A DNA stretch of 64,000 nucleotides from Microbacterium sp. LWO12-1.2 (GTDB taxonomy: Bacteria; Actinomycetota; Actinomycetes; Actinomycetales; Microbacteriaceae), in assembly GCF_040675875.1 (NCBI RefSeq), contig NZ_JBEGII010000001.1:2976001-3040000 (forward strand). Direction: 5' to 3'. This document shows positions 1 through 64,000 of the stretch, piece by piece. The notes under the pieces are model-generated. The model did no database searches. It was not told where the DNA came from and saw only the letters and a list, made by a program, of their open reading frames with translations. The translations under genes and the position numbers were made by a program. The first letter of the stretch is position 1. Every line of letters starts with the position of its first letter.

Positions 1-212
1 GGCGCTTCTTCGATGCCACCGGGGCACCGGTGCGCGGTGCCCTCGATCACAGGGTCGTCGGACTCGACCTCGACCAGCTCCGCGCGATCCCCCATCGGCT
101 GGCGATCGCCGCGGGTCCGGCGAAGCTCGACGCCCTGCGGGTCGCGCTGTCGAGCGGCCTCGTCACCATGCTCGTGACCGACTCGACCACCGCCGCCGGG
201 CTGCTCGGCTGA
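1..212 (+). CDS. SorC-family sugar-responsive transcriptional regulator, C-terminal fragment
   Basis: Only the last 69 residues are in the window; the gene enters from the left edge in frame 3. The tail (RAIPHRLAIAAGPAKLDA, then SGLVTMLVTDSTTAAGLL) matches the effector-binding end of SorC/DeoR-type sugar-binding regulators, where a ligand-controlled domain follows an N-terminal helix-turn-helix that is missing here. It converges on the dehydrogenase/kinase pair (30-bp gap), which is preceded by a strong inverted repeat at 2831-2862, so it probably controls that operon. The family call rests on a short fragment; a DeoR-type regulator is the alternative. Confidence 0.7.
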   Translation, partial: RFFDATGAPVRGALDHRVVGLDLDQLRAIPHRLAIAAGPAKLDALRVALSSGLVTMLVTDSTTAAGLLG

Positions 213-242
213 CCACCGAAGCCGCCCGGGCAGCGGCGAGAT

Positions 243-1253
243 CTAGCCCACCGCGGCGAGCGCCTTCTCGTTCGCCGTTCCGGGCACACGCCGCCCTGCG
301 AGCCACCCCCGCAGCGCGTCAGCCGCGATGCGCGAGTGCTCGACGATCACGTCATCGGACGCGCCGGCGATATGCGGTGTCATCGTGACGTTGTCGAACG
401 TGAAGAGCTCGTGATCGTGAGGCAGCGGCTCCTGATAAAAGACGTCGAAGCCGGCGCCGGCGATCCGCCGCTCGCGCAGCACCGCCATCAGGGCCTGCTC
501 GTCGATGATCGCCGCACGACCCGCATTGATCAGGAACGCGTCGGCGCGCAGCAGCGCGAGCTCACGCGCGCCGAGAAGCCCTTCGGTCTCCGGCATCAGG
601 GGTACGTGAACCGTGACGATGTCAGAGGTCGACAGCACTTCGTCGAGCGGCACCACGCTGGCGTCTTCTCCGAACGCGTCAGGAGCCAGGAAGGGATCGT
701 AGACCTTGACGGTCATACCGAATCCCCGCGCCCGGGAGACCATGCGCCGGCCGATCGCGCCACCGCCGAGGATGCCGAGCGTTCGTCCGTTGAGCCCGAT
801 CGAGCGGAAGACCTCGTAGGGCTCGAAGACATCGCTCTCGACCCAGTTTCCAGCGCGCAGCCACCGCTCCGATTGGCTCACCTTGCGCACGGTGGCCAGC
901 AGCAGCGCGAAGCTCAGGTCCGCCGTGACCTCCGCGTTGCGCCCTGGCGTGGTGAAGACGGGGATGCCTCGAGCAGAACAGGCGTCGAGGTCGACGTTCG
1001 CCGGCTTGGCCCGGCACGAGACGACCGCCCGGAGCTCGGGAGCCTTCGCAAGGGCTGCCTCGTCCACGACGTCGAGCTCGGCGATCACGACGTGCGCGGC
1101 GGCCAGAGAGTCGTCGACGCCGCGGTCCGCGAGCGATCCGCCATCCATGGTGGCGGCGACGATCGTGACATCGAAGGCATCCGCGAGGGACTCAGCGATG
1201 GCGGTATCGAACGGCGCCGTGATGAGCACCTTCGGGCGGGACTGTTCAGTCAT
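243..1253 (-). CDS. D-isomer-specific 2-hydroxyacid dehydrogenase
   Basis: NAD-dependent oxidoreductase of the phosphoglycerate dehydrogenase/2-hydroxyacid dehydrogenase family, 336 aa, a normal length. The Rossmann motif GGGAIGRR lies mid-protein, and the catalytic triad is visible as Arg in NAGRAAI, Glu in FYQEPLP and His in TPHIAGAS. The start at MTEQSRPKV was chosen because it overlaps the kinase stop by 8 bp, as expected for translational coupling; the longer open frame upstream is the kinase read in another frame. It lies downstream of an FGGY kinase and probably acts on a sugar-acid intermediate of the same pathway. Serine biosynthesis is less likely because the ACT/ASB regulatory domains of SerA are absent. 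Confidence 0.85.
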   Translation of the reverse strand: MTEQSRPKVLITAPFDTAIAESLADAFDVTIVAATMDGGSLADRGVDDSLAAAHVVIAELDVVDEAALAKAPELRAVVSCRAKPANVDLDACSARGIPVFTTPGRNAEVTADLSFALLLATVRKVSQSERWLRAGNWVESDVFEPYEVFRSIGLNGRTLGILGGGAIGRRMVSRARGFGMTVKVYDPFLAPDAFGEDASVVPLDEVLSTSDIVTVHVPLMPETEGLLGARELALLRADAFLINAGRAAIIDEQALMAVLRERRIAGAGFDVFYQEPLPHDHELFTFDNVTMTPHIAGASDDVIVEHSRIAADALRGWLAGRRVPGTANEKALAAVG

Positions 1254-2820
1254 GTGTCTTCTTTCTGGGATGGCGATCAGTGGATGCGGGGCCGGAAGAA
1301 GCCGACGAACCGGCGCTCTCCCGCAGGCGTCGCAGACCAGGCCAGTGCGGGCGCAGAGCATCGCGAGTGGCGATGAACTGCGCGTACATGTGTTCGTACA
1401 CCGCCACGCGCGAGGCATCGGGACGGAAGGTCGTGGTCGACGGGGCCAGACGATCTGACGCATCGCGAAGGTCTGCGGCCAGGCCGACCGCGGCCATGGC
1501 GAGAGTCGCGACTCCGCGAGCACCCACCTCGGGCTCGTCCTGGCGCACGATGTCACGTCCGGTGACGTCGGCGAGGATCGAGCAGAGCAAGTCGGAGTCG
1601 GATCCGCCGCCGCAGACGAGGAGGGGGCCATCGAGACCGAGAGCGATCATGCATTCGCGGAGGCTGAAGGCCAGCCCTTCATAGACGCTGCGCAGCAACT
1701 GACCGGGGGTCGTGGTGACGCTGATCCCGAGCCACGACGCGGAGGCGTCGGGCGCGAAGAACGGCGCTCGCTCCCCACTCGGAGACCCGTAGGGGAGGTA
1801 GACGACCCCGCCGCTGCCGGGCGGAACCGCGACGGCCCGCTTCTCGACGACGACCCAGTCGTCTGCGTCCAGACCGAGCGTCGCCCGCACCCAGTCGAGG
1901 TTGGGGGTTCCGGTCATCGGCGCCATGGACTCGAGCACCTGCGCTCCGCGTCCCGTGGCGAGCACGATGCTCGACTCGGTGCGCACCTCGGCCCGTGAGG
2001 CATGGTTGATGCCGATGAGGCTGGTGGTGCCGAGGATCGCGTAGCCCCGCCCGTCGTCGAGCACGCCGAGCCCGACCCCGGCGGCAGCGGTGTCGACCAT
2101 TCCGACCACGACCGGGAGCCCTTCGGGCAGTCCCAGCGCCGCGGCCACCGCCGGCTGCACGACTCCGGCGATGCGCTGCGGGTCGAGCACGCCGGGCAGG
2201 CGATCACGGAAGTGCTCCTGCCCGAGTGCTGCGAGCAGTTCGTCGGAGTACGACCCTGTTGCGGTGTCGAGGTACGTGCGGGACGCTTCGCTGGGATCGG
2301 TCGCGCGGTTGCCGGTGAGCTTGAAACGCAGCCAGTCCTTGCAGTTCAGCTGGGTCGCCACCCGATCGCGGATGCTCGGCTCCGCCGCCATCAGTTCATC
2401 GACGAGGAGCGGCAGCGCACCGGAGAAGAGGGGCGAGCCCGTTGCGGCGTGGACTGCCGCCGCACGCCCGTCGTCCGACCAGTCGTCGAGGCGCGCGTGG
2501 GCACGGCCATCCAGCCAGAGCGCCGCGCGGCCCACCGGACGCCCGTCGACATCGACGAACCAGGCACCGTCACCCTGCCCGGTCACTCCGAGGGCCACGA
2601 TCTCCGCGTCGCCGACCTCTTCGACGACGGCGGCGATGGTGGATGCCGCGGCATCCCAGATATGGTCCATGTCGGCCTCAGCGCGCCCGTCATCGGAGCG
2701 CTGCACACGGACACTCGAGCGAGACACGCTCGCGATGCGACCGTCGAGGTCGAACGCCACGGTCTTGACCGAGGTCGTTCCGGCATCGACGCCGAGGATG
2801 AGGGGAGTGCGGCTCTGCAC
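1246..2820 (-). CDS. FGGY-family carbohydrate kinase
   Basis: ATP-dependent sugar or polyol kinase of 524 aa, typical for FGGY enzymes. The N-terminal phosphate-binding loop reads GVDAGTTSVKTVAFD; a C-terminal FGGY block includes LLVCGGGSDSDLLCSILADVTG. Substrate cannot be read from sequence: xylulokinase, erythritol/other tetritol kinase and related enzymes are all possible. GTG start with GGAG 6 nt upstream. It is first in a two-gene operon with the 2-hydroxyacid dehydrogenase. A 9-bp inverted repeat with a 14-nt spacer lies directly upstream and overlaps the likely promoter, so expression is probably repressor-controlled, presumably by the SorC-type regulator at the left edge. Confidence 0.88.
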   Translation of the reverse strand: MQSRTPLILGVDAGTTSVKTVAFDLDGRIASVSRSSVRVQRSDDGRAEADMDHIWDAAASTIAAVVEEVGDAEIVALGVTGQGDGAWFVDVDGRPVGRAALWLDGRAHARLDDWSDDGRAAAVHAATGSPLFSGALPLLVDELMAAEPSIRDRVATQLNCKDWLRFKLTGNRATDPSEASRTYLDTATGSYSDELLAALGQEHFRDRLPGVLDPQRIAGVVQPAVAAALGLPEGLPVVVGMVDTAAAGVGLGVLDDGRGYAILGTTSLIGINHASRAEVRTESSIVLATGRGAQVLESMAPMTGTPNLDWVRATLGLDADDWVVVEKRAVAVPPGSGGVVYLPYGSPSGERAPFFAPDASASWLGISVTTTPGQLLRSVYEGLAFSLRECMIALGLDGPLLVCGGGSDSDLLCSILADVTGRDIVRQDEPEVGARGVATLAMAAVGLAADLRDASDRLAPSTTTFRPDASRVAVYEHMYAQFIATRDALRPHWPGLRRLRESAGSSASSGPASTDRHPRKKTHD

Positions 2821-2830
2821 ACTGAACTCC

Positions 2831-2862
2831 GAACAATAGTACGAGCAAGTGATCTATTGTTC
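2831..2862. promoter_or_regulatory. Inverted-repeat operator upstream of the FGGY kinase
   Basis: Perfect 9-bp arms GAACAATAG and CTATTGTTC are separated by 14 nt. On the minus strand a possible promoter (CTGAAC, 17 nt, TACTAT) overlaps the repeat, which ends 10 bp before the kinase start codon. The AT-rich arms stand out from the surrounding GC-rich sequence. A SorC/DeoR-type repressor is the likely binder, by inference from the regulator fragment at the left edge. Confidence 0.75.
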
Positions 2863-2931
2863 AGCTTAGCCCGAGTGCCCGTGCACATCAACACTCGCTA
2901 CGGGTGACACCCCGTGCCCGTCATCCGCGAT

Positions 2932-5454
2932 TCAGCGCGTGCCGCTCAGCTCGTCCGTGCGACGGCGGATGGTGAACCAGAGCCCCACTCCGAGCAGTAG
3001 CGCGCCGAGCACGCCACCACCGATCCACGCGGTGCCCCCTGTCGCGGCGAGGCCCGGAGGAGACACCGTCGTCACCGTGTCGCAGTCGTCATCGGTCGAA
3101 TCCGCCGCGCAGTTCGCACCCGACCCCTTCGGAGTCAGCACGACGTTGCGGAACTCTCCGGCTCGCTCCACGGTCACCGTGTACGTCACTGTCGCCGTCT
3201 CGCCGACGCCCAGCGCTCCCGCCCACGACAGGATCGGCTCGTCGTAGTCGGCGCCACCGCTGGCGAAGCCGTCGTACGTGCCGAGGCGGAGAACATCGGT
3301 CAGGTCGTCGGTGAACGACGCTGGCCTGTCCACCGTGTACGGAACATCACCGGTGTTGGTCACCGTGACCGTGAAACGCACGGTGTCGCCGACCGCGACG
3401 TGTTCGGCGGACACCTGCTTGCGCACCTGGAACGTCGCCACCGGCGTCTCCGTGAGGCATGCGCCGGACTCCGCGCACGCGCCGCCCGGCCCATCGGCGA
3501 CCACGGCGTTGCGCAGGATCTGATCACCGTTCTGCGGCCGGTCCACGGTCACCGAGTACGTCACCGTGACGGATTCCCCGATGCCGAGCGCCCCGCTCCA
3601 CGACAGCTCGTCGCCGATCACGACGGCACCGGCGGAGGCATCGCCGTTGTAAGTCGCGTCATCGAGCACCCCGGAGAGGTCATCGACGAACGATGCCGGC
3701 GCGTCCGCGGTGTACGGGACCAGCCCGATGTTGGTCACCGTGACCTCGTAGCCGACCTCTCCTCCCCCCACCACATCCTGCACGTCCGTGGTCTTCTCGA
3801 CCGAGTACGCCGCGACGGCGGTATCGGTTGCGCACCCGTCACCGACGCAGGCCCCGCCGGGCGCGGCGGGGGTGACCACGTTCTGCAGCGAGAAGTCGCC
3901 GCTGACGGGATCGTCCACCGTCACGGAGTAGGTCACCTGGAGCGTCTCACCCACCTCGAGCGGACCGGACCACGTCAGCACGTCACCGTCGATCGCCCCG
4001 CCGGCGGAGACGTCGTCGTTGTACACTGCGTCGTCGAGCACACCCGAGAGGTCATCCAGGAAGGACGCGGGGTCCTCGTCGGTGTAGGCGACCTCCCCGG
4101 TGTTCTCGACCGCGATGTTGTATGTGACGACGTCACCGGGACGCGCCACCTCAGGCTCGACGGACTTCTCGATGGAGAAGGAGGCGACCGGCACCGCCAG
4201 GGCGCACGTGACCGCGGTGGCCGCGTCGTTCCCCGCGACCGGGTCCTCTTCATTACCGAGGACCGTCGCGGTGTTCGAGAGGCAGCTACCGGCAAGGATG
4301 TCGGAGTCGGCCTCGATCCGGAACGTGGCGGACTCACCCGCGCCGAGACGACCACCACTGACGGTCACGGTGCTCCCGCTCACCTCGGCTGTGAAGTCCC
4401 CGACCACCGCGGGGTTGCTGAGGCCGGCAGGGAGGGTGTCGGCGACCGTCCAGCCGCTCGACACCCCCGCACCGTTGTTCGTGACCGTGATCTCGTAGCT
4501 GATGCGCTCGCCCGGCTCATGCGTCGCCGGGACGGTCTTGGCGATCTCGAGGTCGACGGGCAGCCCCGGAATGGCCGTCCCGTCGTTGAAGTCGGATCCG
4601 GGGCCGGGCACGGTCGAGATGATCGCGAAGCCGGGTGTCGCCGTGGCGCCGTCGGTGATCTCGAGCTGGACGACATCACCCGTCGCGTTCGCGGAGAAGC
4701 CAAGGTTGCCGTTTCCGAAGTTCCACACCCCGCCGTATCCCCCGGTCGTGGTCGGCATCACGCCGGGGAAGACGGTGATGCTGCCCGTCACCACGTCGAT
4801 GCGGCGCAGGTCGCCGGCGTTGTTCGCTCCCCACGCGAACCCGTTCGCGAAAGCGAAGTCCTGCACGCCCGGCTGCACGCCGAGGTCGATGGTGCTCACC
4901 ACGGCCCCGGTCGTGACGTCCAGCGCCCGTACCGTGGTGTTGGGTCCGGAATCCGAGATGTAGTAGAGACCGTCGGCGGGATTGAACGCCCCGGAGAAGA
5001 AGCGGGTGGAGCCGGTCGCCGGGTGCGTGTACACCGTGGTGCCGACCCGCGTGACGGTGCCTCCCTCCCCGACACGGACAAGGGATCCGAGCGGAATCCC
5101 GGGGATCGCGTTCCCGGTGACCATCGCGTAGATGAAGTTGTCCGCCTCGTTGAAGCCGATCGCGTTGTAGCCGACGGGGGCTGCACCACCCTCATCGCTG
5201 AACACGAAGGAGCCGTCGTCGACCGTCTGTGCGCGCTGCAACTGCGATGGGGTGTTCTGCGCGATGAAGACCACAGGGACGGCCGGATCGAACGCGTCGC
5301 CGGGGGCAGCCGCGGCGGGGACCGGGGCCGCCACCGGATTCACCGCCGTCAGGAGTCCGGCGACGAGGGCCAGCACGGCGGCGAAGATCGACGCCGACCG
5401 CGGTCTGCGACCGCGCCCTCCGCGATCAGCGTGACTGTGCGCGTTGGCGAGCAT
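2932..5454 (-). CDS. Secreted, cell-wall-anchored DUF11-repeat surface protein (LAATG sorting signal)
   Basis: Surface protein of 840 aa. A signal peptide covers roughly residues 1-50 (basic start, hydrophobic stretch, AAAAPGDAF cleavage area). Residues about 55-300 resemble a beta-propeller-like DUF6923 region (VVFIAQNTPSQLQRA). Four DUF11-type beta-sandwich repeats follow, each with a phrase like VTYSVTVDDP and a T(D/N)TA-type end. The C-terminus has LAATGG at about 802-807, a hydrophobic segment and basic RRRTDE, a typical sorting signal. LAxTG is usually a substrate of class E sortases, not the class C enzyme in this cluster, so a housekeeping sortase elsewhere probably anchors it. RBS GGGAGG precedes the ATG. 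A matrix or adhesive role is inferred. Confidence 0.85.
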   Translation of the reverse strand: MLANAHSHADRGGRGRRPRSASIFAAVLALVAGLLTAVNPVAAPVPAAAAPGDAFDPAVPVVFIAQNTPSQLQRAQTVDDGSFVFSDEGGAAPVGYNAIGFNEADNFIYAMVTGNAIPGIPLGSLVRVGEGGTVTRVGTTVYTHPATGSTRFFSGAFNPADGLYYISDSGPNTTVRALDVTTGAVVSTIDLGVQPGVQDFAFANGFAWGANNAGDLRRIDVVTGSITVFPGVMPTTTGGYGGVWNFGNGNLGFSANATGDVVQLEITDGATATPGFAIISTVPGPGSDFNDGTAIPGLPVDLEIAKTVPATHEPGERISYEITVTNNGAGVSSGWTVADTLPAGLSNPAVVGDFTAEVSGSTVTVSGGRLGAGESATFRIEADSDILAGSCLSNTATVLGNEEDPVAGNDAATAVTCALAVPVASFSIEKSVEPEVARPGDVVTYNIAVENTGEVAYTDEDPASFLDDLSGVLDDAVYNDDVSAGGAIDGDVLTWSGPLEVGETLQVTYSVTVDDPVSGDFSLQNVVTPAAPGGACVGDGCATDTAVAAYSVEKTTDVQDVVGGGEVGYEVTVTNIGLVPYTADAPASFVDDLSGVLDDATYNGDASAGAVVIGDELSWSGALGIGESVTVTYSVTVDRPQNGDQILRNAVVADGPGGACAESGACLTETPVATFQVRKQVSAEHVAVGDTVRFTVTVTNTGDVPYTVDRPASFTDDLTDVLRLGTYDGFASGGADYDEPILSWAGALGVGETATVTYTVTVERAGEFRNVVLTPKGSGANCAADSTDDDCDTVTTVSPPGLAATGGTAWIGGGVLGALLLGVGLWFTIRRRTDELSGTR

Positions 5455-5661
5455 CCGTGCCTCCCTTCCCGTGGGGTCGAATCGGTGCCCAGCGGCCCCT
5501 GCTGAGAAACAGATCGGCGATCCGCGTCATGAAAGCGCTACGCCGGGGTCCGGATGTGTACAGGTTCCCCACCACCTGACCGACCCAGGTCGGATGCTCC
5601 CGGTCTCCCCAGGCCGGGAGGGGGGACGGGCCGCGAACGCCGCCCTCCCCCGATTCCCCAC

Positions 5662-5693
5662 CTCCGGCCCGCGCATCGCAGCGCGGGCCGGAG
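5662..5693 (-). terminator. Hairpin terminator after the sigma/anti-sigma fusion gene
   Basis: Perfect 13-bp GC-rich stem (CTCCGGCCCGCGC with its complement) and 6-nt loop, one base beyond the stop codon at 5695. No T-tract is present, as is common in high-GC actinobacteria. It separates this gene from the downstream DUF11 surface protein. Confidence 0.75.
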
Positions 5694-5694
5694 T

Positions 5695-7422
5695 TCACTC
5701 CGCGGTGAAGTTCCATGTCGTCCACGGCCCGTAGTCCCCCGTCGCCGGGTTCGCATAGCGGAGTCGCATCGTGTGCGCCCCTGGTGCGACAGAGAGGTAC
5801 TCATTCCATGCTCCGCTGCTCGGTACTCGGATGGTGTGGATAGGAGTCACACCGACGATCTGCCGCTGGAGGACCGTTCCCGCCCCCGCCGTGAACGCGA
5901 ACCGGAAGCGGTTCGCGGCCACGGTCGTTCCGGACATCGGCGTCGCCGCCGGCGGGGGTGACGTCAGGGTGTAGGTGAGGGGCGCGCTCGCGGGCGATGC
6001 CTTCCCTGAGGCGATCTGCCGCGCCACCACGGATTGTGTGCCCGCTTGAGCGGACGTCAGATGCGCGGTCCACGTGCCGTCTGCTCGCGCGACCGTGCTC
6101 GCAATCGTCTCGCCCCCGCTGCCGAGGATCTCGACCACGGCGCGCGGCGACGCATCATCACCCGAGACCTTGGGGTACATCCGCGGGTCGAACTGAGCGA
6201 TCGTGGCTCCGGGTGCTGTCGGGGTCGACGGGCTCGCTCCCGGTCCCGGAGGATCCGGGTCGGGGAGCACCGCTCCCGCCCCTCCGGGTACTTCCGAGTC
6301 CGGCCCCGCACCCGGCAGGAGCGGACGGGAGGAGACCTGCGGCGAAGGCATCGGCGACGGGGTCTCACCCGGAAGCGGCGACGCCGATGGGCTGGCGGCT
6401 GGCGGCTCCGACGACGGGGGCGACTGCGCGTTCGACGGCTGCCCTCCGGCACCCGGTGCCGACCCCGATTGCGAGGTGAGCGCGGCGTACGCACCGAGAG
6501 CCCCCAGCGCGAGAAGGAGCAGCAGCAGCAGAACGAGGAGGACGGTCCTCCGACGCCGCGAAGCCGTGCCAGCGCTCGGCGCCGTCTCGGAGACCGTGAC
6601 GTCGAATCCCGAGGCCATCGCCGCCGAGAGAGGAGGAGGACCCAGAGTGGAGACGTAGCCCGCCGCGCCCGAGACTCCCGCGACCGCGGGGAGCACCGAC
6701 ATGGTCAGGTTCGAGAGGTTCTTCGCCTCCTCGAGAGCACTCGGACAGGTGGGGCAGGAGGAGAGGTGCGACTCGAGCGTGGCGCGCGCTCGCGCGGACA
6801 GCCCATCGCGCGTGTGCGCTCCCATGTCCTTCAGCGCGTCTCTGCACTCCGGCGTCTTCGCCCCGGAGAGCTGTGCAGTGATCCATCCGTCGCGCAGGCC
6901 TCGCTTCGCGCGCACGATCAGTGCCGACACGGCGTTGGGGGCCACCCCGAGGAGCACGCTGATGTCGCGCGGCTTCATGCCGTCGACCTCGCTGTACCAG
7001 AGCACCTCCTGCCAGCGGGCCGGCAGACCACGGAAGGCCTCCAGGGCCGCCCCGCCTTCGAAGTTCTCCACCGCGGAGACCTCCCCCTCAGGAGCGGCCG
7101 GGTCGATGACGTACTCGAAATCGCCCACGGCGATGGAGGTCTCCCGCACGTACCACCGTCGTCCGACGTTGCGCACCGCCATGATGAGGTACGGACGGAA
7201 TCCGGTCGTGGGGCCGCCGCCGGCCTTGATCGAGCGCAGGACTCGAGCGAACGCCTCCGAGACGATATCGTCGGCGTCGAGGTAGTCGAAGGTCCGCGCC
7301 ACGGAGTACGCAGGGCCGGCGTGACGCCGCCACAGCTCTGCGTAGGCCCCGGAATCCTGGTCGCGCACGCGCTGTACGAGCTCCTGATCAGAGAGGGAGT
7401 CGGGCGTCTCCCCTGCGCTCAT
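5695..7422 (-). CDS. ECF sigma factor fused to anti-sigma zinc finger, transmembrane helix and extracellular Ig-like domain
   Basis: Single 575-aa protein with four parts. Residues about 10-185 are sigma-70 regions 2 and 4 (DADDIVSEAFARVL in region 2; PRDISVLLGVAPNAVSALIV as the region 4 helix-turn-helix). Residues 190-235 hold an anti-sigma zinc finger with H219, C223 and C226 (HLSSCPTC) plus upstream C193. A transmembrane helix spans about 293-314, followed by a Pro/Ser/Gly-rich linker and a C-terminal Ig-like extracellular region. A sigma factor tethered to its own inhibitor can sense the envelope directly; similar fusions are known among actinobacterial ECF groups (e.g. ECF52/53). It lies between two surface-protein units and probably controls them. 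RBS GGGAAGG; AT-rich upstream DNA. Confidence 0.85.
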   Translation of the reverse strand: MSAGETPDSLSDQELVQRVRDQDSGAYAELWRRHAGPAYSVARTFDYLDADDIVSEAFARVLRSIKAGGGPTTGFRPYLIMAVRNVGRRWYVRETSIAVGDFEYVIDPAAPEGEVSAVENFEGGAALEAFRGLPARWQEVLWYSEVDGMKPRDISVLLGVAPNAVSALIVRAKRGLRDGWITAQLSGAKTPECRDALKDMGAHTRDGLSARARATLESHLSSCPTCPSALEEAKNLSNLTMSVLPAVAGVSGAAGYVSTLGPPPLSAAMASGFDVTVSETAPSAGTASRRRRTVLLVLLLLLLLALGALGAYAALTSQSGSAPGAGGQPSNAQSPPSSEPPAASPSASPLPGETPSPMPSPQVSSRPLLPGAGPDSEVPGGAGAVLPDPDPPGPGASPSTPTAPGATIAQFDPRMYPKVSGDDASPRAVVEILGSGGETIASTVARADGTWTAHLTSAQAGTQSVVARQIASGKASPASAPLTYTLTSPPPAATPMSGTTVAANRFRFAFTAGAGTVLQRQIVGVTPIHTIRVPSSGAWNEYLSVAPGAHTMRLRYANPATGDYGPWTTWNFTAE

Positions 7423-7514
7423 CGTCAGCCTTCCCTTTCATCGGCGAACAGGACGAGCCGCCCTCGTGGAGCGCCATCTAATTGAGCATATTGGAATACT
7501 GCTTAACCCCGTGT

Positions 7515-7551
7515 GAGGGGTGCCACCCGCGCAACCCGGGTGGCACCCCTC
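7515..7551 (-). terminator. Terminator at the end of the pilus operon
   Basis: 15-bp perfect stem (left arm 7515-7529, right arm 7537-7551) with a 7-nt loop, about 18 bp past the stop of the large pilus protein. It separates the pilus operon from the sigma/anti-sigma gene, which has its own AT-rich upstream region. Confidence 0.8.
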
Positions 7552-7569
7552 AGGGTCCTACGGCACCGC

Positions 7570-10500
7570 TCAGGCGATCACCCTTCGCCGCCGCTGCCAC
7601 AGCAGGCCCGCGCTCATCAGGGCGACCAGCGCCCCGGAGCCGACCCAGAAGCTGAAGCTTCCGACACCGCCGGTGAGCGGGATCGACGGCACCTCGGAGA
7701 GTTCGTTCTCGATCGCCTCCGACAGGGCGGTCACGCCCTGCACATCGACGAATCGCGGTGTCGGGTCGAGCTGGAACCCCGCGGGGGCCCGCGTCTCCAC
7801 CAGGCGGTAACGTCCATCCTCCAGCGGCTCCACCCGGATCAGACCCGCCTCCGGGTCCACGTCCGGTCCGGTGCACTCCGCAGCGTCACCCGCGACGCAG
7901 TCGACCACCGCGACGGATGCTCCGGTGGGCTCGTCATCCGCGTCGACGGGCGTGAGCTCCCACTCGGATCCTTCGAGCCGAGTGCCGTTCTCGACGCTGA
8001 CCTTCTCCCACGAGAGGCTCGAGGGCAGCACCTCGATGCCGGCGGGATCGCACGACTCCTCGACCGGAGCGGGCTCGCCCGGTGCCGGCGCAGGCGCATC
8101 CTCGGGGGCGACGCATGCGGTGTTGACGAGATAGCCGCCGTCAGGCCGTTCGGTGAGGTCCACCTGATACTCGATCGTCACCGCGTTGTCCTCGCCGGGC
8201 AGGAGCTCAGGGAGCACCGCGCCCGCGGCGAGACCTGCCGGGAGAGGATCGAGGGCGGCCAGATCGACACGGTCATCCGTGATCACGAGGTCGCGCAGAG
8301 TCTGGTCGCCGGTGTTGGTGACCACCAGGCGGTACGTGAGCGTCGAGCCGGTGTGGAACTGCGGGTAGTCGTCGACGTCGTTCGCGTCATGCCACTCCCC
8401 CTCCGCGTCCTGCACGTACTTCTTCAGCGCGACCGAGTTCACCGCGCCGATCTCGAAGCGGCTCGAGGTGCGCATGACGAGCTTCGTGCGGTCGGACCGC
8501 GCCTCGGCACGGTTGACGTACACATCCTCGAACGTCGCGCCGTCCGTGATGACGGCGATCGTGAACTCCTGCATCGCCGACGGCGCGAGGGCCGGCCCGA
8601 TCACGCGCACGGCCGTGGCGTCCGCGACGAACGTCGTGGACCATCCGACGGTGTTCCCCGACACACTGCCGGCGGAACCGTTCGACGCGTCTGCAGGATC
8701 GTCGACGAGCGTCGCGGGATCAGCGGTCGTGTAGTACACCGTCGCTCCGGCGACAGCCTGCACCGGTGCGCTCAGCAGGTAGTCGCCGCTGAAGCTGGTA
8801 CCGCGTCCGTCGCCGTTGTAGGGAAGGATGTCGACGGTGTCGGTGAACGACTGCGTGCGGGTGTCCTTCGACGAGATGCGCACGGTCCAGGAGTCCTGAG
8901 CGACGCCGTCATCGTGGGGGACCTTCGCCTGAGCAGCAGTCTTGGTGAGCATGGTGTACCCACCGTCACGGATCTGCGTCGAGGCGCTCGAATCGACCGT
9001 GACACCTCCGGTGGACGCTGTCGCCGTGTTCGCGAACACGTCTCCTGGTTCGGCATCGGCGGGAATTCGCGCGCTGAACGTGATCACGAACTCCGTGTTC
9101 GTCGGCACATTGCTCAGGGCCCACTCGATGTTCTGCCCCGTGATCGAGGTCGGCGCAGTCGAGGCGCTGCCGGCCACGTACTCCATGCCCGCCGGCAGCA
9201 GATCGCGCACGGTCATCTGGCCGATCACCGCGTTCGCCGGCGCCTCGGCACGATACGTGAGCGTGTAGTTCACCGTGGCGCCCGGGATCGTCTCCTGCTG
9301 ATCGACGGTCTTGTGGATCTGTGGTGTCGCGGCGATGATGCGCAGCACATCACGACCACCGCCCGTGTAGGGGTAGCGCGAACCGGTTGTCACCACGCCG
9401 GAGTTGGGCACATCGGCCTCCGACATGGTGCGATGCGGGTTGACCCAGGTCGTTCCGCCGTTGAAGGTATACGAGGTCCACGTCCAGATATCCTGACCGA
9501 CGGCCACCGTCGGCTTGACGACAGACTTCACGTACATGCGCGCCACGGCTTCGGGGATGGTCGCACCCACGGTCGGGGTGATGATCGCCTTCACCGCGCG
9601 CACCGTGCGCATGTCGGCGGGACGAGTGGAGGTCCACCCTGACCCGTCGCACGTGAAGGTGTTCGGGTTGTAGTTCGCGCTGTCGGGATTCATGTTGTTC
9701 GAGGTTCCCGTGCCCGTGTAGTACTGATACTGCACGCCCGGGTACGCAGTGATCTGCCCTGCGGACACTGTTCCCATCGCCGCGTCGGTCACCTCGACGT
9801 AGCGGGAATCGACGATCGTGCACACTTGGGTGCTCTGGGTCGCCCCGGCCAGCGGCGAGCGTACGCCGGAGACGGACATGGCCGGCTGACCGGCGAGCGT
9901 GCGGAAGGTGTCCGTCCACTGCGACCCCTTCGCGGGCGGGGCAAGGTTGTTCAGGCTCCACCCGCCTGTCCAGGTTCCCCGTGAAGAGGCGACGCTGTTG
10001 GAGTTGTTCGCCGCGTCGTCGACCGACGTGGTCCCGAGCTGGGATGTGTACGTGGGCGTGCTCGCCTGGAACGAGCTGACCGTGGCGTCGGTGTAGGTGA
10101 ACTGGAGCTTGATCAGACCTGCGGCGACCACATCCCACTCAGTGGGGAGGGCAGTGCCGCTCGAGTCGAGGCTCGGGCGCAGGGTCTTGGAGTAGTCGAT
10201 GCCCGTCAGCGTGAGGCGCACGCGGTTGGTGCTGATCGCGGTGAGCGTGCAGGTCGCCGGGAACGGCGCCGTCTCGGCCGCCGGGTGACCGGTTCCCGAA
10301 TGCGGATGCCCCGCCTGAGTCGAGTTCTGAGCCACGCAGCCCGGTGCCATGGCGGTGATGGTGTTGCCCGCCGTCGACGAGAAGGTGAGGTCGTAGCTCA
10401 CACTGTTCGGGCCAGCCGCCGAACCAGGGGCATGACGCAGCGACCACGGGAAAGAGATCTCCTGACCCGCGCCGGCCTGCGTGCTCGAGGGCCGGCCCCC

Positions 10501-11088
10501 GTCGAACTTCATATCCATCGCGAACGTGTTCATGATGGGGATCTCCGGGAGCGCCGCCTGCGCGCCACCGATGGATCCCGAGATCGTCACGCCGGAGCCG
10601 GTGGAGCCGTCGACCTCGAGGCCGGCGAGCATGAGTTCCGCCGTCCCCTGATCGCGCGTCCCCAGGTTGCAGACGAGCGTGTGACCGTCGGCCGAGATCG
10701 ACGAGATCGGATCCGCGCCCTCGGTCAGACACACAGACGGCACCGCAGTGAACACCGCGTTCTGTGCGGTGAAGGTGACCGTGACGTTGTCCACCGGGTC
10801 GTTCGTGGGTGCGGCCGAATCGTCGTTGATGTTGAACTGCCACACGGAGACGAGTGCGTCCCCTGAGGACACTTCTGCGGGCACCGGAGCCTGCCACTGC
10901 CCCTCGATCTCGTACACGGTCGCCGCCTGCGCGGCATCGCCATGCACGATGCCGAGGCTTCCGACGACAGCCAGAGTGGCCATGACCGCTCCGGCTTTTC
11001 GCGCCCATCCCCCGGGCGCACGGCGCGAACGCCGCCGCCTGAACATGCTCTTCTCCCGCATCTCTCCCCCTGTGGTGTGTGTCGTCAT
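7570..11088 (-). CDS. Large LPXTG-type surface protein, probable pilus tip adhesin (DUF11 and SpaA/Cna-B-like domains)
   Basis: Secreted 1172-aa protein. The N-terminus has a basic run (RRRRSRR) and hydrophobic signal ending in AQAATV. The central region carries beta-rich DUF11-like modules (e.g. PGATVNYTLTYRAEAPANA). Near the C-terminus a SpaA/Cna-B-like domain has an E-box-like stretch YRLVETRAPAGFQL, typical of intramolecular isopeptide domains. The sorting signal IPLTGG starts near residue 1136, followed by a membrane segment and RRRR. The start MTTHTTGGE was chosen because GGAG lies 8 nt upstream; the longer frame has no better site. It follows the class C sortase and major pilin, so a tip or minor pilin role is likely. 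Confidence 0.85.
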   Translation of the reverse strand: MTTHTTGGEMREKSMFRRRRSRRAPGGWARKAGAVMATLAVVGSLGIVHGDAAQAATVYEIEGQWQAPVPAEVSSGDALVSVWQFNINDDSAAPTNDPVDNVTVTFTAQNAVFTAVPSVCLTEGADPISSISADGHTLVCNLGTRDQGTAELMLAGLEVDGSTGSGVTISGSIGGAQAALPEIPIMNTFAMDMKFDGGRPSSTQAGAGQEISFPWSLRHAPGSAAGPNSVSYDLTFSSTAGNTITAMAPGCVAQNSTQAGHPHSGTGHPAAETAPFPATCTLTAISTNRVRLTLTGIDYSKTLRPSLDSSGTALPTEWDVVAAGLIKLQFTYTDATVSSFQASTPTYTSQLGTTSVDDAANNSNSVASSRGTWTGGWSLNNLAPPAKGSQWTDTFRTLAGQPAMSVSGVRSPLAGATQSTQVCTIVDSRYVEVTDAAMGTVSAGQITAYPGVQYQYYTGTGTSNNMNPDSANYNPNTFTCDGSGWTSTRPADMRTVRAVKAIITPTVGATIPEAVARMYVKSVVKPTVAVGQDIWTWTSYTFNGGTTWVNPHRTMSEADVPNSGVVTTGSRYPYTGGGRDVLRIIAATPQIHKTVDQQETIPGATVNYTLTYRAEAPANAVIGQMTVRDLLPAGMEYVAGSASTAPTSITGQNIEWALSNVPTNTEFVITFSARIPADAEPGDVFANTATASTGGVTVDSSASTQIRDGGYTMLTKTAAQAKVPHDDGVAQDSWTVRISSKDTRTQSFTDTVDILPYNGDGRGTSFSGDYLLSAPVQAVAGATVYYTTADPATLVDDPADASNGSAGSVSGNTVGWSTTFVADATAVRVIGPALAPSAMQEFTIAVITDGATFEDVYVNRAEARSDRTKLVMRTSSRFEIGAVNSVALKKYVQDAEGEWHDANDVDDYPQFHTGSTLTYRLVVTNTGDQTLRDLVITDDRVDLAALDPLPAGLAAGAVLPELLPGEDNAVTIEYQVDLTERPDGGYLVNTACVAPEDAPAPAPGEPAPVEESCDPAGIEVLPSSLSWEKVSVENGTRLEGSEWELTPVDADDEPTGASVAVVDCVAGDAAECTGPDVDPEAGLIRVEPLEDGRYRLVETRAPAGFQLDPTPRFVDVQGVTALSEAIENELSEVPSIPLTGGVGSFSFWVGSGALVALMSAGLLWQRRRRVIA

Positions 11089-11107
11089 TGCGTCATCTCC
11101 GCTGATC

Positions 11108-12103
11108 TCAGGCGCCATCGCCGCGAGACCCCTTCGTCGTCTTGTGTGTGCGTGCGCGTCGCGCCGGCACCGGCATCCGTGCATCTGCAAAGCCCTGCCG
11201 GAGCAGGTACGCCGAGATGAGGAGGGTTCCTCCCCCGCCCAGCACCGCCCACCAGGGGAAGCCGGGGATCACCGGCTCCTGTCCCGCTGCCGTGAGGTCG
11301 GCCTCCGGCGTGGGCGTGATCCGCTCCCCGGTGACGAGGATGCGGTGCGTGTTGATCCCCAGCGGCGTGCAGGTGATCAACGTCACCAGGTCCGCACCGG
11401 GCTCGGCGCGCAAGGTGTCGGTCTGGTCGGGCTCGATCACCTTCGTCTCCCTGACCCGGTAGGTCAGCACCCGCCCGAAGGTCTCCACGGTGATGGTGTC
11501 GCCGACCTCGACCCGGTCGAGGTCGGTGAACATCGTCGCGTTGGCGAGTCCACGGTGCGCCGTGATCACCGAGCGCGTCCCGATCCCGCCGACCGGCAGG
11601 TGCGACCCTTCGAGGTGGCCGGCACCACGGTCGAGAACGGCATCGCTGGTGCCGTGATACACCGGCAGGTCCACGTCGATGCGCGGGATCTTCACCCGCG
11701 CCATCAGACCGGCCGCGTTCGCGCTGAGGATCGTCGAGTAGTCCAGTGAGTCGTCGGAGAGCGTGCCGTCGCCGACCGGGATGTTCGCGTTCTCACCCAG
11801 CACGACGCCCGCGCTCAAGGCGTCGTTGTACTCACGCGCCTGCCGCAACTGCTCCTGAGCACTGGGCTCGACATCGGCGATCGCCGACTCGTAGCCGACC
11901 AGGACCTGCGACTGGTTGTACGACGTGATCCATGCCGCCGTCATCGGATAGAGTCCTGCGCCGAGTCCACCGAGGGCGAGAAGAGCGATGATGATCGTCA
12001 GCCCGCCGGGCTTCCACCGTCGTGCTGTCGCCTGCCGACGGTCACCGCGCAGGGCAGTGCCGACCGCCGGCACGGCCGTGTCCGGTGCATCCAGTGTCTG
12101 CAT
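11108..12103 (-). CDS. Class C (pilus-polymerising) sortase
   Basis: Membrane transpeptidase of 331 aa that cleaves an LPXTG-type signal and joins pilin subunits through a lysine. Membrane segments lie near residues 34-58 and 281-304, the two-helix layout typical of class C. Catalytic residues are visible as H183 (SVITAHRG), C245 (TLITCTPLGINTHRILV) and R254 in the same block, whose wording is diagnostic for class C. RBS GGGGGAG precedes the ATG. It lies between the LPMTG major pilin and the IPLTG tip protein, both likely substrates. A strong hairpin separates it from the pilin gene and may reduce its expression relative to pilin. Confidence 0.93.
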   Translation of the reverse strand: MQTLDAPDTAVPAVGTALRGDRRQATARRWKPGGLTIIIALLALGGLGAGLYPMTAAWITSYNQSQVLVGYESAIADVEPSAQEQLRQAREYNDALSAGVVLGENANIPVGDGTLSDDSLDYSTILSANAAGLMARVKIPRIDVDLPVYHGTSDAVLDRGAGHLEGSHLPVGGIGTRSVITAHRGLANATMFTDLDRVEVGDTITVETFGRVLTYRVRETKVIEPDQTDTLRAEPGADLVTLITCTPLGINTHRILVTGERITPTPEADLTAAGQEPVIPGFPWWAVLGGGGTLLISAYLLRQGFADARMPVPARRARTHKTTKGSRGDGA

Positions 12104-12138
12104 GGCGCTCTCTCCCCCTCGGTGCGCTGATGCGGAGG

Positions 12139-12181
12139 TGTTCCGGTCCGAGGAGGCGCGATGCCTCCTCAGACCGGAACA
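12139..12181 (-). terminator. Intercistronic hairpin between pilin and sortase genes (partial terminator/attenuator)
   Basis: 19-bp stem with one mismatch (arms 12139-12157 and 12163-12181) and loop GCGAT, starting about 9 bp after the pilin stop codon. No other promoter is obvious before the sortase, so it is more likely a leaky terminator or mRNA-stabilising structure than a complete stop. Confidence 0.75.
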
Positions 12182-12189
12182 GCTCGCGT

Positions 12190-13710
12190 CTACTCGGCGG
12201 CGTCCACGCGACGGCGGTGCTTCATCAGGAGCAGCCCGACGGCCACGATGAGCGCAGCCGCACCGGCGGTGATCAGGATGATCTGACCGTTCGCACCCGT
12301 CATCGGCAGCGGCGGCACCTCCTGCTGGGTGTTCACGATCTCGACGTTGTCGGAGGTGGTGGTCTGACCGATCAGAACCGCCACCGAGGTGAACGGGTCT
12401 GCGGGAAGGACATACCCGGACGGTGCCGCGATCTCCTTGAGCACGTAGCAGCGCTGCGTCGCGTCGATGGCGGGGTTGACGCTGTCGCTCACGAACAGAC
12501 CGGCGATGGAGATGACTCCGGTGCCGGCCGAGGTGAACTCTGTCTCACCGTTCACGACGACGGGGTCTCCGGCAGCGACAGCCGCCGTGCAGTCCGCAGC
12601 GTACGGGTCCGCGGCGTTGTACACCTCGAACGTCGCGCCGTTCAGGAGCCCCTCGGAGCCGGTGGTCCCGGCGCCGCGCTTCTGCACCTCGAGGTTTCCC
12701 CAGTAGGTGTGCACCTCGTTGGACGGCAGAGGCGGCTGACCACTCGGGTCGAAGCCGGGGTTGTTCGGCCAGAGCTCGGCCTGGTTGGTGATCTCACCAT
12801 CGCCGACTGCGACGACGGTTCCCGCGAACACGACCTGGATCGCGGCGCCGACGTGGGCGTTGGGGCCCTCGTTCAGCCACGCGATTCCGGCCGCGGTGAA
12901 GTTCATCGTGACCTGCTGGCCGGCGACAGTGACCTCGTAGAACGACGGGTCGAGTGCCGCGCCGTCAGCGGTCACCTCGACGTCAGCCGGTGCGATCGGC
13001 TCGAGCCGGTCGTCCAGCGTGTCGCGGATCGCGAAGCCGGTCCACTCCTGCTGCATGGTGGGCACGGGGACGGTCACGGGGAAGCGGATCACCGAGCCGA
13101 GCCCGGTGTCCTGCTGCGGGTCGATCGTCTTCTCGACGACGCCCTCGCCGTTCTTCGGGTAGGCGTGCACGTCGTACACCCAGCCGCTCTCGTGCGGCAT
13201 CGGAACGGTGAGGATGAACGGGGTCGCCCGATCGACGATGATCGCGGGAGCCGAGGTCTCGCACACCTGGTAGACACCGACCGCGAGATCGATGCTCGCC
13301 GCACCCTGGGCGTCCGTCGCGGGGAGCGTGATCGGCGCGCCGAGCGTGTACCCCGTGGGCGCCGCGCACGCGGCACCGGCGGTGAGGTCGCTGAGATCGT
13401 TCCAGTTCTCCGGAACACTCAGGTCGATCGGCGTACCGCTCTCGAGCAGCGGGTACGCGGTGAAGACCACGCCTGCCACCGGATCTGTGAAGTCGCCCGC
13501 GGCCGGAGCCTCACTGATGTCTCCCTCGACATCTCCGTCCTGGTGCAAATACTTGTGCACCGTGAGCGAACCCGTGCGGTCGGGGTCGATGTTGCCGTAG
13601 TCCTGCGGAGCCGCGTATGCGGCCGTGCCTGCGCCCATCACTGCGCCCAGGCCGAGTGCCGTCACCCCCATGATCGACAACACTCTCTGTGTCTTCTTGC
13701 GTTCAGCCAC
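12190..13710 (-). CDS. Major pilin, SpaA/SpaH type, LPMTG-anchored
   Basis: Pilus backbone subunit, 506 aa. The signal peptide ends near AYAAPQ (about residue 33). The pilin motif WVYDVHAYPKN (W177 to K186) supplies the lysine used for polymerisation by class C sortase. Near residue 430 an E-box (YVLKEIAAPSGYVL) marks a Cna-B domain expected to form an isopeptide bond. LPMTG starts near residue 468, followed by a hydrophobic helix and KHRRR. GTG start with GGGAG 8-9 nt upstream. It is the first gene of the operon pilin, sortase, tip protein; the long non-coding region upstream with tandem repeats is its likely control region. Confidence 0.93.
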   Translation of the reverse strand: MAERKKTQRVLSIMGVTALGLGAVMGAGTAAYAAPQDYGNIDPDRTGSLTVHKYLHQDGDVEGDISEAPAAGDFTDPVAGVVFTAYPLLESGTPIDLSVPENWNDLSDLTAGAACAAPTGYTLGAPITLPATDAQGAASIDLAVGVYQVCETSAPAIIVDRATPFILTVPMPHESGWVYDVHAYPKNGEGVVEKTIDPQQDTGLGSVIRFPVTVPVPTMQQEWTGFAIRDTLDDRLEPIAPADVEVTADGAALDPSFYEVTVAGQQVTMNFTAAGIAWLNEGPNAHVGAAIQVVFAGTVVAVGDGEITNQAELWPNNPGFDPSGQPPLPSNEVHTYWGNLEVQKRGAGTTGSEGLLNGATFEVYNAADPYAADCTAAVAAGDPVVVNGETEFTSAGTGVISIAGLFVSDSVNPAIDATQRCYVLKEIAAPSGYVLPADPFTSVAVLIGQTTTSDNVEIVNTQQEVPPLPMTGANGQIILITAGAAALIVAVGLLLMKHRRRVDAAE

Positions 13711-14175
13711 CTGAACGTCTCCCTCCCTGTATGGCCATGTGGCCCCCTATGGCACACCGGGGTCTTTCGCCCGCAGTGACCTCTTCGCCATACCGGACTC
13801 ATGTCGAGGGAGATCGTGACGCGGGTTGCCGAAAAACTTTTCCGCACGCTCTCGGCCCCGCCGGTCCGCATGCATTCGGGCCGTTCGCGTCATGTTCGCT
13901 GCGCGACGGGGTCGTGCATGTGACGAGCGCCCTCCCCAATCGCTCGTCGCGATGCGTGCGCATCCGCGGTGGGATCGGGGGCGCCATTCCCTCCCCGAAG
14001 AGGCTCCCGATCCCCCGTGTCACACCCGGTCACGGATGCACGACCCGGTCACGGATGCACGACCCGGTCACGGATGCACGACCCGGTCACGGATGCACGA
14101 CCGAAGCCCGTGACACGTCGTGCCGACGTGGTTCCATCGTGCAGGTGAACCGGCACGGCCCAGACGCGGGCACGC
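13711..14175. other. Non-coding region upstream of the pilus operon
   Basis: 465 bp without a convincing gene. Short open frames here have no RBS and poor composition. The region must hold the pilus operon promoter, though I cannot pick a confident -35/-10 pair. It contains the near-palindrome GGCCATGTGGCC at 13733-13744 and four tandem 19-bp repeats at 14027-14102. Confidence 0.7.
14027..14102. repeat. Four perfect tandem copies of a 19-bp repeat
   Basis: The unit CGGTCACGGATGCACGACC is repeated four times without interruption (starts 14027, 14046, 14065, 14084). A related stretch, GGGTCGTGCATGTGACG near 13907-13923, resembles the complement of the unit. The array is about 320-390 bp upstream of the pilin start. 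It could be a multi-site regulator-binding array or a slippage-prone element; there are no spacers, so it is not CRISPR. Confidence 0.9.
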
Positions 14176-14946
14176 CTATCCGATGTCGGCCGACCTCAGC
14201 GAGCGCAGCGCACGACCGACGATCCTCGCCGTCGCGGGCGTCGGGCTCTCCTGCAGCCACCGCTCCCCGAGCGCCTGCGCCCAGTCGGGGCGCGATTTGG
14301 ATGCGTCATTGATCCAGTTGGCGACCGAGTCCTGCACCGAGGAGCTCGGATCCGCTCTGAGCGGCTCCAGGATCGGCTCCCCGTGCTCGGGGTGCGCCTT
14401 GAGCTCGCCGATGTGCTTCGCCCATACTCCGCGCGGCCGCAGTGCCTCGCTCGCGAACCGACGGATGCGCTCGGATTCGGACCCCGTCCAGTGCGCGAGC
14501 ACGTCGACGCTCTCACCGAGGTTCTCAGTCAGGATCGGGCGGGCTGCCATCCACACCCATTCGCGCACGGCGAAGTGCTCGTCGTCGGCCGCCGGCCGCA
14601 GCTGCGGCAGCACCGTGCTCACACTCTGGAACTCCGGGTCAGCCGCAACTGCGAAACACACCCACCCACGAACCGTGTCCGAAGAGTGCGTGCCGAGTTC
14701 GGCCAACCGACCGTCGCCCAGGTGCGCACGGAGCGCGGCACCGATGCCCTGCATCCGCGCGAGGATTCCCAGGGACTGTGCGTCCGCCACCCGCTCTCGC
14801 AGGTCGTCAGACGCATCCGGCAGCACATGGTGCAGCAGCACGACATGATCGATCGCAAGCGCCTCGGTGAGCGTGGTCGTGCTCGCCCCGCCGTGCAACT
14901 GCTCCCGACGCCCCGCAGAGACGCCGGCGACCGTTCGTGAGGTCAT
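14176..14946 (-). CDS. DNA alkylation repair protein, AlkC-like HEAT-repeat family
   Basis: 256-aa helical-repeat protein. The block IRRFASEALRPRGVWAKHI, followed by a SVANWINDASKSRPDW stretch, is characteristic of AlkC-type 3-methyladenine DNA glycosylases of the DNA_alkylation (HEAT-like) superfamily, which excise alkylated bases. The start MTSRTVAG was chosen because its ATG overlaps the MarR stop (TGATG); the longer frame upstream is the MarR gene in another frame. Translational coupling to a MarR regulator, and two more genes upstream including a BLUF photoreceptor, suggest stress- or light-linked control. The exact lesion specificity is not visible. Confidence 0.75.
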   Translation of the reverse strand: MTSRTVAGVSAGRREQLHGGASTTTLTEALAIDHVVLLHHVLPDASDDLRERVADAQSLGILARMQGIGAALRAHLGDGRLAELGTHSSDTVRGWVCFAVAADPEFQSVSTVLPQLRPAADDEHFAVREWVWMAARPILTENLGESVDVLAHWTGSESERIRRFASEALRPRGVWAKHIGELKAHPEHGEPILEPLRADPSSSVQDSVANWINDASKSRPDWAQALGERWLQESPTPATARIVGRALRSLRSADIG

Positions 14947-15473
14947 CACAGGTCGGCCTCGACGACCGTGGACCGGCGGAGATTCGACTGCACCTGCGCG
15001 AGCGCGTCGACGACCGCGACGCGACCTTCGACGCCGGCGGCGAGATGCCCCAACCAGTTCGAGTAGACGGGGATCAGCTCTGCGACGAGCGCTGCTCCGG
15101 CCGAAGTGAGACTGACGGCGTGCGAACGACGGTCGGCAACATCGACGACACGCGTGACGAGGCCGCTGCGCTCCAACCCCTCCAACAGGCCGGTGACGGT
15201 TGCCCGTGTCACACCGAGGCTGTCGGCGATCGTCGACGGACTCGCGCCGTCCTGCGCCTCCACCGCGAGAAGCGCGGCGAAGCGGCCTTCGGAGAGCCCA
15301 TGGGGCGACAGCATGCGCGCACATGCCTGATCGATCATTCGCGCTGTCGACAGGACGGTCATCACGAGCGCTGCCGACCCGTCGGCGGGCACCCGGCCCA
15401 GCAGGAGGGCGTGTTTCGGGTCGACTCCGTCATCCCTGTCGACCCCGCCGCTCCCATCGACCATGCTATTCAT
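14946..15473 (-). CDS. MarR-family transcriptional regulator
   Basis: 175 aa. The winged helix-turn-helix is clear: LSEGRFAALLAVEAQDG, then SPSTIADSLGVTRATVTGLLEGLERSGLV (recognition helix) and VVDVADRRSHAVSLTSAG (wing with the usual DRR). The start MNSMVDG (ATG 15473) is preferred over the longer frame; an alternative ATG lies at 15464. Sequence TAGTAT lies 8 nt upstream of the ATG, and the start sits in a partly palindromic stretch around GGCGCC, which may be its own operator. It is coupled to the AlkC-like gene downstream and lies 49 bp after the BLUF gene. Confidence 0.87.
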   Translation of the reverse strand: MNSMVDGSGGVDRDDGVDPKHALLLGRVPADGSAALVMTVLSTARMIDQACARMLSPHGLSEGRFAALLAVEAQDGASPSTIADSLGVTRATVTGLLEGLERSGLVTRVVDVADRRSHAVSLTSAGAALVAELIPVYSNWLGHLAAGVEGRVAVVDALAQVQSNLRRSTVVEADL

Positions 15474-15522
15474 AAGGCGCCATACTATCAGCGGGACTCG
15501 TGACCAGAGCCCCTCGGGCATC

Positions 15523-15981
15523 TCATGACACGGCGCGAGATCCCTGTCGTACGCGGAACCAGAGGGACAGCTCCGAGAGCGCGCGCACCGTGGTGGAGCG
15601 GTCGGAATCGACGTCGAGGTCGGCGAAGGAGTCCCGGAAACCGACGGGCCGCGGTTCGGCCAGCGGATCGAGCCCCTGGTAGCCCATCGTCCAGTCGGGG
15701 AACTGCCGTTCGGGCACGCTCTCGAGCATCAGAATCCTCATGTCCCGGTGCCGAGCATCACGCGCGATGGACCCCGCCAGCGCGGTGACGACAGACCGCG
15801 CTCCCTCCAGCACCTGGATGAAGCGGCCGCCGCGGTAGAGCAGCATGCCCGTCACGATGCGCGCCCCATTCGCGTCGCGTGACTGTGCGAGCAGCTGCGA
15901 CAGCGCATCGCCATCGAGCGCCCGCACCGCTGTGCTCGTGTAGACGAGCGAGACCAGGTCGTCTGCTGACGCGGCACTCAC
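15523..15981 (-). CDS. BLUF-domain blue-light sensor protein
   Basis: 152-aa protein made almost entirely of a BLUF domain, which binds FAD non-covalently and senses blue light. The opening LVSLVYTSTA has the conserved Tyr, followed by ANGARIVTGMLLYRGGRFIQVLEG, the standard BLUF core with the Asn and Gln positions expected near the flavin. Short BLUF proteins of this kind act through protein partners. The GTG start overlaps the upstream stop by 4 bp (GTGA), indicating coupled translation with the small gene before it. A role upstream of the MarR/AlkC pair is inferred from position only. Confidence 0.88.
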   Translation of the reverse strand: MSAASADDLVSLVYTSTAVRALDGDALSQLLAQSRDANGARIVTGMLLYRGGRFIQVLEGARSVVTALAGSIARDARHRDMRILMLESVPERQFPDWTMGYQGLDPLAEPRPVGFRDSFADLDVDSDRSTTVRALSELSLWFRVRQGSRAVS

Positions 15982-16250
15982 AGGACGACACCGCCTCGGC
16001 GCTCGACAGGACCACTCTGCGGTACGCGCACGCTGCCGGCCACGCTGCCGGCCGCGCTGACGGCCGAGGTGGCATCGTGCAGAGAGTCGAAGCGGCCGAT
16101 GCTCACCGCACGGGCATCGAATGCCAGGTAGGAGCCGTCGGACTGACGATCGACGTAGCCGAGGAAATCGCCGACGCGGCTTCCGACATGGAATCCGTCC
16201 TCGACGCAGGCCCACAGCACATCAGGATGATGGTCGGAGGAGTCGTTCAC
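15978..16250 (-). CDS. Small protein of unknown function, co-transcribed with BLUF
   Basis: 90 aa, not recognised. It reads like a small folded domain (VLWACVEDGFHVGSRVGDFLGYVDRQSDGSYLAFDARAVSIGRFDSL split across about residues 10-60), with a Gly/Val-rich tail. The start at GTG 16250 is supported by TACTCT exactly 6 nt upstream, the leaderless pattern seen at ten other genes here; the longer frame has no such support. It is first in the operon and its stop overlaps the BLUF start, so it may be the BLUF partner protein. No signal peptide or membrane segment. Confidence 0.6.
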   Translation of the reverse strand: MNDSSDHHPDVLWACVEDGFHVGSRVGDFLGYVDRQSDGSYLAFDARAVSIGRFDSLHDATSAVSAAGSVAGSVRVPQSGPVERRGGVVL

Positions 16251-16256
16251 ATCTGC

Positions 16257-16262
16257 AGAGTA
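16257..16262 (-). promoter_or_regulatory. -10 box of a leaderless promoter (BLUF operon)
   Basis: TACTCT lies 6 nt before the GTG at 16250, fixing that start codon. Confidence 0.6.
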
Positions 16263-16339
16263 GGGCGCGAGCCGAGATCCGTCTCGGGGCTTGCGCTCGC
16301 GAGGTCCGGTACGCAAGACGCCGCGATCGCGAACCGGCG

Positions 16340-16345
16340 TACTGT
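16340..16345 (+). promoter_or_regulatory. -10 box of a leaderless promoter (SDR gene)
   Basis: TACTGT lies 6 nt before the ATG at 16352. It is back to back with the leaderless promoter of the BLUF operon about 80 bp away. No RBS is present. Confidence 0.6.
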
Positions 16346-16351
16346 GCTCTC

Positions 16352-17182
16352 ATGACTGATGTCGCACTGATCACCGGAACCTCCTCGGGCATGGGGCTGC
16401 ACGCCGCCGTCGAACTGGCACGGCAGGGGCTGCACGTCGTCGCCACGATGCGCGATGTCGGGCGGGCCGAGCGCCTGAACGCCGCAGCCTCCGCAGCGGG
16501 AGTGACGGTCGATGTGCGCGCCCTCGACGTGGTCGACCACGCGGCGGCCGCCACCCTCGTCGCCGAGATCGAGGCCGAGTTGGGCAGCATCGACGTGCTT
16601 CTCAACAACGCCGGACGCGGCAGCGTGGCCACGGCCGAACAGGCGAGCATGCAGCAGGTGCGCGATCAGCTCGAGGTGAACTACCTCGCACCCGTGAACC
16701 TCACCAAGCTGGTGCTGCCGGGCATGCGCGAGCGCGGGAGCGGACGGATCCTCACCATCACGAGTGTCGGCGGCGCCGTCGGGCAGCCCTTCGCCGACAC
16801 CTACTGCGGCGCGAAGTTCGCGGTGGAGGGATTCATGCAGTCCCTCGCCCCCGTCGCCGAGCGCTTCGGCATCAGGGTCAGCGTGATCGAGCCCGCCGCC
16901 GTCGCGAGCGACTTCGTCGACAACGCCGAGCGCCCCGACACCGGCGGCCCCTACGGCGCGCTGCTCGAGGCGTACATCGCCCGCACCGCCGGGGCGTTCG
17001 CGAACGCGCAGACGGCGCAGTCCGCCGGAGCAGCAATCGCCGCAGCGGTGTTGTCAGACGAGTACCGGTTCCGCTGGCAGACCTCCGAGGGCGCCACCGC
17101 GTTCGTCAGCGCCTCGCTGGCCGACACCGACGGCAGCCGCGTGCTCGGCTTCACACGGGGGTGGATCGCGGCGGGCTCGTGA
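16352..17182 (+). CDS. SDR-family oxidoreductase
   Basis: Classical short-chain dehydrogenase of 276 aa. The cofactor loop is TGTSSGMG, the NNAG motif is LLNNAGRG, and the active site has Ser in ITSVGG and Tyr/Lys in TYCGAKFAVEG. Substrate unknown; the arrangement resembles SDRs annotated as broad carbonyl reductases. The start is supported by a -10 box 6 nt upstream and no RBS, indicating a leaderless message. The 3' end overlaps the convergent epimerase gene by 32 bp. Confidence 0.87.
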   Translation: MTDVALITGTSSGMGLHAAVELARQGLHVVATMRDVGRAERLNAAASAAGVTVDVRALDVVDHAAAATLVAEIEAELGSIDVLLNNAGRGSVATAEQASMQQVRDQLEVNYLAPVNLTKLVLPGMRERGSGRILTITSVGGAVGQPFADTYCGAKFAVEGFMQSLAPVAERFGIRVSVIEPAAVASDFVDNAERPDTGGPYGALLEAYIARTAGAFANAQTAQSAGAAIAAAVLSDEYRFRWQTSEGATAFVSASLADTDGSRVLGFTRGWIAAGS

Positions 17183-17984
17183 GCATCGCCGCATAGCCCG
17201 CCTCGTAGGTCGGGTACTCCAGCTCACCCAGCACAGCGCGCAGCAGCGAACCGTCGAGCACCGTGCCGGTCGGGGCGGCGGCCTCGTCGTCTGGCGGCAC
17301 GTCCACCCCGAGTGTCCGCGCGATGAAGCCGACCACGTCGCCGAGAGGTGCCGGGGCCGCATCCACCGCGTGCAGCACAGCTGGTGGCTCCGGAATCCGC
17401 AGCAGCAGGTCGAGCGTGCGCACGAGGTCGGTGTCGTGGATGCGGTTCGTGCGACGGCGGTGGTTCACGGTGGCATGCTCCCGCACCTGGCGGATCAGGA
17501 ACTCGCGCCCTGGCCCGTAGATCCCCGCAGGGCGCACGATGACGGCATCGAACAGCTCGGCAGCGGCGCGTTCGCCGTCACGCAGCTCCCGCGCACGTTC
17601 GGTCGTCGGCGCAGGATCATCCTGCTCCGTGATGGGGCGCTCGGCTCCCCATCCCTCGAACACCCCGGTCGACGAGACGAAGATCGTGCGGGCAGGAACC
17701 ACGGGCAGCGCTGCGGCCAGATGGGTCAGCGCGGTGCGGTAGCCGGAGGGGCCGCTCGGCGGGAGCGTCACCACCATCGCGTCGACCCGCGGCAGCGGCT
17801 CGGGCAGCGGAAGCGAGAGGTCCGCCCTGATACCTGCGACGCCATCGGGCAGCGAGCCGTCACTCCGACGTACTGCGACGACCTCTCCACCGTCGGCGCG
17901 CAGCCGCGGTACGAGGAGCGCGCCGAGCTTGCCGTATCCGACGAGGAGCGTGCGGGCGGGGGCGACAGATCGGGGCGAAGTCAT
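17151..17984 (-). CDS. NAD(P)-dependent epimerase/reductase, atypical SDR
   Basis: 277 aa. The N-terminal Rossmann motif is unusual (LLVGYGKLGALLVPRL), as in atypical SDRs of the YeeZ/SDR_a family. A central VSSTGVFEGWG and IVRPAGIYGPGR block is typical of extended SDR folds, but the YxxxK catalytic pair is not evident, so catalysis may differ. ATG at 17984 was preferred; an in-frame TTG 9 bp upstream is possible. It converges with the SDR gene at 16352 and stands alone otherwise. Substrate unknown. Confidence 0.75.
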   Translation of the reverse strand: MTSPRSVAPARTLLVGYGKLGALLVPRLRADGGEVVAVRRSDGSLPDGVAGIRADLSLPLPEPLPRVDAMVVTLPPSGPSGYRTALTHLAAALPVVPARTIFVSSTGVFEGWGAERPITEQDDPAPTTERARELRDGERAAAELFDAVIVRPAGIYGPGREFLIRQVREHATVNHRRRTNRIHDTDLVRTLDLLLRIPEPPAVLHAVDAAPAPLGDVVGFIARTLGVDVPPDDEAAAPTGTVLDGSLLRAVLGELEYPTYEAGYAAMLTSPPRSTPV

Positions 17985-18038
17985 CCGTCCCAATCTGTCA
18001 CACCCGCGGGCGGGCGCCGACCGGTACGACAGGACGCG

Positions 18039-19127
18039 TCAGAACGAGGTGATGACGACGCGCGTGATGTTCGGGTCGCGCAGCGAGTCGTATCCCTCGT
18101 TCACCTGGTCGAGGGCGATCTCCTTGGACAGCAGCGAATCCAGCTCGAAGCGGCCTTCGAGGTAGAGCTTCGCGTACATCGGGATGTCGCGCTTCGCCGT
18201 GGTCGAGCCCATGTAGACGCCTTGGATGCGCTTCTGGGTGCCGATCAGTCCGACCTGGTGCACATCGATGTGGGAGGTGGGGTCGATCACGCCGATCAAA
18301 TACAGCCCGCCACCGGGTGCCGCCATCTCGAGACCCTGCTCGGCGACGGCCTTGGTGCCGACGAAGTCGAACACGGCATCGGCACCACGTCCGGTGATCT
18401 CGATCACGGCGGTGACCGGGTCGACCTCCTTCGAGTTCACGACGTGAGTGGCGCCGAACTCCCGGGCCTTGTCGAGCTTGTCGTCGGCGATGTCGACCGC
18501 GATGATCGTGGTCGCGCCGGCGACCAGCGCACCGTTGATCGCGTTCAATCCGACACCTCCCGCGCCGATCACGACGATCGAGTCGCCGGCCTGCACGTCG
18601 GCGGTGTTGAGCACCGAACCCGCACCGGTGACGACACCGCAGCCGAGCAGCGCGGCCTGCGCGAACGGCACCTCGTCCGGCACCTTCACGAGCTGGTTCT
18701 CATGCACCAGGGCCTGCTGCGCGAAGCCGCCCAGACCGAACGCCTGGCCGACGGGGCTGCCGTTCTCGCTGAGGCGAGGAGCATCACCCTCGGCACGCAG
18801 CGTCGTCTCCGGGTGCAGGCACTGGAACACCTTGCCCGACAGGCACTTCTCACAGGCGCCGCAGTACTGCACCAGGCATCCGACGACATGGTCACCCACG
18901 GCGATCTCCGTCACGGCAGGGCCGACCTGCGTGACGACGCCGGCGAGCTCATGCCCGAAGACACCGGGGAGCGGGTTGCCCATCTCAAATCGTGACATCG
19001 TGAGGTCGGTGTGGCACAGGCCGGAGGCCTTGATGTCGACGAGCACCTCGCGCCCGATCGGTGCGGCGATGTCGATGTCTGCGCTGACGAAACCTGCACC
19101 GATCTCGCGGACGAGCGTTGCCTTCAT
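18039..19127 (-). CDS. Zinc-dependent alcohol dehydrogenase (MDR superfamily)
   Basis: 362-aa medium-chain dehydrogenase. Catalytic zinc ligands are visible in SGLCHTDLT (Cys) and GHELAGVV (His-Glu); the structural zinc site is CGACEKCLSGKVFQC. The NAD-binding motif is VIGAGGVGLNAI, followed by the acidic VD of AVDIADDK, which favours NAD(H). The pattern resembles class III/aryl alcohol dehydrogenases that oxidise alcohols or formaldehyde adducts. It overlaps the upstream TetR gene by 4 bp (ATGA), so both are made from one mRNA, and the TetR protein probably represses it in response to its substrate or product. Confidence 0.88.
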   Translation of the reverse strand: MKATLVREIGAGFVSADIDIAAPIGREVLVDIKASGLCHTDLTMSRFEMGNPLPGVFGHELAGVVTQVGPAVTEIAVGDHVVGCLVQYCGACEKCLSGKVFQCLHPETTLRAEGDAPRLSENGSPVGQAFGLGGFAQQALVHENQLVKVPDEVPFAQAALLGCGVVTGAGSVLNTADVQAGDSIVVIGAGGVGLNAINGALVAGATTIIAVDIADDKLDKAREFGATHVVNSKEVDPVTAVIEITGRGADAVFDFVGTKAVAEQGLEMAAPGGGLYLIGVIDPTSHIDVHQVGLIGTQKRIQGVYMGSTTAKRDIPMYAKLYLEGRFELDSLLSKEIALDQVNEGYDSLRDPNITRVVITSF

Positions 19128-19792
19128 TGCTTCTCTCCTTCAGGACGTCGGCCATCGGCATCTCCGGTGACCGCAGGGATGCCGGTATGCATCCAGCGGG
19201 GCATGAGCTGCGTCAGGTGGCGCGCGAGCTCATCCTCCGTCGCTTCGATATCTCCCAGCACCCACGAGGCGATGACGCCGGTGGCGGCATGGGCGATGTA
19301 GGTCGCGGCGATGTCCGGTTCGATCCCGGCGGGCGGCTGCGCGAAGCGGCGCAGGTGCGTGAGGATCTCGACCTTCATCAGCTCGGCGACACGCGTCTCG
19401 GCACCGCGGGGAACCGCGACCGCGAAGGCCCCGGCGTAGAGAGCACGGTAGGTGGCGTAGTGGGAGATCAGCGCGCGCTGGGACCGCTCCATGAGGGTCG
19501 CATCGAGAGCCCCGGCACCCGTCGGTCGGGACTCCTCCGCGATGTCGTGGAAAGCCTGCTCCTGCAGGTGCAGGGCGAGGTCGTCGATGCCGGAGAAGTG
19601 CGTGTAGAAGGTGGCACGGCTGACTCCGGCGCGCTCGGTCGTGCTGCGGACCGTGATCTCCGCGCCCTGGTCGGCGAGATCGCGGACCGCGTCGAACAGG
19701 CGGGTGCGCGTGGCCGTGACACGGCGGTCGGACGAGGACCGGATCCCGTCACGCACGGCGGCGAGGTCGGGGTTCGCATCGGCGCGGGTCAT
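19124..19792 (-). CDS. TetR-family transcriptional repressor
   Basis: 222 aa. The N-terminal helix-turn-helix is clear: TRLFDAVRDLADQGAEITV, then STTERAGVSRATFYTHFSGIDDL. The C-terminal half is a typical ligand-binding helical domain. The ATG has TAAGAT 6 nt upstream and no RBS, so it is probably leaderless. An excellent inverted repeat at 19809-19834 lies just upstream of that box, giving autoregulation. It is coupled to the alcohol dehydrogenase, the probable target. Confidence 0.88.
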   Translation of the reverse strand: MTRADANPDLAAVRDGIRSSSDRRVTATRTRLFDAVRDLADQGAEITVRSTTERAGVSRATFYTHFSGIDDLALHLQEQAFHDIAEESRPTGAGALDATLMERSQRALISHYATYRALYAGAFAVAVPRGAETRVAELMKVEILTHLRRFAQPPAGIEPDIAATYIAHAATGVIASWVLGDIEATEDELARHLTQLMPRWMHTGIPAVTGDADGRRPEGEKQ

Positions 19793-19798
19793 ACGCCG

Positions 19799-19804
19799 AT
19801 CTTA
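19799..19804 (-). promoter_or_regulatory. -10 box of a leaderless promoter (TetR gene)
   Basis: TAAGAT lies 6 nt upstream of the ATG at 19792 and 4 bp from the inverted-repeat operator. Confidence 0.6.
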
Positions 19805-19808
19805 CGCC

Positions 19809-19834
19809 CGTTTCTAGACAGGTGTCCAGAAACG
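19809..19834. promoter_or_regulatory. TetR operator, 26-bp inverted repeat
   Basis: Arms CGTTTCTAGACA and TGTCCAGAAACG pair at 11 of 12 positions around a GG centre. Size, symmetry and position just upstream of the -10 box fit a TetR-dimer site repressing the TetR/alcohol dehydrogenase operon. Confidence 0.8.
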
Positions 19835-19863
19835 GCGACAGTGCGGAGCGCGTCCCCGCCCTC

Positions 19864-20139
19864 TCAGCGGAACTCGAGACGCGCGAGAGCGCCGATCACG
19901 AGTTGCTCGCCGTCGGGCGAGCGCAGGCAGGTCAGCAGGGTGTGCGAGCATCCGCGACAGAGCAGGATCACACACACGTCGTCCACCTCCGCGATCGCAT
20001 CCGCGAGTGTCGCCACACGATCGCACTGCCCGCACTGCGCACGCGCGGTCGTCATGTCACGCCCGAACAGCTCGAGCAGACGACCGCCCGCGGCGTTGCC
20101 GTCGACCCGGGCACGTCGACCAGGATGGATGTCGCTCAT
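19864..20139 (-). CDS. DUF6510 family protein
   Basis: 91 aa. Four cysteines form two CxxC knuckles, CGQC and CRGC, likely a zinc ribbon. The family is usually found with molybdopterin oxidoreductase/ferredoxin reductase pairs, as here. Its start overlaps the stop of the reductase by 1 bp, completing a three-gene operon. Role unknown; a redox or maturation partner is plausible but unproven. Confidence 0.75.
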   Translation of the reverse strand: MSDIHPGRRARVDGNAAGGRLLELFGRDMTTARAQCGQCDRVATLADAIAEVDDVCVILLCRGCSHTLLTCLRSPDGEQLVIGALARLEFR

Positions 20140-20864
20140 CAGGTTCCTCCGAAGCGCTCGGTGCGGACGCGTTCCGGCGGATGCCCCGCCGCGACCAGCA
20201 GATCTGCGACGGTCTCGACGAACCCCGTCGGGCCGCAGATGAACACCGTCGGCTGCTCGCCCGGAGGGATCGTCGACGCCGAGACGGTTGCGGCGTCGAT
20301 CCTGCCCGCTGCACGCGGAAAACCGGCGGGAGCCGTGCGGGTGTACGCCCAGTCGAGCATGAAACCTTCCCCGGCGAGACCGTCCACCTCGTCGGCGTAG
20401 AACGCATCCGCGGGGGCACGCACCGAATAGAGCAATCGCATCGGCGCCGCGCTCACGGACCGCGCGTGAATTCTGGCCATGGCGATGAGGGGAACGATGC
20501 CCGAGCCGCCCGCGATGAGCTGCACAGGCCCCTCGTGCTCAGGAGTCCACACGAAGTAGCCCCCGATCGGGCCGCGCACCTCCAACTGGTCGCCGGGCTG
20601 CACATCTTCGACGAGATAGGGAGACACCTCCCCGTCGGGCACCTCGTCCACGGCGAGTTCGAGCGTGCTCTCGGACCCCGCGGATGCCAGCGAGTAAGAG
20701 CGAACCGCCTGATATCCGTCCTCGGCGGTCAGACGTACGTCGACATGCTGGCCGGCCAGATTCCCCGGCCACTCAGAGACGCGCAGGTGGAGTATCCGCC
20801 CGTGCGAACCGACCTGACGCGCATCCACCACGGTGGCCGTCCGCCACGATGATGCGTCGGTCAC
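20139..20864 (-). CDS. Ferredoxin-NADP reductase-like FAD-binding oxidoreductase
   Basis: 241 aa. The FAD-binding motif is RSYSLAS, with the flavin/pyrophosphate region GPIGGYFVW, then the NAD-binding GGSGIVPLIAMARI and a C-terminal CGPTGFVE. No iron-sulfur domain is fused. It overlaps the molybdopterin oxidoreductase gene by 4 bp and the DUF6510 gene by 1 bp, so it probably feeds electrons to or from that enzyme. Confidence 0.88.
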   Translation of the reverse strand: MTDASSWRTATVVDARQVGSHGRILHLRVSEWPGNLAGQHVDVRLTAEDGYQAVRSYSLASAGSESTLELAVDEVPDGEVSPYLVEDVQPGDQLEVRGPIGGYFVWTPEHEGPVQLIAGGSGIVPLIAMARIHARSVSAAPMRLLYSVRAPADAFYADEVDGLAGEGFMLDWAYTRTAPAGFPRAAGRIDAATVSASTIPPGEQPTVFICGPTGFVETVADLLVAAGHPPERVRTERFGGT

Positions 20865-21454
20865 CAGTACCGCTGCTCTTTCCAGGGATCGCCGTACATG
20901 TTGTATCCGTTCTGCTCCCAGAACCCCGGTTCATCCGCCGCCATCAGGGTCAGCCCGCGCACCCACTTCGCGGACTTCCAGAAGTAGAGGTGAGGGACCA
21001 GGAGCCGGGCAGGGCCGCCGTGCTCGGCAGCGAGGGGCTGTCCGTCGAACTCGAAAGCGATCCAGGCCTTTCCTCCCGAGAGGTCGGCCCTGGGCACGTT
21101 GGTCGTGTACCCGCCGTAAGAGTGCACCTGGGTGAAGGCGCCGTCCGCACCAGCGCGCTCCAGCAGGTGGTCCAGTGAGACGCCGCGCCACTGCGTGCCC
21201 AGCTTGGACCAGCGGGTGACGCAGTGGATGTCGGTGGTGATGGTGTCGACGGGGAGCGCGTGCAGTTCGTCCCACGTCCACGTGTGCCGTCGGCCGTCGA
21301 GCCCGACGACCGCGAACTCCCAGTCCTCTGTCGACACGTGCGGCGTCGGCCCCGCCGACAGCACAGGGAAGTCCTCGGTGAGGTACTGGCCGGGAGGAAG
21401 CCGGTCGTTCGACTCTCTTCTGCGTGCGCCGAAACCGCGGGAGATCACACTCAT
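20861..21454 (-). CDS. Sulfite oxidase-like molybdopterin-dependent oxidoreductase
   Basis: 197 aa, the short bacterial form made of the Mo-binding domain alone. DIHCVTRWSKLGTQWRG contains the conserved molybdenum-ligating Cys, and PHLYFWKSAKWVRGL and ending GDPWKEQRYW are typical. No Tat signal is visible, so it may be cytoplasmic, unlike MsrP. The start MSVISRGFG was selected by the AAAGAAG RBS; a longer frame upstream is less likely. First gene of the operon with ferredoxin reductase and DUF6510. Substrate not known. Confidence 0.87.
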   Translation of the reverse strand: MSVISRGFGARRRESNDRLPPGQYLTEDFPVLSAGPTPHVSTEDWEFAVVGLDGRRHTWTWDELHALPVDTITTDIHCVTRWSKLGTQWRGVSLDHLLERAGADGAFTQVHSYGGYTTNVPRADLSGGKAWIAFEFDGQPLAAEHGGPARLLVPHLYFWKSAKWVRGLTLMAADEPGFWEQNGYNMYGDPWKEQRYW

Positions 21455-21553
21455 GGGCGTCTTCTTTCGCTCGTCGAGCCCATTCCACCACATCGCCTTC
21501 ACGAGCGCTGCAGCAATATCGTGCGCACCCGTGCGGCCGGTCGCCGAGGAGGT

Positions 21554-22681
21554 TCAGCGGGCGAACGCCACCGATCCGTCCGAGGCGAACGGGATCTCGT
21601 GCAGCTGTCGGCCGAGGATGTCGCCGGCCTCAGGAAGACGGTCGAAGTCCACCTCGACGCCGAGGCCCGGCTCGTCGGAGAGCACCATGTGCCCCTCGTC
21701 GACCCGCCATCCGGTCTGGATCGCGTCACCGAAGGCGGCGAGCTGGGCGGGGGCGTGCTCGTGCGTCAGTGTGTTCGGGATCGTGGCGTCGACCGTGAGA
21801 GTCGCGGCATCCGACACCGGGCTCAACCAGTTGTGCCACGACACCTGGGCGTGGTGCGCCTCCGCGATCGCGGCGATCTTGCGCGCCGCGCTGATGCCGC
21901 CGGCGAGGGTCACGTCGGAGCGGACGATGAACGGACCGTTCGCGGCGAGCGCCTCACGCACTTCCCAGATCGACTGCCACCGCTCCCCGAGACCGAGCGG
22001 AACACCGTGCGCGAGCAGACCGGTCTGCACATCGAACGTGTCGATCTGGATCGGGTCCTCGACGAAGAGCGGCCGGAGGGGGCGAAGGCCGTCGAGCAGC
22101 GCAGGGATCTGGTGGGGCGCGAGGGAGCGGTGCACCTCGACGATCATGTCGACCTTGCCGCCGGTCGCGTCGCGCACGGCGGTGGTGCGCTCGACGGCGC
22201 GAGCGGCGATCTCTCCCGTGGAGTGGTCGATCCAGGTGTCCTCCAGCGGATCGAACTTGACGGCCGTGAAGCCCTCTGCGGCCGCGCGGGCGGCGGACGT
22301 GCCGAGCTGTTCGGCGTCGGCACCGTCGATGATCGCGTGCAGACGGATGCGGTCGCGGTAGGCACCACCGAGGAGCTCGTGCGTCGGCACGTTCAGCGCC
22401 CGCCCCTTGATGTCCCACAGCGCGCAGTCGATCGCGCTCAGCGCCGCACCCACGATCGCGCTGCGGAACGGGCCCATCCGCCACATCAGATGCCAGTGAC
22501 GCTCGATACGACGGGGGTCGGTGCCGCGCAGTGCCGCCGCGAAGGTCTCGACGACCGAAGCCACCGCCTCGGGGTAGGCCCAGCACGCGGACTCTCCGAC
22601 ACCTACGACGGAGGAGTCGGTACGGACCGCGACGAACAGGATGTTCCCGCGCACGTGAGTTTCGATATCGGTGATCTTCAT
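21554..22681 (-). CDS. Enolase-superfamily sugar-acid dehydratase (mandelate racemase/muconate lactonizing family)
   Basis: 375 aa with the MR/MLE layout: an N-terminal capping domain, then a barrel. Metal ligands are read as Glu in IVEVHRSL, Glu in FVEDPIQ and Glu in LGERWQ; HxxxSP-type residues lie in SWHNWLSP. The family includes mannonate, galactonate and rhamnonate dehydratases. Odd point: the first ligand is usually Asp (DVH/DFH), here Glu (EVH). RBS AAGGA lies upstream of the ATG. It follows an SDR gene by 24 bp; the neighbouring mutarotase suggests a deoxy-sugar acid as substrate. Confidence 0.83.
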   Translation of the reverse strand: MKITDIETHVRGNILFVAVRTDSSVVGVGESACWAYPEAVASVVETFAAALRGTDPRRIERHWHLMWRMGPFRSAIVGAALSAIDCALWDIKGRALNVPTHELLGGAYRDRIRLHAIIDGADAEQLGTSAARAAAEGFTAVKFDPLEDTWIDHSTGEIAARAVERTTAVRDATGGKVDMIVEVHRSLAPHQIPALLDGLRPLRPLFVEDPIQIDTFDVQTGLLAHGVPLGLGERWQSIWEVREALAANGPFIVRSDVTLAGGISAARKIAAIAEAHHAQVSWHNWLSPVSDAATLTVDATIPNTLTHEHAPAQLAAFGDAIQTGWRVDEGHMVLSDEPGLGVEVDFDRLPEAGDILGRQLHEIPFASDGSVAFAR

Positions 22682-22705
22682 GGAAGGAGTCCTTGGGAGA
22701 TTCGC

Positions 22706-23455
22706 TCAGGAGGCGGTGCCGGCGGCGAGACCGCCGTCGACGATGAGGTCGGTGGCGGTGACGTACGAGGCGTCATCCGAGAGCAGGAAGCAGATGGCGG
22801 ATGCGACCTCGCCCGCCTCGGCCGCTCGCCGCAGCGGGATCACGCGCTCCGCCTCCGCACGGATGGTCTCGAGCGAGCTCTGCGAGATCGCGAGCGGCGT
22901 GATCGCCGACCCCGGAAGGACGCTGTTGACGCGGATGCCGGTCCCCGCCAGCTCCAGCGCGACCGAGCGGGTGATCGCCTGCGCCGAGGCCTTCGATGAG
23001 GCGTAGATCGCGTTGCGGGCGACCGGGCGGATGCCGGCGACCGATCCGACCACGACGAGCGAGGATCGGTCATCCTTCGCGACGACGCGCGCCGCCTCCT
23101 GCAGGCTGAGCAGGATGCCGAGGGCGTTCACATCGTGCACTCCGCGGAAGGTGGCGGGCTCCACATCGGCCAGAGGAACCGTGCCCGGATGCACTCCTGC
23201 GACCAGCGCCACGCCGTTCAACTCCCCCGCCGCGGAGACCGCGTCGAACAGTGCGGAGATCGAGGCCGGGTCTCCCTGGTCGTACCCGAAGTAGTCGCAG
23301 CCGCCGAGCGCTGCGGCGAGATCCCGCGCGGCGTCGACATTGCGGTCGGCGATGACGACGCGCGCGCCTTCCTCGTGGAGTCGCACAGCCGTCGCCTCGC
23401 CCAGCCCCGAGGCTCCGCCGCAGACGAGGTAGCGGCGGCCTTCGAGGCCCTTCAC
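22706..23455 (-). CDS. SDR-family sugar/sugar-acid dehydrogenase
   Basis: 249 aa. Cofactor loop CGGASGLGEAT, active-site Ser in VVVGSVAG and Tyr/Lys in IYASSKASAQA; ending VTATDLIVDGGLAAGTAS is typical of classical SDRs. The start is taken as GTG 23455 (VKGLEGRRYLVCG), which gives a normal N-terminus; the longer frame is not supported, and the RBS is weak. It precedes the dehydratase by 24 bp and shares a divergent control region with L-rhamnose mutarotase, so oxidation of a sugar such as L-rhamnose or L-fucose, or of a keto-deoxy acid, is a reasonable inference. Confidence 0.83.
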   Translation of the reverse strand: MKGLEGRRYLVCGGASGLGEATAVRLHEEGARVVIADRNVDAARDLAAALGGCDYFGYDQGDPASISALFDAVSAAGELNGVALVAGVHPGTVPLADVEPATFRGVHDVNALGILLSLQEAARVVAKDDRSSLVVVGSVAGIRPVARNAIYASSKASAQAITRSVALELAGTGIRVNSVLPGSAITPLAISQSSLETIRAEAERVIPLRRAAEAGEVASAICFLLSDDASYVTATDLIVDGGLAAGTAS

Positions 23456-23543
23456 TGCACGACCTCGACCGGCATCGCAGGTGTGCGCTGCTGTGCGGAC
23501 GGGACGGGAGAAGTCGGGATGATCGTCACGGTCACAGAATACG

Positions 23544-23563
23544 GCAGTTTTCGGTAAAACTGC
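23544..23563. promoter_or_regulatory. 20-bp palindromic operator between SDR and mutarotase genes
   Basis: GCAGTTTT, CGGT, AAAACTGC: perfect 8-bp arms around a 4-bp centre. It lies 89 bp from the SDR start and 30 bp upstream of the -35 box of the mutarotase. A LacI- or GntR-type repressor is possible; the regulator is not identified. Confidence 0.72.
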
Positions 23564-23592
23564 TAGCAAAACCTCTCGCAATGAAGAGGGCA

Positions 23593-23621
23593 TTGGGCGA
23601 GGGAATACGGTCTGATACGGT
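23593..23621 (+). promoter_or_regulatory. Leaderless promoter of the L-rhamnose mutarotase gene
   Basis: TTGGGC, 17-nt spacer, TACGGT, then 6 nt to the GTG start at 23628. No RBS is present. Confidence 0.65.
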
Positions 23622-23627
23622 TCTGCC

Positions 23628-23999
23628 GTGTCTTCCATCGACAGCAGCACTCCTGGTGCCATTCTCCGCGACCCCGAGGTGTTCGTCTACGAGCTGCGGC
23701 CCGGATGCGAGGCCGAGTATGACCGGCACCACGCCGCCGTCTGGCCCGAGGTGATCGCCGAGCTGCGCGGCAGCGGCATCACCGAGTACACGATCCATCG
23801 ACGCGGCAGCCTGGTCATCTCGGTCCTGCGGCGCGAAGAACGCACGCCGGCGCCGGAGCTCTCTGCCGAGGCACGACGTCGTGTGGACGAGTGGCACGAT
23901 CTCATGGCACCGCTCTTCGCGGCCGTGCAGGACGAGACCGGCGAGCTGCTGTACGCCGAGAAGATCTTCGACATCAGCGGATATCCCGCAACCGACTGA
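23628..23999 (+). CDS. L-rhamnose mutarotase family protein
   Basis: 123 aa. Mutarotases of this family (RhaM) interconvert sugar anomers. Matching features are YELRPGCEAEYDRHHAAVWP, which holds the conserved Tyr, His and Trp, the ITEYTIHRRGSLVISVL strand pair, and WHDLMAPLF. The GTG start is supported by a leaderless promoter. The convergent neighbour is an unrecognised protein at 24019; the divergent neighbours are an SDR and an enolase-superfamily dehydratase, consistent with L-rhamnose or a similar deoxy-sugar being degraded. The family also includes L-fucose mutarotases, so the sugar is not certain. Confidence 0.88.
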   Translation: MSSIDSSTPGAILRDPEVFVYELRPGCEAEYDRHHAAVWPEVIAELRGSGITEYTIHRRGSLVISVLRREERTPAPELSAEARRRVDEWHDLMAPLFAAVQDETGELLYAEKIFDISGYPATD

Positions 24000-24018
24000 G
24001 CGAAGGGCGCGCTGCGCC

Positions 24019-25203
24019 TCAGCCGAGCGGCGTCCACCCCGAAGGGCGTTCGAGCCCGATACCCGTGCCCTCCACCCGTTCGGGTGCCGAGTACGAGATC
24101 GCCAGCTCCGGCGTACTCATGGCCTCGCCGCTCCAGCCCGAGCGCATGGCCGCGCCGAGGATGCCGGTCGTGAGCTGCGTGCGTTCGATCGGGATCTGCG
24201 GCCGACCGTCGCGGATCAGGTGCTCCGCCTGCCGCACCAGGAAAGTGAAATGCAGGTGGGGTGCTCCGGGCAACCACATCTGGCAGACGAAGGACTCGTC
24301 CGCGCCGCGGGCAGCGAACGCGAACTGTCGCACCTCGTCTTCGCAGATGACCACGTGGGCGATGAGCCCGTCGGCGTAACGCACCTCGATGACTCCCGCG
24401 ACCGTGAGGATCGCCTGCTCACGCTGCGATGGGGTCAGGTCCAGACTGTCGAAGGCCGCAGCGAGCAGACCGCGGTCGATCCGCCCCTCGGCGATCGCCG
24501 CCCGGGACGCCTCACCGTTGAGCGCGATGACCTGCGCGACACCGGTCTCACCGCCGGCACGTCGCTCGACATGCGCCTGCAGTCCTTCCAGACAGTGGAA
24601 CCCGTAGCGCTCCAGCGGCCCCCAGCCCAGCAGCACCGCGGCATCCATCGCCGCACCCTGCGGCCACTCCGCCGCCGCGGGCACCCGCCACGAGAGAGGG
24701 ATGGTGGAGCCGGCGCCGTAGCCGACACCGAGTCGATGCGCGGTCGCCGCCATCTCGTTGGCATCCCGCGCGGAGTAGGCCAGGCCTTTGTCGTTGAAGA
24801 TCGGCACGTAGCGCCCGGCGGCCGTCATCGCCGCGACCGCCGAGTCGAAGAAGCGACGTCGCGGGTACACCTGCTGCCCGTGCTCGTTCAGCTCGTAGTC
24901 GCCGTGCTCGCCGATGATGATCACACCGTCGACGCCGAGGCCGCCCGCGCCGTCGACGAGCGCCTCGCCGATCGACAGCGCGCGGCGGATGCCGTGACGC
25001 TCGAGGAACGGGAGACCGAGGTCGTCGCCCTGCACGCACCCGATCTGTTCGAGGTACATCGACACGACTTCGAGCTCGGTCTGCTCGTCGACCCCGTCGA
25101 GCGTCCAACCCTCGACGATCGGGGGCACGATCACGTCGGTGTGGCATCCCTCGAACCACACCGTCGCCAGCACGGCGACGCGCATCTTCGCAGGTCTCGT
25201 CAT
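24019..25203 (-). CDS. Conserved protein of unknown function in a sugar-catabolism locus
   Basis: 394 aa, not recognised with confidence. There is no signal peptide. The N-terminus MRVAVLATVWFEGCHTDVIVPP suggests a Rossmann-like alpha/beta domain; GVIIIGEHGDYELNEHGQQ and YPRRRFFDSAVAA are strongly patterned and may be conserved motifs. Several His, Asp and Glu residues near HGDYE could bind a metal. RBS AGGAGG lies 7 nt before the ATG at 25203. It is divergent from a RidA gene and convergent with the mutarotase. An enzyme of sugar or carboxylate catabolism is plausible from context only. Confidence 0.6.
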   Translation of the reverse strand: MTRPAKMRVAVLATVWFEGCHTDVIVPPIVEGWTLDGVDEQTELEVVSMYLEQIGCVQGDDLGLPFLERHGIRRALSIGEALVDGAGGLGVDGVIIIGEHGDYELNEHGQQVYPRRRFFDSAVAAMTAAGRYVPIFNDKGLAYSARDANEMAATAHRLGVGYGAGSTIPLSWRVPAAAEWPQGAAMDAAVLLGWGPLERYGFHCLEGLQAHVERRAGGETGVAQVIALNGEASRAAIAEGRIDRGLLAAAFDSLDLTPSQREQAILTVAGVIEVRYADGLIAHVVICEDEVRQFAFAARGADESFVCQMWLPGAPHLHFTFLVRQAEHLIRDGRPQIPIERTQLTTGILGAAMRSGWSGEAMSTPELAISYSAPERVEGTGIGLERPSGWTPLG

Positions 25204-25334
25204 CTCGTGGCCTCCTTCGTCGAGACAAGCCTAGCCACACGTATGCCCGAAATGAAGAATTCCCGGAAAATAGCATCCCATCGCATGAAGCGAATAGTCT
25301 GGCCGAAAACATCCCTAATCCCAGGAGTGCTGCT

Positions 25335-25748
25335 ATGACCAGAATTCACCCGATCGTCGCCGAGGGTCTTCCTCCGGCTCCGTCCGCGTTCTCGGCGGGA
25401 GTCCTCGCCGAGGGTCTGCTGCAGGTGTCGGGCCAAGGCCCCATCGATGCCGACGGCACGATCCGCTCGGACCTCGACGTCGCCGACCAGACACGCCTCA
25501 CGCTCGCACACATCTGCCGCGTGCTCGAGGCCGGCGGCGGATCCTTCGCCGACGTGATGATGCTGCGCGTCTACCTGACCGACCGCACCGACTTCGGTGA
25601 GATGAACCGCGCTTTCGAGGAGTACGTGACCCGCTACCGCGAGGGCGCAGGACCGGCGCGGACCACCGTGATCGTCGGACTCCCCTTCGAGGGCATGAAG
25701 GTCGAGATCGATGCGCTCGCACTGGTGCCGGAGCGCCCCTCCGCCTGA
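25335..25748 (+). CDS. RidA family enamine/imine deaminase-like protein
   Basis: 137 aa, RidA/YjgF/UK114 fold. The family removes reactive enamines or imines made by PLP enzymes. AFSAGVLAEGLLQVSGQGPID and FADVMMLRVYLTDRTDFGEMN are typical, and the Arg usually placed before the C-terminal block is present in GPARTTVIVGLP. RBS AGGAG lies 7 nt upstream of the ATG. A short inverted repeat (TCGC-ATGAA-GCGA at 25280-25292) lies in its upstream region. Sits between the unknown 24019 gene and a muconolactone isomerase-like gene. Specific substrate unknown. Confidence 0.87.
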   Translation: MTRIHPIVAEGLPPAPSAFSAGVLAEGLLQVSGQGPIDADGTIRSDLDVADQTRLTLAHICRVLEAGGGSFADVMMLRVYLTDRTDFGEMNRAFEEYVTRYREGAGPARTTVIVGLPFEGMKVEIDALALVPERPSA

Positions 25749-25755
25749 GCGAGGG

Positions 25756-26061
25756 TCAGGCGCCGAGTGGGATGGCCGTGAGCGGATGCTCCTCGAGCAG
25801 GGTCACCTCGACCTGCATCCAGGGGCGGGCGGGCAGCGAATCGATCGCCGTTTGCACCGCGTCGCGATCCGCCGCGCGCCACACGCCGATGTTCTCGACC
25901 GCCTCGTCGGAGGGGACGCGCCAGATGTGCGCGATCACGCCGTCGCGCCGCAGCTCAGCTCCGCGACGGCGCTCGGCCGCCACGACGGCGCTCCACTCCT
26001 CGGCCGAGACATCGGCGGGAACCGTCGTGCGCACCCGGACCAGGAACTCGTGTGACGTCAT
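25756..26061 (-). CDS. Muconolactone delta-isomerase-like protein
   Basis: 101 aa with the ferredoxin-like fold pattern of CatC-type muconolactone isomerases (EFLVRVRTTVPADVSAEEW, GVIAHIWRVP, LPARPWMQVEVTLLEEHP). No other beta-ketoadipate pathway gene is nearby, so it is more likely a lactone or related isomerase in a sugar or carboxylate pathway than true CatC. It converges on RidA with 8 bp between the stops. Its upstream region is shared with the regulator at 26224. Confidence 0.78.
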   Translation of the reverse strand: MTSHEFLVRVRTTVPADVSAEEWSAVVAAERRRGAELRRDGVIAHIWRVPSDEAVENIGVWRAADRDAVQTAIDSLPARPWMQVEVTLLEEHPLTAIPLGA

Positions 26062-26137
26062 GGGGGATCATTCCTTCTTTCGGAGGGCCCGAACCGCGCA
26101 CGCGCGCGGAGCGGGTCGAATGTAGCGCGATTGCGGG

Positions 26138-26176
26138 CATAATTGGTGGACAGTGCGGAAACCATCGTGATTCCGC
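26138..26176 (+). promoter_or_regulatory. Promoter box and operator before the cyclase-like regulator
   Basis: CATAAT at 26138-26143 is a near-consensus -10. Just downstream, GCGGAA (26155-26160) and TTCCGC (26171-26176) form an inverted repeat with 10-nt spacing, ideally placed for autoregulation. No good -35 was seen. Confidence 0.55.
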
Positions 26177-26223
26177 CTCGCAGCGATAACGGATGACTCG
26201 CGCGAAATCGACGGGAGACGAGA

Positions 26224-27546
26224 ATGATCGGACTCATCGGGCCTGCCGACTCGGTGGCGCACGCGCTGGCCGTCGCGACCACCCATCAGTGGGAGGGCCG
26301 GATCATCGCCCGCCCCTACCGGCACGCCGACGAGGCTGCGGCTGTCGCCCGCGAACTCGATCAGACCTGTCAGGTGCTGCTGTTCACGGGCCGGGTGCCG
26401 TACGAGCTCATCCGCGGCATCGATCTGAACGCCGAGCTGCAGTACATCTCCCACTCCGGTGCCGACCTCTACCGCTGCATCGCGCACATCCTCTTGACCC
26501 ACGACGGACGGATGCCCACGGCGACCGTCGACTCGATCGACCGGGAGACCGCCGAGAGCACGTTCGAGGACCTCGACCTTCCGGCGCCGGCGTGCGCACC
26601 GCTGCCCAGCGACTCCGACGGCCCCATCCCCGCCGCGGACGAGCTCGTGCAGTTCCATCTCGACCAGCTCGCCTCCGGAGCGGCGGAGATCGCTCTGACG
26701 TGCCTCGCCGAGGTGAACGAGCGGCTCACCGAGAAGGGCGTGCCCGTCGAGCGCATCGTGCACACCAAGGCCACGCTGCTGGACGCCCTGCACCGTGCCG
26801 TCCTGGCCGATGAGCTGCACCGCACGCGCTCCGCCCAGCCGGCCGTCGCGATCTTCCGCGTCGACGTCGACAGCCGCGGCGGACTCGACGTGTACGACCG
26901 CGAGCAGCGACGGCTGCGCGCCCAGAGCGCACTCCTGCACCTCGCCCGTAAGAACGGAGGCCGGCTGAGCACGCTGGAGCGCGACCTCTACGCCATCACG
27001 ACGAACCGCGGCGCGATCGAGATGGCGCTGGAGCGCCGCCGGAACGGCCACTCCTCGCTGCTCGACGTTCCGAACTTCGATGCTCCGACGACCGTCGGAG
27101 TCGGCATCGGCGACACCTACTCGCTCGCCGAGGAGAACGCCCGCTCGGCGATGCGCGTTGACGGCGACGCCGTGACGGTGATGTTCCCCGACGGCCGCAC
27201 CGACTCGGGCCGCGGCGCTGCTCCGGCCCACCTCGGCGCGCAGGACGTGACCGACGGCTATGTGCGTCTGGGAGAGCGGCTGAGCATCGGCGCCCTCGCC
27301 GCACAGCGTCTGGTGCGGGCGCTGGGCAAGGTCGACACCGAAGCCGTCACCGCGCGCGAGCTCGGCGAGGCGTACGGCGTGCAGACCCGGTCGGCGCGTC
27401 GACTGCTGTCGACGCTGATCGACGCGGGCTTCGCCGAGGAGATCGGCATCCGCGCGCGCCCGCAGGCAGGCCGTCCGCAGACTCTGTGCCGCGTCGAACT
27501 GCGCCGAATCCTGGAAGAGCTCGACCAGCCGGCACCTGCCGCCTGA
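26224..27546 (+). CDS. Cyclase-like sensor/regulator with C-terminal winged helix (paralogue 1)
   Basis: 440 aa. Residues about 1-200 are a conserved sensor region (MIGLIGPADSVAHALAVA, YRHADEAAAVARELD, ISHSGADLYRCIAHI). About 200-340 resembles a GGDEF/GTP cyclohydrolase III-like cyclase core: KNGGRLSTLERDLYAITTN and VGVGIGDTYSLAEENARSAM. About 345-440 is a winged helix (ARELGEAYGVQTRSARRLLS, then a GRPQTLCRV wing). A second copy without the winged helix lies at 34967. I know no characterised protein of this exact architecture. RBS GGGAG, with a palindrome upstream. Likely a ligand-controlled transcription factor for adjacent catabolic genes. Confidence 0.7.
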   Translation: MIGLIGPADSVAHALAVATTHQWEGRIIARPYRHADEAAAVARELDQTCQVLLFTGRVPYELIRGIDLNAELQYISHSGADLYRCIAHILLTHDGRMPTATVDSIDRETAESTFEDLDLPAPACAPLPSDSDGPIPAADELVQFHLDQLASGAAEIALTCLAEVNERLTEKGVPVERIVHTKATLLDALHRAVLADELHRTRSAQPAVAIFRVDVDSRGGLDVYDREQRRLRAQSALLHLARKNGGRLSTLERDLYAITTNRGAIEMALERRRNGHSSLLDVPNFDAPTTVGVGIGDTYSLAEENARSAMRVDGDAVTVMFPDGRTDSGRGAAPAHLGAQDVTDGYVRLGERLSIGALAAQRLVRALGKVDTEAVTARELGEAYGVQTRSARRLLSTLIDAGFAEEIGIRARPQAGRPQTLCRVELRRILEELDQPAPAA

Positions 27547-27556
27547 TCTCTCACCG

Positions 27557-28360
27557 TCAGTCCGTTCGCGCGGCGTCGCCGGTGAAGACACGATCGTAGA
27601 GAAGCGTTGAGAGCCCGGCATCCACCGTGACCGTCTGCCCGGCGATGGCCCAGGCATCCGGTGAGAGCAGGAAGCTCACGACCCGACCGACATCGGCGGG
27701 GCCGACCGTGCGGTCGATGACCTGCTGCTCGGACGCGTGTCGGCGGATCCATCCGATCCCGTCGTCGCCCAGGCCATAGCTGTCGACGAACCGCTCGTCG
27801 AGCACCGCACCGGGTGCGACCGCATTGCAGCGGATGCCGTGCGTGCCGAGCTCGGTGGACATGCCCCGAGTCAGCCCCTCCACCGCACCCTTGGTCGCAG
27901 CGTAGATCGCGTAGCCGCTCTGCGTGTGCTGCCCGTGGACGGACGAGATGTTCACGATGACGCCACCCCCACCGCGCTCGATCCGATGCTGCGCAAAGGC
28001 ACGGGACGCCAGCCAGAGGCCGCGGATGTTCAACGAGAAGAGCCGGTCGAAGTCGGCTTCCTCGGCGAGATGCGCAGGCAGGGAGAGCCCGACGCCGGCG
28101 TTGTTCACCAGAGCATCGACCTCGCCGTAGTGTGCGATCGCGACATCGAGCACATGCGTGACACCCTCGGCCGTGCGCAGATCGGCCGCCACCGCGATCG
28201 CATCCGGGTAGCGCTCGGCCGCCGCGTGCACCGCCCGCTCATCGACATCGTTCAGCACCAGACGTGCGCCCCGTTCGGCGAGCGCATCGCACACACCAGA
28301 TCCGACGCCGTGCCCGCCGGCACCTGTGACGATGACGACCTGCGCCCGCTGCTTCTCCAC
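27557..28360 (-). CDS. SDR-family oxidoreductase
   Basis: 267 aa. Cofactor loop TGAGGHGVGSGV is slightly longer than usual; LVNNAGVG and the catalytic Ser (NISSVHG) and YAIYAATKGAVEG (Tyr/Lys) are present, followed by the typical TVTVDAGLST ending. RBS GGAG precedes the ATG. Positioned between the cyclase-like regulator (stops 11 bp apart) and the ABC transporter genes, so it probably oxidises the transported sugar or a derivative. Confidence 0.83.
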   Translation of the reverse strand: MEKQRAQVVIVTGAGGHGVGSGVCDALAERGARLVLNDVDERAVHAAAERYPDAIAVAADLRTAEGVTHVLDVAIAHYGEVDALVNNAGVGLSLPAHLAEEADFDRLFSLNIRGLWLASRAFAQHRIERGGGGVIVNISSVHGQHTQSGYAIYAATKGAVEGLTRGMSTELGTHGIRCNAVAPGAVLDERFVDSYGLGDDGIGWIRRHASEQQVIDRTVGPADVGRVVSFLLSPDAWAIAGQTVTVDAGLSTLLYDRVFTGDAARTD

Positions 28361-28440
28361 CGCTTCTCCTTCGTCCCGCTCGATTCATGATGGCGTGGGG
28401 ACACCGGCTGACGCCGATGCCCCCACACCGTACTCCGGGC

Positions 28441-29751
28441 TCAGCCCTGGAGCTCGTACCATTCCTTCTGCTTCTGCACGAGCTGCGAGATGAAGTCCTT
28501 CGGCGCGAGCTCGCCGAGCACGAGCTTCTGCGCCAGCGGGTCGAAGACCTCCTGGCCCCACGCCGGGACCGCAGCTCCGGTTCCGTCGTTCGCGGCGACC
28601 TTCACCACGTCGGGATTCGCGAGCGCTGCCTGCACGCTGGCGAGCGAGTCGACCACCGTCGCGTCGGTACGGGCCGGGACGGCGATCTGGCCGATCTCGT
28701 CCTGGTAGCCCTTCTGCAGGAAGAAGGCCATGAACTTCTTGGCGTTGTCGACGCCGGCGGCGCCTTCGATCGCCGAGAAGCCGATCGTGTCGATCTGCAT
28801 CGGCTGGATGTCGCCCTTCTCGAGGGCCGGGAACGGGAACGAACTGTACTCGAAGCCCTCGGCCGCGTACGGCGCGACCTCGGCGGGGAGCCAGGAACCG
28901 TTCAGGATGAGGGCAGCGTCATTGTTCGCCCACTTCTGCTGGATCGCGGGGAACTTGCTCGCCGCGAAGCCGTCGGCGAAGGCTCCCGTCCCCGCCAGTT
29001 CTGCGGCGGCCTCAGCCGCTGCGAGGAACTCCGGGGCTTCGAAGGCCTTGCCGGTCTCGTCCTGCGCAGCCTCGAGCAGCCCGCCCTTCCCGGTCGCGCT
29101 GACGGCGAGGTTGATGTACCAGGCACTCGCATACGGCTGGATGGTGCCGTCGAGAGCCACGGAGCCCTTGCCGGTCTCGCCGACCAGATCCATGAACTCC
29201 GACCAGGTGGTCGGGGCACCATCGGCCCAGTCCGGGTGCTCCGCCGCGTTGTACCAGATGTCGAAGTTCGAGGTCATCTCGAACGGCAGGCAGTAGGTGG
29301 CCCCGTCGAACTGACCGGTGGCGAGCGCATCGGCGGAGAGCGTCTCCTCCACCGTCTTCCCCTCACCGGGGACCTCCTCGCCGAGAACGGAGGAGACGTC
29401 GGCCGCCTTGCCTGTCGCCACGAGCGACGAACCGACGCCCGCGCACCCGAAATCGACCATGTCGACGGTGGGGTTGGACGAGGTGAGCAGCGGCGTGAGG
29501 ACGTTGGGGAGGTCACGCCCCTGCCAGGTCACATCGACCTTGATGCCGGTCTCTTCGGTGAAGGCGTCGAAGGCCTCCTTCATGATGTCGGAGGTCGGCT
29601 CACCCTCCGTCCAATAGCTCATGTAACGGAGAGTGTCGTTCTTCTCCCCGTCGCCGCCGCCGTTTCCGGCATCGGTGGAACATCCGGTGATGACGAGTGC
29701 CGCTGTGGCGAAGACGCCGACGCTGGCGAGCACACGAGTGGTGTGAGTCAC
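28441..29751 (-). CDS. Carbohydrate ABC transporter substrate-binding lipoprotein
   Basis: 436-aa family 1 extracellular solute-binding protein. The lipobox is ALVITGCS, giving lipid attachment at the Cys. The mature part begins NDTLRYMSYWTEGEPTSDI and shows the usual two-lobe pattern. GTG start with AAGGAAA 5 nt upstream; a longer in-frame ATG upstream lacks support. It is third in the minus-strand order permease, permease, binding protein. Sugar specificity cannot be read; neighbours suggest an acidic sugar, sugar lactone or deoxy-sugar. Confidence 0.92.
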   Translation of the reverse strand: MTHTTRVLASVGVFATAALVITGCSTDAGNGGGDGEKNDTLRYMSYWTEGEPTSDIMKEAFDAFTEETGIKVDVTWQGRDLPNVLTPLLTSSNPTVDMVDFGCAGVGSSLVATGKAADVSSVLGEEVPGEGKTVEETLSADALATGQFDGATYCLPFEMTSNFDIWYNAAEHPDWADGAPTTWSEFMDLVGETGKGSVALDGTIQPYASAWYINLAVSATGKGGLLEAAQDETGKAFEAPEFLAAAEAAAELAGTGAFADGFAASKFPAIQQKWANNDAALILNGSWLPAEVAPYAAEGFEYSSFPFPALEKGDIQPMQIDTIGFSAIEGAAGVDNAKKFMAFFLQKGYQDEIGQIAVPARTDATVVDSLASVQAALANPDVVKVAANDGTGAAVPAWGQEVFDPLAQKLVLGELAPKDFISQLVQKQKEWYELQG

Positions 29752-29798
29752 GTGATTTCCTTTCGGTAGAACTTTCGGTGGGTCGGGTACGGCTCGGA

Positions 29799-30695
29799 TC
29801 ATCTGCTGTATCCGGCCGCGATCCCGTCGACGAGACGGGATCCCAGCCAGATGTAGAGCAGAAGCAGGGGAAGGATGATGAGGGCGATGCCCGCGAAGAG
29901 CACCTCCCAGCGGGCGCCCGTGTACTGCATGGTCTTCATGAACTGCATCAGGGCGACCGAGATGGTGCTCTCGTGCCGCAGGAACACCAGGGCGAAGAAC
30001 GTCTCACCCCAGAATCCGATGGCCTGCAGCACGATCACTGTGATGAGTCCGGAGCGGGCGAGCGGGAACATGATGCGCCAGAACGTCATGCCCGGCTTCA
30101 GGCCGTCCAGAGCCGCCGCCTCTTCGAGGTCGCGGGGCAGCGACCGGAAGAACCCGGTGAGCAGGAAGACCGTGAACGGCAGGGAGAGCCCGGTGTAGAT
30201 CACGAACAGGCCGAAGATCGAGTCGATCAGACCGATCCGGTCGAAAGCGACGAACAGCGGGATGAAGATCGCCTGCACGGGCACGCCGAGGCCGAGGATG
30301 AACAGGATGGTGATCGGGCCGGAGCTGGGGCGGCGGAATCGCGCCAAGGCATACGCCGCCGGAGCGCCGAGAGCCACGCTGGCGAGGCTGCAGGTGACCA
30401 CGAGGACCACCGAGTTCAGGATGCCGGCCCCGAGGTTCGCGGAGTTCCAGGCTGCGACGTAGTTCTCCCACTGCGGAGAGGCCGGCAGGCCCCACGGCTC
30501 GAAGATCAGTTCGCGCGTGGTCTTGAAGGAGCTCAGCAGGATCCACAGCAGCACGAACACGTCGAACACGGCGAGCGCCCAGGCGAACGGGATCAGGATG
30601 ACCTTGACTCCGACCGAGCGCATCTCGCGCACCCTTCGGCTCTGGCGCGTGTGGTCCGACATGCGGACGGAGGTGTCAGTACTCAATGTCGTCAC
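29799..30695 (-). CDS. Carbohydrate ABC transporter permease, MalG type
   Basis: 298 aa, six predicted membrane helices. The EAA loop DLEEAAALDGLKPGMTFWRI is present, as is the family opening ILIPFAWALAVFDVFVLLW. It overlaps the upstream permease by 20 bp. No ATPase gene is in the operon, so a shared MsiK-like ATPase elsewhere is likely. Confidence 0.92.
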   Translation of the reverse strand: MTTLSTDTSVRMSDHTRQSRRVREMRSVGVKVILIPFAWALAVFDVFVLLWILLSSFKTTRELIFEPWGLPASPQWENYVAAWNSANLGAGILNSVVLVVTCSLASVALGAPAAYALARFRRPSSGPITILFILGLGVPVQAIFIPLFVAFDRIGLIDSIFGLFVIYTGLSLPFTVFLLTGFFRSLPRDLEEAAALDGLKPGMTFWRIMFPLARSGLITVIVLQAIGFWGETFFALVFLRHESTISVALMQFMKTMQYTGARWEVLFAGIALIILPLLLLYIWLGSRLVDGIAAGYSR

Positions 30696-31638
30696 TCCTC
30701 ATGACACGGCGGGCAAGGATCGTCAGCGCGAGCGCCAGGAGCAGCATCACGACACCGCAGGCGGCTGCCGCCCCGAACTTCGCGATGCCGTTCGTCGGGA
30801 ACGCCTGGGCGTAGGAGTAGATCGCGATATTCCAGATGTCGGTGCTGGGCAGGGTGCCGGCCGACGAGGAGAACAGCAGCAGGAACTCGAAGGTCTTGAG
30901 CGCTCCGACGCACCACAGCACGGCCGTCACGCTCACCAGATCCCACATCAGCGGAAGGGTGACGTAGCGGAACCTCTGGAAGGCGCTGGCACCCGCGAGG
31001 TCGGCGACCTCGTAGTACTCCTTCGGGATCCGGTCGGCGGCTGCCAGGAGGATCACCGTGTAGGTGCCGACGCTCAGCCAGGCGAGTCCCAGCATGATCG
31101 TCGGGAAGATCAGCTGCGACCCCAGCCAGGCAGGAGGTTCGGCGATACCCAGCGTCTTGAGGAAGCTGTTCACCAGACCGTCGGGGTTGAACAGGAACCC
31201 CCAGAGCACCGAGATCACGATGCCGGGGATCAGCGTGGGGAAGAAGATGATCGAACGGATCGCCTTGCGACCGAAGGTGTTCTGAAGAACGAGGGTCAGC
31301 GCGAAGGCGATCGCGTAGACGATGATGCCGACACCGACGACGATGAGGAAGGTGTTCCACATCGAGCTGATGAAGATCGGATTGCGGAACATGCGCACGT
31401 AGTTGTCGAAGCCGACGAACTCCATCGGGCCGGTGCCCGCCCACTGCGTGAAACTCGTGTAGATGCTGAACAGCGTCGGTACGACGAGCACCGCCGCGAA
31501 GACGATCAGCGCCGGTGCGACGAACAGTCGGTAGCTGCGCCGACGCGTCCGGTCGAATGCCGATTCGCCCGGCGCGATCTTGCGCTGCGGGCGACCTTTC
31601 GCGTCGGTCGGTGTGACGAGTGTCGCTGTCGCGGACAT
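30676..31638 (-). CDS. Carbohydrate ABC transporter permease, MalF type
   Basis: 320 aa, with six membrane helices and the EAA loop KEYYEVADLAGASAFQRFRY. A cytoplasmic basic stretch (RTRRRSYR) precedes the first helix. The ATG at 31638 has a strong RBS AGGAGG; the longer frame upstream includes the promoter region and is rejected. First gene of the transporter operon, controlled by the promoter/operator region at 31697-31756. Confidence 0.92.
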   Translation of the reverse strand: MSATATLVTPTDAKGRPQRKIAPGESAFDRTRRRSYRLFVAPALIVFAAVLVVPTLFSIYTSFTQWAGTGPMEFVGFDNYVRMFRNPIFISSMWNTFLIVVGVGIIVYAIAFALTLVLQNTFGRKAIRSIIFFPTLIPGIVISVLWGFLFNPDGLVNSFLKTLGIAEPPAWLGSQLIFPTIMLGLAWLSVGTYTVILLAAADRIPKEYYEVADLAGASAFQRFRYVTLPLMWDLVSVTAVLWCVGALKTFEFLLLFSSSAGTLPSTDIWNIAIYSYAQAFPTNGIAKFGAAAACGVVMLLLALALTILARRVMRSDDIEY

Positions 31639-31696
31639 CGGGCCTCCTTCTCTTTTCCTGCGAGCACTCGGCAGCTGCCTCGGATCGACGGGTGAT

Positions 31697-31756
31697 CGAT
31701 TCAGCAGCGAATCGTTCGAGTTGTCAAACGCTATCGCACTCGTTGCCACCCGTCAA
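31697..31756 (-). promoter_or_regulatory. ABC transporter promoter with palindromic operator
   Basis: On the minus strand, TTGACG (31756-31751), 17 nt, TAGCGT (31733-31728). About 13 bp downstream of the -10 is CGATTC-AGCAGC-GAATCG (31697-31714), an 18-bp palindrome well placed to block transcription, LacI style. Confidence 0.7.
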
Positions 31757-31893
31757 CGGTCAAAGCGAACGCAATGACCTGACGTCTGACAGCGAGGAAG
31801 AGAACGGCAGATTCCTTGGTTTTTCAAGGCAGAATCAGGCGGGACAACTTCGTACTCGCGCTCAGCCCTCTGAGGCTCTACGCTGTGATCTAA

Positions 31894-31923
31894 CGAAGTG
31901 CGTTCGATATGACGAACACTTCG
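31894..31923. promoter_or_regulatory. Large inverted repeat upstream of the epimerase operon
   Basis: CGAAGTG(C)GTTCG and CGAAC-ACTTCG flank ATATGA; arms match over 11-12 bp with one bulged base. It lies 113 bp before the start at 32036. A dimeric regulator site is likely; no regulator is assigned. Confidence 0.7.
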
Positions 31924-32035
31924 GACGCAATGACTACTTCGACGCATCGTTGCGTGGAGAGGATGAGCCGATGCAGGACTGGACGGCCGTGACGGCGGGA
32001 CCATACCCGCGCGACAGCGCGGGGGAGGCGACGAC

Positions 32036-32764
32036 ATGGCGCGCGTGACCGTGGTGGGCGGAGCCGGTGACGTGGGCGCCCTCGTACTCCCGCTGCTCTC
32101 CCGGCACCACACCGTGCGCGTGGCAGATCTGCGCCCTGCGAACGGGTGGCACGGCGACTACGTCTCGGCGGATGTGGCCGACCCCGCCTCACTGCGCACC
32201 GCCTGCGAGGGATCCGACACGCTGATCTTCCTGGCGATGGGCACCAAACGCGACTGGGACAGCGCCGAATGGGCGCGCAATCAGTTCGCAGTGAACGTCG
32301 AAGGGCTCTACTCCGCTCTGCGCGCAGCCGCAGAGGTCGGCGTTCGCCGCTTCGTGCATGCCAGCACGGCGTCCATCTTCGCCGACTACCGCGCCCCCCT
32401 CCTTCCCGCGACGGGCGATGCGGTCGATGCCTACGGCCTGAGCAAGACGGCTGCGGAACTCGTGTGCGCTGCCGCCACACGTGAACACGACCTGTCCGGC
32501 ATCTCGCTGCGCCTGGTCGGCCCGCTCGCCGACGAGGACTGGCAGGACTACGACGACCCGCACAGCCGCGATGTGATGACCGCGGGCACCGACGTGGCTC
32601 AGGCCTTCCTCGCAGCGCTCGAGGCTCCCACCACGGGGTACCGCACCTGCATGATCTCGGGTGATCACACCGGGGACCACATCGATCTGGCCGACGCACG
32701 GGAGCTGCTGGGCTGGCGCCCGCTCGCCCGTCGCGAAGCCACCACACCGAGGGAGAACGCATGA
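32036..32764 (+). CDS. NAD(P)-dependent sugar epimerase/dehydrogenase (extended SDR)
   Basis: 242 aa. The Rossmann motif VVGGAGDVGALVLPLL and the later VHASTASIFAD and Tyr/Lys of AYGLSKTAAEL mark an extended SDR, close in style to uronate dehydrogenases and small NAD epimerases. RBS GGGAGG lies 7 nt before the ATG. First of four overlapping genes running to the XRE regulator. A uronate or sugar-acid dehydrogenase fits the operon, but an epimerase is also possible. Confidence 0.8.
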   Translation: MARVTVVGGAGDVGALVLPLLSRHHTVRVADLRPANGWHGDYVSADVADPASLRTACEGSDTLIFLAMGTKRDWDSAEWARNQFAVNVEGLYSALRAAAEVGVRRFVHASTASIFADYRAPLLPATGDAVDAYGLSKTAAELVCAAATREHDLSGISLRLVGPLADEDWQDYDDPHSRDVMTAGTDVAQAFLAALEAPTTGYRTCMISGDHTGDHIDLADARELLGWRPLARREATTPRENA

Positions 32765-33546
32765 GCATTCCGCTCGCCGACCGCACCACCGTCGAAGCCG
32801 CCGAGGCGATCGAGCGGGCTGCCCTCGCGATTCTTCCGCTCGGCGCGATCGAGCAGCACGGCCCGCATCTCGCACTGCGCACCGATATCTCGATCGCGAC
32901 GGCACTGGCCTCCCGCGTCGCCGACGCGCTGGGCGACACGGCCCTGCTGCTCCCCCCGATGCCCTACGGACTCTCCGAGCACCACACGGCGTTCGCTGGC
33001 ACCGTGACGCTGCGACCCGAGACCCTCATCCGGCTCATCCTCGACGTCGTCGAGTCGATGGCCGCGCAGGGCATCGACCGCGTGATCATCGTGAACGGTC
33101 ACGGCGGCAACATGGATGCGATCCGGCTGGCCGCCCGCCAATCCCGCCGCGACCTGGGCTCACGGGTGGCGCACGTGATGTGGGCGCAGGTCGCCGGCGA
33201 TGCGATCGCGGAGGAGATGGCCGGACGCGGCATGCACAATCACGCCTGCGAGATCGAGACGTCGCTGGCGATGGAGCTGTGCCCGGAGATCGTCCACGAA
33301 CCGCTTCCCGGCGCCTGGCTGGAACCGGAGTTCGCACCGCACGCGGCACCGCCGACCGCCCGGATCGACGTACCCCTGTGGTTCGACGAGCTCACGCCCA
33401 CCGGAGCGCTGGGCGACCCCTCGCGGGCGACACCCGAGCGCGGGCGCCGACTGGCCGACCTCGTGGTCGAACGCACCGTGGCCTTCGCGCGCGGGTTCGC
33501 GGCCCCGTCTTTCCCTCTCGCCGCACCGCCGGAGTTCGACGCTTGA
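32761..33546 (+). CDS. Creatininase-family amidohydrolase/lactonase
   Basis: 261 aa. Metal-binding motifs are standard for the family: LGAIEQHGPHLALRTD, NGHGGNMDAIR, and HNHACEIETSLAM. These enzymes hydrolyse cyclic amides or lactone-like substrates with two metals. It overlaps the previous gene by 4 bp (ATGA) and the next by 4 bp (TTGA). In a sugar-acid operon, a lactonase or cyclic-amide hydrolase role is more likely than creatinine breakdown. Confidence 0.87.
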   Translation: MSIPLADRTTVEAAEAIERAALAILPLGAIEQHGPHLALRTDISIATALASRVADALGDTALLLPPMPYGLSEHHTAFAGTVTLRPETLIRLILDVVESMAAQGIDRVIIVNGHGGNMDAIRLAARQSRRDLGSRVAHVMWAQVAGDAIAEEMAGRGMHNHACEIETSLAMELCPEIVHEPLPGAWLEPEFAPHAAPPTARIDVPLWFDELTPTGALGDPSRATPERGRRLADLVVERTVAFARGFAAPSFPLAAPPEFDA

Positions 33547-34376
33547 CCCCCTCGCACGCACGGGCCGATGCGCACATCCACCTCTTCCGCGACGGGTTCG
33601 TCGAAGGCGGGCGCGACGAGCTCGCCTGGTACGAGGAGCTCCGCGCGACAGCCGGCGTGACCGCGGCGCTCGTGGTCGGGTACGAGGGCAGCCCGCGCTT
33701 CGCGGGCAACAACGCGCATATCCTCGCGCTCTCCCGGCGACTCGACTGGGTGCGGCCGACCGCGTTCGTCGAAGTCGCAGCCCCGCCCTCCCCCGCCGCG
33801 CTGCGGAAGATGCGCGAGGACGGATTCACCGGATGGAGCATCTACCTCCCCGAAGAGGGGCCTTCGCTGTCGGACTGGTCATCCGAGCAGCTCGCCGCAC
33901 TGGCCGGCGGCATCCTGAGCGTGAATGCCACTCCCTCGGCGCTGGATCGTGCGCGCACCGCGTTCGCGGCGATCACCGAGACGCGCGTGCTGGTGAGCCA
34001 CCTGGGGCTCCCCGGTAGCACCGCGCGCGATGTCGATACCGCCACGGTGCGCGATCTGCTCGGCCCCCTGCTGCCCCTCGCTCCGCTCGACCACATCGCC
34101 GTCAAGCTCTCGGGGCTCTATGCGATCGATCCCCGCTACCCGCATCTCGGGGCGCGGACGACCATGGATGCAGTGCTCGATGCCTTCGGCGCCGACCGCA
34201 TCGCCTGGGGATCGGACTTCTCCCCCGTCCTCTCGGAGGTCGCTCCCGACGACGCGATGGTCGCGCCCGAGTGGATCCTGACCGACCTCTCTCCCTCCGA
34301 GACGGATGCGATCCTGGGCGGTACACTGCTCAGGCATCTGGCACACGTTGACTCGATCGGGGGGACCGACGCATGA
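33543..34376 (+). CDS. Amidohydrolase-2 family metal-dependent hydrolase, sugar lactonase candidate
   Basis: 277 aa. The N-terminal metal motif is ADAHIHLFRDG; later HLGLPGS and ASP in GSDFSPV complete a typical amidohydrolase-2 barrel. Members of this group include L-fuconolactone hydrolases (COG3618) and pyrone-carboxylate hydrolases. TTG start, chosen because its TTGA overlaps the creatininase stop. Downstream it overlaps the XRE gene by 4 bp. Hydrolysis of a sugar lactone fits the mutarotase, dehydrogenase and dehydratase genes in the region. Confidence 0.78.
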   Translation: MTPSHARADAHIHLFRDGFVEGGRDELAWYEELRATAGVTAALVVGYEGSPRFAGNNAHILALSRRLDWVRPTAFVEVAAPPSPAALRKMREDGFTGWSIYLPEEGPSLSDWSSEQLAALAGGILSVNATPSALDRARTAFAAITETRVLVSHLGLPGSTARDVDTATVRDLLGPLLPLAPLDHIAVKLSGLYAIDPRYPHLGARTTMDAVLDAFGADRIAWGSDFSPVLSEVAPDDAMVAPEWILTDLSPSETDAILGGTLLRHLAHVDSIGGTDA

Positions 34377-34951
34377 GCGCAGGTTCGACCGGGTGGTCGG
34401 AGCCGCCACTTGCCGGCAACATCCGCCGCTGGCGCGAGCGGCGAGGGCTGAGTCTGTCCGCCCTGGCGCGCGACGCGGAGATCTCCAAGTCCACGGTCTC
34501 CGAGCTCGAGCGCGGCATCGGCAATCCCTCCCTCGACACGCTCGGCGCGATCGCCCGCACGCTCCGCATCCCGATCGCCTTCCTCTTCAACGAAGCCCAG
34601 GGGCCCGCAGACGTCGACATCCGCCGGCTGTCGGATGCCCCCGTGCTCTCGCACGTCGAAGGCGAGTCGATCGCGCAGCTGCTCAGCGGATGGACCGCAC
34701 GCGGCGAGGCCGAGCTCTCCGTCGTCACCATCGCCGCAGACGGGCGGATCGATGCGCGCGGAGACGGCAGCGGAGCTGTCAAGCGCATCGTGTGTGTGGA
34801 AGGCGTCGTAGAGGTGGGCACGACAGCCCGCTCCGATCTGCTCATGCAGGGCGATCTCATCACCTTCCCGAGCGATCAGTCCCACTTCCTGCGCAGCGTG
34901 AACGGTGCGACACGGGTCCTCGTGATCGAGCAGTACCCGCCGTCCGCCTGA
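34373..34951 (+). CDS. XRE-family regulator with C-terminal cupin domain
   Basis: 192 aa. The helix-turn-helix is RGLSLSALARDAEISKSTVSELERGIGNPSL split across residues 24-55; the C-terminal half is a beta-barrel cupin (MQGDLITFPSDQSHFLRSV) that usually binds a small molecule. It ends the plus-strand operon and converges with the cyclase-like paralogue (stops 15 bp apart). Likely a local regulator of the operon, perhaps acting on the inverted repeat at 31894-31923. Confidence 0.87.
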   Translation: MSAGSTGWSEPPLAGNIRRWRERRGLSLSALARDAEISKSTVSELERGIGNPSLDTLGAIARTLRIPIAFLFNEAQGPADVDIRRLSDAPVLSHVEGESIAQLLSGWTARGEAELSVVTIAADGRIDARGDGSGAVKRIVCVEGVVEVGTTARSDLLMQGDLITFPSDQSHFLRSVNGATRVLVIEQYPPSA

Positions 34952-34966
34952 TCCGTTCCTTCGCGA

Positions 34967-35986
34967 TCAGGGCTGGCCCTGCACGGCCTCGTCGATCGCG
35001 ACCATCCGCCCATCCGGGAAGCAGACCTGCGTCCGGCCCGAGCGCTGCGCACCGTCGAGTGCCGTGCGGGCGAGGGTCTCTGCATGCTCGAAGGTGTTGG
35101 CGACGCCGACGCCGACGTGCAGCACCAGGCCGTCCACCGCGATCTCCATCGGCCAGGCCTCACCGAACCCGCCGTCGAGATCGTCATCGAGCGTGAGACG
35201 ACTCATCGCCACCGAGAACAGCCCGCCCTCGACGGCCGTGAGGCGACCGCCGTTGCGCCGCGCGACCTCCAGCAGCTCGCGGTGCACCCGCATCCGCACC
35301 ACTTCACGTTCGAATACGTCGAGCTCCGCCAGCCGTGCACGGTCGGGGGCGAACAGCGCCACCGCCAGCTGCTCCTCGCGCGAGCGGATGAGGTCATGCG
35401 AGAGCAGCGCCCGCTGCAGTGCATCAGCCATGGTGCGGGCGGTGTGCTCGATGCGCCAGACGCGCACGCCCTCGGCGAGCAGCACCGCGTGCACCTCGGC
35501 GAGGCAGGTGAGCACGGCGTCGGCCCGACCGTCGGCGAGCGCCGCGCGGTGGAAGGCGATGATCTCGGCCACATCGGCCGGCACAGCGTGGTCCTCGGGC
35601 GATCCGAGCGGATGCGCCGAAGGAGTCGGCAGCCCCAGGTCGGCGAAGGCGCTGAGGACGGTCGCCTCGTCGATCGAGTCCACCGTGACTCGGGGCATCG
35701 CGCCGCCGCACTCGATCAGGACCTGGGCGATGCAGCGGTACAGGTCGGCGCCCGAGTGCGAGACGAACTGCGGCTCAGCCTCGGTCAGCTCCGAACCCGC
35801 CATCATGTACGGCGCCTGCCCCGTGAACAGCACCACCGTGCACGAGGGGTCCAGTTCCCTGGCCAGATCGGAGGCCTCGTCCGCGTGTCGGTAGACACCG
35901 GGCCGGAGCATGTCCGCGAAGCCGGCTTCGGCCGCGATCTGCGTCGCCAGAGCGACGGAGTCAGCTGGTCCGACGATTCCGATCAC
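34967..35986 (-). CDS. Cyclase-like sensor protein without DNA-binding domain (paralogue 2)
   Basis: 339 aa, clearly homologous to residues 1-340 of the regulator at 26224: MIGIVGPADSVALATQIA, VYRHADEASDLARELD, VSHSGADLYRCIAQVL, RNGGRLTAVEGGLFSVAMS, and VGVGVANTFEHAETLARTAL are all shared. It ends where the winged helix would start, at a clean stop, so it is not an obvious frameshift. GTG start with GGAGG and good spacing. It is the last gene of a minus-strand operon with TIM-barrel isomerase, M20 amidohydrolase, E1 alpha and E1 beta. It may be a sensor or antagonist of the full-length paralogue. Confidence 0.7.
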   Translation of the reverse strand: MIGIVGPADSVALATQIAAEAGFADMLRPGVYRHADEASDLARELDPSCTVVLFTGQAPYMMAGSELTEAEPQFVSHSGADLYRCIAQVLIECGGAMPRVTVDSIDEATVLSAFADLGLPTPSAHPLGSPEDHAVPADVAEIIAFHRAALADGRADAVLTCLAEVHAVLLAEGVRVWRIEHTARTMADALQRALLSHDLIRSREEQLAVALFAPDRARLAELDVFEREVVRMRVHRELLEVARRNGGRLTAVEGGLFSVAMSRLTLDDDLDGGFGEAWPMEIAVDGLVLHVGVGVANTFEHAETLARTALDGAQRSGRTQVCFPDGRMVAIDEAVQGQP

Positions 35987-36018
35987 TGTGCCGCCTCCAT
36001 CCGTTGTGATGCCTCTGC

Positions 36019-37005
36019 TCAGCGAACCACACGACGCACTGCCGACACCACATCGGCAGCCGAAGGAATCACCACGGCCTGCAGCGCGGGGGCCGCAGGA
36101 GTGGGCACGTCGGGTGCCCCGACCCGGGCAATCGGCGCGCGCAGATCGCTGAAGCACTCCTCGGCCGCGCGCGCGGCGATCTCCGCACCGAAGCCGCCGG
36201 TGAGGTTGGCCTCGTGCGCGATCACCAGGCGTCCGGTCTTGCGTACGGATGCCGCGATGAGGTCGAAGTCGAGAGGCGCGAGCCAGCGCGGGTCGACCAC
36301 CTCGACGTCGATGCCGTCCGCGGCGAGCTCTTCCGCCGCCTCCAGCGCGGCTGCCGCCATCCGCGACCAGGCGACGATCGTGACGTCTGCTCCTTCGCGG
36401 GTGATGCGTCCTCCACCGATCGGCTCGACGGGGGCATCGAGACGCACGTCCCCCTTCGTCGGGTAGAGCATGCGCGCCTCTGCCACCACCACCGGGTCGT
36501 CTGAGACGATCGCGGCGCGCAGCATCTGGTACGCGTCATCCGCTGTCGACGGCACCGCGAGGCGCAGGCCGGGAGTATGGGCGATGTACGCCTCGATCGA
36601 GTGCGAGTGCTGGGCGCACGACCCCGATGAGTAGCCCTGCTGCGTGCGGATGACGAGCGGGGCCCCGTACGTGCCTCGGCTGACGTAGTGCGTGTTCGCG
36701 ATCTGGTTCACGAGCTGATCCATCGCGACGAACATGAAGTCCGCGTACATGATCTCGGCGATCGGACGCAGACCCGTCATGGCCGCACCGAGCGCCATGC
36801 CCAGGAACGCGGTCTCGGAGATGGGGGTGTCGAAGATCCGGCTGTCGCCGAAGTCCCGGTGCAGATTCTTGGTGGCACCGAACGGACCGCCGGGCACCGC
36901 GACGTCTTCGCCGAAGATGACGGTGTCGTCGAGCGCTTCGAGCGACCAGCGCAGCCCGTGCTGGACCGCTTGGATGTAGCTGAGGGTCTGGGTGGCGTCA
37001 GGCAT
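36019..37005 (-). CDS. 2-oxoacid/acetoin dehydrogenase E1 beta subunit
   Basis: 328 aa transketolase-like pyrimidine-binding and C-terminal domains: ALDDTVIFGEDVAVPGG, TPISETAFLGMALGAAMTG, RTQQGYSSGSCAQHSHS, and VIAHEANLTGGFGAEI. It partners the alpha subunit, which it overlaps by 8 bp (36998-37005); start MPDATQT follows that overlap. There is no E2 or E3 nearby, so it may use a shared E2/E3 or a nonstandard acceptor. Substrate is unknown: pyruvate, acetoin or a branched 2-oxoacid are candidates. Confidence 0.88.
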   Translation of the reverse strand: MPDATQTLSYIQAVQHGLRWSLEALDDTVIFGEDVAVPGGPFGATKNLHRDFGDSRIFDTPISETAFLGMALGAAMTGLRPIAEIMYADFMFVAMDQLVNQIANTHYVSRGTYGAPLVIRTQQGYSSGSCAQHSHSIEAYIAHTPGLRLAVPSTADDAYQMLRAAIVSDDPVVVAEARMLYPTKGDVRLDAPVEPIGGGRITREGADVTIVAWSRMAAAALEAAEELAADGIDVEVVDPRWLAPLDFDLIAASVRKTGRLVIAHEANLTGGFGAEIAARAAEECFSDLRAPIARVGAPDVPTPAAPALQAVVIPSAADVVSAVRRVVR

Positions 37006-37945
37006 AGACGTGGTCCTTGGCGGTGTTCGGGTCGGGCAGTTCGGTGGCGCGCGCCGCAGCGACGGCGTGCTCGATCTCGGCGGTGACCTCAGCATCGATC
37101 GCGTCGAGCTCGGCGAGCAGCGTGGCGTCGGCGGCGGAGCGGATGCGGTGCAGCGGCTCGTCCAACGCCGCCTCAGCCACCTCTCCGCGTGGCCGGTAGT
37201 GCTGCGCATCGCCGCTGTGATGGCCCACCAGGCGCTGGGTCATCGCCTCGATCAGGGTCGGCCCCTCGCCGCGGCGAGCGCGCTCCACCGCGTCGGCGGC
37301 AGCAGCCGCGACCACGGCGGGGTCGTTGCCGTCGATCGTCACGCCGGGGATGCCGTATCCCTCCGCGCGGATCGCGAGCTGATCGATCTTCGTCATGTCC
37401 TTGATGCGGACCATCTCGGAGTAGATGTTGTTCTCGACCACGAGGACCATCGGAAGCGTCAGGGCGGCGGCGAGGTTCAGCGCCTCGTGCACGGCGCCCT
37501 GGTTGGTCGCTCCATCGCCGATCGCGACCACAGACACCTGGCCCTGGCCGTGCCGCTGCGCCGACAGTGCCGCCCCTGCAGCGATGGGGACGCCGGCACC
37601 GACGATCGAGTTCTCACCCAGGAAGTTGATGCTCGCATCGCTGAAGTAGGGAGAACCGGCGCGCCCGCCGTTCACTCCCCCGGAGCGGGCCATGACCTCG
37701 GCGAACAGCCCGGTCAGGTCGCTGCCGCGGGAGATCGCCCACCCATGACCGCGGTAGGTCGCGGTGACGTAGTCGTCGGGGCGCAGGACGCTCGCCACGC
37801 CGACCGCGATCGCCTCCTGCCCGTTGGTGAGATGCATGGAACCCGGCACCTCGCCGCCCGCCTTCAGATCCATCAGTCGATCCTCGAAGGCGCGGATCCG
37901 CCGCATCTCGCGATACATGTGCACGATGTCGCCCACAGCGCTCAC
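36998..37945 (-). CDS. 2-oxoacid/acetoin dehydrogenase E1 alpha subunit
   Basis: 315 aa. The thiamine diphosphate motif GDGATNQGAVHEALNLAAAL to ENNIYSE is intact; YRGHGWAISRG and LTNGQEAIAVG match E1 alpha. Its GTG start overlaps the M20 stop by 4 bp (GTGA). Paired with E1 beta. The missing E2/E3 and the M20/TIM-barrel context argue for a specialised substrate. Confidence 0.88.
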   Translation of the reverse strand: MSAVGDIVHMYREMRRIRAFEDRLMDLKAGGEVPGSMHLTNGQEAIAVGVASVLRPDDYVTATYRGHGWAISRGSDLTGLFAEVMARSGGVNGGRAGSPYFSDASINFLGENSIVGAGVPIAAGAALSAQRHGQGQVSVVAIGDGATNQGAVHEALNLAAALTLPMVLVVENNIYSEMVRIKDMTKIDQLAIRAEGYGIPGVTIDGNDPAVVAAAAADAVERARRGEGPTLIEAMTQRLVGHHSGDAQHYRPRGEVAEAALDEPLHRIRSAADATLLAELDAIDAEVTAEIEHAVAAARATELPDPNTAKDHVYA

Positions 37946-39132
37946 CGATTCCTCTCGTCTGTCGACAGCACCGCACGGGTGAGTCGTTCCATCATGTCCA
38001 CACCGGTCGTCAGGCACCGCTCATCGATGTCGAAGTCGCCGGAGTGCAGTGCGCGCGTGCCGGATCGCCCCGGCTCGGCGACACCGAGTTTCAGATACAG
38101 CCCCGGCCACCGCTCGGCCAGCAGGGCGAAGTCGTCGGTGGTGAGGGGTGGCTTGGGGAGATCGACGAGATCGCAGACCTCCGGGCCGACCTCGCGGGCC
38201 AGCTCGACCAGGGCGTGCGCATTGACCAGCGACGGCATCTCGTCGGCCCAGGTGAGCTCGATCGTGACATCGTGGGCGCGGCCGACGCCCTCGCACAGCT
38301 GCGCGATCGTCTGCTTGCAGGTGGCGCGCACCGCCGGGTCGTGGGTGCGCAGGGTGCCGGTGATGGCCACCTCTTCCGGAACCTGGCTCTGCGATGCGCC
38401 ACCGGAGATCGTGCCGACGTTCAAGGCCACCATCTCGTCGGGGTTGCGGCGTCGGGCGATCACCGCGTGCAGCGATGTGACCAGGTCGCTCATCGCGAGC
38501 AGCGCGTCGCGTCCGAGACCGGGGGTGGCGGCGTGCGAGGCCCGGCCGCGCGCGACCATCCGGAACGCATCCTTCGCCGCCATCGCGATCTTCGGATCGA
38601 CGCCCACGGAACCGGCTTCCAGGTTCGGCCAGCAGTGAAGCCCGAGCACCGCGTCGTACGAGTCCTGCAGTGCCCCGCTCTCGAGCACGCCCCTGGCGCC
38701 GGACGGCTGCCCGAACGGGATCTCCTCGGCCGGCTGGAACAGCACCTCGACGCTGCCGCGCTCGGGGCGGCGGGCGGCGAGGCGGCGCAGCACCCCCACC
38801 ATCACGGTCATGTGCGCATCGTGGCCGCAGGCGTGCGAGACACCGGGGGTCGTCGATGCGTAGGGCAGGTCGTTGACCTCCTGCACCGGATAGGCGTCCA
38901 TGTCGGCGCGCAGCAGCACGCGAGGTCCCGGCGCGTCCCCGCCGATGCGGGCGATGATGCCGGTGCCGGCGACACCCGTGGTGAGCGAATCCACCCAGCC
39001 GTCCAGCAGCGACTCGATCTCGGCGCCGGTGCGGTGCTCGGTGAACCGGAGCTCGGCGAGCGAGTGCAGCCGGCGGCGCACACCGCGCAGGTCCTCGACT
39101 TCGTCGACAGCTGTACGTTCCTGCACGGTCAC
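37942..39132 (-). CDS. M20-family amidohydrolase (hippurate hydrolase-like)
   Basis: 396 aa. Metal ligands: Cys-His in HACGHDAHM, Asp/Glu in QPAEEIPFG, and His in ALHSGDFDID. The wording matches M20D amidohydrolases, which release an acyl group from an amino acid or amine. It overlaps the TIM-barrel gene by 4 bp upstream and E1 alpha by 4 bp downstream. It probably provides a free acid or amine to the pathway. Confidence 0.88.
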   Translation of the reverse strand: MTVQERTAVDEVEDLRGVRRRLHSLAELRFTEHRTGAEIESLLDGWVDSLTTGVAGTGIIARIGGDAPGPRVLLRADMDAYPVQEVNDLPYASTTPGVSHACGHDAHMTVMVGVLRRLAARRPERGSVEVLFQPAEEIPFGQPSGARGVLESGALQDSYDAVLGLHCWPNLEAGSVGVDPKIAMAAKDAFRMVARGRASHAATPGLGRDALLAMSDLVTSLHAVIARRRNPDEMVALNVGTISGGASQSQVPEEVAITGTLRTHDPAVRATCKQTIAQLCEGVGRAHDVTIELTWADEMPSLVNAHALVELAREVGPEVCDLVDLPKPPLTTDDFALLAERWPGLYLKLGVAEPGRSGTRALHSGDFDIDERCLTTGVDMMERLTRAVLSTDERNR

Positions 39133-40004
39133 AGCAGCTCGATCCCGGCGGCGAGCGCGCGCTCGCGCACGAACCGCACACCCTCGGCGCTGCGCTCGGG
39201 AGCGAGATGCTCCACGATCAGGGCCGAGCCGTCGGGAAGGCGGCGCACCTGCTCGAAGAACGCGTCGTAATCCAGCACGCCTTCGCCGGGCTGCACCTCG
39301 AGGATGCGGCAGACGAACTCATCCGTGACGGCGACGTCCTTCAGGTGGCAGGACGCTCCGTAGCGGGGTCCGACGACGTCGATCATGTGTTTCATGCGCG
39401 CGGCGTTGTCGAAGACGGCGACCGCGCTGTCGAGCAGGTTCACCGGGTCGAAGTTCGCGGTGATCACGGGTGAGTCCACGGCGTCGAGGATCTCTCGGAT
39501 GGCTTCGGGCGAGCGCGTCGCCGACAGCTGGTGGCACTCGATCGTGTAGCTGATGCCTGCGTCTTCGATGTGCGGGGCGATGCCGCGCAGGCCGTCGATC
39601 AGGTCGGCCTTCGCGCGCTCGGAGTAGTTGTCGGCGTGCGGCGCGTAGAAGTTCGGCTGCCAGTCGTCGCGGCTGGTCCCCGCGCCGGAGCTGATCATGG
39701 TCGCCCCCAGGGCGACGGCGGTGGGTATCGCCGCGAGCACACGGCGATGGGCCTCCGCTCTGACCTCGGGGGAGGCGTGCACGAAGTTCGCATTGACGCC
39801 GGCCATCTGGGCGACGTGGATTCCGCCGTCGGCGAGGCGGGCGCGCACACCGGGCGCTTCGTCGAGGACGGCTGCGGGCCCCGCCGCGAAGTGCACCGAG
39901 AGGGATCGGATGCCCATCTCCGCCCAGCGGGCGATCAGGGGCACGGTGAATCCCGCCGGCTCGTCGGGGATATCGCCGTTCGCCAGGCCCAGATACATCG
40001 CCAT
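39129..40004 (-). CDS. Sugar phosphate isomerase/epimerase family protein (xylose isomerase-like TIM barrel)
   Basis: 291 aa. Barrel features: FTVPLIARWAEMGIRSLSVHF, SYTIECHQLSATRSPEA, ITANFDPVNLLDS (Asn/Asp metal ligands) and CHLKDVAVTDEF; C-terminal LIVEHL has the last ligand Glu. RBS GGAG sits 7 nt before ATG. First gene of a five-gene operon controlled by the promoter/operator at 40014-40075. The substrate, a keto-sugar or dehydro-inositol-type compound, is not known. Confidence 0.83.
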   Translation of the reverse strand: MAMYLGLANGDIPDEPAGFTVPLIARWAEMGIRSLSVHFAAGPAAVLDEAPGVRARLADGGIHVAQMAGVNANFVHASPEVRAEAHRRVLAAIPTAVALGATMISSGAGTSRDDWQPNFYAPHADNYSERAKADLIDGLRGIAPHIEDAGISYTIECHQLSATRSPEAIREILDAVDSPVITANFDPVNLLDSAVAVFDNAARMKHMIDVVGPRYGASCHLKDVAVTDEFVCRILEVQPGEGVLDYDAFFEQVRRLPDGSALIVEHLAPERSAEGVRFVRERALAAGIELL

Positions 40005-40013
40005 CGGTACTCC

Positions 40014-40075
40014 GTAATGTCCGTATTACTCCGTTACTGGTGACCACTCTAGTCCCGGCGCGGTCGACCGGTCAA
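40014..40075 (-). promoter_or_regulatory. Promoter and operator of the TIM-barrel/M20/E1 operon
   Basis: Minus strand TTGACC (40075-40070), 18 nt, TAGAGT (40051-40046). GTAAT-GTCCGT-ATTAC (40014-40029) is a perfect palindrome between the transcription start and the RBS. Additional half-site-like CCGTTAC lies beside it. A repressor binding here would block elongation or initiation. Confidence 0.75.
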
Positions 40076-40213
40076 CGCACAGCCATCAAGATATGGAATT
40101 CCAGCCAGCACGTCAGTGCACATTCATGCAATGATGAGTCCGACAGGCGGAGAATCCACTCCCCTGGGACTGAATGACCGTTTTGAATCCTCAGAGGAGA
40201 GGCGCCGAGAATC

Positions 40214-40972
40214 ATGGCATCGTTCGACAGCACATTGGGACTGCAGGATCGGCGCATCGTCGTCACCGGCGCCGCGAGCGGCATCGGCCGCGCGACCGCG
40301 ATCGCGCTCGCCGGGGCAGGCGCCCGCCTGGCACTCCTGGACTGGGACGAAGCGGGGCTCGCACAGACCGCCGCTGAACTCTCCGGCGACACCGCCCCCG
40401 TGACGCACCAGGTCGATGTCAGCGACGAGAAGTCGGTCGACAGCGCATTCACGGCGATCACCTCCGAGTGGGGCGGAATCGACGTGCTCATCAACGTCGC
40501 CGGCATCATGCGCGACCAGATGGCCGACATCCGGAACATCACGGTGCAGGACTGGCAGCGCGTCCTCGACGTCAACCTCACCGGCAGCTTCCTCACTGCG
40601 CGCGCCGCCAGCCGGACGATGATCCCCGCCGGGGGCGGCACCATCATCCTCGTCGGATCGCCCGCCGGCGTGGCGGGGGCCAGCGGCTCCATCTCCTACG
40701 GCAGCAGCAAGGGGGGCGTGAACGGCCTGGCGATGACACTCGAACGCCACCTCGGAGAGCACGGCATCCGCGTGCACAACTTCCTGCCGGGCTCGGTCGA
40801 CACCCCGCTGTTCAACCGTTCACTCGACAACGGCGTCGCCAACGGCGCTGATCAGTCCTACGCGGACCACGCCCGCGAGATCGCCGTGAGCCCCGAGGGC
40901 ATCGGCCGCGCACTCGCCCTGCTGGCGTCGCCGTGGGCAGCCGACCTCAAAGGCAACATCTTCACGCGCTGA
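40214..40972 (+). CDS. SDR-family oxidoreductase
   Basis: 252 aa classical SDR: TGAASGIGRAT, LINVAGIM (an NVAG variant of NNAG), active Ser in LVGSPAGVAG and Tyr/Lys in SYGSSKGGVNG. It is divergent from the E1 operon and 137 bp upstream of the FAH gene, perhaps a separate transcript. A keto-deoxy sugar acid dehydrogenase role is possible. Confidence 0.82.
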   Translation: MASFDSTLGLQDRRIVVTGAASGIGRATAIALAGAGARLALLDWDEAGLAQTAAELSGDTAPVTHQVDVSDEKSVDSAFTAITSEWGGIDVLINVAGIMRDQMADIRNITVQDWQRVLDVNLTGSFLTARAASRTMIPAGGGTIILVGSPAGVAGASGSISYGSSKGGVNGLAMTLERHLGEHGIRVHNFLPGSVDTPLFNRSLDNGVANGADQSYADHAREIAVSPEGIGRALALLASPWAADLKGNIFTR

Positions 40973-41109
40973 GGCGGCAGGTTCATGTCTGCCTGAACGC
41001 TGGACTTTGTTTCACCAGACGGTACAGTGATTCCATTCCACGACGCCCGGTATTCTCGCTTGGCGTTTGCCGCTGGCGCGAATGCGCTCGACCCTCAGGA
41101 GAACGTCCC

Positions 41110-41985
41110 GTGCATTTGATGCGCATCGGTGAGATCGGCGCCGAGAGGCCCGTCGTCCGACTGAACGAGGAGACGTACGTCGACGTCTCGGACATCACGA
41201 ATGACTTCGACGAACGGTTTTTCGGCGGCGACGGCATCCAGGCGCTGCGGCCTATCGTGCAGTCCCGCGTCGCCGCGGGGCACATCGAGGAGTTCTCCGG
41301 CGAGCGCATCGGCGCACCGATCGCACGTCCGCATCAGATCCTCTGCATCGGGCTGAACTACCGCGATCATGCCGCCGAGACCGGACAGCCGGTACCCGTG
41401 GAGCCGATCCTGTTCAACAAGGCCCCCAACACGCTGGTCGGGCCGAACGACGCCGTGCGCGTTCCTCGGGCCTCCACCAAGCTCGACTGGGAGGTCGAAT
41501 TGGGGATCGTGATCGGACGCCGCACCAGCTACCTCGAGACCGTCGAGGACGCGGCTGACGCGATCGCGGGCTACACGCTCGTCAACGACGTGAGCGAACG
41601 AGCATTCCAGCTCGAGCGCAGCGGCCAGTGGGTCAAGGGGAAGTCCGCGGAGACGTTCAATCCGGCGGGACCCTGGCTGGTGACCCCGGACGAGATCGAC
41701 GATGTGCACGACCTCGGCCTCTGGCTGGATGTCAATGGCACCCGCCGCCAGAACGGGAACACGTCGACCATGGTGTTCGACCCCCTGTTCATCGTGCACT
41801 ACGTGTCGCAGTTCCTCGTGCTGGAGCCCGGCGACCTCATCAACACCGGCACACCGCCGGGAGTGGGCATGGGCTTCCAGCCGCCGGTCTGGTTGCAGCA
41901 GGGAGATGTGATGGAGCTCGGTATCGACGGCCTCGGAAGCCAGCGACAGGATGTCATCGCGGCACGGACGAGAGTCGGCTCATGA
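41110..41985 (+). CDS. Fumarylacetoacetate hydrolase family protein
   Basis: 291 aa. FAH-fold motifs: ILCIGLNYRDHAAETG, PILFNKAPNTLVGPND, DWEVELGIVIGRR (Glu-x-Glu metal site), and TGTPPGVGMGF. Related enzymes cleave 2,4-diketo-3-deoxy-L-fuconate or -rhamnonate, or 2-hydroxymuconate-type compounds. GTG start chosen for the GGAG 8 nt upstream; ATG at 41119 is an alternative. First of four overlapping genes ending with the MlrC-like protein. Its C-C hydrolase role suits the last step of a non-phosphorylating sugar route. Confidence 0.88.
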   Translation: MHLMRIGEIGAERPVVRLNEETYVDVSDITNDFDERFFGGDGIQALRPIVQSRVAAGHIEEFSGERIGAPIARPHQILCIGLNYRDHAAETGQPVPVEPILFNKAPNTLVGPNDAVRVPRASTKLDWEVELGIVIGRRTSYLETVEDAADAIAGYTLVNDVSERAFQLERSGQWVKGKSAETFNPAGPWLVTPDEIDDVHDLGLWLDVNGTRRQNGNTSTMVFDPLFIVHYVSQFLVLEPGDLINTGTPPGVGMGFQPPVWLQQGDVMELGIDGLGSQRQDVIAARTRVGS

Positions 41986-42722
41986 GCGACTTCGCGGGAC
42001 TCGTCGCGATCGTCACGGGAGCTGCGAGCGGCATCGGCGCCGCCACTGCCGCCGAGCTGCTGTCGCGGGGCGCCACGGTCGCGATCCTCGACCGCGACGT
42101 CTCCGGAGCCACTCCCGATGCACTTGCGATCGCGTGCGACATCGCAGACCCCGCCGCCGTGAAGGGCGCTGTGGCTCGCGTGGCCGCGGAGCTGGGCGGC
42201 ATCGACATCGTCATCAACAACGCCGGCATCGGCGCTTCCGGCACGGTGGCCGACAACGACGATGCGGAGTGGGCGCGCGTGCTCGACGTGAATGTCACCG
42301 GGATGGCGCGCGTCGTCCGCGAGGCGCTCCCGCATCTCGAGCGCTCGCAGAACGCGGCGGTCGTGAACATGTCGAGTGCGGTCGCCTACGTCGGGGTGCG
42401 CAACCGCGCACTGTACAGCGCGAGCAAGGCGGCGGTCGTCGGACTCACGCTCGGGATGGCCGCCGACCACGTGCGCGACGGCATCCGTGTGAACGCCGTC
42501 GCACCCGGAACGGCTGAGACCCCGTGGATCGGACGGCTGCTGCAGGAGTCGGACGACCCGGATGCAGCGGCGGAGGCCCTGCGCCAGCGACAGCCGATCG
42601 GGCGGCTCGTCTCCCCCGCGGAGGTCGCAAGGGCGCTCGCCTACCTCGCCTCGCCTCTGTCGGGCTCGACGACGGGAGAGATTCTGCGCGTCGACGGCGG
42701 GATGTCGAGCCTGCGGCTGTGA
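41982..42722 (+). CDS. SDR-family oxidoreductase
   Basis: 246 aa classical SDR: TGAASGIGAAT, INNAGIGAS, active Ser in NMSSAVAYV and Tyr/Lys in LYSASKAAVVG, ending EILRVDGGMSSLRL. It overlaps the FAH gene by 4 bp and the 3-hydroxyacyl-CoA dehydrogenase by 4 bp. Next to FAH, a 2-keto-3-deoxy sugar acid 4-dehydrogenase is a good candidate. Confidence 0.85.
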   Translation: MSDFAGLVAIVTGAASGIGAATAAELLSRGATVAILDRDVSGATPDALAIACDIADPAAVKGAVARVAAELGGIDIVINNAGIGASGTVADNDDAEWARVLDVNVTGMARVVREALPHLERSQNAAVVNMSSAVAYVGVRNRALYSASKAAVVGLTLGMAADHVRDGIRVNAVAPGTAETPWIGRLLQESDDPDAAAEALRQRQPIGRLVSPAEVARALAYLASPLSGSTTGEILRVDGGMSSLRL

Positions 42723-43627
42723 GCACGACGGGCGCCTCACCTGCAGAGGTGGCGGTCATCGGCCTGGGCACGATGGGGATCGCCCTCGCGAGGCTGTTCC
42801 ATGATCACGGGCTCGACGTCCGCGTCTTCGACACACGGGTGTCCGAGGCGGCATCGCTTCCGGCATCGCTCGGCACGAACCTGCGGGTCTGCGCGAGCAT
42901 CAGAGAGTGCGTGGAGAACGCGGGCTTCGTCTTCGAAGCAGTCAGCGAAGACCCCGCCGTGAAGGAATCGGTGCTCCGCGAGGTGTCGCGGTGGACAACG
43001 GGGATCATCGCCTCGAACACCTCCACCTTCATGCCGCGCGTGCTCGCCGCATTCGTCGACAGGCCGGAGAATCTGCTCATCGCGCACTTCTTCAACCCGG
43101 CAGATGTGGTGCCGCTCGTCGAGGTGGTCCCGCATGAGGGGACATCGATCGAAGCCCGCCGCGCTGTCGAGCAGATGCTCCGCGATGCCGGCAAGAAGGT
43201 CGTGCTGCTGGAGAAGGAGCGCGTCGGCTTCGTCGCCAATCGCCTGCAGGCTGCAGTGCTGCGCGAGAGCCTCTCTCTCATCGAACAGGGCGTCGTCTCC
43301 GCGGAAGACATCGACGAAGTCGTGAGGAGCGCACTCGCCCCGCGCTGGGCGGTCGCCGGGCCGATCGGGGTCGCCGACCTCGGCGGCCTGGATGTCTTCG
43401 CGGCAGTCTGCACGCAGATCTTCCCCGACCTCTCCGTCGCAGATGAGCCGAGCCACCTGCTCACGTCGCTGGTCGGCGCAGGACGGGTCGGGGCGAAGAC
43501 CGGCTCCGGCTTCTACCCCCACACGGATCAGGGCACCCGAGCGTCCGTGGAGCGGATCGCGCGGCTGTTCTCCTCTCTCGAGCCCGACGGCCCCACCACC
43601 CCTGAACATCCTGGAGGCATCTCATGA
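42719..43627 (+). CDS. 3-hydroxyacyl-CoA dehydrogenase family protein
   Basis: 302 aa. NAD motif VIGLGTMGIAL, catalytic region HFFNPADVVPLVEVVPHEG, and C-terminal LGGLDVF-type helical dimerisation domain. Enzymes of this type also act on carnitine or other short hydroxy acids. GTG start overlaps the SDR stop. In this operon a free 3-hydroxyacid may be the substrate rather than an acyl-CoA. Confidence 0.87.
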   Translation: MSTTGASPAEVAVIGLGTMGIALARLFHDHGLDVRVFDTRVSEAASLPASLGTNLRVCASIRECVENAGFVFEAVSEDPAVKESVLREVSRWTTGIIASNTSTFMPRVLAAFVDRPENLLIAHFFNPADVVPLVEVVPHEGTSIEARRAVEQMLRDAGKKVVLLEKERVGFVANRLQAAVLRESLSLIEQGVVSAEDIDEVVRSALAPRWAVAGPIGVADLGGLDVFAAVCTQIFPDLSVADEPSHLLTSLVGAGRVGAKTGSGFYPHTDQGTRASVERIARLFSSLEPDGPTTPEHPGGIS

Positions 43628-45078
43628 CACGCGTCGGAATCATCGGCGTCTTCCACGAGACGAACAGCTTCTCCGAGCACGGCACGGACATTGAATCGTT
43701 CCGGCCGCGCTGGTACCTCGGCGAGGAGTTCACCACCGCGTTCGCCGGGTCCCGCACCGTAGGCGGCGGGTTCCTGGCTGGGAACTCCGAACACGGCGCC
43801 GAGAGCGTCCCGCTCTTCGGCACCTATGCGACGCCGTCCGGACGGATCACCGCGCCGGCGTTCGCGGAGATCCTGTCGACGATCCGCACCGCGCTGGAGC
43901 CTGTCGTCGTCGGCCTGGACGGGATCCTGCTCGAGCTTCACGGAGATATGGACGTCGACCTCGTCTCCGACCCCGAGGAAGTGATCACGGCTCTCGTCCG
44001 GGAGCTCGTCGGCACGCTCCCGATCGTCGCTGTCCTGGACTTCCACACGAACATGAGCAGACCGCGCCTCGCACAGGCCGACGTCCTGGTGGGATATCAG
44101 GAGAACCCGCACATCGACACCTACGAGCGCGGGAGAGAGGCGGCGGCGCACCTCGCCCGGCTGATGAGCGGAGAGGCAGCGCCCGCCCGCGCCCATCGCG
44201 GTCTGGCGATCGTGGCCCCTCCCGTCGCGCAGCGCACGACGATCGAGCCCTTCGCGACGATCATGGCTGAGGCACGGCGGCTCGCCGTCCACCCGGCCAT
44301 CTGGTCCGTGAACGTGCATGGCGGGTACGCCTACCTCGATGCGTCGTACACCGGGATCGGCTTCACGGCGTTCGGGGATGCCGGCAGCGGCGAACTCGCG
44401 GAGTCCATCGTCGACGAGCTGAGCACACTCATGACTGCGCTCGCTCCGGCTCTCTCGAAGGACTATCCGAGCCCTGAGAGCGCCGTTGCCGCCGCGCTCG
44501 CGGGCGCAGGACTCACTGCGGTCGTCGATACCGGAGACAACATCAACGGCGGATCGCCGGGAGACACGACGTGGCTCGCGCACGCGGCCAGAGCGCACGC
44601 GCCTGCGACGTTCCTGACCACGATCTGCGACCCCGCAGCGATCGAGCAGCTGCGCGAGGTCGCGATCGGCGAGAGCGCCGCAGTGAGCATCGGCGGCTGG
44701 GCCGGCGAGAGCGCAGGCGCCCCGCTGGTCGGCACCGTGACGGTCATCGGCCGCTCTTCCGGTGTGTTCGTCAACGAGGGCCCCATGGCGACCGGTGCGA
44801 CGATCGACATGGGCGCCGCGTGCTGGGTGCGCCTGGACAACATCGACATCGTCCTGCAGCAGCGGGCGGCCCAGCCGAACGATCCGCAGATGTTCCTGCA
44901 TCTCGGAATCGATCTGCGTGGATACGACGCCGTCATGCTGAAGGGCGCCGCCGCCGTTCGCGCCGGCTGGGCGCCGTACGTGGACGGCTTCATCGATGCA
45001 GGAACCCGTGGCGAGACCGACTCCGTCCTGGACCGACTGCCGTATACGGCGTTCGATGGGGGCCCGCGCTCACAGTGA
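43624..45078 (+). CDS. M81-family (MlrC/microcystinase C-like) metallopeptidase
   Basis: 484 aa. MlrC features: IGVFHETNSFS, LELHGDMDVD, VLDFHTNMS (zinc ligands), NVHGGYAYLDASYTG, ending with MLKGAAAVRAGWAP. M81 proteins hydrolyse linear microcystin in sphingomonads, but many bacterial members lie in sugar or carboxylate operons and have unknown substrates. Overlaps the dehydrogenase by 4 bp (ATGA). Last of its operon; a hairpin overlaps the stop. Confidence 0.87.
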   Translation: MTRVGIIGVFHETNSFSEHGTDIESFRPRWYLGEEFTTAFAGSRTVGGGFLAGNSEHGAESVPLFGTYATPSGRITAPAFAEILSTIRTALEPVVVGLDGILLELHGDMDVDLVSDPEEVITALVRELVGTLPIVAVLDFHTNMSRPRLAQADVLVGYQENPHIDTYERGREAAAHLARLMSGEAAPARAHRGLAIVAPPVAQRTTIEPFATIMAEARRLAVHPAIWSVNVHGGYAYLDASYTGIGFTAFGDAGSGELAESIVDELSTLMTALAPALSKDYPSPESAVAAALAGAGLTAVVDTGDNINGGSPGDTTWLAHAARAHAPATFLTTICDPAAIEQLREVAIGESAAVSIGGWAGESAGAPLVGTVTVIGRSSGVFVNEGPMATGATIDMGAACWVRLDNIDIVLQQRAAQPNDPQMFLHLGIDLRGYDAVMLKGAAAVRAGWAPYVDGFIDAGTRGETDSVLDRLPYTAFDGGPRSQ

Positions 45079-45088
45079 GTGCGGGCCC
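45060..45088. terminator. Hairpin between MlrC-like and RraA-like genes
   Basis: GGGCCCGC(G)CTCAC pairs with GTGAG(T)GCGGGCCC around the MlrC stop codon. It can serve both convergent transcripts. Confidence 0.7.
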
Positions 45089-45096
45089 GCCCTCAC

Positions 45097-45741
45097 CTAG
45101 AGGATTCCGAAACGGGCGAACGCGTCGGATGTCGACATGCCGCCCTTGAGCGCAGCGCGTACGTCCCCCTCGCCCGCCACCTTCTCGAACGCGAGCCGCA
45201 ACACCTCGCCCAGGCGCGCCTGCGGCACGACGACGAGTCCGTCCTCGTCGCCGAATACCAGGTCTCCTCGTCCGGCGGGAACCCCCGCGATGTTGATCGG
45301 CTGGTCAATCTCGACGACCTCGTCGCGACCGTAGGAGTCCAGCGGCACGAGCCCCTTGACGAACGTCGGCAGGCCGATCCCCACGATCTCGTCCGCATCA
45401 CGCGCGAAGCCGTCGACGATCACACCTCGGCCGCCCGCCGACGAGACCGCGGTGGCGAGGAGGCCGCCGAAGATGGCGCTGGTCGCGTGCTGGTCCATCC
45501 CGATCAGGAGGACATCCTGATCCTGGAGGTCATCGATGATCTGCATGAGAGCCGCGTACGGCGCCTCCGGCTCGCGGTTCACCGAGACCGCACGGCAGGG
45601 CCGCGCATAGCCCACGACACGCATTCCGGCCTGCAGCGGGCGCAGCGATGGATCGGCGACCTGCCCTCCCAGCCCCAGCCCGTCCATGATGTCGCTCAGC
45701 ACCGCAGTGAAGAGGGCGCGTTGATCTCCTCGATCGACCAT
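45097..45741 (-). CDS. RraA-like aldolase/oxaloacetate decarboxylase family protein
   Basis: 214 aa. The RraA/HMG-aldolase core is GGRGVIVDGFARDADEI and LPTFVKGLVPLDSYG, with metal/substrate Asp/Arg in DGFARD. Relatives perform retro-aldol cleavage of 4-hydroxy-2-oxo acids. ATG at 45741 has AGGA 3 nt upstream; a GTG slightly upstream is possible. It is 60 bp after the IclR stop and is preceded by a 12-bp inverted repeat. A last-step aldolase in the same pathway is possible. Confidence 0.85.
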   Translation of the reverse strand: MVDRGDQRALFTAVLSDIMDGLGLGGQVADPSLRPLQAGMRVVGYARPCRAVSVNREPEAPYAALMQIIDDLQDQDVLLIGMDQHATSAIFGGLLATAVSSAGGRGVIVDGFARDADEIVGIGLPTFVKGLVPLDSYGRDEVVEIDQPINIAGVPAGRGDLVFGDEDGLVVVPQARLGEVLRLAFEKVAGEGDVRAALKGGMSTSDAFARFGIL

Positions 45742-45763
45742 GTGTCCTGCACGTTCCACCCCG

Positions 45764-45799
45764 TTCCATTCAGTGAACCGTGTTGTCCACTGAATGGAA
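45764..45799. promoter_or_regulatory. Large inverted repeat between IclR and RraA-like genes
   Basis: TTCCATTCAGTG, 12 nt, CACTGAATGGAA: perfect 12-bp arms. It is immediately upstream of the RraA-like gene and just after the IclR stop. No T-tract follows, so operator is preferred over terminator. IclR is the obvious candidate binder. Confidence 0.8.
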
Positions 45800-45800
45800 T

Positions 45801-46574
45801 CTACAGTCCCGCCGCTTCTTGCGCAATGACTGCAGAGACCGCCCGGAGACGCGCAGCGACCTCGGGGACCCTGTCCATGGGAAGGCGCGGAGTCACCGAA
45901 GAGACACTGATGGCGATGCTCGGCGACTCGATCGGGATCGCCACTGCGATGCACCGCCCGCCGATCTCGTTCTCCTCGTCGTCCACCGCGTACCCCTGGG
46001 TCCGCACCCGATCGAGGTCGACACGGAGCGCGGGCCACGAGAGGATCGTGCGCTCGGTGCGAGCGGAGAACTTCTCACCCACCAGCTTTTCCGCCTTCTC
46101 GGCAGACATGCGGGCGAGGATCGCTTTGCCCAGTGCGGTGCAGTGCAACGCATCCCGGTCGCGTGGCCGTGCCGCCAGCCGCACCGCGTGGGTGCTCTCG
46201 ACGATGTCGACGTAGGCAACCTCGCGCCCCACGAGGATCCCCATATTCGCGGTTTCACCGAGCTCATCCCTGAGTCGCTCCAGGTGCGGACGGGCGATCT
46301 GGCCGAGTCGCTCCAGGTGGTCCGCCTGCAGCGAGTACACCCCGACGCCGAGACGGAAATCGTTGGAGTCGCCGACGCGTTCCACATAGTTGCGTGCCAC
46401 CAGGGTGGACAGGTAGCGGAACGCTGACGTCTTCGGCAGACCGCAGGCCGTCGCGAGGGCAGTGAGCGAGACCGGGCCGCCCGCCGCCGCCAGAGTGTCC
46501 AAGAGGTCGCAGGTCCTCTCGACAGCACGGATGCCATAGAGATTGACGTCGTCACCGGGTGCTTCTGTAGCCAT
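45801..46574 (-). CDS. IclR-family transcriptional regulator
   Basis: 257 aa. Winged HTH: PVSLTALATACGLPKTSAFRYLSTLVARNYV. The C-terminal ligand domain has ALHCTALGKAILARM and VDDEENEIGGRCIAVAIP, typical of IclR. ATG at 46574 has CATACT 7 nt upstream, possibly leaderless. Upstream of the RraA-like gene on the same strand; the inverted repeat in between is probably its operator. Confidence 0.92.
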   Translation of the reverse strand: MATEAPGDDVNLYGIRAVERTCDLLDTLAAAGGPVSLTALATACGLPKTSAFRYLSTLVARNYVERVGDSNDFRLGVGVYSLQADHLERLGQIARPHLERLRDELGETANMGILVGREVAYVDIVESTHAVRLAARPRDRDALHCTALGKAILARMSAEKAEKLVGEKFSARTERTILSWPALRVDLDRVRTQGYAVDDEENEIGGRCIAVAIPIESPSIAISVSSVTPRLPMDRVPEVAARLRAVSAVIAQEAAGL

Positions 46575-46663
46575 GATTACGAGTATGTGGCATCGACTCG
46601 TCGCCGGATGCGACGGCCGCCACACCCGGAGCCGGGGTCGCGACCTTCGCGACCCCGGCCTCC

Positions 46664-46669
46664 TATGCT
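46664..46669 (+). promoter_or_regulatory. -10 box of a leaderless promoter (quinone oxidoreductase gene)
   Basis: TATGCT lies 6 nt before the ATG at 46676. Confidence 0.6.
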
Positions 46670-46675
46670 GAGCGC

Positions 46676-47629
46676 ATGATCGCCGCCCAACCGGATGCCG
46701 TCTCTCGCCGCGTGGTGTTCCGCCGCTTCGGCGGGCCGGAGGTGCTCGAGGTCGAGCTGCGCCCGATCCCCGTGCCGGCGCCCGACGAGGTGCTCGTGCG
46801 GGTGGCCGCGGCCGGGGTGAACCCGGTCGACTGGAAGCTGTTCAGCGGGCAGCCGCTGCACGATTCCTACGAGCGCAGCCTCCCCTCAGGCAACGGCTAC
46901 GACTTCGCGGGCACGATCGCCGCGACCGGCGCCGAGGTCGCGGGCTGGCGCGTCGGCGACCGGGTGTTCGGTGGACTCCGCTATCACGCGCAGGCCGACC
47001 ACCTGGTGATCGATCCCCGCCTGCTGGTGCGTGTGCCGCAGGGGCTGTCGCTCCTCGTGGCCGGATCGCTGAACGTGGTCGGGCGCACGGCATACGCGAG
47101 CGTCGAGTCGCAGCATCTCACCGCTGACGACGTGGTGCTGGTCAGCGGTGCGGCCGGCGGCGTCGGCATCCTCACCGCGCAGCTCGCCGCCCGCACCGGG
47201 GCCCGCGTCTTCGGCACTGCGAGCCCTCGCCATCATGCGCTGCTGCGTCGGCTCGGCATCCACCCGCTGGCCTACGACGACACGTTGCTCGATCACCTGC
47301 GTGCCGCAGCGCCCGAGGGGCTCACCGTCGTGTTCGACACGGTCGGGCACGGCACGGTCGATCTGGGACTCGCCCTCGGAGTCGTCCCGGAACGCATCAA
47401 CTCGGTCGCAGACTACGAGGCACGGCAGCGGCATCCGATCGCCGGGGTGGGAGGCGCCGCCGCCGGCCCCCGCGAACTCGCGATCGTCGCCCAGCTGCTC
47501 GCCGATCGCGCGATCGAACTGCCCATCGACTCGGTGCACCAGCTGGGAAGCGTGCGCGAGGCCTATGCGCGCTCCATCGCCGGGCATGCGACCGGCAAGA
47601 TCGTGATCACCACGGCATCGGGGGCGTGA
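46676..47629 (+). CDS. NADP-dependent quinone oxidoreductase-like MDR protein
   Basis: 317 aa zinc-independent medium-chain reductase. Opening RRFGGPEVLEVELRPIPVP and NADPH motif VLVSGAAGGVGILTAQLAA are standard; zinc-ligand cysteines are absent. These enzymes reduce quinones or enones. Leaderless start with TATGCT 6 nt upstream. Stands alone; IclR is divergent. Confidence 0.87.
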   Translation: MIAAQPDAVSRRVVFRRFGGPEVLEVELRPIPVPAPDEVLVRVAAAGVNPVDWKLFSGQPLHDSYERSLPSGNGYDFAGTIAATGAEVAGWRVGDRVFGGLRYHAQADHLVIDPRLLVRVPQGLSLLVAGSLNVVGRTAYASVESQHLTADDVVLVSGAAGGVGILTAQLAARTGARVFGTASPRHHALLRRLGIHPLAYDDTLLDHLRAAAPEGLTVVFDTVGHGTVDLGLALGVVPERINSVADYEARQRHPIAGVGGAAAGPRELAIVAQLLADRAIELPIDSVHQLGSVREAYARSIAGHATGKIVITTASGA

Positions 47630-47653
47630 CGGCACAACCGCGATGGCGAGCAC

Positions 47654-48325
47654 TCAGGAGATCGTGGTCGCGACGATCACCGGGGTCATGACCGCCATCA
47701 TGGTCGCGGCGATCGCGGAGCTCACAGCCGAGGAGACGACACCGCCCGCGGCCGAGCCGGTCGTGAGCGCTTCGATCCGCGTGCGCAGCTGGCCGGCCGA
47801 GAGCCCCCCGGCCTCCTGACGAAGCAGCGGGTGGGCGGCGTTGAGACCCTGCAGGATGGCGAGCAGCGTGAGGTCCGCCTCAGAGGGTGCCGCGGTACCG
47901 GCGATGACCGCGGCGAGTCGCGAGCGCAACAGCATCTCCGGACCGGGATCGGACTCCGGGGTGCGCTCCGCGCCCAACCCGAAGAAGCCCCGTTCGCCGC
48001 GCACGAGCACCCCCTGCGCCGCGAGCGAGGCGATGACCTCGTCGAGGGGGTCGAGCTTCGTGGAGTACACCAGCGACTGCAGGCGCTTGCCGCTCAGCGG
48101 GACCAGTCGGGCGAGCACGGCGTCGAGCACGGGATGCCCGGTCGGCTCGGCGGAGACGACCTGCACCACGGACCTCTTCCCCTCGGTCACGATCACCCGG
48201 CCGTGCAGGGTGAGGTCGACGAGCACCGCAGCGACCTCGCCGAACAGGCGGTACGACGCGGCGGAGGCCTCACGGCGGCCGTCCGGGCGCAGCAGCAGCA
48301 GGTGGAGCTCTTCGACGATCAGCAT
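47654..48325 (-). CDS. GPP34 (GOLPH3-like) family phosphoprotein
   Basis: 223 aa. N-terminal MLIVEELHLLLLRPDGR and DLTLHGRVIVTEG are diagnostic for GPP34 domain proteins, common in actinobacteria; the eukaryotic relative binds phosphatidylinositol phosphate, the bacterial role is unknown. The C-terminus ends in a hydrophobic segment (AIAATMMAVMTPVIVATTIS), perhaps a membrane anchor. TACCGT lies 6 nt upstream of the ATG, a leaderless start. Confidence 0.85.
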   Translation of the reverse strand: MLIVEELHLLLLRPDGRREASAASYRLFGEVAAVLVDLTLHGRVIVTEGKRSVVQVVSAEPTGHPVLDAVLARLVPLSGKRLQSLVYSTKLDPLDEVIASLAAQGVLVRGERGFFGLGAERTPESDPGPEMLLRSRLAAVIAGTAAPSEADLTLLAILQGLNAAHPLLRQEAGGLSAGQLRTRIEALTTGSAAGGVVSSAVSSAIAATMMAVMTPVIVATTIS

Positions 48326-48331
48326 GACGCC

Positions 48332-48337
48332 ACGGTA
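48332..48337 (-). promoter_or_regulatory. -10 box of a leaderless promoter (GPP34 gene)
   Basis: TACCGT lies 6 nt before the ATG at 48325. Confidence 0.6.
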
Positions 48338-48406
48338 CGACGCCTCGTCCGCGGGCCGCATCCCCCGCACGACGGATAGCGGACGCGCAGCGGCCCGCAG
48401 ACGCGA

Positions 48407-48443
48407 GAACGCCGCGTACCCCGGACGGGGATGCGCGGCGTTC
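48407..48443 (-). terminator. Hairpin terminator after the aquaporin gene
   Basis: GAACGCCGCG and CGCGGCGTTC arms with extra inner CCCC/GGGG pairs form a strong hairpin 13 bp past the aquaporin stop. Confidence 0.78.
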
Positions 48444-48456
48444 CGGAGCGAAGGAG

Positions 48457-49119
48457 TTACTCGCCGGCGGCGATCTTCTTCGCGTCCTCGGTGTTGAGCA
48501 CGCGGAACAGGATCGCGGCGATCACAGCACCGATGATCGGGGCGACGAAGTAGAGCCACAGCGAGCTCCAGGCGAAGTGCCCGCTGACCGAGAGGCCGAG
48601 CGCGACGGCCGGGTTGAAGCCACCACCCGAGATCGAGCCGACCGTGGTCGCACCGACGAACACGACGCCACCGATCGCGAGGCCGTAGAACGAGTTGCCC
48701 GCGGTGTCCTTCGAGGTGGCGACGTTGAGCACGACGTAGACGAGGATCAGCGTGAAGAGCGCCTCGACGAGGAACGCGGGGCCGACCTCGATGACCATGG
48801 CCTTCTCACCGGCCGGCCACACGGTCAGGCTCACCAGAGCCGCGAGTGCGCCACCGACGAGCTGGGCGATGAGGTAGGCGATGAAGTCGGCGACGCTGAG
48901 GCCGCCGCGCAGGAAGACACCCACCGAGACGGCGGGGTTCAGGTGCGCACCCGAGATGTGGCCCGTCGCGTAGACGAGGACGGCCAGCGTGAAACCGATG
49001 GCCAGCGGAGTCAGCGGGTTGCCGCTGTTGACGGCGGCGATGATCGCGAGGACGAACAGGAAGGTCGCCAGCGCTTCGGCGAGCGCCTTGCGTGCGGTAC
49101 CGGTCATGAGTGAACTCAT
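48457..49119 (-). CDS. MIP-family aquaporin
   Basis: 220 aa with six membrane helices and two half-helix motifs: SGAHLNPAVSVG and SGGGFNPAVALG. Both NPA boxes are intact, giving a water-selective AqpZ-type channel or a small neutral-solute facilitator. Start at 49119 (MSSLMTGT) has no strong RBS; 49107 is an alternative. Its 250-bp upstream region shared with the APC permease has an AT-rich TATATT near 49194-49199. Confidence 0.9.
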   Translation of the reverse strand: MSSLMTGTARKALAEALATFLFVLAIIAAVNSGNPLTPLAIGFTLAVLVYATGHISGAHLNPAVSVGVFLRGGLSVADFIAYLIAQLVGGALAALVSLTVWPAGEKAMVIEVGPAFLVEALFTLILVYVVLNVATSKDTAGNSFYGLAIGGVVFVGATTVGSISGGGFNPAVALGLSVSGHFAWSSLWLYFVAPIIGAVIAAILFRVLNTEDAKKIAAGE

Positions 49120-49358
49120 TTCTTGTGAGGTTGTGAGCGATACGCATGATCGCCCGCGCACTCGGCCGGCTCCCCCGCCTTTCGCGCGACCACAATATAT
49201 CGACTCCGAGAGGCGGCCAGGCGGGGGACGCGCGGGTTTTCTGTGAGAAGGCTGAATGCGACGGAGCCCGGAGAATCACCGGAACGGGTGCGCGTGGAGC
49301 GACGCTGCAGCCGCTCGGAGCGGTGTCAACCCCGTCGCCGTACGCGCATCGCCGCACA

Positions 49359-49364
49359 TAGCGT
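49359..49364 (+). promoter_or_regulatory. -10 box of a leaderless promoter (APC permease gene)
   Basis: TAGCGT lies 6 nt before the ATG at 49371. Confidence 0.6.
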
Positions 49365-49370
49365 GTGCGG

Positions 49371-50744
49371 ATGACCACCGAGATCGCTCCCGCCGCGGAG
49401 ACCCCCACCCGGCTGCGCAGGGCGATCACCGGCCCTCTCCTGTTCGCCTTCATCCTCGGCGATGTGCTGGGCGCCGGCATCTACGCGCTCATGGGCGTGC
49501 TGTCCGAGAAGGTCGGCGGGATGCTGTGGGCACCGCTGCTGCTGGCCCTGCTGCTCGCCCTGCTCACCGCAGGCTCCTACGCGGAGCTCGTCACCAAGTA
49601 TCCGAAGGCCGGAGGCGCCGCCGTCTTCGCCGAACGGGCGTTCCGCAGCCCGCTGGTGTCGTTCCTGGTCGGCTTCAGCATGCTGGCGGCCGGTGTGACG
49701 AGTGCGGCCGGACTCGCTCTCGCCTTCGCCGGCGACTACCTGAGCACCTTCGTCGATCTTCCGACGATCCCGGTGGCGATCGCATTCCTCGCCGTCGTGG
49801 CGGCGCTGAACGCCCGCGGCATCCGCGAGTCGCTCGGAGCCAACCTGGTGATGACGGCGATCGAACTGAGCGGCCTGGTCATCGTGGTCGTGGTCGTGGC
49901 GATGTTCGTCGGCGGCGGCGGGGGCGACATCTCCCGCGTCACCGAGACTCCGGAGGGCACCAGCGTCGCGCTCTCGGTGCTCGCCGGCGCCGTGATCGCG
50001 TACTACTCCTTCGTGGGGTTCGAGACGTCGGCCAACATGATCGAAGAGGTGAAGGACCCGCGACGCACCTATCCGCGGGCCCTCTTCGCCGCGTTGTTCA
50101 CGGCGGGAGCGGTGTACGTGCTGGTCGGAGTCGCGAGCTCGATCGCGCTGCCGGCGGCGGAGCTGCAGGAGTCCAGCGGTCCGCTGCTCGCCGTCGTGGA
50201 GGCCACAGGGGTGAGCATCCCGTCCTGGCTGTTCAGTCTCATCGCACTGATCGCGGTCGCCAACGGCGCGCTGCTGACGATGATCATGGTCAGCCGCCTC
50301 ACCTACGGGATGTCGGAGCAGAAGCTCCTGCCCGCCGTGCTCTCCCGTGTGCTCCCGAAGCGGAAGACGCCCTGGGTCGCGATCCTGGCCAGCACGCTGG
50401 TGGCCATGGGCCTGACGCTGATCGGCGACCTGGCCACGCTCGCCGAGACGGTGGTGCTGCTCCTGCTCTTCGTCTTCCTGAGCGCGAACGTGTCGGTGCT
50501 GGTGCTGCGGCGCGACCGCGTCGAACACGACCATTTCCGAGTGTGGACGTTCGTCCCCGTGCTCGGCATCGGCTCCTGCATCCTGCTGCTCACCCAGCAG
50601 CGCCCGATCGTCTGGTTGTTCGGAGCGATCCTGCTCGCGGTCGGCGCCCTGCTCTCGCTCCTGGCCCGCTGGGGGCGCCGGCGCGCGGAGAACACGACCC
50701 ACACCCCCGATATCGAGGAGAAGCACCATGACGAAACCCGATGA
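49371..50744 (+). CDS. APC-family amino acid permease
   Basis: 457 aa with about 12 membrane helices. The APC opening GPLLFAFILGDVLGAGIYALMG and the later AYYSFVGFETSANMIEEVKDPRRTYP are standard. Leaderless ATG with TAGCGT 6 nt upstream; an in-frame GTG two codons earlier is therefore rejected. Stop overlaps the small gene at 50728 by 17 bp. Substrate not readable. Confidence 0.9.
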   Translation: MTTEIAPAAETPTRLRRAITGPLLFAFILGDVLGAGIYALMGVLSEKVGGMLWAPLLLALLLALLTAGSYAELVTKYPKAGGAAVFAERAFRSPLVSFLVGFSMLAAGVTSAAGLALAFAGDYLSTFVDLPTIPVAIAFLAVVAALNARGIRESLGANLVMTAIELSGLVIVVVVVAMFVGGGGGDISRVTETPEGTSVALSVLAGAVIAYYSFVGFETSANMIEEVKDPRRTYPRALFAALFTAGAVYVLVGVASSIALPAAELQESSGPLLAVVEATGVSIPSWLFSLIALIAVANGALLTMIMVSRLTYGMSEQKLLPAVLSRVLPKRKTPWVAILASTLVAMGLTLIGDLATLAETVVLLLLFVFLSANVSVLVLRRDRVEHDHFRVWTFVPVLGIGSCILLLTQQRPIVWLFGAILLAVGALLSLLARWGRRRAENTTHTPDIEEKHHDETR

Positions 50745-50955
50745 CAGCTCTGCCGACACCACGTCCGTGCCCGAGATGACGAGCGAGGAGAAGCGCCACG
50801 ACCAGCTCACGGCCGCGCCAGACGCCACCGAAGCCGACGCGGCTCCGCGCATCGAGGTGACCGAGCGCGACGGCGTCACCCGCATCGACATCGCCCCGGA
50901 TGCGGCCGTGCGACCCGGCCCCGGCCCAGGGATGCCCGACGCCGATGAGGGCTGA
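50728..50955 (+). CDS. Small acidic protein of unknown function
   Basis: 75 aa, rich in Asp, Glu, Ala, Thr and Pro, probably disordered; only RIEVTERDGVTRIDIAP looks structured. RBS GGAG precedes the ATG with good spacing, inside the permease 3' end (17-bp overlap), which argues it is translated with the permease. No homologue recognised. Confidence 0.65.
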   Translation: MTKPDDSSADTTSVPEMTSEEKRHDQLTAAPDATEADAAPRIEVTERDGVTRIDIAPDAAVRPGPGPGMPDADEG

Positions 50956-50984
50956 CCACTCCCGCGCCCCCTGTCCGAGGGGCG

Positions 50985-52001
50985 CTAGAGCCAGCCCTTG
51001 CGCTTGAAGACGGCGTACAGCCCGAGGCCCATCGCGAGCATCATCGCGATGGCCATCGGATACCCCAGCACCCAGTGCAGCTCAGGCATGTGGTCGAAGT
51101 TCATGCCGTAGATCGTTCCGACCAGCGTCGGCGCGAACAGGATCGCGGCCCAGCCTGAGATCTTCTTGACCTCGTCGTTCTGGCGGATGCTCAGCTCGGT
51201 CATGCGCCGCATCTCCTCGTTCTGCCGGCGCGCGACGATCGTCGACTCCACCGTCAGGGCGTTGTCCAGCACCGTGCGGAAGGTGTTCGCCCGGTCGGCG
51301 ACGCGCAGAGTGTGGTCGAGCACGTCGCGCAGGTACCGCTGCAGCTCCTCGTCGACCAGGTACTTCTCCGAGCCGCGCAGCAACGCCTCCAGCATCCCTG
51401 ACAACGGCTGGGTCGCGCGCTGGAAATCGATGACCTCGCGTCCGAGCTCGTAGATGCGCTGGGTGGCATCCACGCCGTCCGCGAACAGCTGGCTCTCGAT
51501 CTCGTCGATGTCGTTCTCGAGCCCCGCCAGCACGGGCGCGTACTCGTCGACCACCTCGTCGAGGATCGCGTACAGCACCGCTTCCGGTCCCCGGGCGAGC
51601 AGCGCCGAATCGCCCTCGAGTCGACGGCGCACCCGCCCCAGATCCGGCGATTCGGCATGACGGATCGTCACGACGAAGTCCGGCCCGACCACGACGTGCA
51701 CCTCACCGAACTCGACCTCCTCGGCATCGTCGAGGTATCGCGCAGGGCGCAGCACCATGAAGAGCACGTCGCCGTAGCGCTCGAGCTTGGAACGCTGATG
51801 TCCGGCGAGTGCATCCTCCACGACGAGCGCGTGGATGCCGAACTCGTCGGCGACCTCGCGGATCTCCTCCTCGCTGGGCCGGTACAGACCGATCCAGCTC
51901 ATTCCCTGCCGCTCGCGCATCCGCTCGAAGGTCTCGCTGAGGCTCTTCGGATTCGCCGTGCGGATGCCGTCCACGTAGATCGCGTTGTCGATGATCGTCA
52001 T
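50985..52001 (-). CDS. corA: CorA-family magnesium/cobalt transporter
   Basis: 338 aa. Large N-terminal cytoplasmic domain, coiled-coil stretch (RRQNEEMRRMTELSIRQ), and two C-terminal membrane helices with the signature YGMNFDHMPEL. Length and architecture are normal for a pentameric Mg channel. RBS GGAG with good spacing. Confidence 0.93.
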   Translation of the reverse strand: MTIIDNAIYVDGIRTANPKSLSETFERMRERQGMSWIGLYRPSEEEIREVADEFGIHALVVEDALAGHQRSKLERYGDVLFMVLRPARYLDDAEEVEFGEVHVVVGPDFVVTIRHAESPDLGRVRRRLEGDSALLARGPEAVLYAILDEVVDEYAPVLAGLENDIDEIESQLFADGVDATQRIYELGREVIDFQRATQPLSGMLEALLRGSEKYLVDEELQRYLRDVLDHTLRVADRANTFRTVLDNALTVESTIVARRQNEEMRRMTELSIRQNDEVKKISGWAAILFAPTLVGTIYGMNFDHMPELHWVLGYPMAIAMMLAMGLGLYAVFKRKGWL

Positions 52002-52040
52002 CGCCGCTCCTTCAGGACGTCGCCGCAGGTCGGGCCGGGA

Positions 52041-53321
52041 TCACTCCGCGGGAGGCGCGACGCAGGTGATCGCATTGTCTGCGATCGCCTGGTGGTACTG
52101 CTCCGCAGTGAACGGCAGCCCGAACTCGGGGGCGGTCTGCCCTTCCGCCGCGGGTGCCTTCGAGGCGATCGCGGCGAGCTCGAACGAGAGGTACGCGGCG
52201 ATGCTGCCCGCCATCGTGGAGTCGTTGAGCACGACCGCCACGGTGAAGCCGGTCGTGGGATCGGAGTAGGCGGCCGTCGCGTAACCAGGGGTCCAGCCGT
52301 GCTGACCGATCATCGATCCGATCAGGATCGCACCGCCGGTCGCCTGGTTCCACGACGGAGCGGTCTCGCTCACCGGCAGAGGGGAACCGAACCGACTCGG
52401 TTCCTCCTTCGTGCGCAGCACCTGCGATGCCTCCGCCTGCACGTAGCGGCCGAGGTCGGTGATGGTGGAGACCACACCGGAATCCGTGAACCCGCTGCTC
52501 GCCGACAGCGTGGTGATGTCGGCTGGTGCCACGCAGTTGTACCCGCCCTCGACGGCGTTCAGATAGTGGCCGTTCAACACGGGTCCGGTCGACGGCGGAG
52601 CGGCCGCATCGCCGGGCAGCGAGGTGTTCGGCAGCCCCAGAGGCTCCGTGACGTACTCCGCGATCAGCTCAGAAGCGGACATGCCCGACGCGCGCTCCAG
52701 CGCGAGCCCGAGCAGCAGATAGCCCGCATCAGAATCGCGGTACGTGGTGTGCGGTGCGATCCGCTCGCGCGCGAGGCCGTAGCCGGCGAGCTCCAACGGA
52801 GCCCACACCCGCCCCGGTGTGTTCATCCACGCCGACTTCACGGTGGCCTCGGAGGAACCGGCACCGCTGGTGCCGTTGCAGAGGTCGAGGAGGGTGATGT
52901 CCTTCATGTCCGCGACGCCGGAGACGTACTCGGGCACAGGGGCGTCGAGCTCGACGGTGCCCTCGTCCGCCAGAGCGTAGAGCACATCGCAGGTCATCAG
53001 ACGGGTCACATCCGCGATGCGGAACGACATGTCGGTGTCGACGGGGGCGCCGTCCTTCTCGGTCGTTCCGATGCCGGTCACCCAGGAGCCGGCCCATGGC
53101 ACCCAGACGCCCACGATCGCTCCGGTGGCACCCGAGGCGACCAGCGCACTGTCGACGGCCGCCTGCATCGCGGCGACCGTGTCGTCGGGGAGGGCGCCGT
53201 CGACCTGAGCGGGCGGCGTGTACGTGAAGGAGTCCTCCGCAGTACAACCGGTGAGGACGAGACCGAGCACGACCGCAGTGGCCGCGGCGGCGCGCCACCG
53301 GCGCGACGAGAGAAGCTGCAT
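52041..53321 (-). CDS. Serine-hydrolase (class C beta-lactamase fold) lipoprotein lacking catalytic residues
   Basis: 426 aa lipoprotein: signal and lipobox LVLTGC. The S12/class C fold is clear (FRIADVTRLMTC, YRDSDAGYLLLGLALERASG, and HGWTPGY in place of the KTG/HTG motif). However the usual SVTK motif reads DVTR, so both catalytic Ser and Lys are gone, and the YSN motif reads DSD. It is therefore likely a pseudoenzyme that binds peptidoglycan or another ligand without hydrolysis. Start chosen at the lipoprotein signal; the longer frame lacks support. Confidence 0.82.
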   Translation of the reverse strand: MQLLSSRRWRAAAATAVVLGLVLTGCTAEDSFTYTPPAQVDGALPDDTVAAMQAAVDSALVASGATGAIVGVWVPWAGSWVTGIGTTEKDGAPVDTDMSFRIADVTRLMTCDVLYALADEGTVELDAPVPEYVSGVADMKDITLLDLCNGTSGAGSSEATVKSAWMNTPGRVWAPLELAGYGLARERIAPHTTYRDSDAGYLLLGLALERASGMSASELIAEYVTEPLGLPNTSLPGDAAAPPSTGPVLNGHYLNAVEGGYNCVAPADITTLSASSGFTDSGVVSTITDLGRYVQAEASQVLRTKEEPSRFGSPLPVSETAPSWNQATGGAILIGSMIGQHGWTPGYATAAYSDPTTGFTVAVVLNDSTMAGSIAAYLSFELAAIASKAPAAEGQTAPEFGLPFTAEQYHQAIADNAITCVAPPAE

Positions 53322-53395
53322 GGAAGGTACCCCCGAGAAGATGTCTCCCGAGTCTAGAACGCGGATGCTGAAAGACCACCCCGCGCGAAGCGCCA

Positions 53396-53401
53396 TAGGG
53401 T
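53396..53401 (+). promoter_or_regulatory. -10 box of a leaderless promoter (DUF2470 gene)
   Basis: TAGGGT lies 6 nt before GTG 53408 and selects that start over the GTG at 53402. Confidence 0.6.
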
Positions 53402-53407
53402 GTGAAT

Positions 53408-53722
53408 GTGCCCCACTCCTTCGATGCCGATGTGACCGCCGCCGTGCTGCGTCACATGAACGGCGACCACACCGACGACAACCTCCTGATCGCCCGCGCC
53501 TTCTCCCCGGCAGACGGCGGCGCGATCACGGCATCCGTGATGACGGGCTTCGACGGCGACGGCGGCCGGTGGGATGTCACGCGCGACGGCATCACCTCCG
53601 AGCTGACGGTGGCGTGGCCAGGGGGCCCGATCTCCGACCGCCCTGCGGTGCGCCGTGAAGTCGTCGCGATCTACGATGCCGCGTGCGAGCGGCTGGGCAT
53701 CGAACCCCGCCCGCACGACTGA
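53408..53722 (+). CDS. DUF2470 domain protein, heme utilisation-associated
   Basis: 104 aa. The DUF2470 motif is VLRHMNGDHTDDNLLIARAF, the same unit found in HugZ-type heme utilisation proteins. GTG 53408 is preferred because TAGGGT is exactly 6 nt upstream. It is 74 bp upstream of heme oxygenase, with a separate iron-box promoter between, so the pair likely work together in heme iron release or handling. Confidence 0.85.
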   Translation: MPHSFDADVTAAVLRHMNGDHTDDNLLIARAFSPADGGAITASVMTGFDGDGGRWDVTRDGITSELTVAWPGGPISDRPAVRREVVAIYDAACERLGIEPRPHD

Positions 53723-53772
53723 TCCCGAGGATCCGCACCGGGAATTCATGTGTCGCGGGGTTTCGTGACTAC

Positions 53773-53790
53773 TTAGGCAACCCTTACACT
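53773..53790 (+). promoter_or_regulatory. DtxR/IdeR-type iron box over a leaderless promoter
   Basis: TTAGGCAACCCTTAC (53773-53787) resembles the DtxR consensus TTAGGTTAGCCTAACC, and overlaps the -10 TACACT (53785-53790) that lies 6 nt before the heme oxygenase ATG. Iron-bound repressor would block transcription. Confidence 0.65.
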
Positions 53791-53796
53791 GAGGTC

Positions 53797-54444
53797 ATGT
53801 CCGAGATCCTCTCCTTCTCCGCCGCCCTCCGGGAACGTTCCTCCGGATCGCACTCGCGCAGCGAGACCGCCGGCTTCATGTCCGACCTCCTCAAGGGCGA
53901 GGGTTCTCGCGAGGACTACATCTCTCTCGTGGCGCAGCACTACTTCATCTACGACGCTCTCGAGGGCGTCGGCGAGCGCATGCGCCAGGACCCGGTGGCA
54001 TCCGTCTTCCTCAGCGACAAGCTCACCCGCCTTCCTGCGCTCGAGGCCGACCTCGCGTTCCTGCTCGGCGCCGACTGGCGCGAGCAGATCGTCGCACTGC
54101 CGACGACGCAGCGGTACGTGGACCGCATCCGTCAGGTCGGAGCGACCTGGCCGGGCGGCTTCGTCGCACACCACTACACCCGCTACCTCGGCGACCTCTC
54201 GGGCGGCATCTTCATCGGACGCGTGATGGCCCGCCGCTTCGGCTTCGAGACGAACGGCATCGGCTTCTACCTTTTCGACGACATCGCCGACCCCGCCGCG
54301 TTCAAGGACGTCTACCGCGAGCAGCTCGACTCCGCTCCCTGGGACGAGGCGGAGCGCGAGCGCGTGATCGATGAGGTCCTGCTCGCCTACCGGTTCAACA
54401 CGGAGCTGTTCGAGGACCTCGACCGGGCACGCGCCGCGGCCTGA
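53797..54444 (+). CDS. Biliverdin-producing heme oxygenase
   Basis: 215 aa helical protein. The proximal His lies in RSSGSHSRSETAGFM; YLGDLSGGIFIG is the flexible distal helix Gly motif. It degrades heme to biliverdin, CO and iron. Leaderless ATG under an apparent DtxR iron box, so expressed under iron limitation. With the DUF2470 neighbour it forms a heme-iron module. Confidence 0.92.
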   Translation: MSEILSFSAALRERSSGSHSRSETAGFMSDLLKGEGSREDYISLVAQHYFIYDALEGVGERMRQDPVASVFLSDKLTRLPALEADLAFLLGADWREQIVALPTTQRYVDRIRQVGATWPGGFVAHHYTRYLGDLSGGIFIGRVMARRFGFETNGIGFYLFDDIADPAAFKDVYREQLDSAPWDEAERERVIDEVLLAYRFNTELFEDLDRARAAA

Positions 54445-54455
54445 GCTGTCGAGCC

Positions 54456-54505
54456 CTTCGACAAGCTCAGGGACCCACCGGACTGGGTCGCTGAGCCTGT
54501 CGAAG
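54456..54505. repeat. REP-like inverted repeat between heme oxygenase and helicase genes
   Basis: Arms at 54456-54477 (CTTCGACAAGCTCAGGGACC..) and 54484-54505 (..CTGAGCCTGTCGAAG) pair over most of 22 bp. This CTTCGACAAGCTCAG palindrome type is dispersed in many actinobacterial genomes. It probably also terminates the two convergent genes. Confidence 0.8.
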
Positions 54506-54520
54506 CGCCCCTGTGCCCCC

Positions 54521-55915
54521 TCAGCTCTTCGGGATCTCCGGCGTGGACGCCGCCAGCCAGGCGTCGCGCATGAACCGACGCACGTCCTCGTCGACACGGA
54601 TGTCGCGCGGACGCAACGCGCGCGACAGGTACAGCCCTTCCAGCGAGGTCAGCCGACTGAGAGCCACATAGGTCTGACCCGGCGCGAACGCCCCGGAGCC
54701 GAGGTCGATGATCGCGCGCTCGTACGTCTTGCCCTGGGACTTGTGGATCGTCACGGCCCACGCCAACCGCAGCGGGAACTGCGTGAACTCGGCGACCACG
54801 TCGCGGCTGAGCTTCTTGGTGTTCTGGTCGTACGCGTAGCGGAAACGCTCCCAGACGGCCGGTTCGACGTCGACCTCCTCGCCGTCGATGTCGACGCGCA
54901 CCGAACTGCCGAGAATACGCAGCACTGTGCCGATCGTGCCGTTCACCCAGCGCGGAGGCTCACCCGACATGGCGGTGTCGTTGCGGAGGAACATCACCTG
55001 CGCCCCGACCTTGAGCTTCAACTCGGCTTCGGCGGGCAGCGATGCCTCTCCGCGTCCGAAGTCACCACTGACCTCGGCGCGCGCCGTCTGCTCTTTGCCG
55101 GCGAGCGCGGCGAGGTGTCGGCTGTTGGTGCTGTTCACGATGTCGTTGCGCGTGGCCAGAGTGATCATCGGCACCTCACCCGGCTCAGGCTCAGGGGGCT
55201 TCCGCGCGCCTTGAGTGTTGAGCACTCCGGCGATCTCGGCCGTGACCCTTCCGTAGCGCACGGCATTGAGCATGGCCTTGAAGCCGTCATCCGACTGACG
55301 GTGGATCTGCACCAGCTCGCGCACGTGCAACTTCGCGCGAGTGTCGACCTCGAAGAGGCCCTGCTGGTCGGAAGAGCCGGTCCCCCCTGAGCCGCCCGCC
55401 CACACCTTCGCATCGAAAAACCAGAACGAGCGGTAGTGGTCCTGCACGTAGCGGGCCTCGTCGCCGCGCGGAGGCACGGGTGCGAGCTGATACGGGTCGC
55501 CGAACATCACGACCTGCACCCCTCCGAACGGCTCGCCGCGGCGGCCCCGCGCCTGGCGCAGCGATCGGTCGATCGCATCCATCAGGTCGGCGTTGACCAT
55601 CGAGATCTCGTCGATCACGAGGGTCTCGATCGCGTTCAGGATGCGGCGGGTCGCGTCGTTCTGATCGATGTCGCCGTCGCCGATCAGGCCGATCGGCAGA
55701 CGGAACAGCGAGTGGATCGTCTGCCCCTCGACGTTGAGCGCTGCGACCCCGGTGGGCGCGCAGATCGCGATCTGCTTCTTGGTGTTCCAGGCGAAGTACT
55801 GCAGCAGTGTCGACTTTCCCGTACCGGCACGTCCGGTGATGAACACATGCTCGCTGGTGTCCTCGATGAGACGGAACAGCTCATGCTGCTCGTCGGACAG
55901 GGCGGGAATCGACAC
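54521..55915 (-). CDS. PIF1/RecD-like SF1 DNA helicase
   Basis: 464 aa. Walker A is FITGRAGTGKSTLL, Walker B is LVIDEISMV, with helicase motifs VMFGDPYQLAPV and LAWAVTIHKSQGKTYERAI near the C-terminus, as in PIF1/RecD2-type helicases. GTG 55915 (VSIPALSDEQ) is the natural N-terminus; the longer frame is unlikely. Stands alone. Role in DNA repair or replication fork processing is inferred. Confidence 0.88.
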   Translation of the reverse strand: MSIPALSDEQHELFRLIEDTSEHVFITGRAGTGKSTLLQYFAWNTKKQIAICAPTGVAALNVEGQTIHSLFRLPIGLIGDGDIDQNDATRRILNAIETLVIDEISMVNADLMDAIDRSLRQARGRRGEPFGGVQVVMFGDPYQLAPVPPRGDEARYVQDHYRSFWFFDAKVWAGGSGGTGSSDQQGLFEVDTRAKLHVRELVQIHRQSDDGFKAMLNAVRYGRVTAEIAGVLNTQGARKPPEPEPGEVPMITLATRNDIVNSTNSRHLAALAGKEQTARAEVSGDFGRGEASLPAEAELKLKVGAQVMFLRNDTAMSGEPPRWVNGTIGTVLRILGSSVRVDIDGEEVDVEPAVWERFRYAYDQNTKKLSRDVVAEFTQFPLRLAWAVTIHKSQGKTYERAIIDLGSGAFAPGQTYVALSRLTSLEGLYLSRALRPRDIRVDEDVRRFMRDAWLAASTPEIPKS

Positions 55916-56018
55916 GGTTCTCTCACGGGGAAGCGGATGGATGCAGAGGCTCCCCCATGCTACGGCCCGGTTTCCGCCCGCGCCTCGCAACGCTCGGCAT
56001 CGTCTCAGGACGCACTCC

Positions 56019-56024
56019 TAGACT
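56019..56024 (+). promoter_or_regulatory. -10 box of a leaderless promoter (56031 gene)
   Basis: TAGACT lies 6 nt before the ATG at 56031. Confidence 0.6.
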
Positions 56025-56030
56025 GGCGCC

Positions 56031-57101
56031 ATGAACCAGGTGGAGACGAAGGCGCCTCGGCGCGCCCGTCTCGCCGTCGACCTCGCGATGCTGACCGTCA
56101 TCGGGCTGCTCCTGGTCGCCGCCATCGGCGCCGGCGGCGCCACGCTGTACCAGCAGTTCTACAGCCCGTCCGCGTTCGTCACCCGCTACCTGGACCTGCT
56201 CTCGGCGGGACGGGCGGCCGATGCGCTGCGCATCCCCGGAGTCGCGATCGACCGCGAGACCCTCGCTCAGGCGGGCGTCGATGCGGGGGCATCGGAGGCG
56301 ATGCTGCGTCACGCCGCTCTGTCGCCGCTGACCGATGTGCACGTCGACGCGGAGAAGCCCGTCGACGGCGGAACCGCGGTGACCGTCAGCTACCAGGCCG
56401 GCGGGCATGAGGGGACCACCACCTTCCTCATCGCCCAGGACGGCTGGGCGGGCGTCACCCCGAACTGGCGATTCGTGACCAGCCCGCTGGCCGTCGTCGA
56501 CCTCACCGTCCGCGGCGCCGACCAGTTCGCCGTCAACGGCTTCGAAGTGGATCGCCGGCAGATCTCGACCGCGGGCGCCGAGGCCGAGGCTCTCGATCCG
56601 CTGTCCCTCCTCGTCTTCACCCCGGGTCTGTACTCCGTGACAGTCGACACGGCGATCGCAGAGGCGAGCGGCATCGGCGTCCTCGCCGACACCCCGCTCG
56701 CGATCACTCCTCTCGACGTGCAGACGACGCCGACCAAGGAGTTCGTCGGCGTCGTGCAGGAGCGCGTCGAGGAGTTCCTCACGCAGTGCACGTCACAGGA
56801 GGTCCTCCAGCCCACCGCGTGCCCGTTCGGATTGCAGGTCAGCAACCGAATCGCCTCCCTGCCGAAGTGGTCGATCGCACAGCAGCCTCAGGTGACCGTC
56901 GCCCCGGACGGCGGGCAGTGGCAGATCCCTCCCGCTGACGCCGTGGCGCGCGTCGAGGTCGAGATCCAGTCGCTGTTCGACGGCTCGGTCGAGGCCGTCG
57001 CGGAAGACGTCCCCTTCCAGGTCAACGGCTCGATCGTGATCCTGCCGAACGGCTCCGCATCGATCCGCGTCGGATCACCCGGCGAGCCCGAAGCGGACTG
57101 A
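56031..57101 (+). CDS. Membrane-anchored extracytoplasmic protein of unknown function
   Basis: 356 aa. One membrane helix at about 14-40 (LAMLTVIGLLLVAAIGAGG) and a large extracytoplasmic part with beta-rich, DUF4878/NTF2-like opening YSPSAFVTRYLDLLSAGRAADAL. Two cysteines (QCTSQEVLQPTACPF) may form a disulfide. Leaderless ATG. Convergent with the CtaG-like gene, 2 bp apart. Not recognised further. Confidence 0.7.
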   Translation: MNQVETKAPRRARLAVDLAMLTVIGLLLVAAIGAGGATLYQQFYSPSAFVTRYLDLLSAGRAADALRIPGVAIDRETLAQAGVDAGASEAMLRHAALSPLTDVHVDAEKPVDGGTAVTVSYQAGGHEGTTTFLIAQDGWAGVTPNWRFVTSPLAVVDLTVRGADQFAVNGFEVDRRQISTAGAEAEALDPLSLLVFTPGLYSVTVDTAIAEASGIGVLADTPLAITPLDVQTTPTKEFVGVVQERVEEFLTQCTSQEVLQPTACPFGLQVSNRIASLPKWSIAQQPQVTVAPDGGQWQIPPADAVARVEVEIQSLFDGSVEAVAEDVPFQVNGSIVILPNGSASIRVGSPGEPEAD

Positions 57102-57103
57102 GC

Positions 57104-59107
57104 TCAGCGGGCGCGCTCCGCCTGACGGCGATCACGCTCGGCGAGCGCCGCGAGCTTCGCGTTGTACTCCTCGAGCTCGGCATCGCCCGTGCGGTCCGCG
57201 TGCCGATCTCCGCGGCGCTGCACCTTCGTGTCGTCGCGGCTCCACTGGATCGCGACCGTGATCGCGAGGATCAGCGTGGGGATCTCGCCGATCGACCAGG
57301 CGATGCCGCCGCCGATGTACTGGTCTTCCATCGGCGAGGGTCCCCAGGTGCGCCCCATCGACCCGAACCAGTCGGCGACCATCAGCCCCTCCTGCATCAT
57401 GATCGCCATGCCGAAGAAGGCGTGCATGGCCATGACGGCGATGAGGGTGATCAAGCGGCCGGGGTATGGCAGACGATACGGCACCGGGTCGGCGCCGATC
57501 AGGCTCATGACGAACAGGTAGCCGGAGATCAGGAAGTGCGCGACCATCCACTCGTGGCCGAGGTGCTCGTACATCGACCAGCGCACGAGGTCGGTGAAGT
57601 AGAACGCCCACAGCGACAGGATGAAGATCGCCGCCGCGACGAACGGATGCGTGACCACCCGGGAGAACGGCGAGTGCACGGCCCACATGATCCACTCGCG
57701 GCCGCCACGGGTGCCATCGTTCCGCTTGTTGATCGCGCGCAGGGCGAGCGTGATCGGCGCTCCGCTGACGAGCAGCAGCGGGATCGCCATCGACAGCATC
57801 ATGTGCCCGAGCATGTGCACGCTGAAGAGGTACTCCTGGTACGCGTTGATCGGACCTCCGGTGACCCAGACCAGCATCAGCATGCCCAGCACCCAGAAGA
57901 TGGTGCGGTAGATCGGCCAGCGGTCGCCACGGCCGTGCAGGCGGATGACGCCGGCGAGGTAGAAGAACAGCCCGAATCCGGCGGCGACCAGCCACAGGAT
58001 GTCGATGTCCCACGACGTGAACCAGCGGTCGATCGTGAACTCCGGCGGCAGAGCGGTGCGCGTCAGCACTTCGGCGGGGGTCTGCGCGAACGCCACCTCG
58101 CCGGTCGGCGGAGGGGTGCGCGCCAGCGCGGCCGCGGCGCCGGACGCCAGGCCCATGAGTGCGACCTCGCACAGGACCAGCATCCAGAACCAGCGGGAGG
58201 CGCGCTCACCCGAGAGCTTCGGGATCAGCCGCGCGCGGTACCAGGCACCGAGCAGTCCCATGCCTCCCAGCAGCACGACCTTGGCGATCAGGATGACGCC
58301 GTAGGGCGTCCACAGCGCGCTCCAGTCGCCGAGCGCGACGACCGAGCGTGCGACACCCGACACCGCGACGACCACGAACGCCGCGATCGCGAGGGTCGAA
58401 TAGCGGGCCACGACGCGGGGGGTGTCGACGTCGGGTCGACCGCGGAGTACCACCAGCAGCAGCAGTCCGCCGAGCCAGACCGCGGCGCCGATCGTGTGGA
58501 GGAGGATCGAGTTGACCGCGACGTTGTGGCCGGCGAGGTCGCCCGCGTGCCCCTGAGTGGCCAGCGGTAGGAAGGAGGCGGCCGCCAGGATCGCGGTGAG
58601 CAGGGTCGTGGTCCAGCTGCGCCATGCGAAGGCGAGAACCGTGATCACCGCGCCGAACACGGTCGTGATGAGCCACGACTGGCCGAGCGGCAGCGTCAGC
58701 AGGAAGCGGCCGAGCTGCGCCCCGAACTCCCGCTCGAGACTGAGCTGCGGGTTGAACGCCGACATGAACGCGAGGAACCCGGCCAGCCCTGCGGCGACCG
58801 TGAAGACCGCGGCACCGATCGAGGCGACGTTGAGAGCGGTGTCGAAGGACTTGTCGCCGCTGCGCAGTGCGAACAGCGCGAGCACGAGGGAGCCGAGCAT
58901 CGCGGCGCCCGCCATGTTCATGAGCAGCTTCGCGATCGGCGTGCCCCAGAGCACGAACGCGCCCGGATCCTGCAGGAGCGGCGTCTTAGCGCCACCTCCG
59001 ACGACGAGGGCGATGACGACGGCCACGAGCGCGGCGATGATCAGGATTGCCACGCCGGCGAGACGATACGCCGAACTCCGGCTGGTCGTATCGGCGCGGG
59101 AACTCAC
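57104..59107 (-). CDS. Fused CopD copper-resistance domain and CtaG-type cytochrome c oxidase assembly protein
   Basis: 667-aa polytopic membrane protein. The N-terminal half resembles CopD (GHNVAVNSILLHTIGAAVWLG), the C-terminal half caa3_CtaG (WVTGGPINAYQEYLFSVHML, HFLISGYLFVMSLIGADP). His/Met-rich loops such as HMLGHMML suit copper handling for oxidase assembly. GTG start with TAGGCT 6 nt upstream, leaderless. Such fusions are common in actinobacteria. Confidence 0.9.
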   Translation of the reverse strand: MSSRADTTSRSSAYRLAGVAILIIAALVAVVIALVVGGGAKTPLLQDPGAFVLWGTPIAKLLMNMAGAAMLGSLVLALFALRSGDKSFDTALNVASIGAAVFTVAAGLAGFLAFMSAFNPQLSLEREFGAQLGRFLLTLPLGQSWLITTVFGAVITVLAFAWRSWTTTLLTAILAAASFLPLATQGHAGDLAGHNVAVNSILLHTIGAAVWLGGLLLLVVLRGRPDVDTPRVVARYSTLAIAAFVVVAVSGVARSVVALGDWSALWTPYGVILIAKVVLLGGMGLLGAWYRARLIPKLSGERASRWFWMLVLCEVALMGLASGAAAALARTPPPTGEVAFAQTPAEVLTRTALPPEFTIDRWFTSWDIDILWLVAAGFGLFFYLAGVIRLHGRGDRWPIYRTIFWVLGMLMLVWVTGGPINAYQEYLFSVHMLGHMMLSMAIPLLLVSGAPITLALRAINKRNDGTRGGREWIMWAVHSPFSRVVTHPFVAAAIFILSLWAFYFTDLVRWSMYEHLGHEWMVAHFLISGYLFVMSLIGADPVPYRLPYPGRLITLIAVMAMHAFFGMAIMMQEGLMVADWFGSMGRTWGPSPMEDQYIGGGIAWSIGEIPTLILAITVAIQWSRDDTKVQRRGDRHADRTGDAELEEYNAKLAALAERDRRQAERAR

Positions 59108-59113
59108 CCCTCC

Positions 59114-59119
59114 AGCCTA
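59114..59119 (-). promoter_or_regulatory. -10 box of a leaderless promoter (CopD-CtaG gene)
   Basis: TAGGCT lies 6 nt before the GTG at 59107; the GGAGGG between them is too close to act as an RBS. Confidence 0.6.
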
Positions 59120-59173
59120 GGCCGCGGATCCGGGGTGTCCGACCTGTCGCGGGGCATCCTTCCCGGGGATGCA

Positions 59174-59207
59174 CGAAGGCCGCCGCCCACAGGGGCGACG
59201 GCCTTCG
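59174..59207 (-). terminator. Hairpin terminator after the HU gene
   Basis: CGAAGGCCG and CGGCCTTCG outer arms plus CGCCC/GGGCG inner pairs, 17 bp past the HU stop. Confidence 0.78.
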
Positions 59208-59224
59208 AAGAGGTGCGGTCAGAA

Positions 59225-59512
59225 TTACTTGACGGCAGCCTTCAGCTTGGAGCCAGCGGTGACCTTGACGCGCTTGCCGGCCGGGATCTTGATCTCGGCG
59301 CCGGTCTGCGGGTTGCGGCCCGTGCGGGCAGCGGTGTCGACCTGCTCGAACGAGATCCAGCCCGGGATCGAGACCTTGCTGCCCTTGGCAACAGCGTCGG
59401 AGACCGTGGCGAACAGCGAGTCGAGGACACCGGAGACGGTGGCCTGGCTCTGGCCGGTGGCGCTTGCGATGCTCGCGACGAGCTCGGTCTTGGTGATGGA
59501 CTTGTCAGCCAT
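59225..59512 (-). CDS. hup: HU-family nucleoid DNA-binding protein
   Basis: 95 aa. ITKTELVASIASATGQSQATVSG helix pair and the DNA-binding arm GRNPQTGAEIKIPAGKRVK are standard HU. Unlike mycobacterial HupB it has no Lys-rich tail. RBS GGAGG. Single gene with its own terminator. Confidence 0.95.
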   Translation of the reverse strand: MADKSITKTELVASIASATGQSQATVSGVLDSLFATVSDAVAKGSKVSIPGWISFEQVDTAARTGRNPQTGAEIKIPAGKRVKVTAGSKLKAAVK

Positions 59513-59693
59513 GTCATCCTCCAGCGACGAGATCCCGTCGCATCGTTGTAGGTGTCGGAGCGGATGCTCCTGGTCGAGTGACCGCCTTGAATGTATCAAC
59601 CGCCACTGACATTTCCGCGTCATTTCGCGGGTTTTGGCGATATCCAGGGCGTGTCGCACCACTTTTGTCACTCTGTTAACAGGTTTGAGGCCT

Positions 59694-60278
59694 TCAGCGC
59701 GGCCGATACGCGTCGATGACGGCGCGCGCCGTGCGCTCGAAAGCAGGGGCCACACGCTCCTCACCGTCGAGGTATCCGCCCACGAGAGCGGCGTCGCGCA
59801 GCAGCACGAGGGATGCCGCGACCTCCGGCGGATGCGGCAGTCCCGCCGTCTCGGCCACGCTCTGCAGCGTGCTCCGGAACCACTCCCGGTGCTCGTCGAT
59901 GAGTCGGCGCACCGCGCCTTCGGCATCCGGGTACTCCGCCGCCGCGTTGATGAACGGGCATCCACGGGTGTGCCGCAGACGGATGTCGGCCGCGATGCCG
60001 TCGACCACGGCGTCGAGGAGTCCCTCCGGATCGGCGACGGATGCTCCGGCCTCGGCGAACATCGCGCGAAGGTTCTCATCCTCGTTGCGCAGATAGGCGA
60101 GGACGAGGTTCTCCTTGCCGCCGAACTGCTTGTACAGGGTGGCCCTGGTGACCTCGGCTTCGGCGATGACGCGGTCGACGCCGACGGAGTGGATGCCTTC
60201 GGCGTAGAAGAGACGGGTGGCGGTGTCGATCAGTCGCGCGCGAGCCGGACTCGGACGCTTCGACGTGGTGGTGCTCAT
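59694..60278 (-). CDS. TetR-family transcriptional repressor
   Basis: 194 aa. HTH: ATRLFYAEGIHSVGVDRVIAEAEVTRATLYKQFGGKENL split across residues 20-58. Start MSTTTSK has RBS AAGGA with good spacing; an upstream ATG is rejected. Divergent from an alpha/beta hydrolase; two near-identical inverted repeats between them are its probable operators. Confidence 0.9.
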   Translation of the reverse strand: MSTTTSKRPSPARARLIDTATRLFYAEGIHSVGVDRVIAEAEVTRATLYKQFGGKENLVLAYLRNEDENLRAMFAEAGASVADPEGLLDAVVDGIAADIRLRHTRGCPFINAAAEYPDAEGAVRRLIDEHREWFRSTLQSVAETAGLPHPPEVAASLVLLRDAALVGGYLDGEERVAPAFERTARAVIDAYRPR

Positions 60279-60296
60279 GAGGTTCCTTCGCACGGA

Positions 60297-60316
60297 TAGA
60301 CAGAACGATTGGTCTA
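60297..60316. promoter_or_regulatory. TetR operator copy 1
   Basis: TAGACAGAACGATTGGTCTA, an imperfect palindrome, next to the TetR start. Confidence 0.78.
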
Positions 60317-60372
60317 CTTCGATGGTATCCCCCTTTCCCGTGTCGGATCCGATCTTCAGGAATAAGTTGTGG

Positions 60373-60392
60373 TAGATAGAACGTTCGGTCTA
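60373..60392. promoter_or_regulatory. TetR operator copy 2
   Basis: TAGATAGAACGTTCGGTCTA, matching copy 1 at 16 of 20 positions, next to the hydrolase promoter region. The copies are spaced 76 bp start to start. Confidence 0.78.
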
Positions 60393-60449
60393 CTATCAGT
60401 GCAACGCACTCCGGGCAGATCGCCCGGGCCGAACAGAGAGAAGAAGATC

Positions 60450-61283
60450 ATGAGCACTTCCGCCAAGACCCCCATCGTCCTCATCCACGGACTCTGGATG
60501 ACCCCCACCAGCTGGGACACCTGGGCCGAGCGCTTCCGCGCACAGGGCCACGAGGTCATCGTCCCCGGCTGGCCCGGCATCGACGACCGCACCGTCGCCG
60601 ACATCCGCCGTGATCCGTCCGCTCTCAAGGGGATCGGGCTGAAGCAGATCACCGATCACTACGAGCGCATCATCCGCGCCCTGCCCGTGAAGCCGATCAT
60701 CATGGGCCACTCCTTCGGCGGTGTCATCACGCAGATGCTCGCCGACCGCGGCCTCGGCGTCGCCTACGTGGGCGTCGCTCCCGGACAGACCGCCGGCGTC
60801 ACCGCACTCCCCCTGTCGACGCTCTGGACCGGCACCCCGATCCTGTCGAACCCGTTCGGCCGCAACGGCGCGAAGCCGCTGTCGAAGCGCCACTTCCACT
60901 TCACCTTCGGCAACGACCTGCCCCGCGCGGCGTCCGACGCCCTGTGGGAGGAGTACGCGGTCAACTCGTACAACCGGGTCTTCTTCGAGGGGGTCACCTC
61001 CGTACTGAACGAGAAGCGCGGCGTGACGCACGTCGACTACGCCCGCACGGACCGCGCCCCGCTGCTGCTGATCGCGGGAGAGATCGACCACGTCGTGCCG
61101 CCGGCCATCGTCCGCGCGATCGAGAAGAAGTACCGCTCGTCCGGCAGCCCCGCCGTCGTCGAGCGCAAGGAGTACGCCGGCCGCACCCACCGCCTCGTCA
61201 GCCAGGACGGCTGGGAGCAGATCGCCGACGACGCCCTCGCCTGGGCCGTGGCACACGCCACATCCGCCACCGCCGCGGCCTGA
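60450..61283 (+). CDS. Alpha/beta hydrolase
   Basis: 277 aa. Opening PIVLIHGLWMTPTSWDTWAE (oxyanion HG), nucleophile elbow GHSFGG, acid in GEIDHVVPP and His in GRTHRLVS. An esterase, lipase or lactonase cannot be distinguished. RBS GAGAGAAGAAG precedes ATG. Probably repressed by the divergent TetR regulator. Confidence 0.9.
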   Translation: MSTSAKTPIVLIHGLWMTPTSWDTWAERFRAQGHEVIVPGWPGIDDRTVADIRRDPSALKGIGLKQITDHYERIIRALPVKPIIMGHSFGGVITQMLADRGLGVAYVGVAPGQTAGVTALPLSTLWTGTPILSNPFGRNGAKPLSKRHFHFTFGNDLPRAASDALWEEYAVNSYNRVFFEGVTSVLNEKRGVTHVDYARTDRAPLLLIAGEIDHVVPPAIVRAIEKKYRSSGSPAVVERKEYAGRTHRLVSQDGWEQIADDALAWAVAHATSATAAA

Positions 61284-61326
61284 TGCGCGGTGGCAGGCCC
61301 GCGGGCCGGGGCCGGCCTCGATCAAC

Positions 61327-61397
61327 ATGACGGAGATCTCACGATATGCAGGAGCGGATGCCGTGATCGCTCCTGCATCTTGTGAGATCTCCGTCAT
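61327..61397. repeat. Long hairpin repeat, copy A, flanking the DUF559-type gene
   Basis: Left arm ATGACGGAGATCTCAC (61327-61342) pairs perfectly with 61382-61397, then 3-nt internal loop, then ATGCAGGAGCG (61346-61356) with 61368-61378, and an 11-nt loop. It shares sequence with copy B at 62359. Confidence 0.88.
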
Positions 61398-61416
61398 TGC
61401 GCGCGAGGGCACCTGG

Positions 61417-62241
61417 TCACGCGAGATGCTTGCCCTGGGCGACCGCCTCCATGATCACGGCCTGCACTTCATGCCAGCGCTCCATGACCTGCTCGTAGCT
61501 GAAGCGCAGGGGAAAGTAGCCGTGAAGCACCAGCTGCGCATCGTGGGCGATGTCGCGAGTGCGTTGCGCACCGGTATGTGTCGCCCCATCTATCTGGACG
61601 ACCAGCCGCTCACCGATCAGCAGATCGACCCGCCGGTCGAGGATCCACGCCTGCGGCAGCATCCGCAGTCCCATCCATCGCAGGCGGTAGACGAAGATCG
61701 ACTCCAACCCGGAGTCGGCGAACGGCCGCGCCTTCGCCAGGAGTTCGCGAGCCGAAGCCGGCAGATCGAAGCCGCGGAGCCGCGCCGCATCCACGAGACC
61801 TCTGTTCATCGCCGACTCCCAGATGACCAGCGCCGACTCGAACGGCTGGCATTGCGCGATCAAGGCGAGCGCATTCACCAGCTCGTCGACCGTCGCATCC
61901 GGCGGACGCGGCATGATCGGCTTGGCCCAATGGACGACGACCTGCGATGGCACCGTGATTCTGGTGGCTTTCGGCGAGGCGGCGACATGCAGGGGCAACT
62001 CCTCCGGCACCCACAGGCCATGCCTCTTCGCCGCTGTGACGCAACTGAGGATGACGCCGCGCGCCACCGCTCCGACGACCTGCGGGTCGGCATCGGGCAG
62101 CGCCACCCACCCCTGGCGCACTGTCCGGATCGCGCCCCGCTCCTTCGCCCGTCGGAGTGAATACGCGCTCACTCCGGCCTCCCGAAGTGCGCTCAGACGC
62201 GCGACTCCCCCACGACGACGCAGTTCTCCGACGGGATCCAT
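61417..62241 (-). CDS. AbiEi-antitoxin-like N-terminus with DUF559/Vsr-like endonuclease-like C-terminus
   Basis: 274 aa. N-terminal VARLSALREAGVSAYSLRRAKERGAIRTVRQG split across residues 13-45 is a winged helix as in AbiEi-type antitoxins. The C-terminus LESIFVYRLRWMGLRM, WILDRRVDLLIGERLVVQIDG and HGYFPLRFSYEQV is a DUF559-type PD-(D/E)xK endonuclease-like domain. This fusion is frequent in actinobacteria and its role is unresolved. CATCAT lies 6 nt upstream of the ATG. It sits between two related hairpin repeats. Confidence 0.8.
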   Translation of the reverse strand: MDPVGELRRRGGVARLSALREAGVSAYSLRRAKERGAIRTVRQGWVALPDADPQVVGAVARGVILSCVTAAKRHGLWVPEELPLHVAASPKATRITVPSQVVVHWAKPIMPRPPDATVDELVNALALIAQCQPFESALVIWESAMNRGLVDAARLRGFDLPASARELLAKARPFADSGLESIFVYRLRWMGLRMLPQAWILDRRVDLLIGERLVVQIDGATHTGAQRTRDIAHDAQLVLHGYFPLRFSYEQVMERWHEVQAVIMEAVAQGKHLA

Positions 62242-62358
62242 CGAACGATGATGGCGCGGCGACGAGGGGTGACCGATCCTCGACGCGGTGAGTGTGCAGA
62301 AGTGCTCCCAGCACTCTGAGGTGCAGGCGAACTGGCATCCGTGATTCCCTCGCACGAC

Positions 62359-62429
62359 ATGACGGAGAACGCTCGAGATGAAGGAGCGATTTCGGCAATG
62401 TGCCCTTCATCCGCAGAGATCTCCGTCGT
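62359..62429. repeat. Hairpin repeat, copy B, flanking the DUF559-type gene
   Basis: Left arm starts ATGACGGAGA (62359) and ends GATGAAGGAGCG (to 62388); right arm 62403-62429 mirrors it with internal mismatches. Outer 10 bp and inner GGAGCG match copy A. Confidence 0.8.
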
Positions 62430-62469
62430 ACCGCGAGCCGCACGCCGCGGCGCCGCACCCCCGGGTACG

Positions 62470-62507
62470 CGAAAGGGGCGAGGATCCGAAGATCCTCGCC
62501 CCTTTCG
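62470..62507 (-). terminator. Terminator after rpsN
   Basis: Perfect 17-bp stem (62470-62486 with 62491-62507) and CGAA tetraloop, 15 bp beyond the rpsN stop; ends in TTTCG. Confidence 0.9.
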
Positions 62508-62522
62508 ACTGTCTGCTGAGAC

Positions 62523-62828
62523 TTACCAGCTGGACTTGGTCACGCCGGGCAGCTCGCCACGGTGTGCCATGTCACGGAAGCGGACACGCGAGATGCCGAA
62601 CTTCGTGAGGACACCGCGGGGGCGGCCGTCGATGACGTCGCGCGAACGCACGCGAGCCGGCGACGCGTTGCGCGGCAGCTTCTGCAGGCCGACGCGTGCG
62701 GCCTCGCGGGCCTCGTCGGTGGCGTTCGGGTCGACCAGGGTCTTCTTCAGCTCTGCGCGACGCTCTGCGTAACGCTCGACGATGACCTTGCGCTGCTCGT
62801 TGCGAGCGATCTTGCTCTTCTTAGCCAT
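62523..62828 (-). CDS. rpsN: 30S ribosomal protein S14, zinc-independent form
   Basis: 101 aa. Long S14 form [20 protein letters not shown] to [32 protein letters not shown] split over the chain; no CxxC pairs, so it does not need zinc. RBS GGAG lies 9 nt upstream. Last of rpmB-rpmG-rpsN. Confidence 0.96.
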
Positions 62829-62831
62829 TGA

Positions 62832-63002
62832 TCAACGCTCCTCTCGGAATTCGACGTGCTGACGGATGACCGGGTCGTACTTCTTGAGCACGAGGCGGTC
62901 GGGGGTGTTGCGGCGGTTCTTCTTGGTCACGTACGTGTATCCCGTACCTGCCGTCGAACGCAGCTTGATGATCGGACGTACGTCCTGAGCCTTCTTCGCC
63001 AT
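62832..63002 (-). CDS. rpmG: 50S ribosomal protein L33, zinc-independent form
   Basis: 56 aa: [49 protein letters not shown]. No cysteines, so zinc-free form. Its ATG overlaps the L28 stop (TAATG), and its stop is 3 bp from the rpsN start. Confidence 0.96.
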
Positions 63003-63238
63003 TAGAGCTTCACACCCTTCGCGAGGAGGTCCTTGACCACGTTCTCGATGCCGCGGACGTCGATCGTCTTGATGCCCTTGGCGGACACGTTGATCGTGAT
63101 CTTACGACCGAGCGACGGCACGAAATAGGTCTTCTTCTGCACGTTCGGGTCGAAGCGACGCTTCGTCCGGCGGTGCGAGTGCGAGACGTTGTGACCGAAA
63201 CCGGGAACAGCTCCGGTCACCTGGCACACTGCTGCCAT
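63002..63238 (-). CDS. rpmB: 50S ribosomal protein L28, form lacking zinc-ribbon cysteines
   Basis: 78 aa: [47 protein letters not shown]. Only Cys5 is left from the usual zinc ribbon (CxxC), so zinc binding is unlikely. RBS AAGGAG. First gene of the trio. Confidence 0.95.
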
Positions 63239-63259
63239 GATGGTGACTCCTTCTATACC

Positions 63260-63371
63260 GTGAGGCCGGACGGCCTCACCCAAGATCCCTTGTCTGCGTG
63301 CCACAGCCCCCTCGACAAGCGCGGGGACCCGACAGCACACGAACTGCGCACAGGAGTGTGCGCAGACAAGG
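63260..63371 (-). promoter_or_regulatory. Structured leader upstream of rpmB
   Basis: GTGAGGCCG-GA-CGGCCTCAC (63260-63279) is a perfect hairpin 22 nt before the rpmB ATG. Further upstream, CCTTGTCTGCG (63288-63298) pairs with CGCAGACAAGG (63361-63371), and the latter overlaps a shorter hairpin TGCGCAC/GTGCGCA (63345-63364), so the two structures are exclusive. TAAACT at 63376-63381 is a possible -10. Confidence 0.6.
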
Positions 63372-63373
63372 AG

Positions 63374-64000
63374 TCAGTTTAGCACGGCCGCCGCACCGGG
63401 CGTGTCGCGTGCCGGAAGCGCCGCCACGGCGTCTGCCGCACCCCGCCCCCACCGGAACGGCGAGACCGTGCGGTCGCCGGGTATCCAGAAGCGCCACGGG
63501 AAGGCGTCCGTTCCGGCGATGCCCGCGACGCCGACCCGAGGTCCTGACGAGAACTCCGCCACGGGGTCGCCCAGCCACAGCTCGGCGCGCGCGCCGAGAA
63601 GCTCCTCCCCCGTGACGGCATCGATGCCGTCGTGGGTCGGATACCGCAGACCCACCGCCTGCCCCAGCCGACCGGGTCCGCGGGCGAGGTCGCGACGCGC
63701 CGTCACCCCGAGGGGCGGCACGGCTCCACGGCGCTGCGCGGCAGCATCCTCGCCGAACACCACCTCGCCCGCCCGCAGCAGCACGCCGTCACCCTGACCC
63801 TCCGGCCCGCACACCACGTTGACGCAGGAGTGGATGCCGTGGCTGAGGTACACGTACAGATGCCCCGGCTCCCCCCACATCGTCGCGTTGCGGTTCGTGC
63901 GCCCCATGCGCGCATGCGAACCGGGGTCGGCGAGCTCGCCCGTTCCCTGCCCGTGGTACGCCTCGACCTCGGTGATCCGCAGCCGCACCTCGACCGGCGC
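63374..64000 (-). CDS. DNA-3-methyladenine glycosylase (Mpg/AAG type), N-terminus beyond window
   Basis: About 208 residues visible; the start is beyond the right edge (the frame continues as APVEVRLRITEVEAY). AAG motifs: ITEVEAYHG (catalytic Glu), MGRTNRNATMWGEPGHLYVY, SHGIHSCVNVVCGPEG, and the DLARGPGRLGQAVGL block. It excises alkylated purines. Its 3' end overlaps the promoter region of rpmB. Confidence 0.92.
   Translation of the reverse strand, partial: APVEVRLRITEVEAYHGQGTGELADPGSHARMGRTNRNATMWGEPGHLYVYLSHGIHSCVNVVCGPEGQGDGVLLRAGEVVFGEDAAAQRRGAVPPLGVTARRDLARGPGRLGQAVGLRYPTHDGIDAVTGEELLGARAELWLGDPVAEFSSGPRVGVAGIAGTDAFPWRFWIPGDRTVSPFRWGRGAADAVAALPARDTPGAAAVLN

Follow-up and report, generated by a model that had tools for sequence, protein, structure and literature searches.

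What does a relative of a transcriptional regulator do in a cell that also holds the full-length protein, when the relative itself has no DNA-binding domain? This question is raised by a catabolic locus of Microbacterium sp. LWO12-1.2, where a 64,000-nucleotide stretch of the genome (the window, as analyzed here) encodes a long form and a short form of one protein (Table 1). A preliminary description had named this gene pair without giving strands, and both genes are real, with the short one on the minus strand. The two proteins align with 45% identity along 331 residues (E 6e-81, 241 bits) and are the only copies in the whole genome (search at E up to 0.001). The motifs GPADSV, YRHADEA, SHSGADLYRCIA, NGGRL and VGVG occur in both, as had been noted, while the AE-N-AR motif also ascribed to both holds in the long form only (AEENAR) and reads AETLAR in the short form.

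Table 1. Coordinates in the window of the long and short genes, their domains and neighboring features
Feature	Position	Strand	Remarks
Candidate autoregulatory operator (weak), dyad GCGGAA-N10-TTCCGC upstream of long gene	26155..26176	.	
Long form	26224-27546	+	440 aa
Long form residues 1-200, PrpR-type sensory domain (fold)	26224..26823	+	
Long form residues 205-330, GTP cyclohydrolase III/GGDEF-type palm	26836..27213	+	
Long form residues 340-440, linker helix and C-terminal winged helix	27241..27543	+	Pfam, Foldseek, DSSP of model
XRE-cupin gene ("cupin" is our reading), convergent with short gene	34373..34951	+	XRE-type matches under cut-off
Short form	start 35986, stop 34967	-	GTG start, 339 aa
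Short form residues 205-339 and stop, palm with altered 251-287 segment, without winged helix	34967..35374	-	
Short form residues 1-200, same sensory domain as long form	35387..35986	-	
E1-beta, directly upstream of short gene	36019..36993	-	Pfam Transketolase_C/Transket_pyr
E1-alpha, called from 38017, overlaps M20 call	36998..38017	-	Pfam E1_dh
M20 amidohydrolase	37942..39132	-	Pfam Peptidase_M20; TIGR01891 above cut-off
Xylose-isomerase-like TIM barrel, first gene of run	39129..40004	-	Pfam AP_endonuc_2

The shared part of about 340 residues had been taken for a single cyclase-like block. In AlphaFold2 models of the two proteins (pLDDT 90.5 and 88.8) it forms two domains, and the cyclase likeness holds for the second only: residues 1-200 have the fold of the PrpR sensory domain, and residues 205-324 have the palm fold of GTP cyclohydrolase III and GGDEF proteins (the short model was compared by VIA-align). 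The winged helix is confined to the long form, as previously proposed, where it lies within residues 340-434 by DSSP of the model, with Foldseek matches to TFE-alpha and MarR-type proteins and weak Pfam HTH matches, all under cut-off, at 362-415.

No curated Pfam or NCBIfam model covers the shared part of either protein, in agreement with the earlier remark that no characterized family of this layout was known to its author. PrpR_N, which we take to be the Pfam model of the PrpR sensory domain, matched neither window protein and none of 16 others scanned singly, nor did it appear among the best 25 of 59 and the best 25 of 43 families for groups A1 and A5, a negative to be read knowing that the HMMER filters drop most weak matches. 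There was likewise no Pfam match to an AAA+ sigma-54 activation domain, and that region of the model is the palm. Pfam GCH_III did not match either window protein; two distant members, P0096 (22.8) and P0104 (21.4), pass its gathering score (cut-off 21.3), and P0096 compared by sequence with GTP cyclohydrolase III (2qv6) gave a weak E of 2. Among solved structures we found no sequence-level link to PrpR, and an 87-row profile matched five chains, all over positions 348-439, while the short form alone matched none. The GGDEF-like and PucR C-terminal HTH models of Pfam, with names taken from PMC11617747, had no match in the window proteins at E up to 1. A literature search with coverage of few subscription journals found no paper joining PrpR_N with GGDEF or GTP cyclohydrolase III with a winged helix, and nothing, by titles and abstract starts, on a sensor-palm-winged helix layout. 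This is a type of regulator whose sensor part is not modeled in Pfam and NCBIfam.

The sensor of this family lies outside both collections, yet 63 of 394 genomes in a class-level draw match a sensor-and-palm profile at E up to 1e-8. Sensor-spanning matches occur in 13 of 396 genomes of an order-level draw and 4 of 398 of a family-level draw (each of the three counts includes the window's genome). With the full-length profile, 125 of 138 matching genomes in the order draw and 72 of 76 in the family draw were dropped because most matches covered the C-terminal part only (position 283 on). Within the genus (366 genomes), the window's genome and one other, G184, carry these forms, and two further genomes have distant members only. 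Long and short forms, whose co-occurrence the preliminary description had proposed to check, occur together in both genomes that carry either, and this counts as one observation, not two, since these close relatives have the locus in common. The loci fetched contain 68 distinct sensor-bearing frames, of which 66 have the winged helix; the other two are the short genes of the window and G184.

Several lines of evidence bear on whether the short gene is a recent truncation with a decayed winged helix, the outcome that would have undone the preliminary description. Its frame is intact and preceded by GGAGG, and its 3' end lies 15 bases from the convergent XRE-cupin gene, too close for the remains of a winged helix to fit between them. 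Profile scanning of 32001-36400 in six frames detected no winged-helix remnant near the short gene; in the control the long gene scored 124.7 bits, and the best score elsewhere was 1.0 bits, in G184. Comparing the window's genome with G184 gives a dN/dS of 0.046 for the short gene, a value indicating purifying selection (0.061 for the long gene and 0.047 for E1-beta), and all eight short-form sequences aligned have 339 residues. The scan and dN/dS together rule out a recent truncation.

Protein searches, which scored only the ~8000 candidates sharing most words, returned 94 relatives when queried with the long form and 17 when queried with the short form. The short forms sort into six clusters at 90% (P0073, P0078, P0080, P0081, P0084, from Microbacterium resistens, and P0101), together 27 sequences, and these clusters plus the window and G184 copies give eight rows. 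In an IQ-TREE phylogeny of the sensor and palm columns of 35 rows, these eight group as a single clade (100/100) that arises within the long forms and requires one change of state; the adjoining long forms are P0012 (91/85), P0010 (96/90) and P0011 (87/68). The stem branch of the short clade measures 0.45, against 0.064 for the terminal branch leading to the long form closest to it. Forcing the short clade together with the window's long clade cost 34 log units (p-AU 0.0113, for a group named after the first tree had been seen, a tree that flagged long branches among distant rows), and on this post hoc test an origin of the short gene by duplication of the window's own long gene was rejected. 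The two proteins had been presented as paralogs; they are not each other's duplicate, the short clade having its origin among other long forms. The long P0007 and the short P0073 may lie together, the longest contig listed for both being 33702 bases. The winged helix was lost once in the short lineage, and the shortened protein was kept long afterwards.

The sensor has been well kept: relative to 13 nearby long forms, and leaving P0101 out, the short clade retains 61 of 67 conserved sensor positions but 34 of 46 conserved palm positions (4 of 10 in segment 251-287), so that the palm accounts for 12 of the 18 conserved positions changed in this clade. In an alignment of 119 rows, of which 92 are core long forms, with 20 distant and 7 short rows set apart, two glycines kept by nearly all long forms are replaced in 7 of 7 short forms, G263 (86 of 92) by leucine and G296 (90 of 92) by alanine; in P0101, also a short form, the first glycine appears to be absent and the second kept. 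These changes in the palm may reflect release from signaling to the winged helix followed by new constraint. The palm is also a likely dimer surface, yet it is the part of the short form that has changed most, which speaks against pairing.

The short gene is the last of a minus-strand run of TIM barrel, M20, E1-alpha, E1-beta and short gene, confirming the position first assigned to it. Of eight Micromonospora loci, two break off at a contig end and the remaining six carry E1-alpha and E1-beta genes 65-69% and 74-77% identical to the window's near long members, in the order E1-alpha, E1-beta, SDR, family member, and genome G584 has E1-beta (70% identical), SDR and a long member in succession; the SDR is absent from the window's order of M20, E1-alpha, E1-beta and short gene. 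The short gene thus occupies the place that a full-length regulator holds in some other genera. This is a likeness of place and not proof of descent, since neither of the window's clades includes the Micromonospora copies, and the nearest relatives of the short form in the tree are P0010-P0012 rather than the E1-linked copies of Micromonospora or G584. Three further loci (L011, L012 and L013) have M20 genes 47-51% identical beside long members, with no E1 gene seen there, and in L014 an E1 pair lies ~6 kb from the family member. The window's locus also encodes a sugar-acid dehydratase superfamily protein, an SDR, Amidohydro_2 and creatininase proteins and an FAH protein under the cut-off of the didehydro-deoxy-rhamnonate hydrolase model, together with genes that we read as a mutarotase and a sugar ABC transporter. 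We read the pathway as non-phosphorylative breakdown of a deoxy-sugar or sugar acid.

The locus revealed no repeated operator. The stretch around the dyad upstream of the long gene is 97.8% identical to G184 across 135 bases, and the dyad is one of 8 matches to its pattern in the window, where chance alone predicts 8.3. Shared 18-mers among nine upstream stretches yielded nothing convincing as an operator common to the locus, and a promoter and terminator scan found 0 and 2, against 0.5 and 2.1 in shuffles. Ahead of the Micromonospora regulator lies SDR coding sequence; the dyads found in it are unlike that of the window, and one of them is listed in 3 of 8 loci (L004, L007 and L008).

Taking the computed folds, the single loss, the conservation, the gene order and the co-residence as its basis, our preferred reading, held tentatively and by analogy with TrlR and CerN, is that a ligand-responsive regulator is accompanied by a DNA-blind relative acting as its feedback antagonist. 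The long form would be a cytoplasmic one-component transcription factor whose PrpR-type domain binds a small catabolite of the locus, probably a sugar acid or keto acid, whose largely degenerate cyclase palm dimerizes and relays the signal, and whose C-terminal winged helix binds DNA. The short form would descend from a full-length regulator on the branch shared with the long forms P0010-P0012, having lost the winged helix once and had its palm remodeled afterwards. If the M20/E1 run is one induced operon with the short gene as its last member, the short form would most likely pair with the long form through sensor or palm, and such dimers, being unable to grip DNA, could provide ligand-tuned negative feedback once the operon is on. 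This cross-pairing is not assured, because the partners are 45% identical and belong to separate clades. The wider idea, that an undescribed family of one-component proteins with a PrpR-type sensor, cyclase palm and winged helix has bred a dedicated DNA-blind inhibitor made by the regulated operon and reading the same catabolite, a single metabolite thereby setting switch and brake alike, with the long palm perhaps also reading a nucleotide, is possible but held with greater reserve.

Other roles for the short form must be weighed. It may have left transcription control and now serve a metabolic partner, such as the E1 dehydrogenase, as ligand-binding regulator or as ligand buffer, a role suggested by its place after E1-alpha and an equally constrained E1-beta and by palm residues that are near-invariant in DNA-binding members and here changed and newly fixed, as though they no longer had to relay a signal to DNA. 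We consider this unlikely: full-length DNA-binding forms lie near the same E1 genes in Micromonospora and G584, so an old link could explain the position of the short gene. We know of no E1-regulating protein of this fold. It is more doubtful still that the short form is a positive partner, contributing to a one-armed DNA-binding heterodimer or serving as a sensor subunit that the long form needs. The well-kept sensor half and the presence of both forms in both genomes would fit such a role; the loci fetched from other genera contain no short partner, nearly all sensor-bearing frames retaining the winged helix, although this is not proof that those regulators act alone.

An active nucleotide enzyme or nucleotide sensor in the long palm, with a dead palm in the short form, seems improbable. 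In the window's long form, positions 214, 216 and 254 are acidic, where P0096 has DVD and GSDDF (a match to catalytic positions read from sequence alignment, not structural superposition), and P0096 and P0104 score above the cut-off for GTP cyclohydrolase III. However, D214, D216 and D254 occur in only 23, 10 and 12 of the 92 core long forms and D214 is kept by 7 of 7 short forms, so these acids are not conserved and do not set the long forms apart, and the palm looks degenerate in most members; some family members may be active. That the short form is a decaying copy without function, as its long stem branch might hint, is scarcely credible given the constant length of all eight, the low dN/dS, the GGAGG before the start and the intact frame.

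The antagonist reading that we prefer can be set against known systems. The fold of residues 1-200 and the place in a catabolic locus recall PrpR, the activator of propionate catabolism (2pju), and the NtrC-family protein 2q5c, but for the window proteins we found no sequence-level match to these and no AAA+ domain; they have instead a palm and, in the long form, a winged helix. With GTP cyclohydrolase III they share the palm fold; the window family has one palm only, its acids are not conserved, and it is fused to a sensor and winged helix. PucR/CdaR-type regulators come closer in layout: MabR (Rv2242), from actinobacteria, has, according to PMC11617747, a sensor, a non-catalytic GGDEF-like domain and an HTH, with dimer interfaces in both halves. 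The order of palm and C-terminal HTH is found in the long model and not in the short, and the long model matches the Rv2242 fragment 9f80 (Foldseek E 9.8e-4, TM 0.17 by query); the MabR sensor, however, is globin-like, and the window proteins have no PucR Pfam match.

For the pair itself, the parallels are TraR/TrlR and CerM/CerN, in which a relative without the DNA-binding domain likewise stands beside a full-length one in the same cell. The opine mannopine can induce TrlR, which lacks the DNA-binding domain of TraR and is able to combine with TraR into inactive dimers (as described in PMC3907764), and CerN, which lacks the HTH, counteracts CerM by interacting with it when autoinducer is present (PMC11655674). 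Those pairs are LuxR-type and backed by experiments, whereas the window pair belongs to another fold family and is known from sequence and models; in kind it agrees with them on both counts, the short form lacking the DNA-binding domain of its relatives and a full-length relative being present in the same genome. It is a clean natural case of a transcription factor that lost its DNA-binding domain and was kept long afterwards, and as LuxR proteins already offer examples of such losses, one in a second, unrelated fold would point to a general route, for which the split into sensor and palm makes the dimer partner and the ligand directly testable.

The stretch 5' of the long gene is, over 135 bases, 97.8% identical to that of G184, a second genome of the same genus that carries both long and short forms; the long gene itself is less similar, at 91%. 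Between the genes for the ABC permease and the epimerase lies a block, also well conserved in G184, that contains GTTCG-N6-CGAAC, which may serve as operator for a different regulator.

One minus-strand protein of the window, 394 residues long, had no match in Pfam or NCBIfam at E values up to 0.001. Large proteins encoded directly after family members in L003 (a Micromonospora locus) and L119 (a locus of family f14) likewise had no Pfam match at E values up to 0.001. Other actinobacterial genomes also hold two family members in one locus, adjacent or a few kilobases apart, as seen in L121, L124, and contig G1200:C16.

Coordinates of the features discussed
Feature	Location	Coordinates	Strand	Identity in G184
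394-residue protein	Window	24019-25203	-	91%
Stretch 5' of long gene	Window	26106-26240		97.8%
Permease-epimerase block	Window	31870-31990		
Large protein after family member	L003	9556-11196		
Large protein after family member	L119	9017-10786		
Family-member pair	L121	49-2241 + 6962-8371		
Family-member pair	L124	6278-7687 + 13818-15278		
Family-member pair	G1200:C16	71251-72162 + 72486-73385		

Within family f35, a member of the regulator family is adjoined by an EPSP-synthase-like gene in four loci (L121, L122, L127, and L128), some of which also have SAICAR synthetase-like or aminotransferase genes close by; these neighbors were matched across loci by clusters, with Pfam names taken from L128 only. 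This neighborhood differs markedly from that in the catabolic loci.
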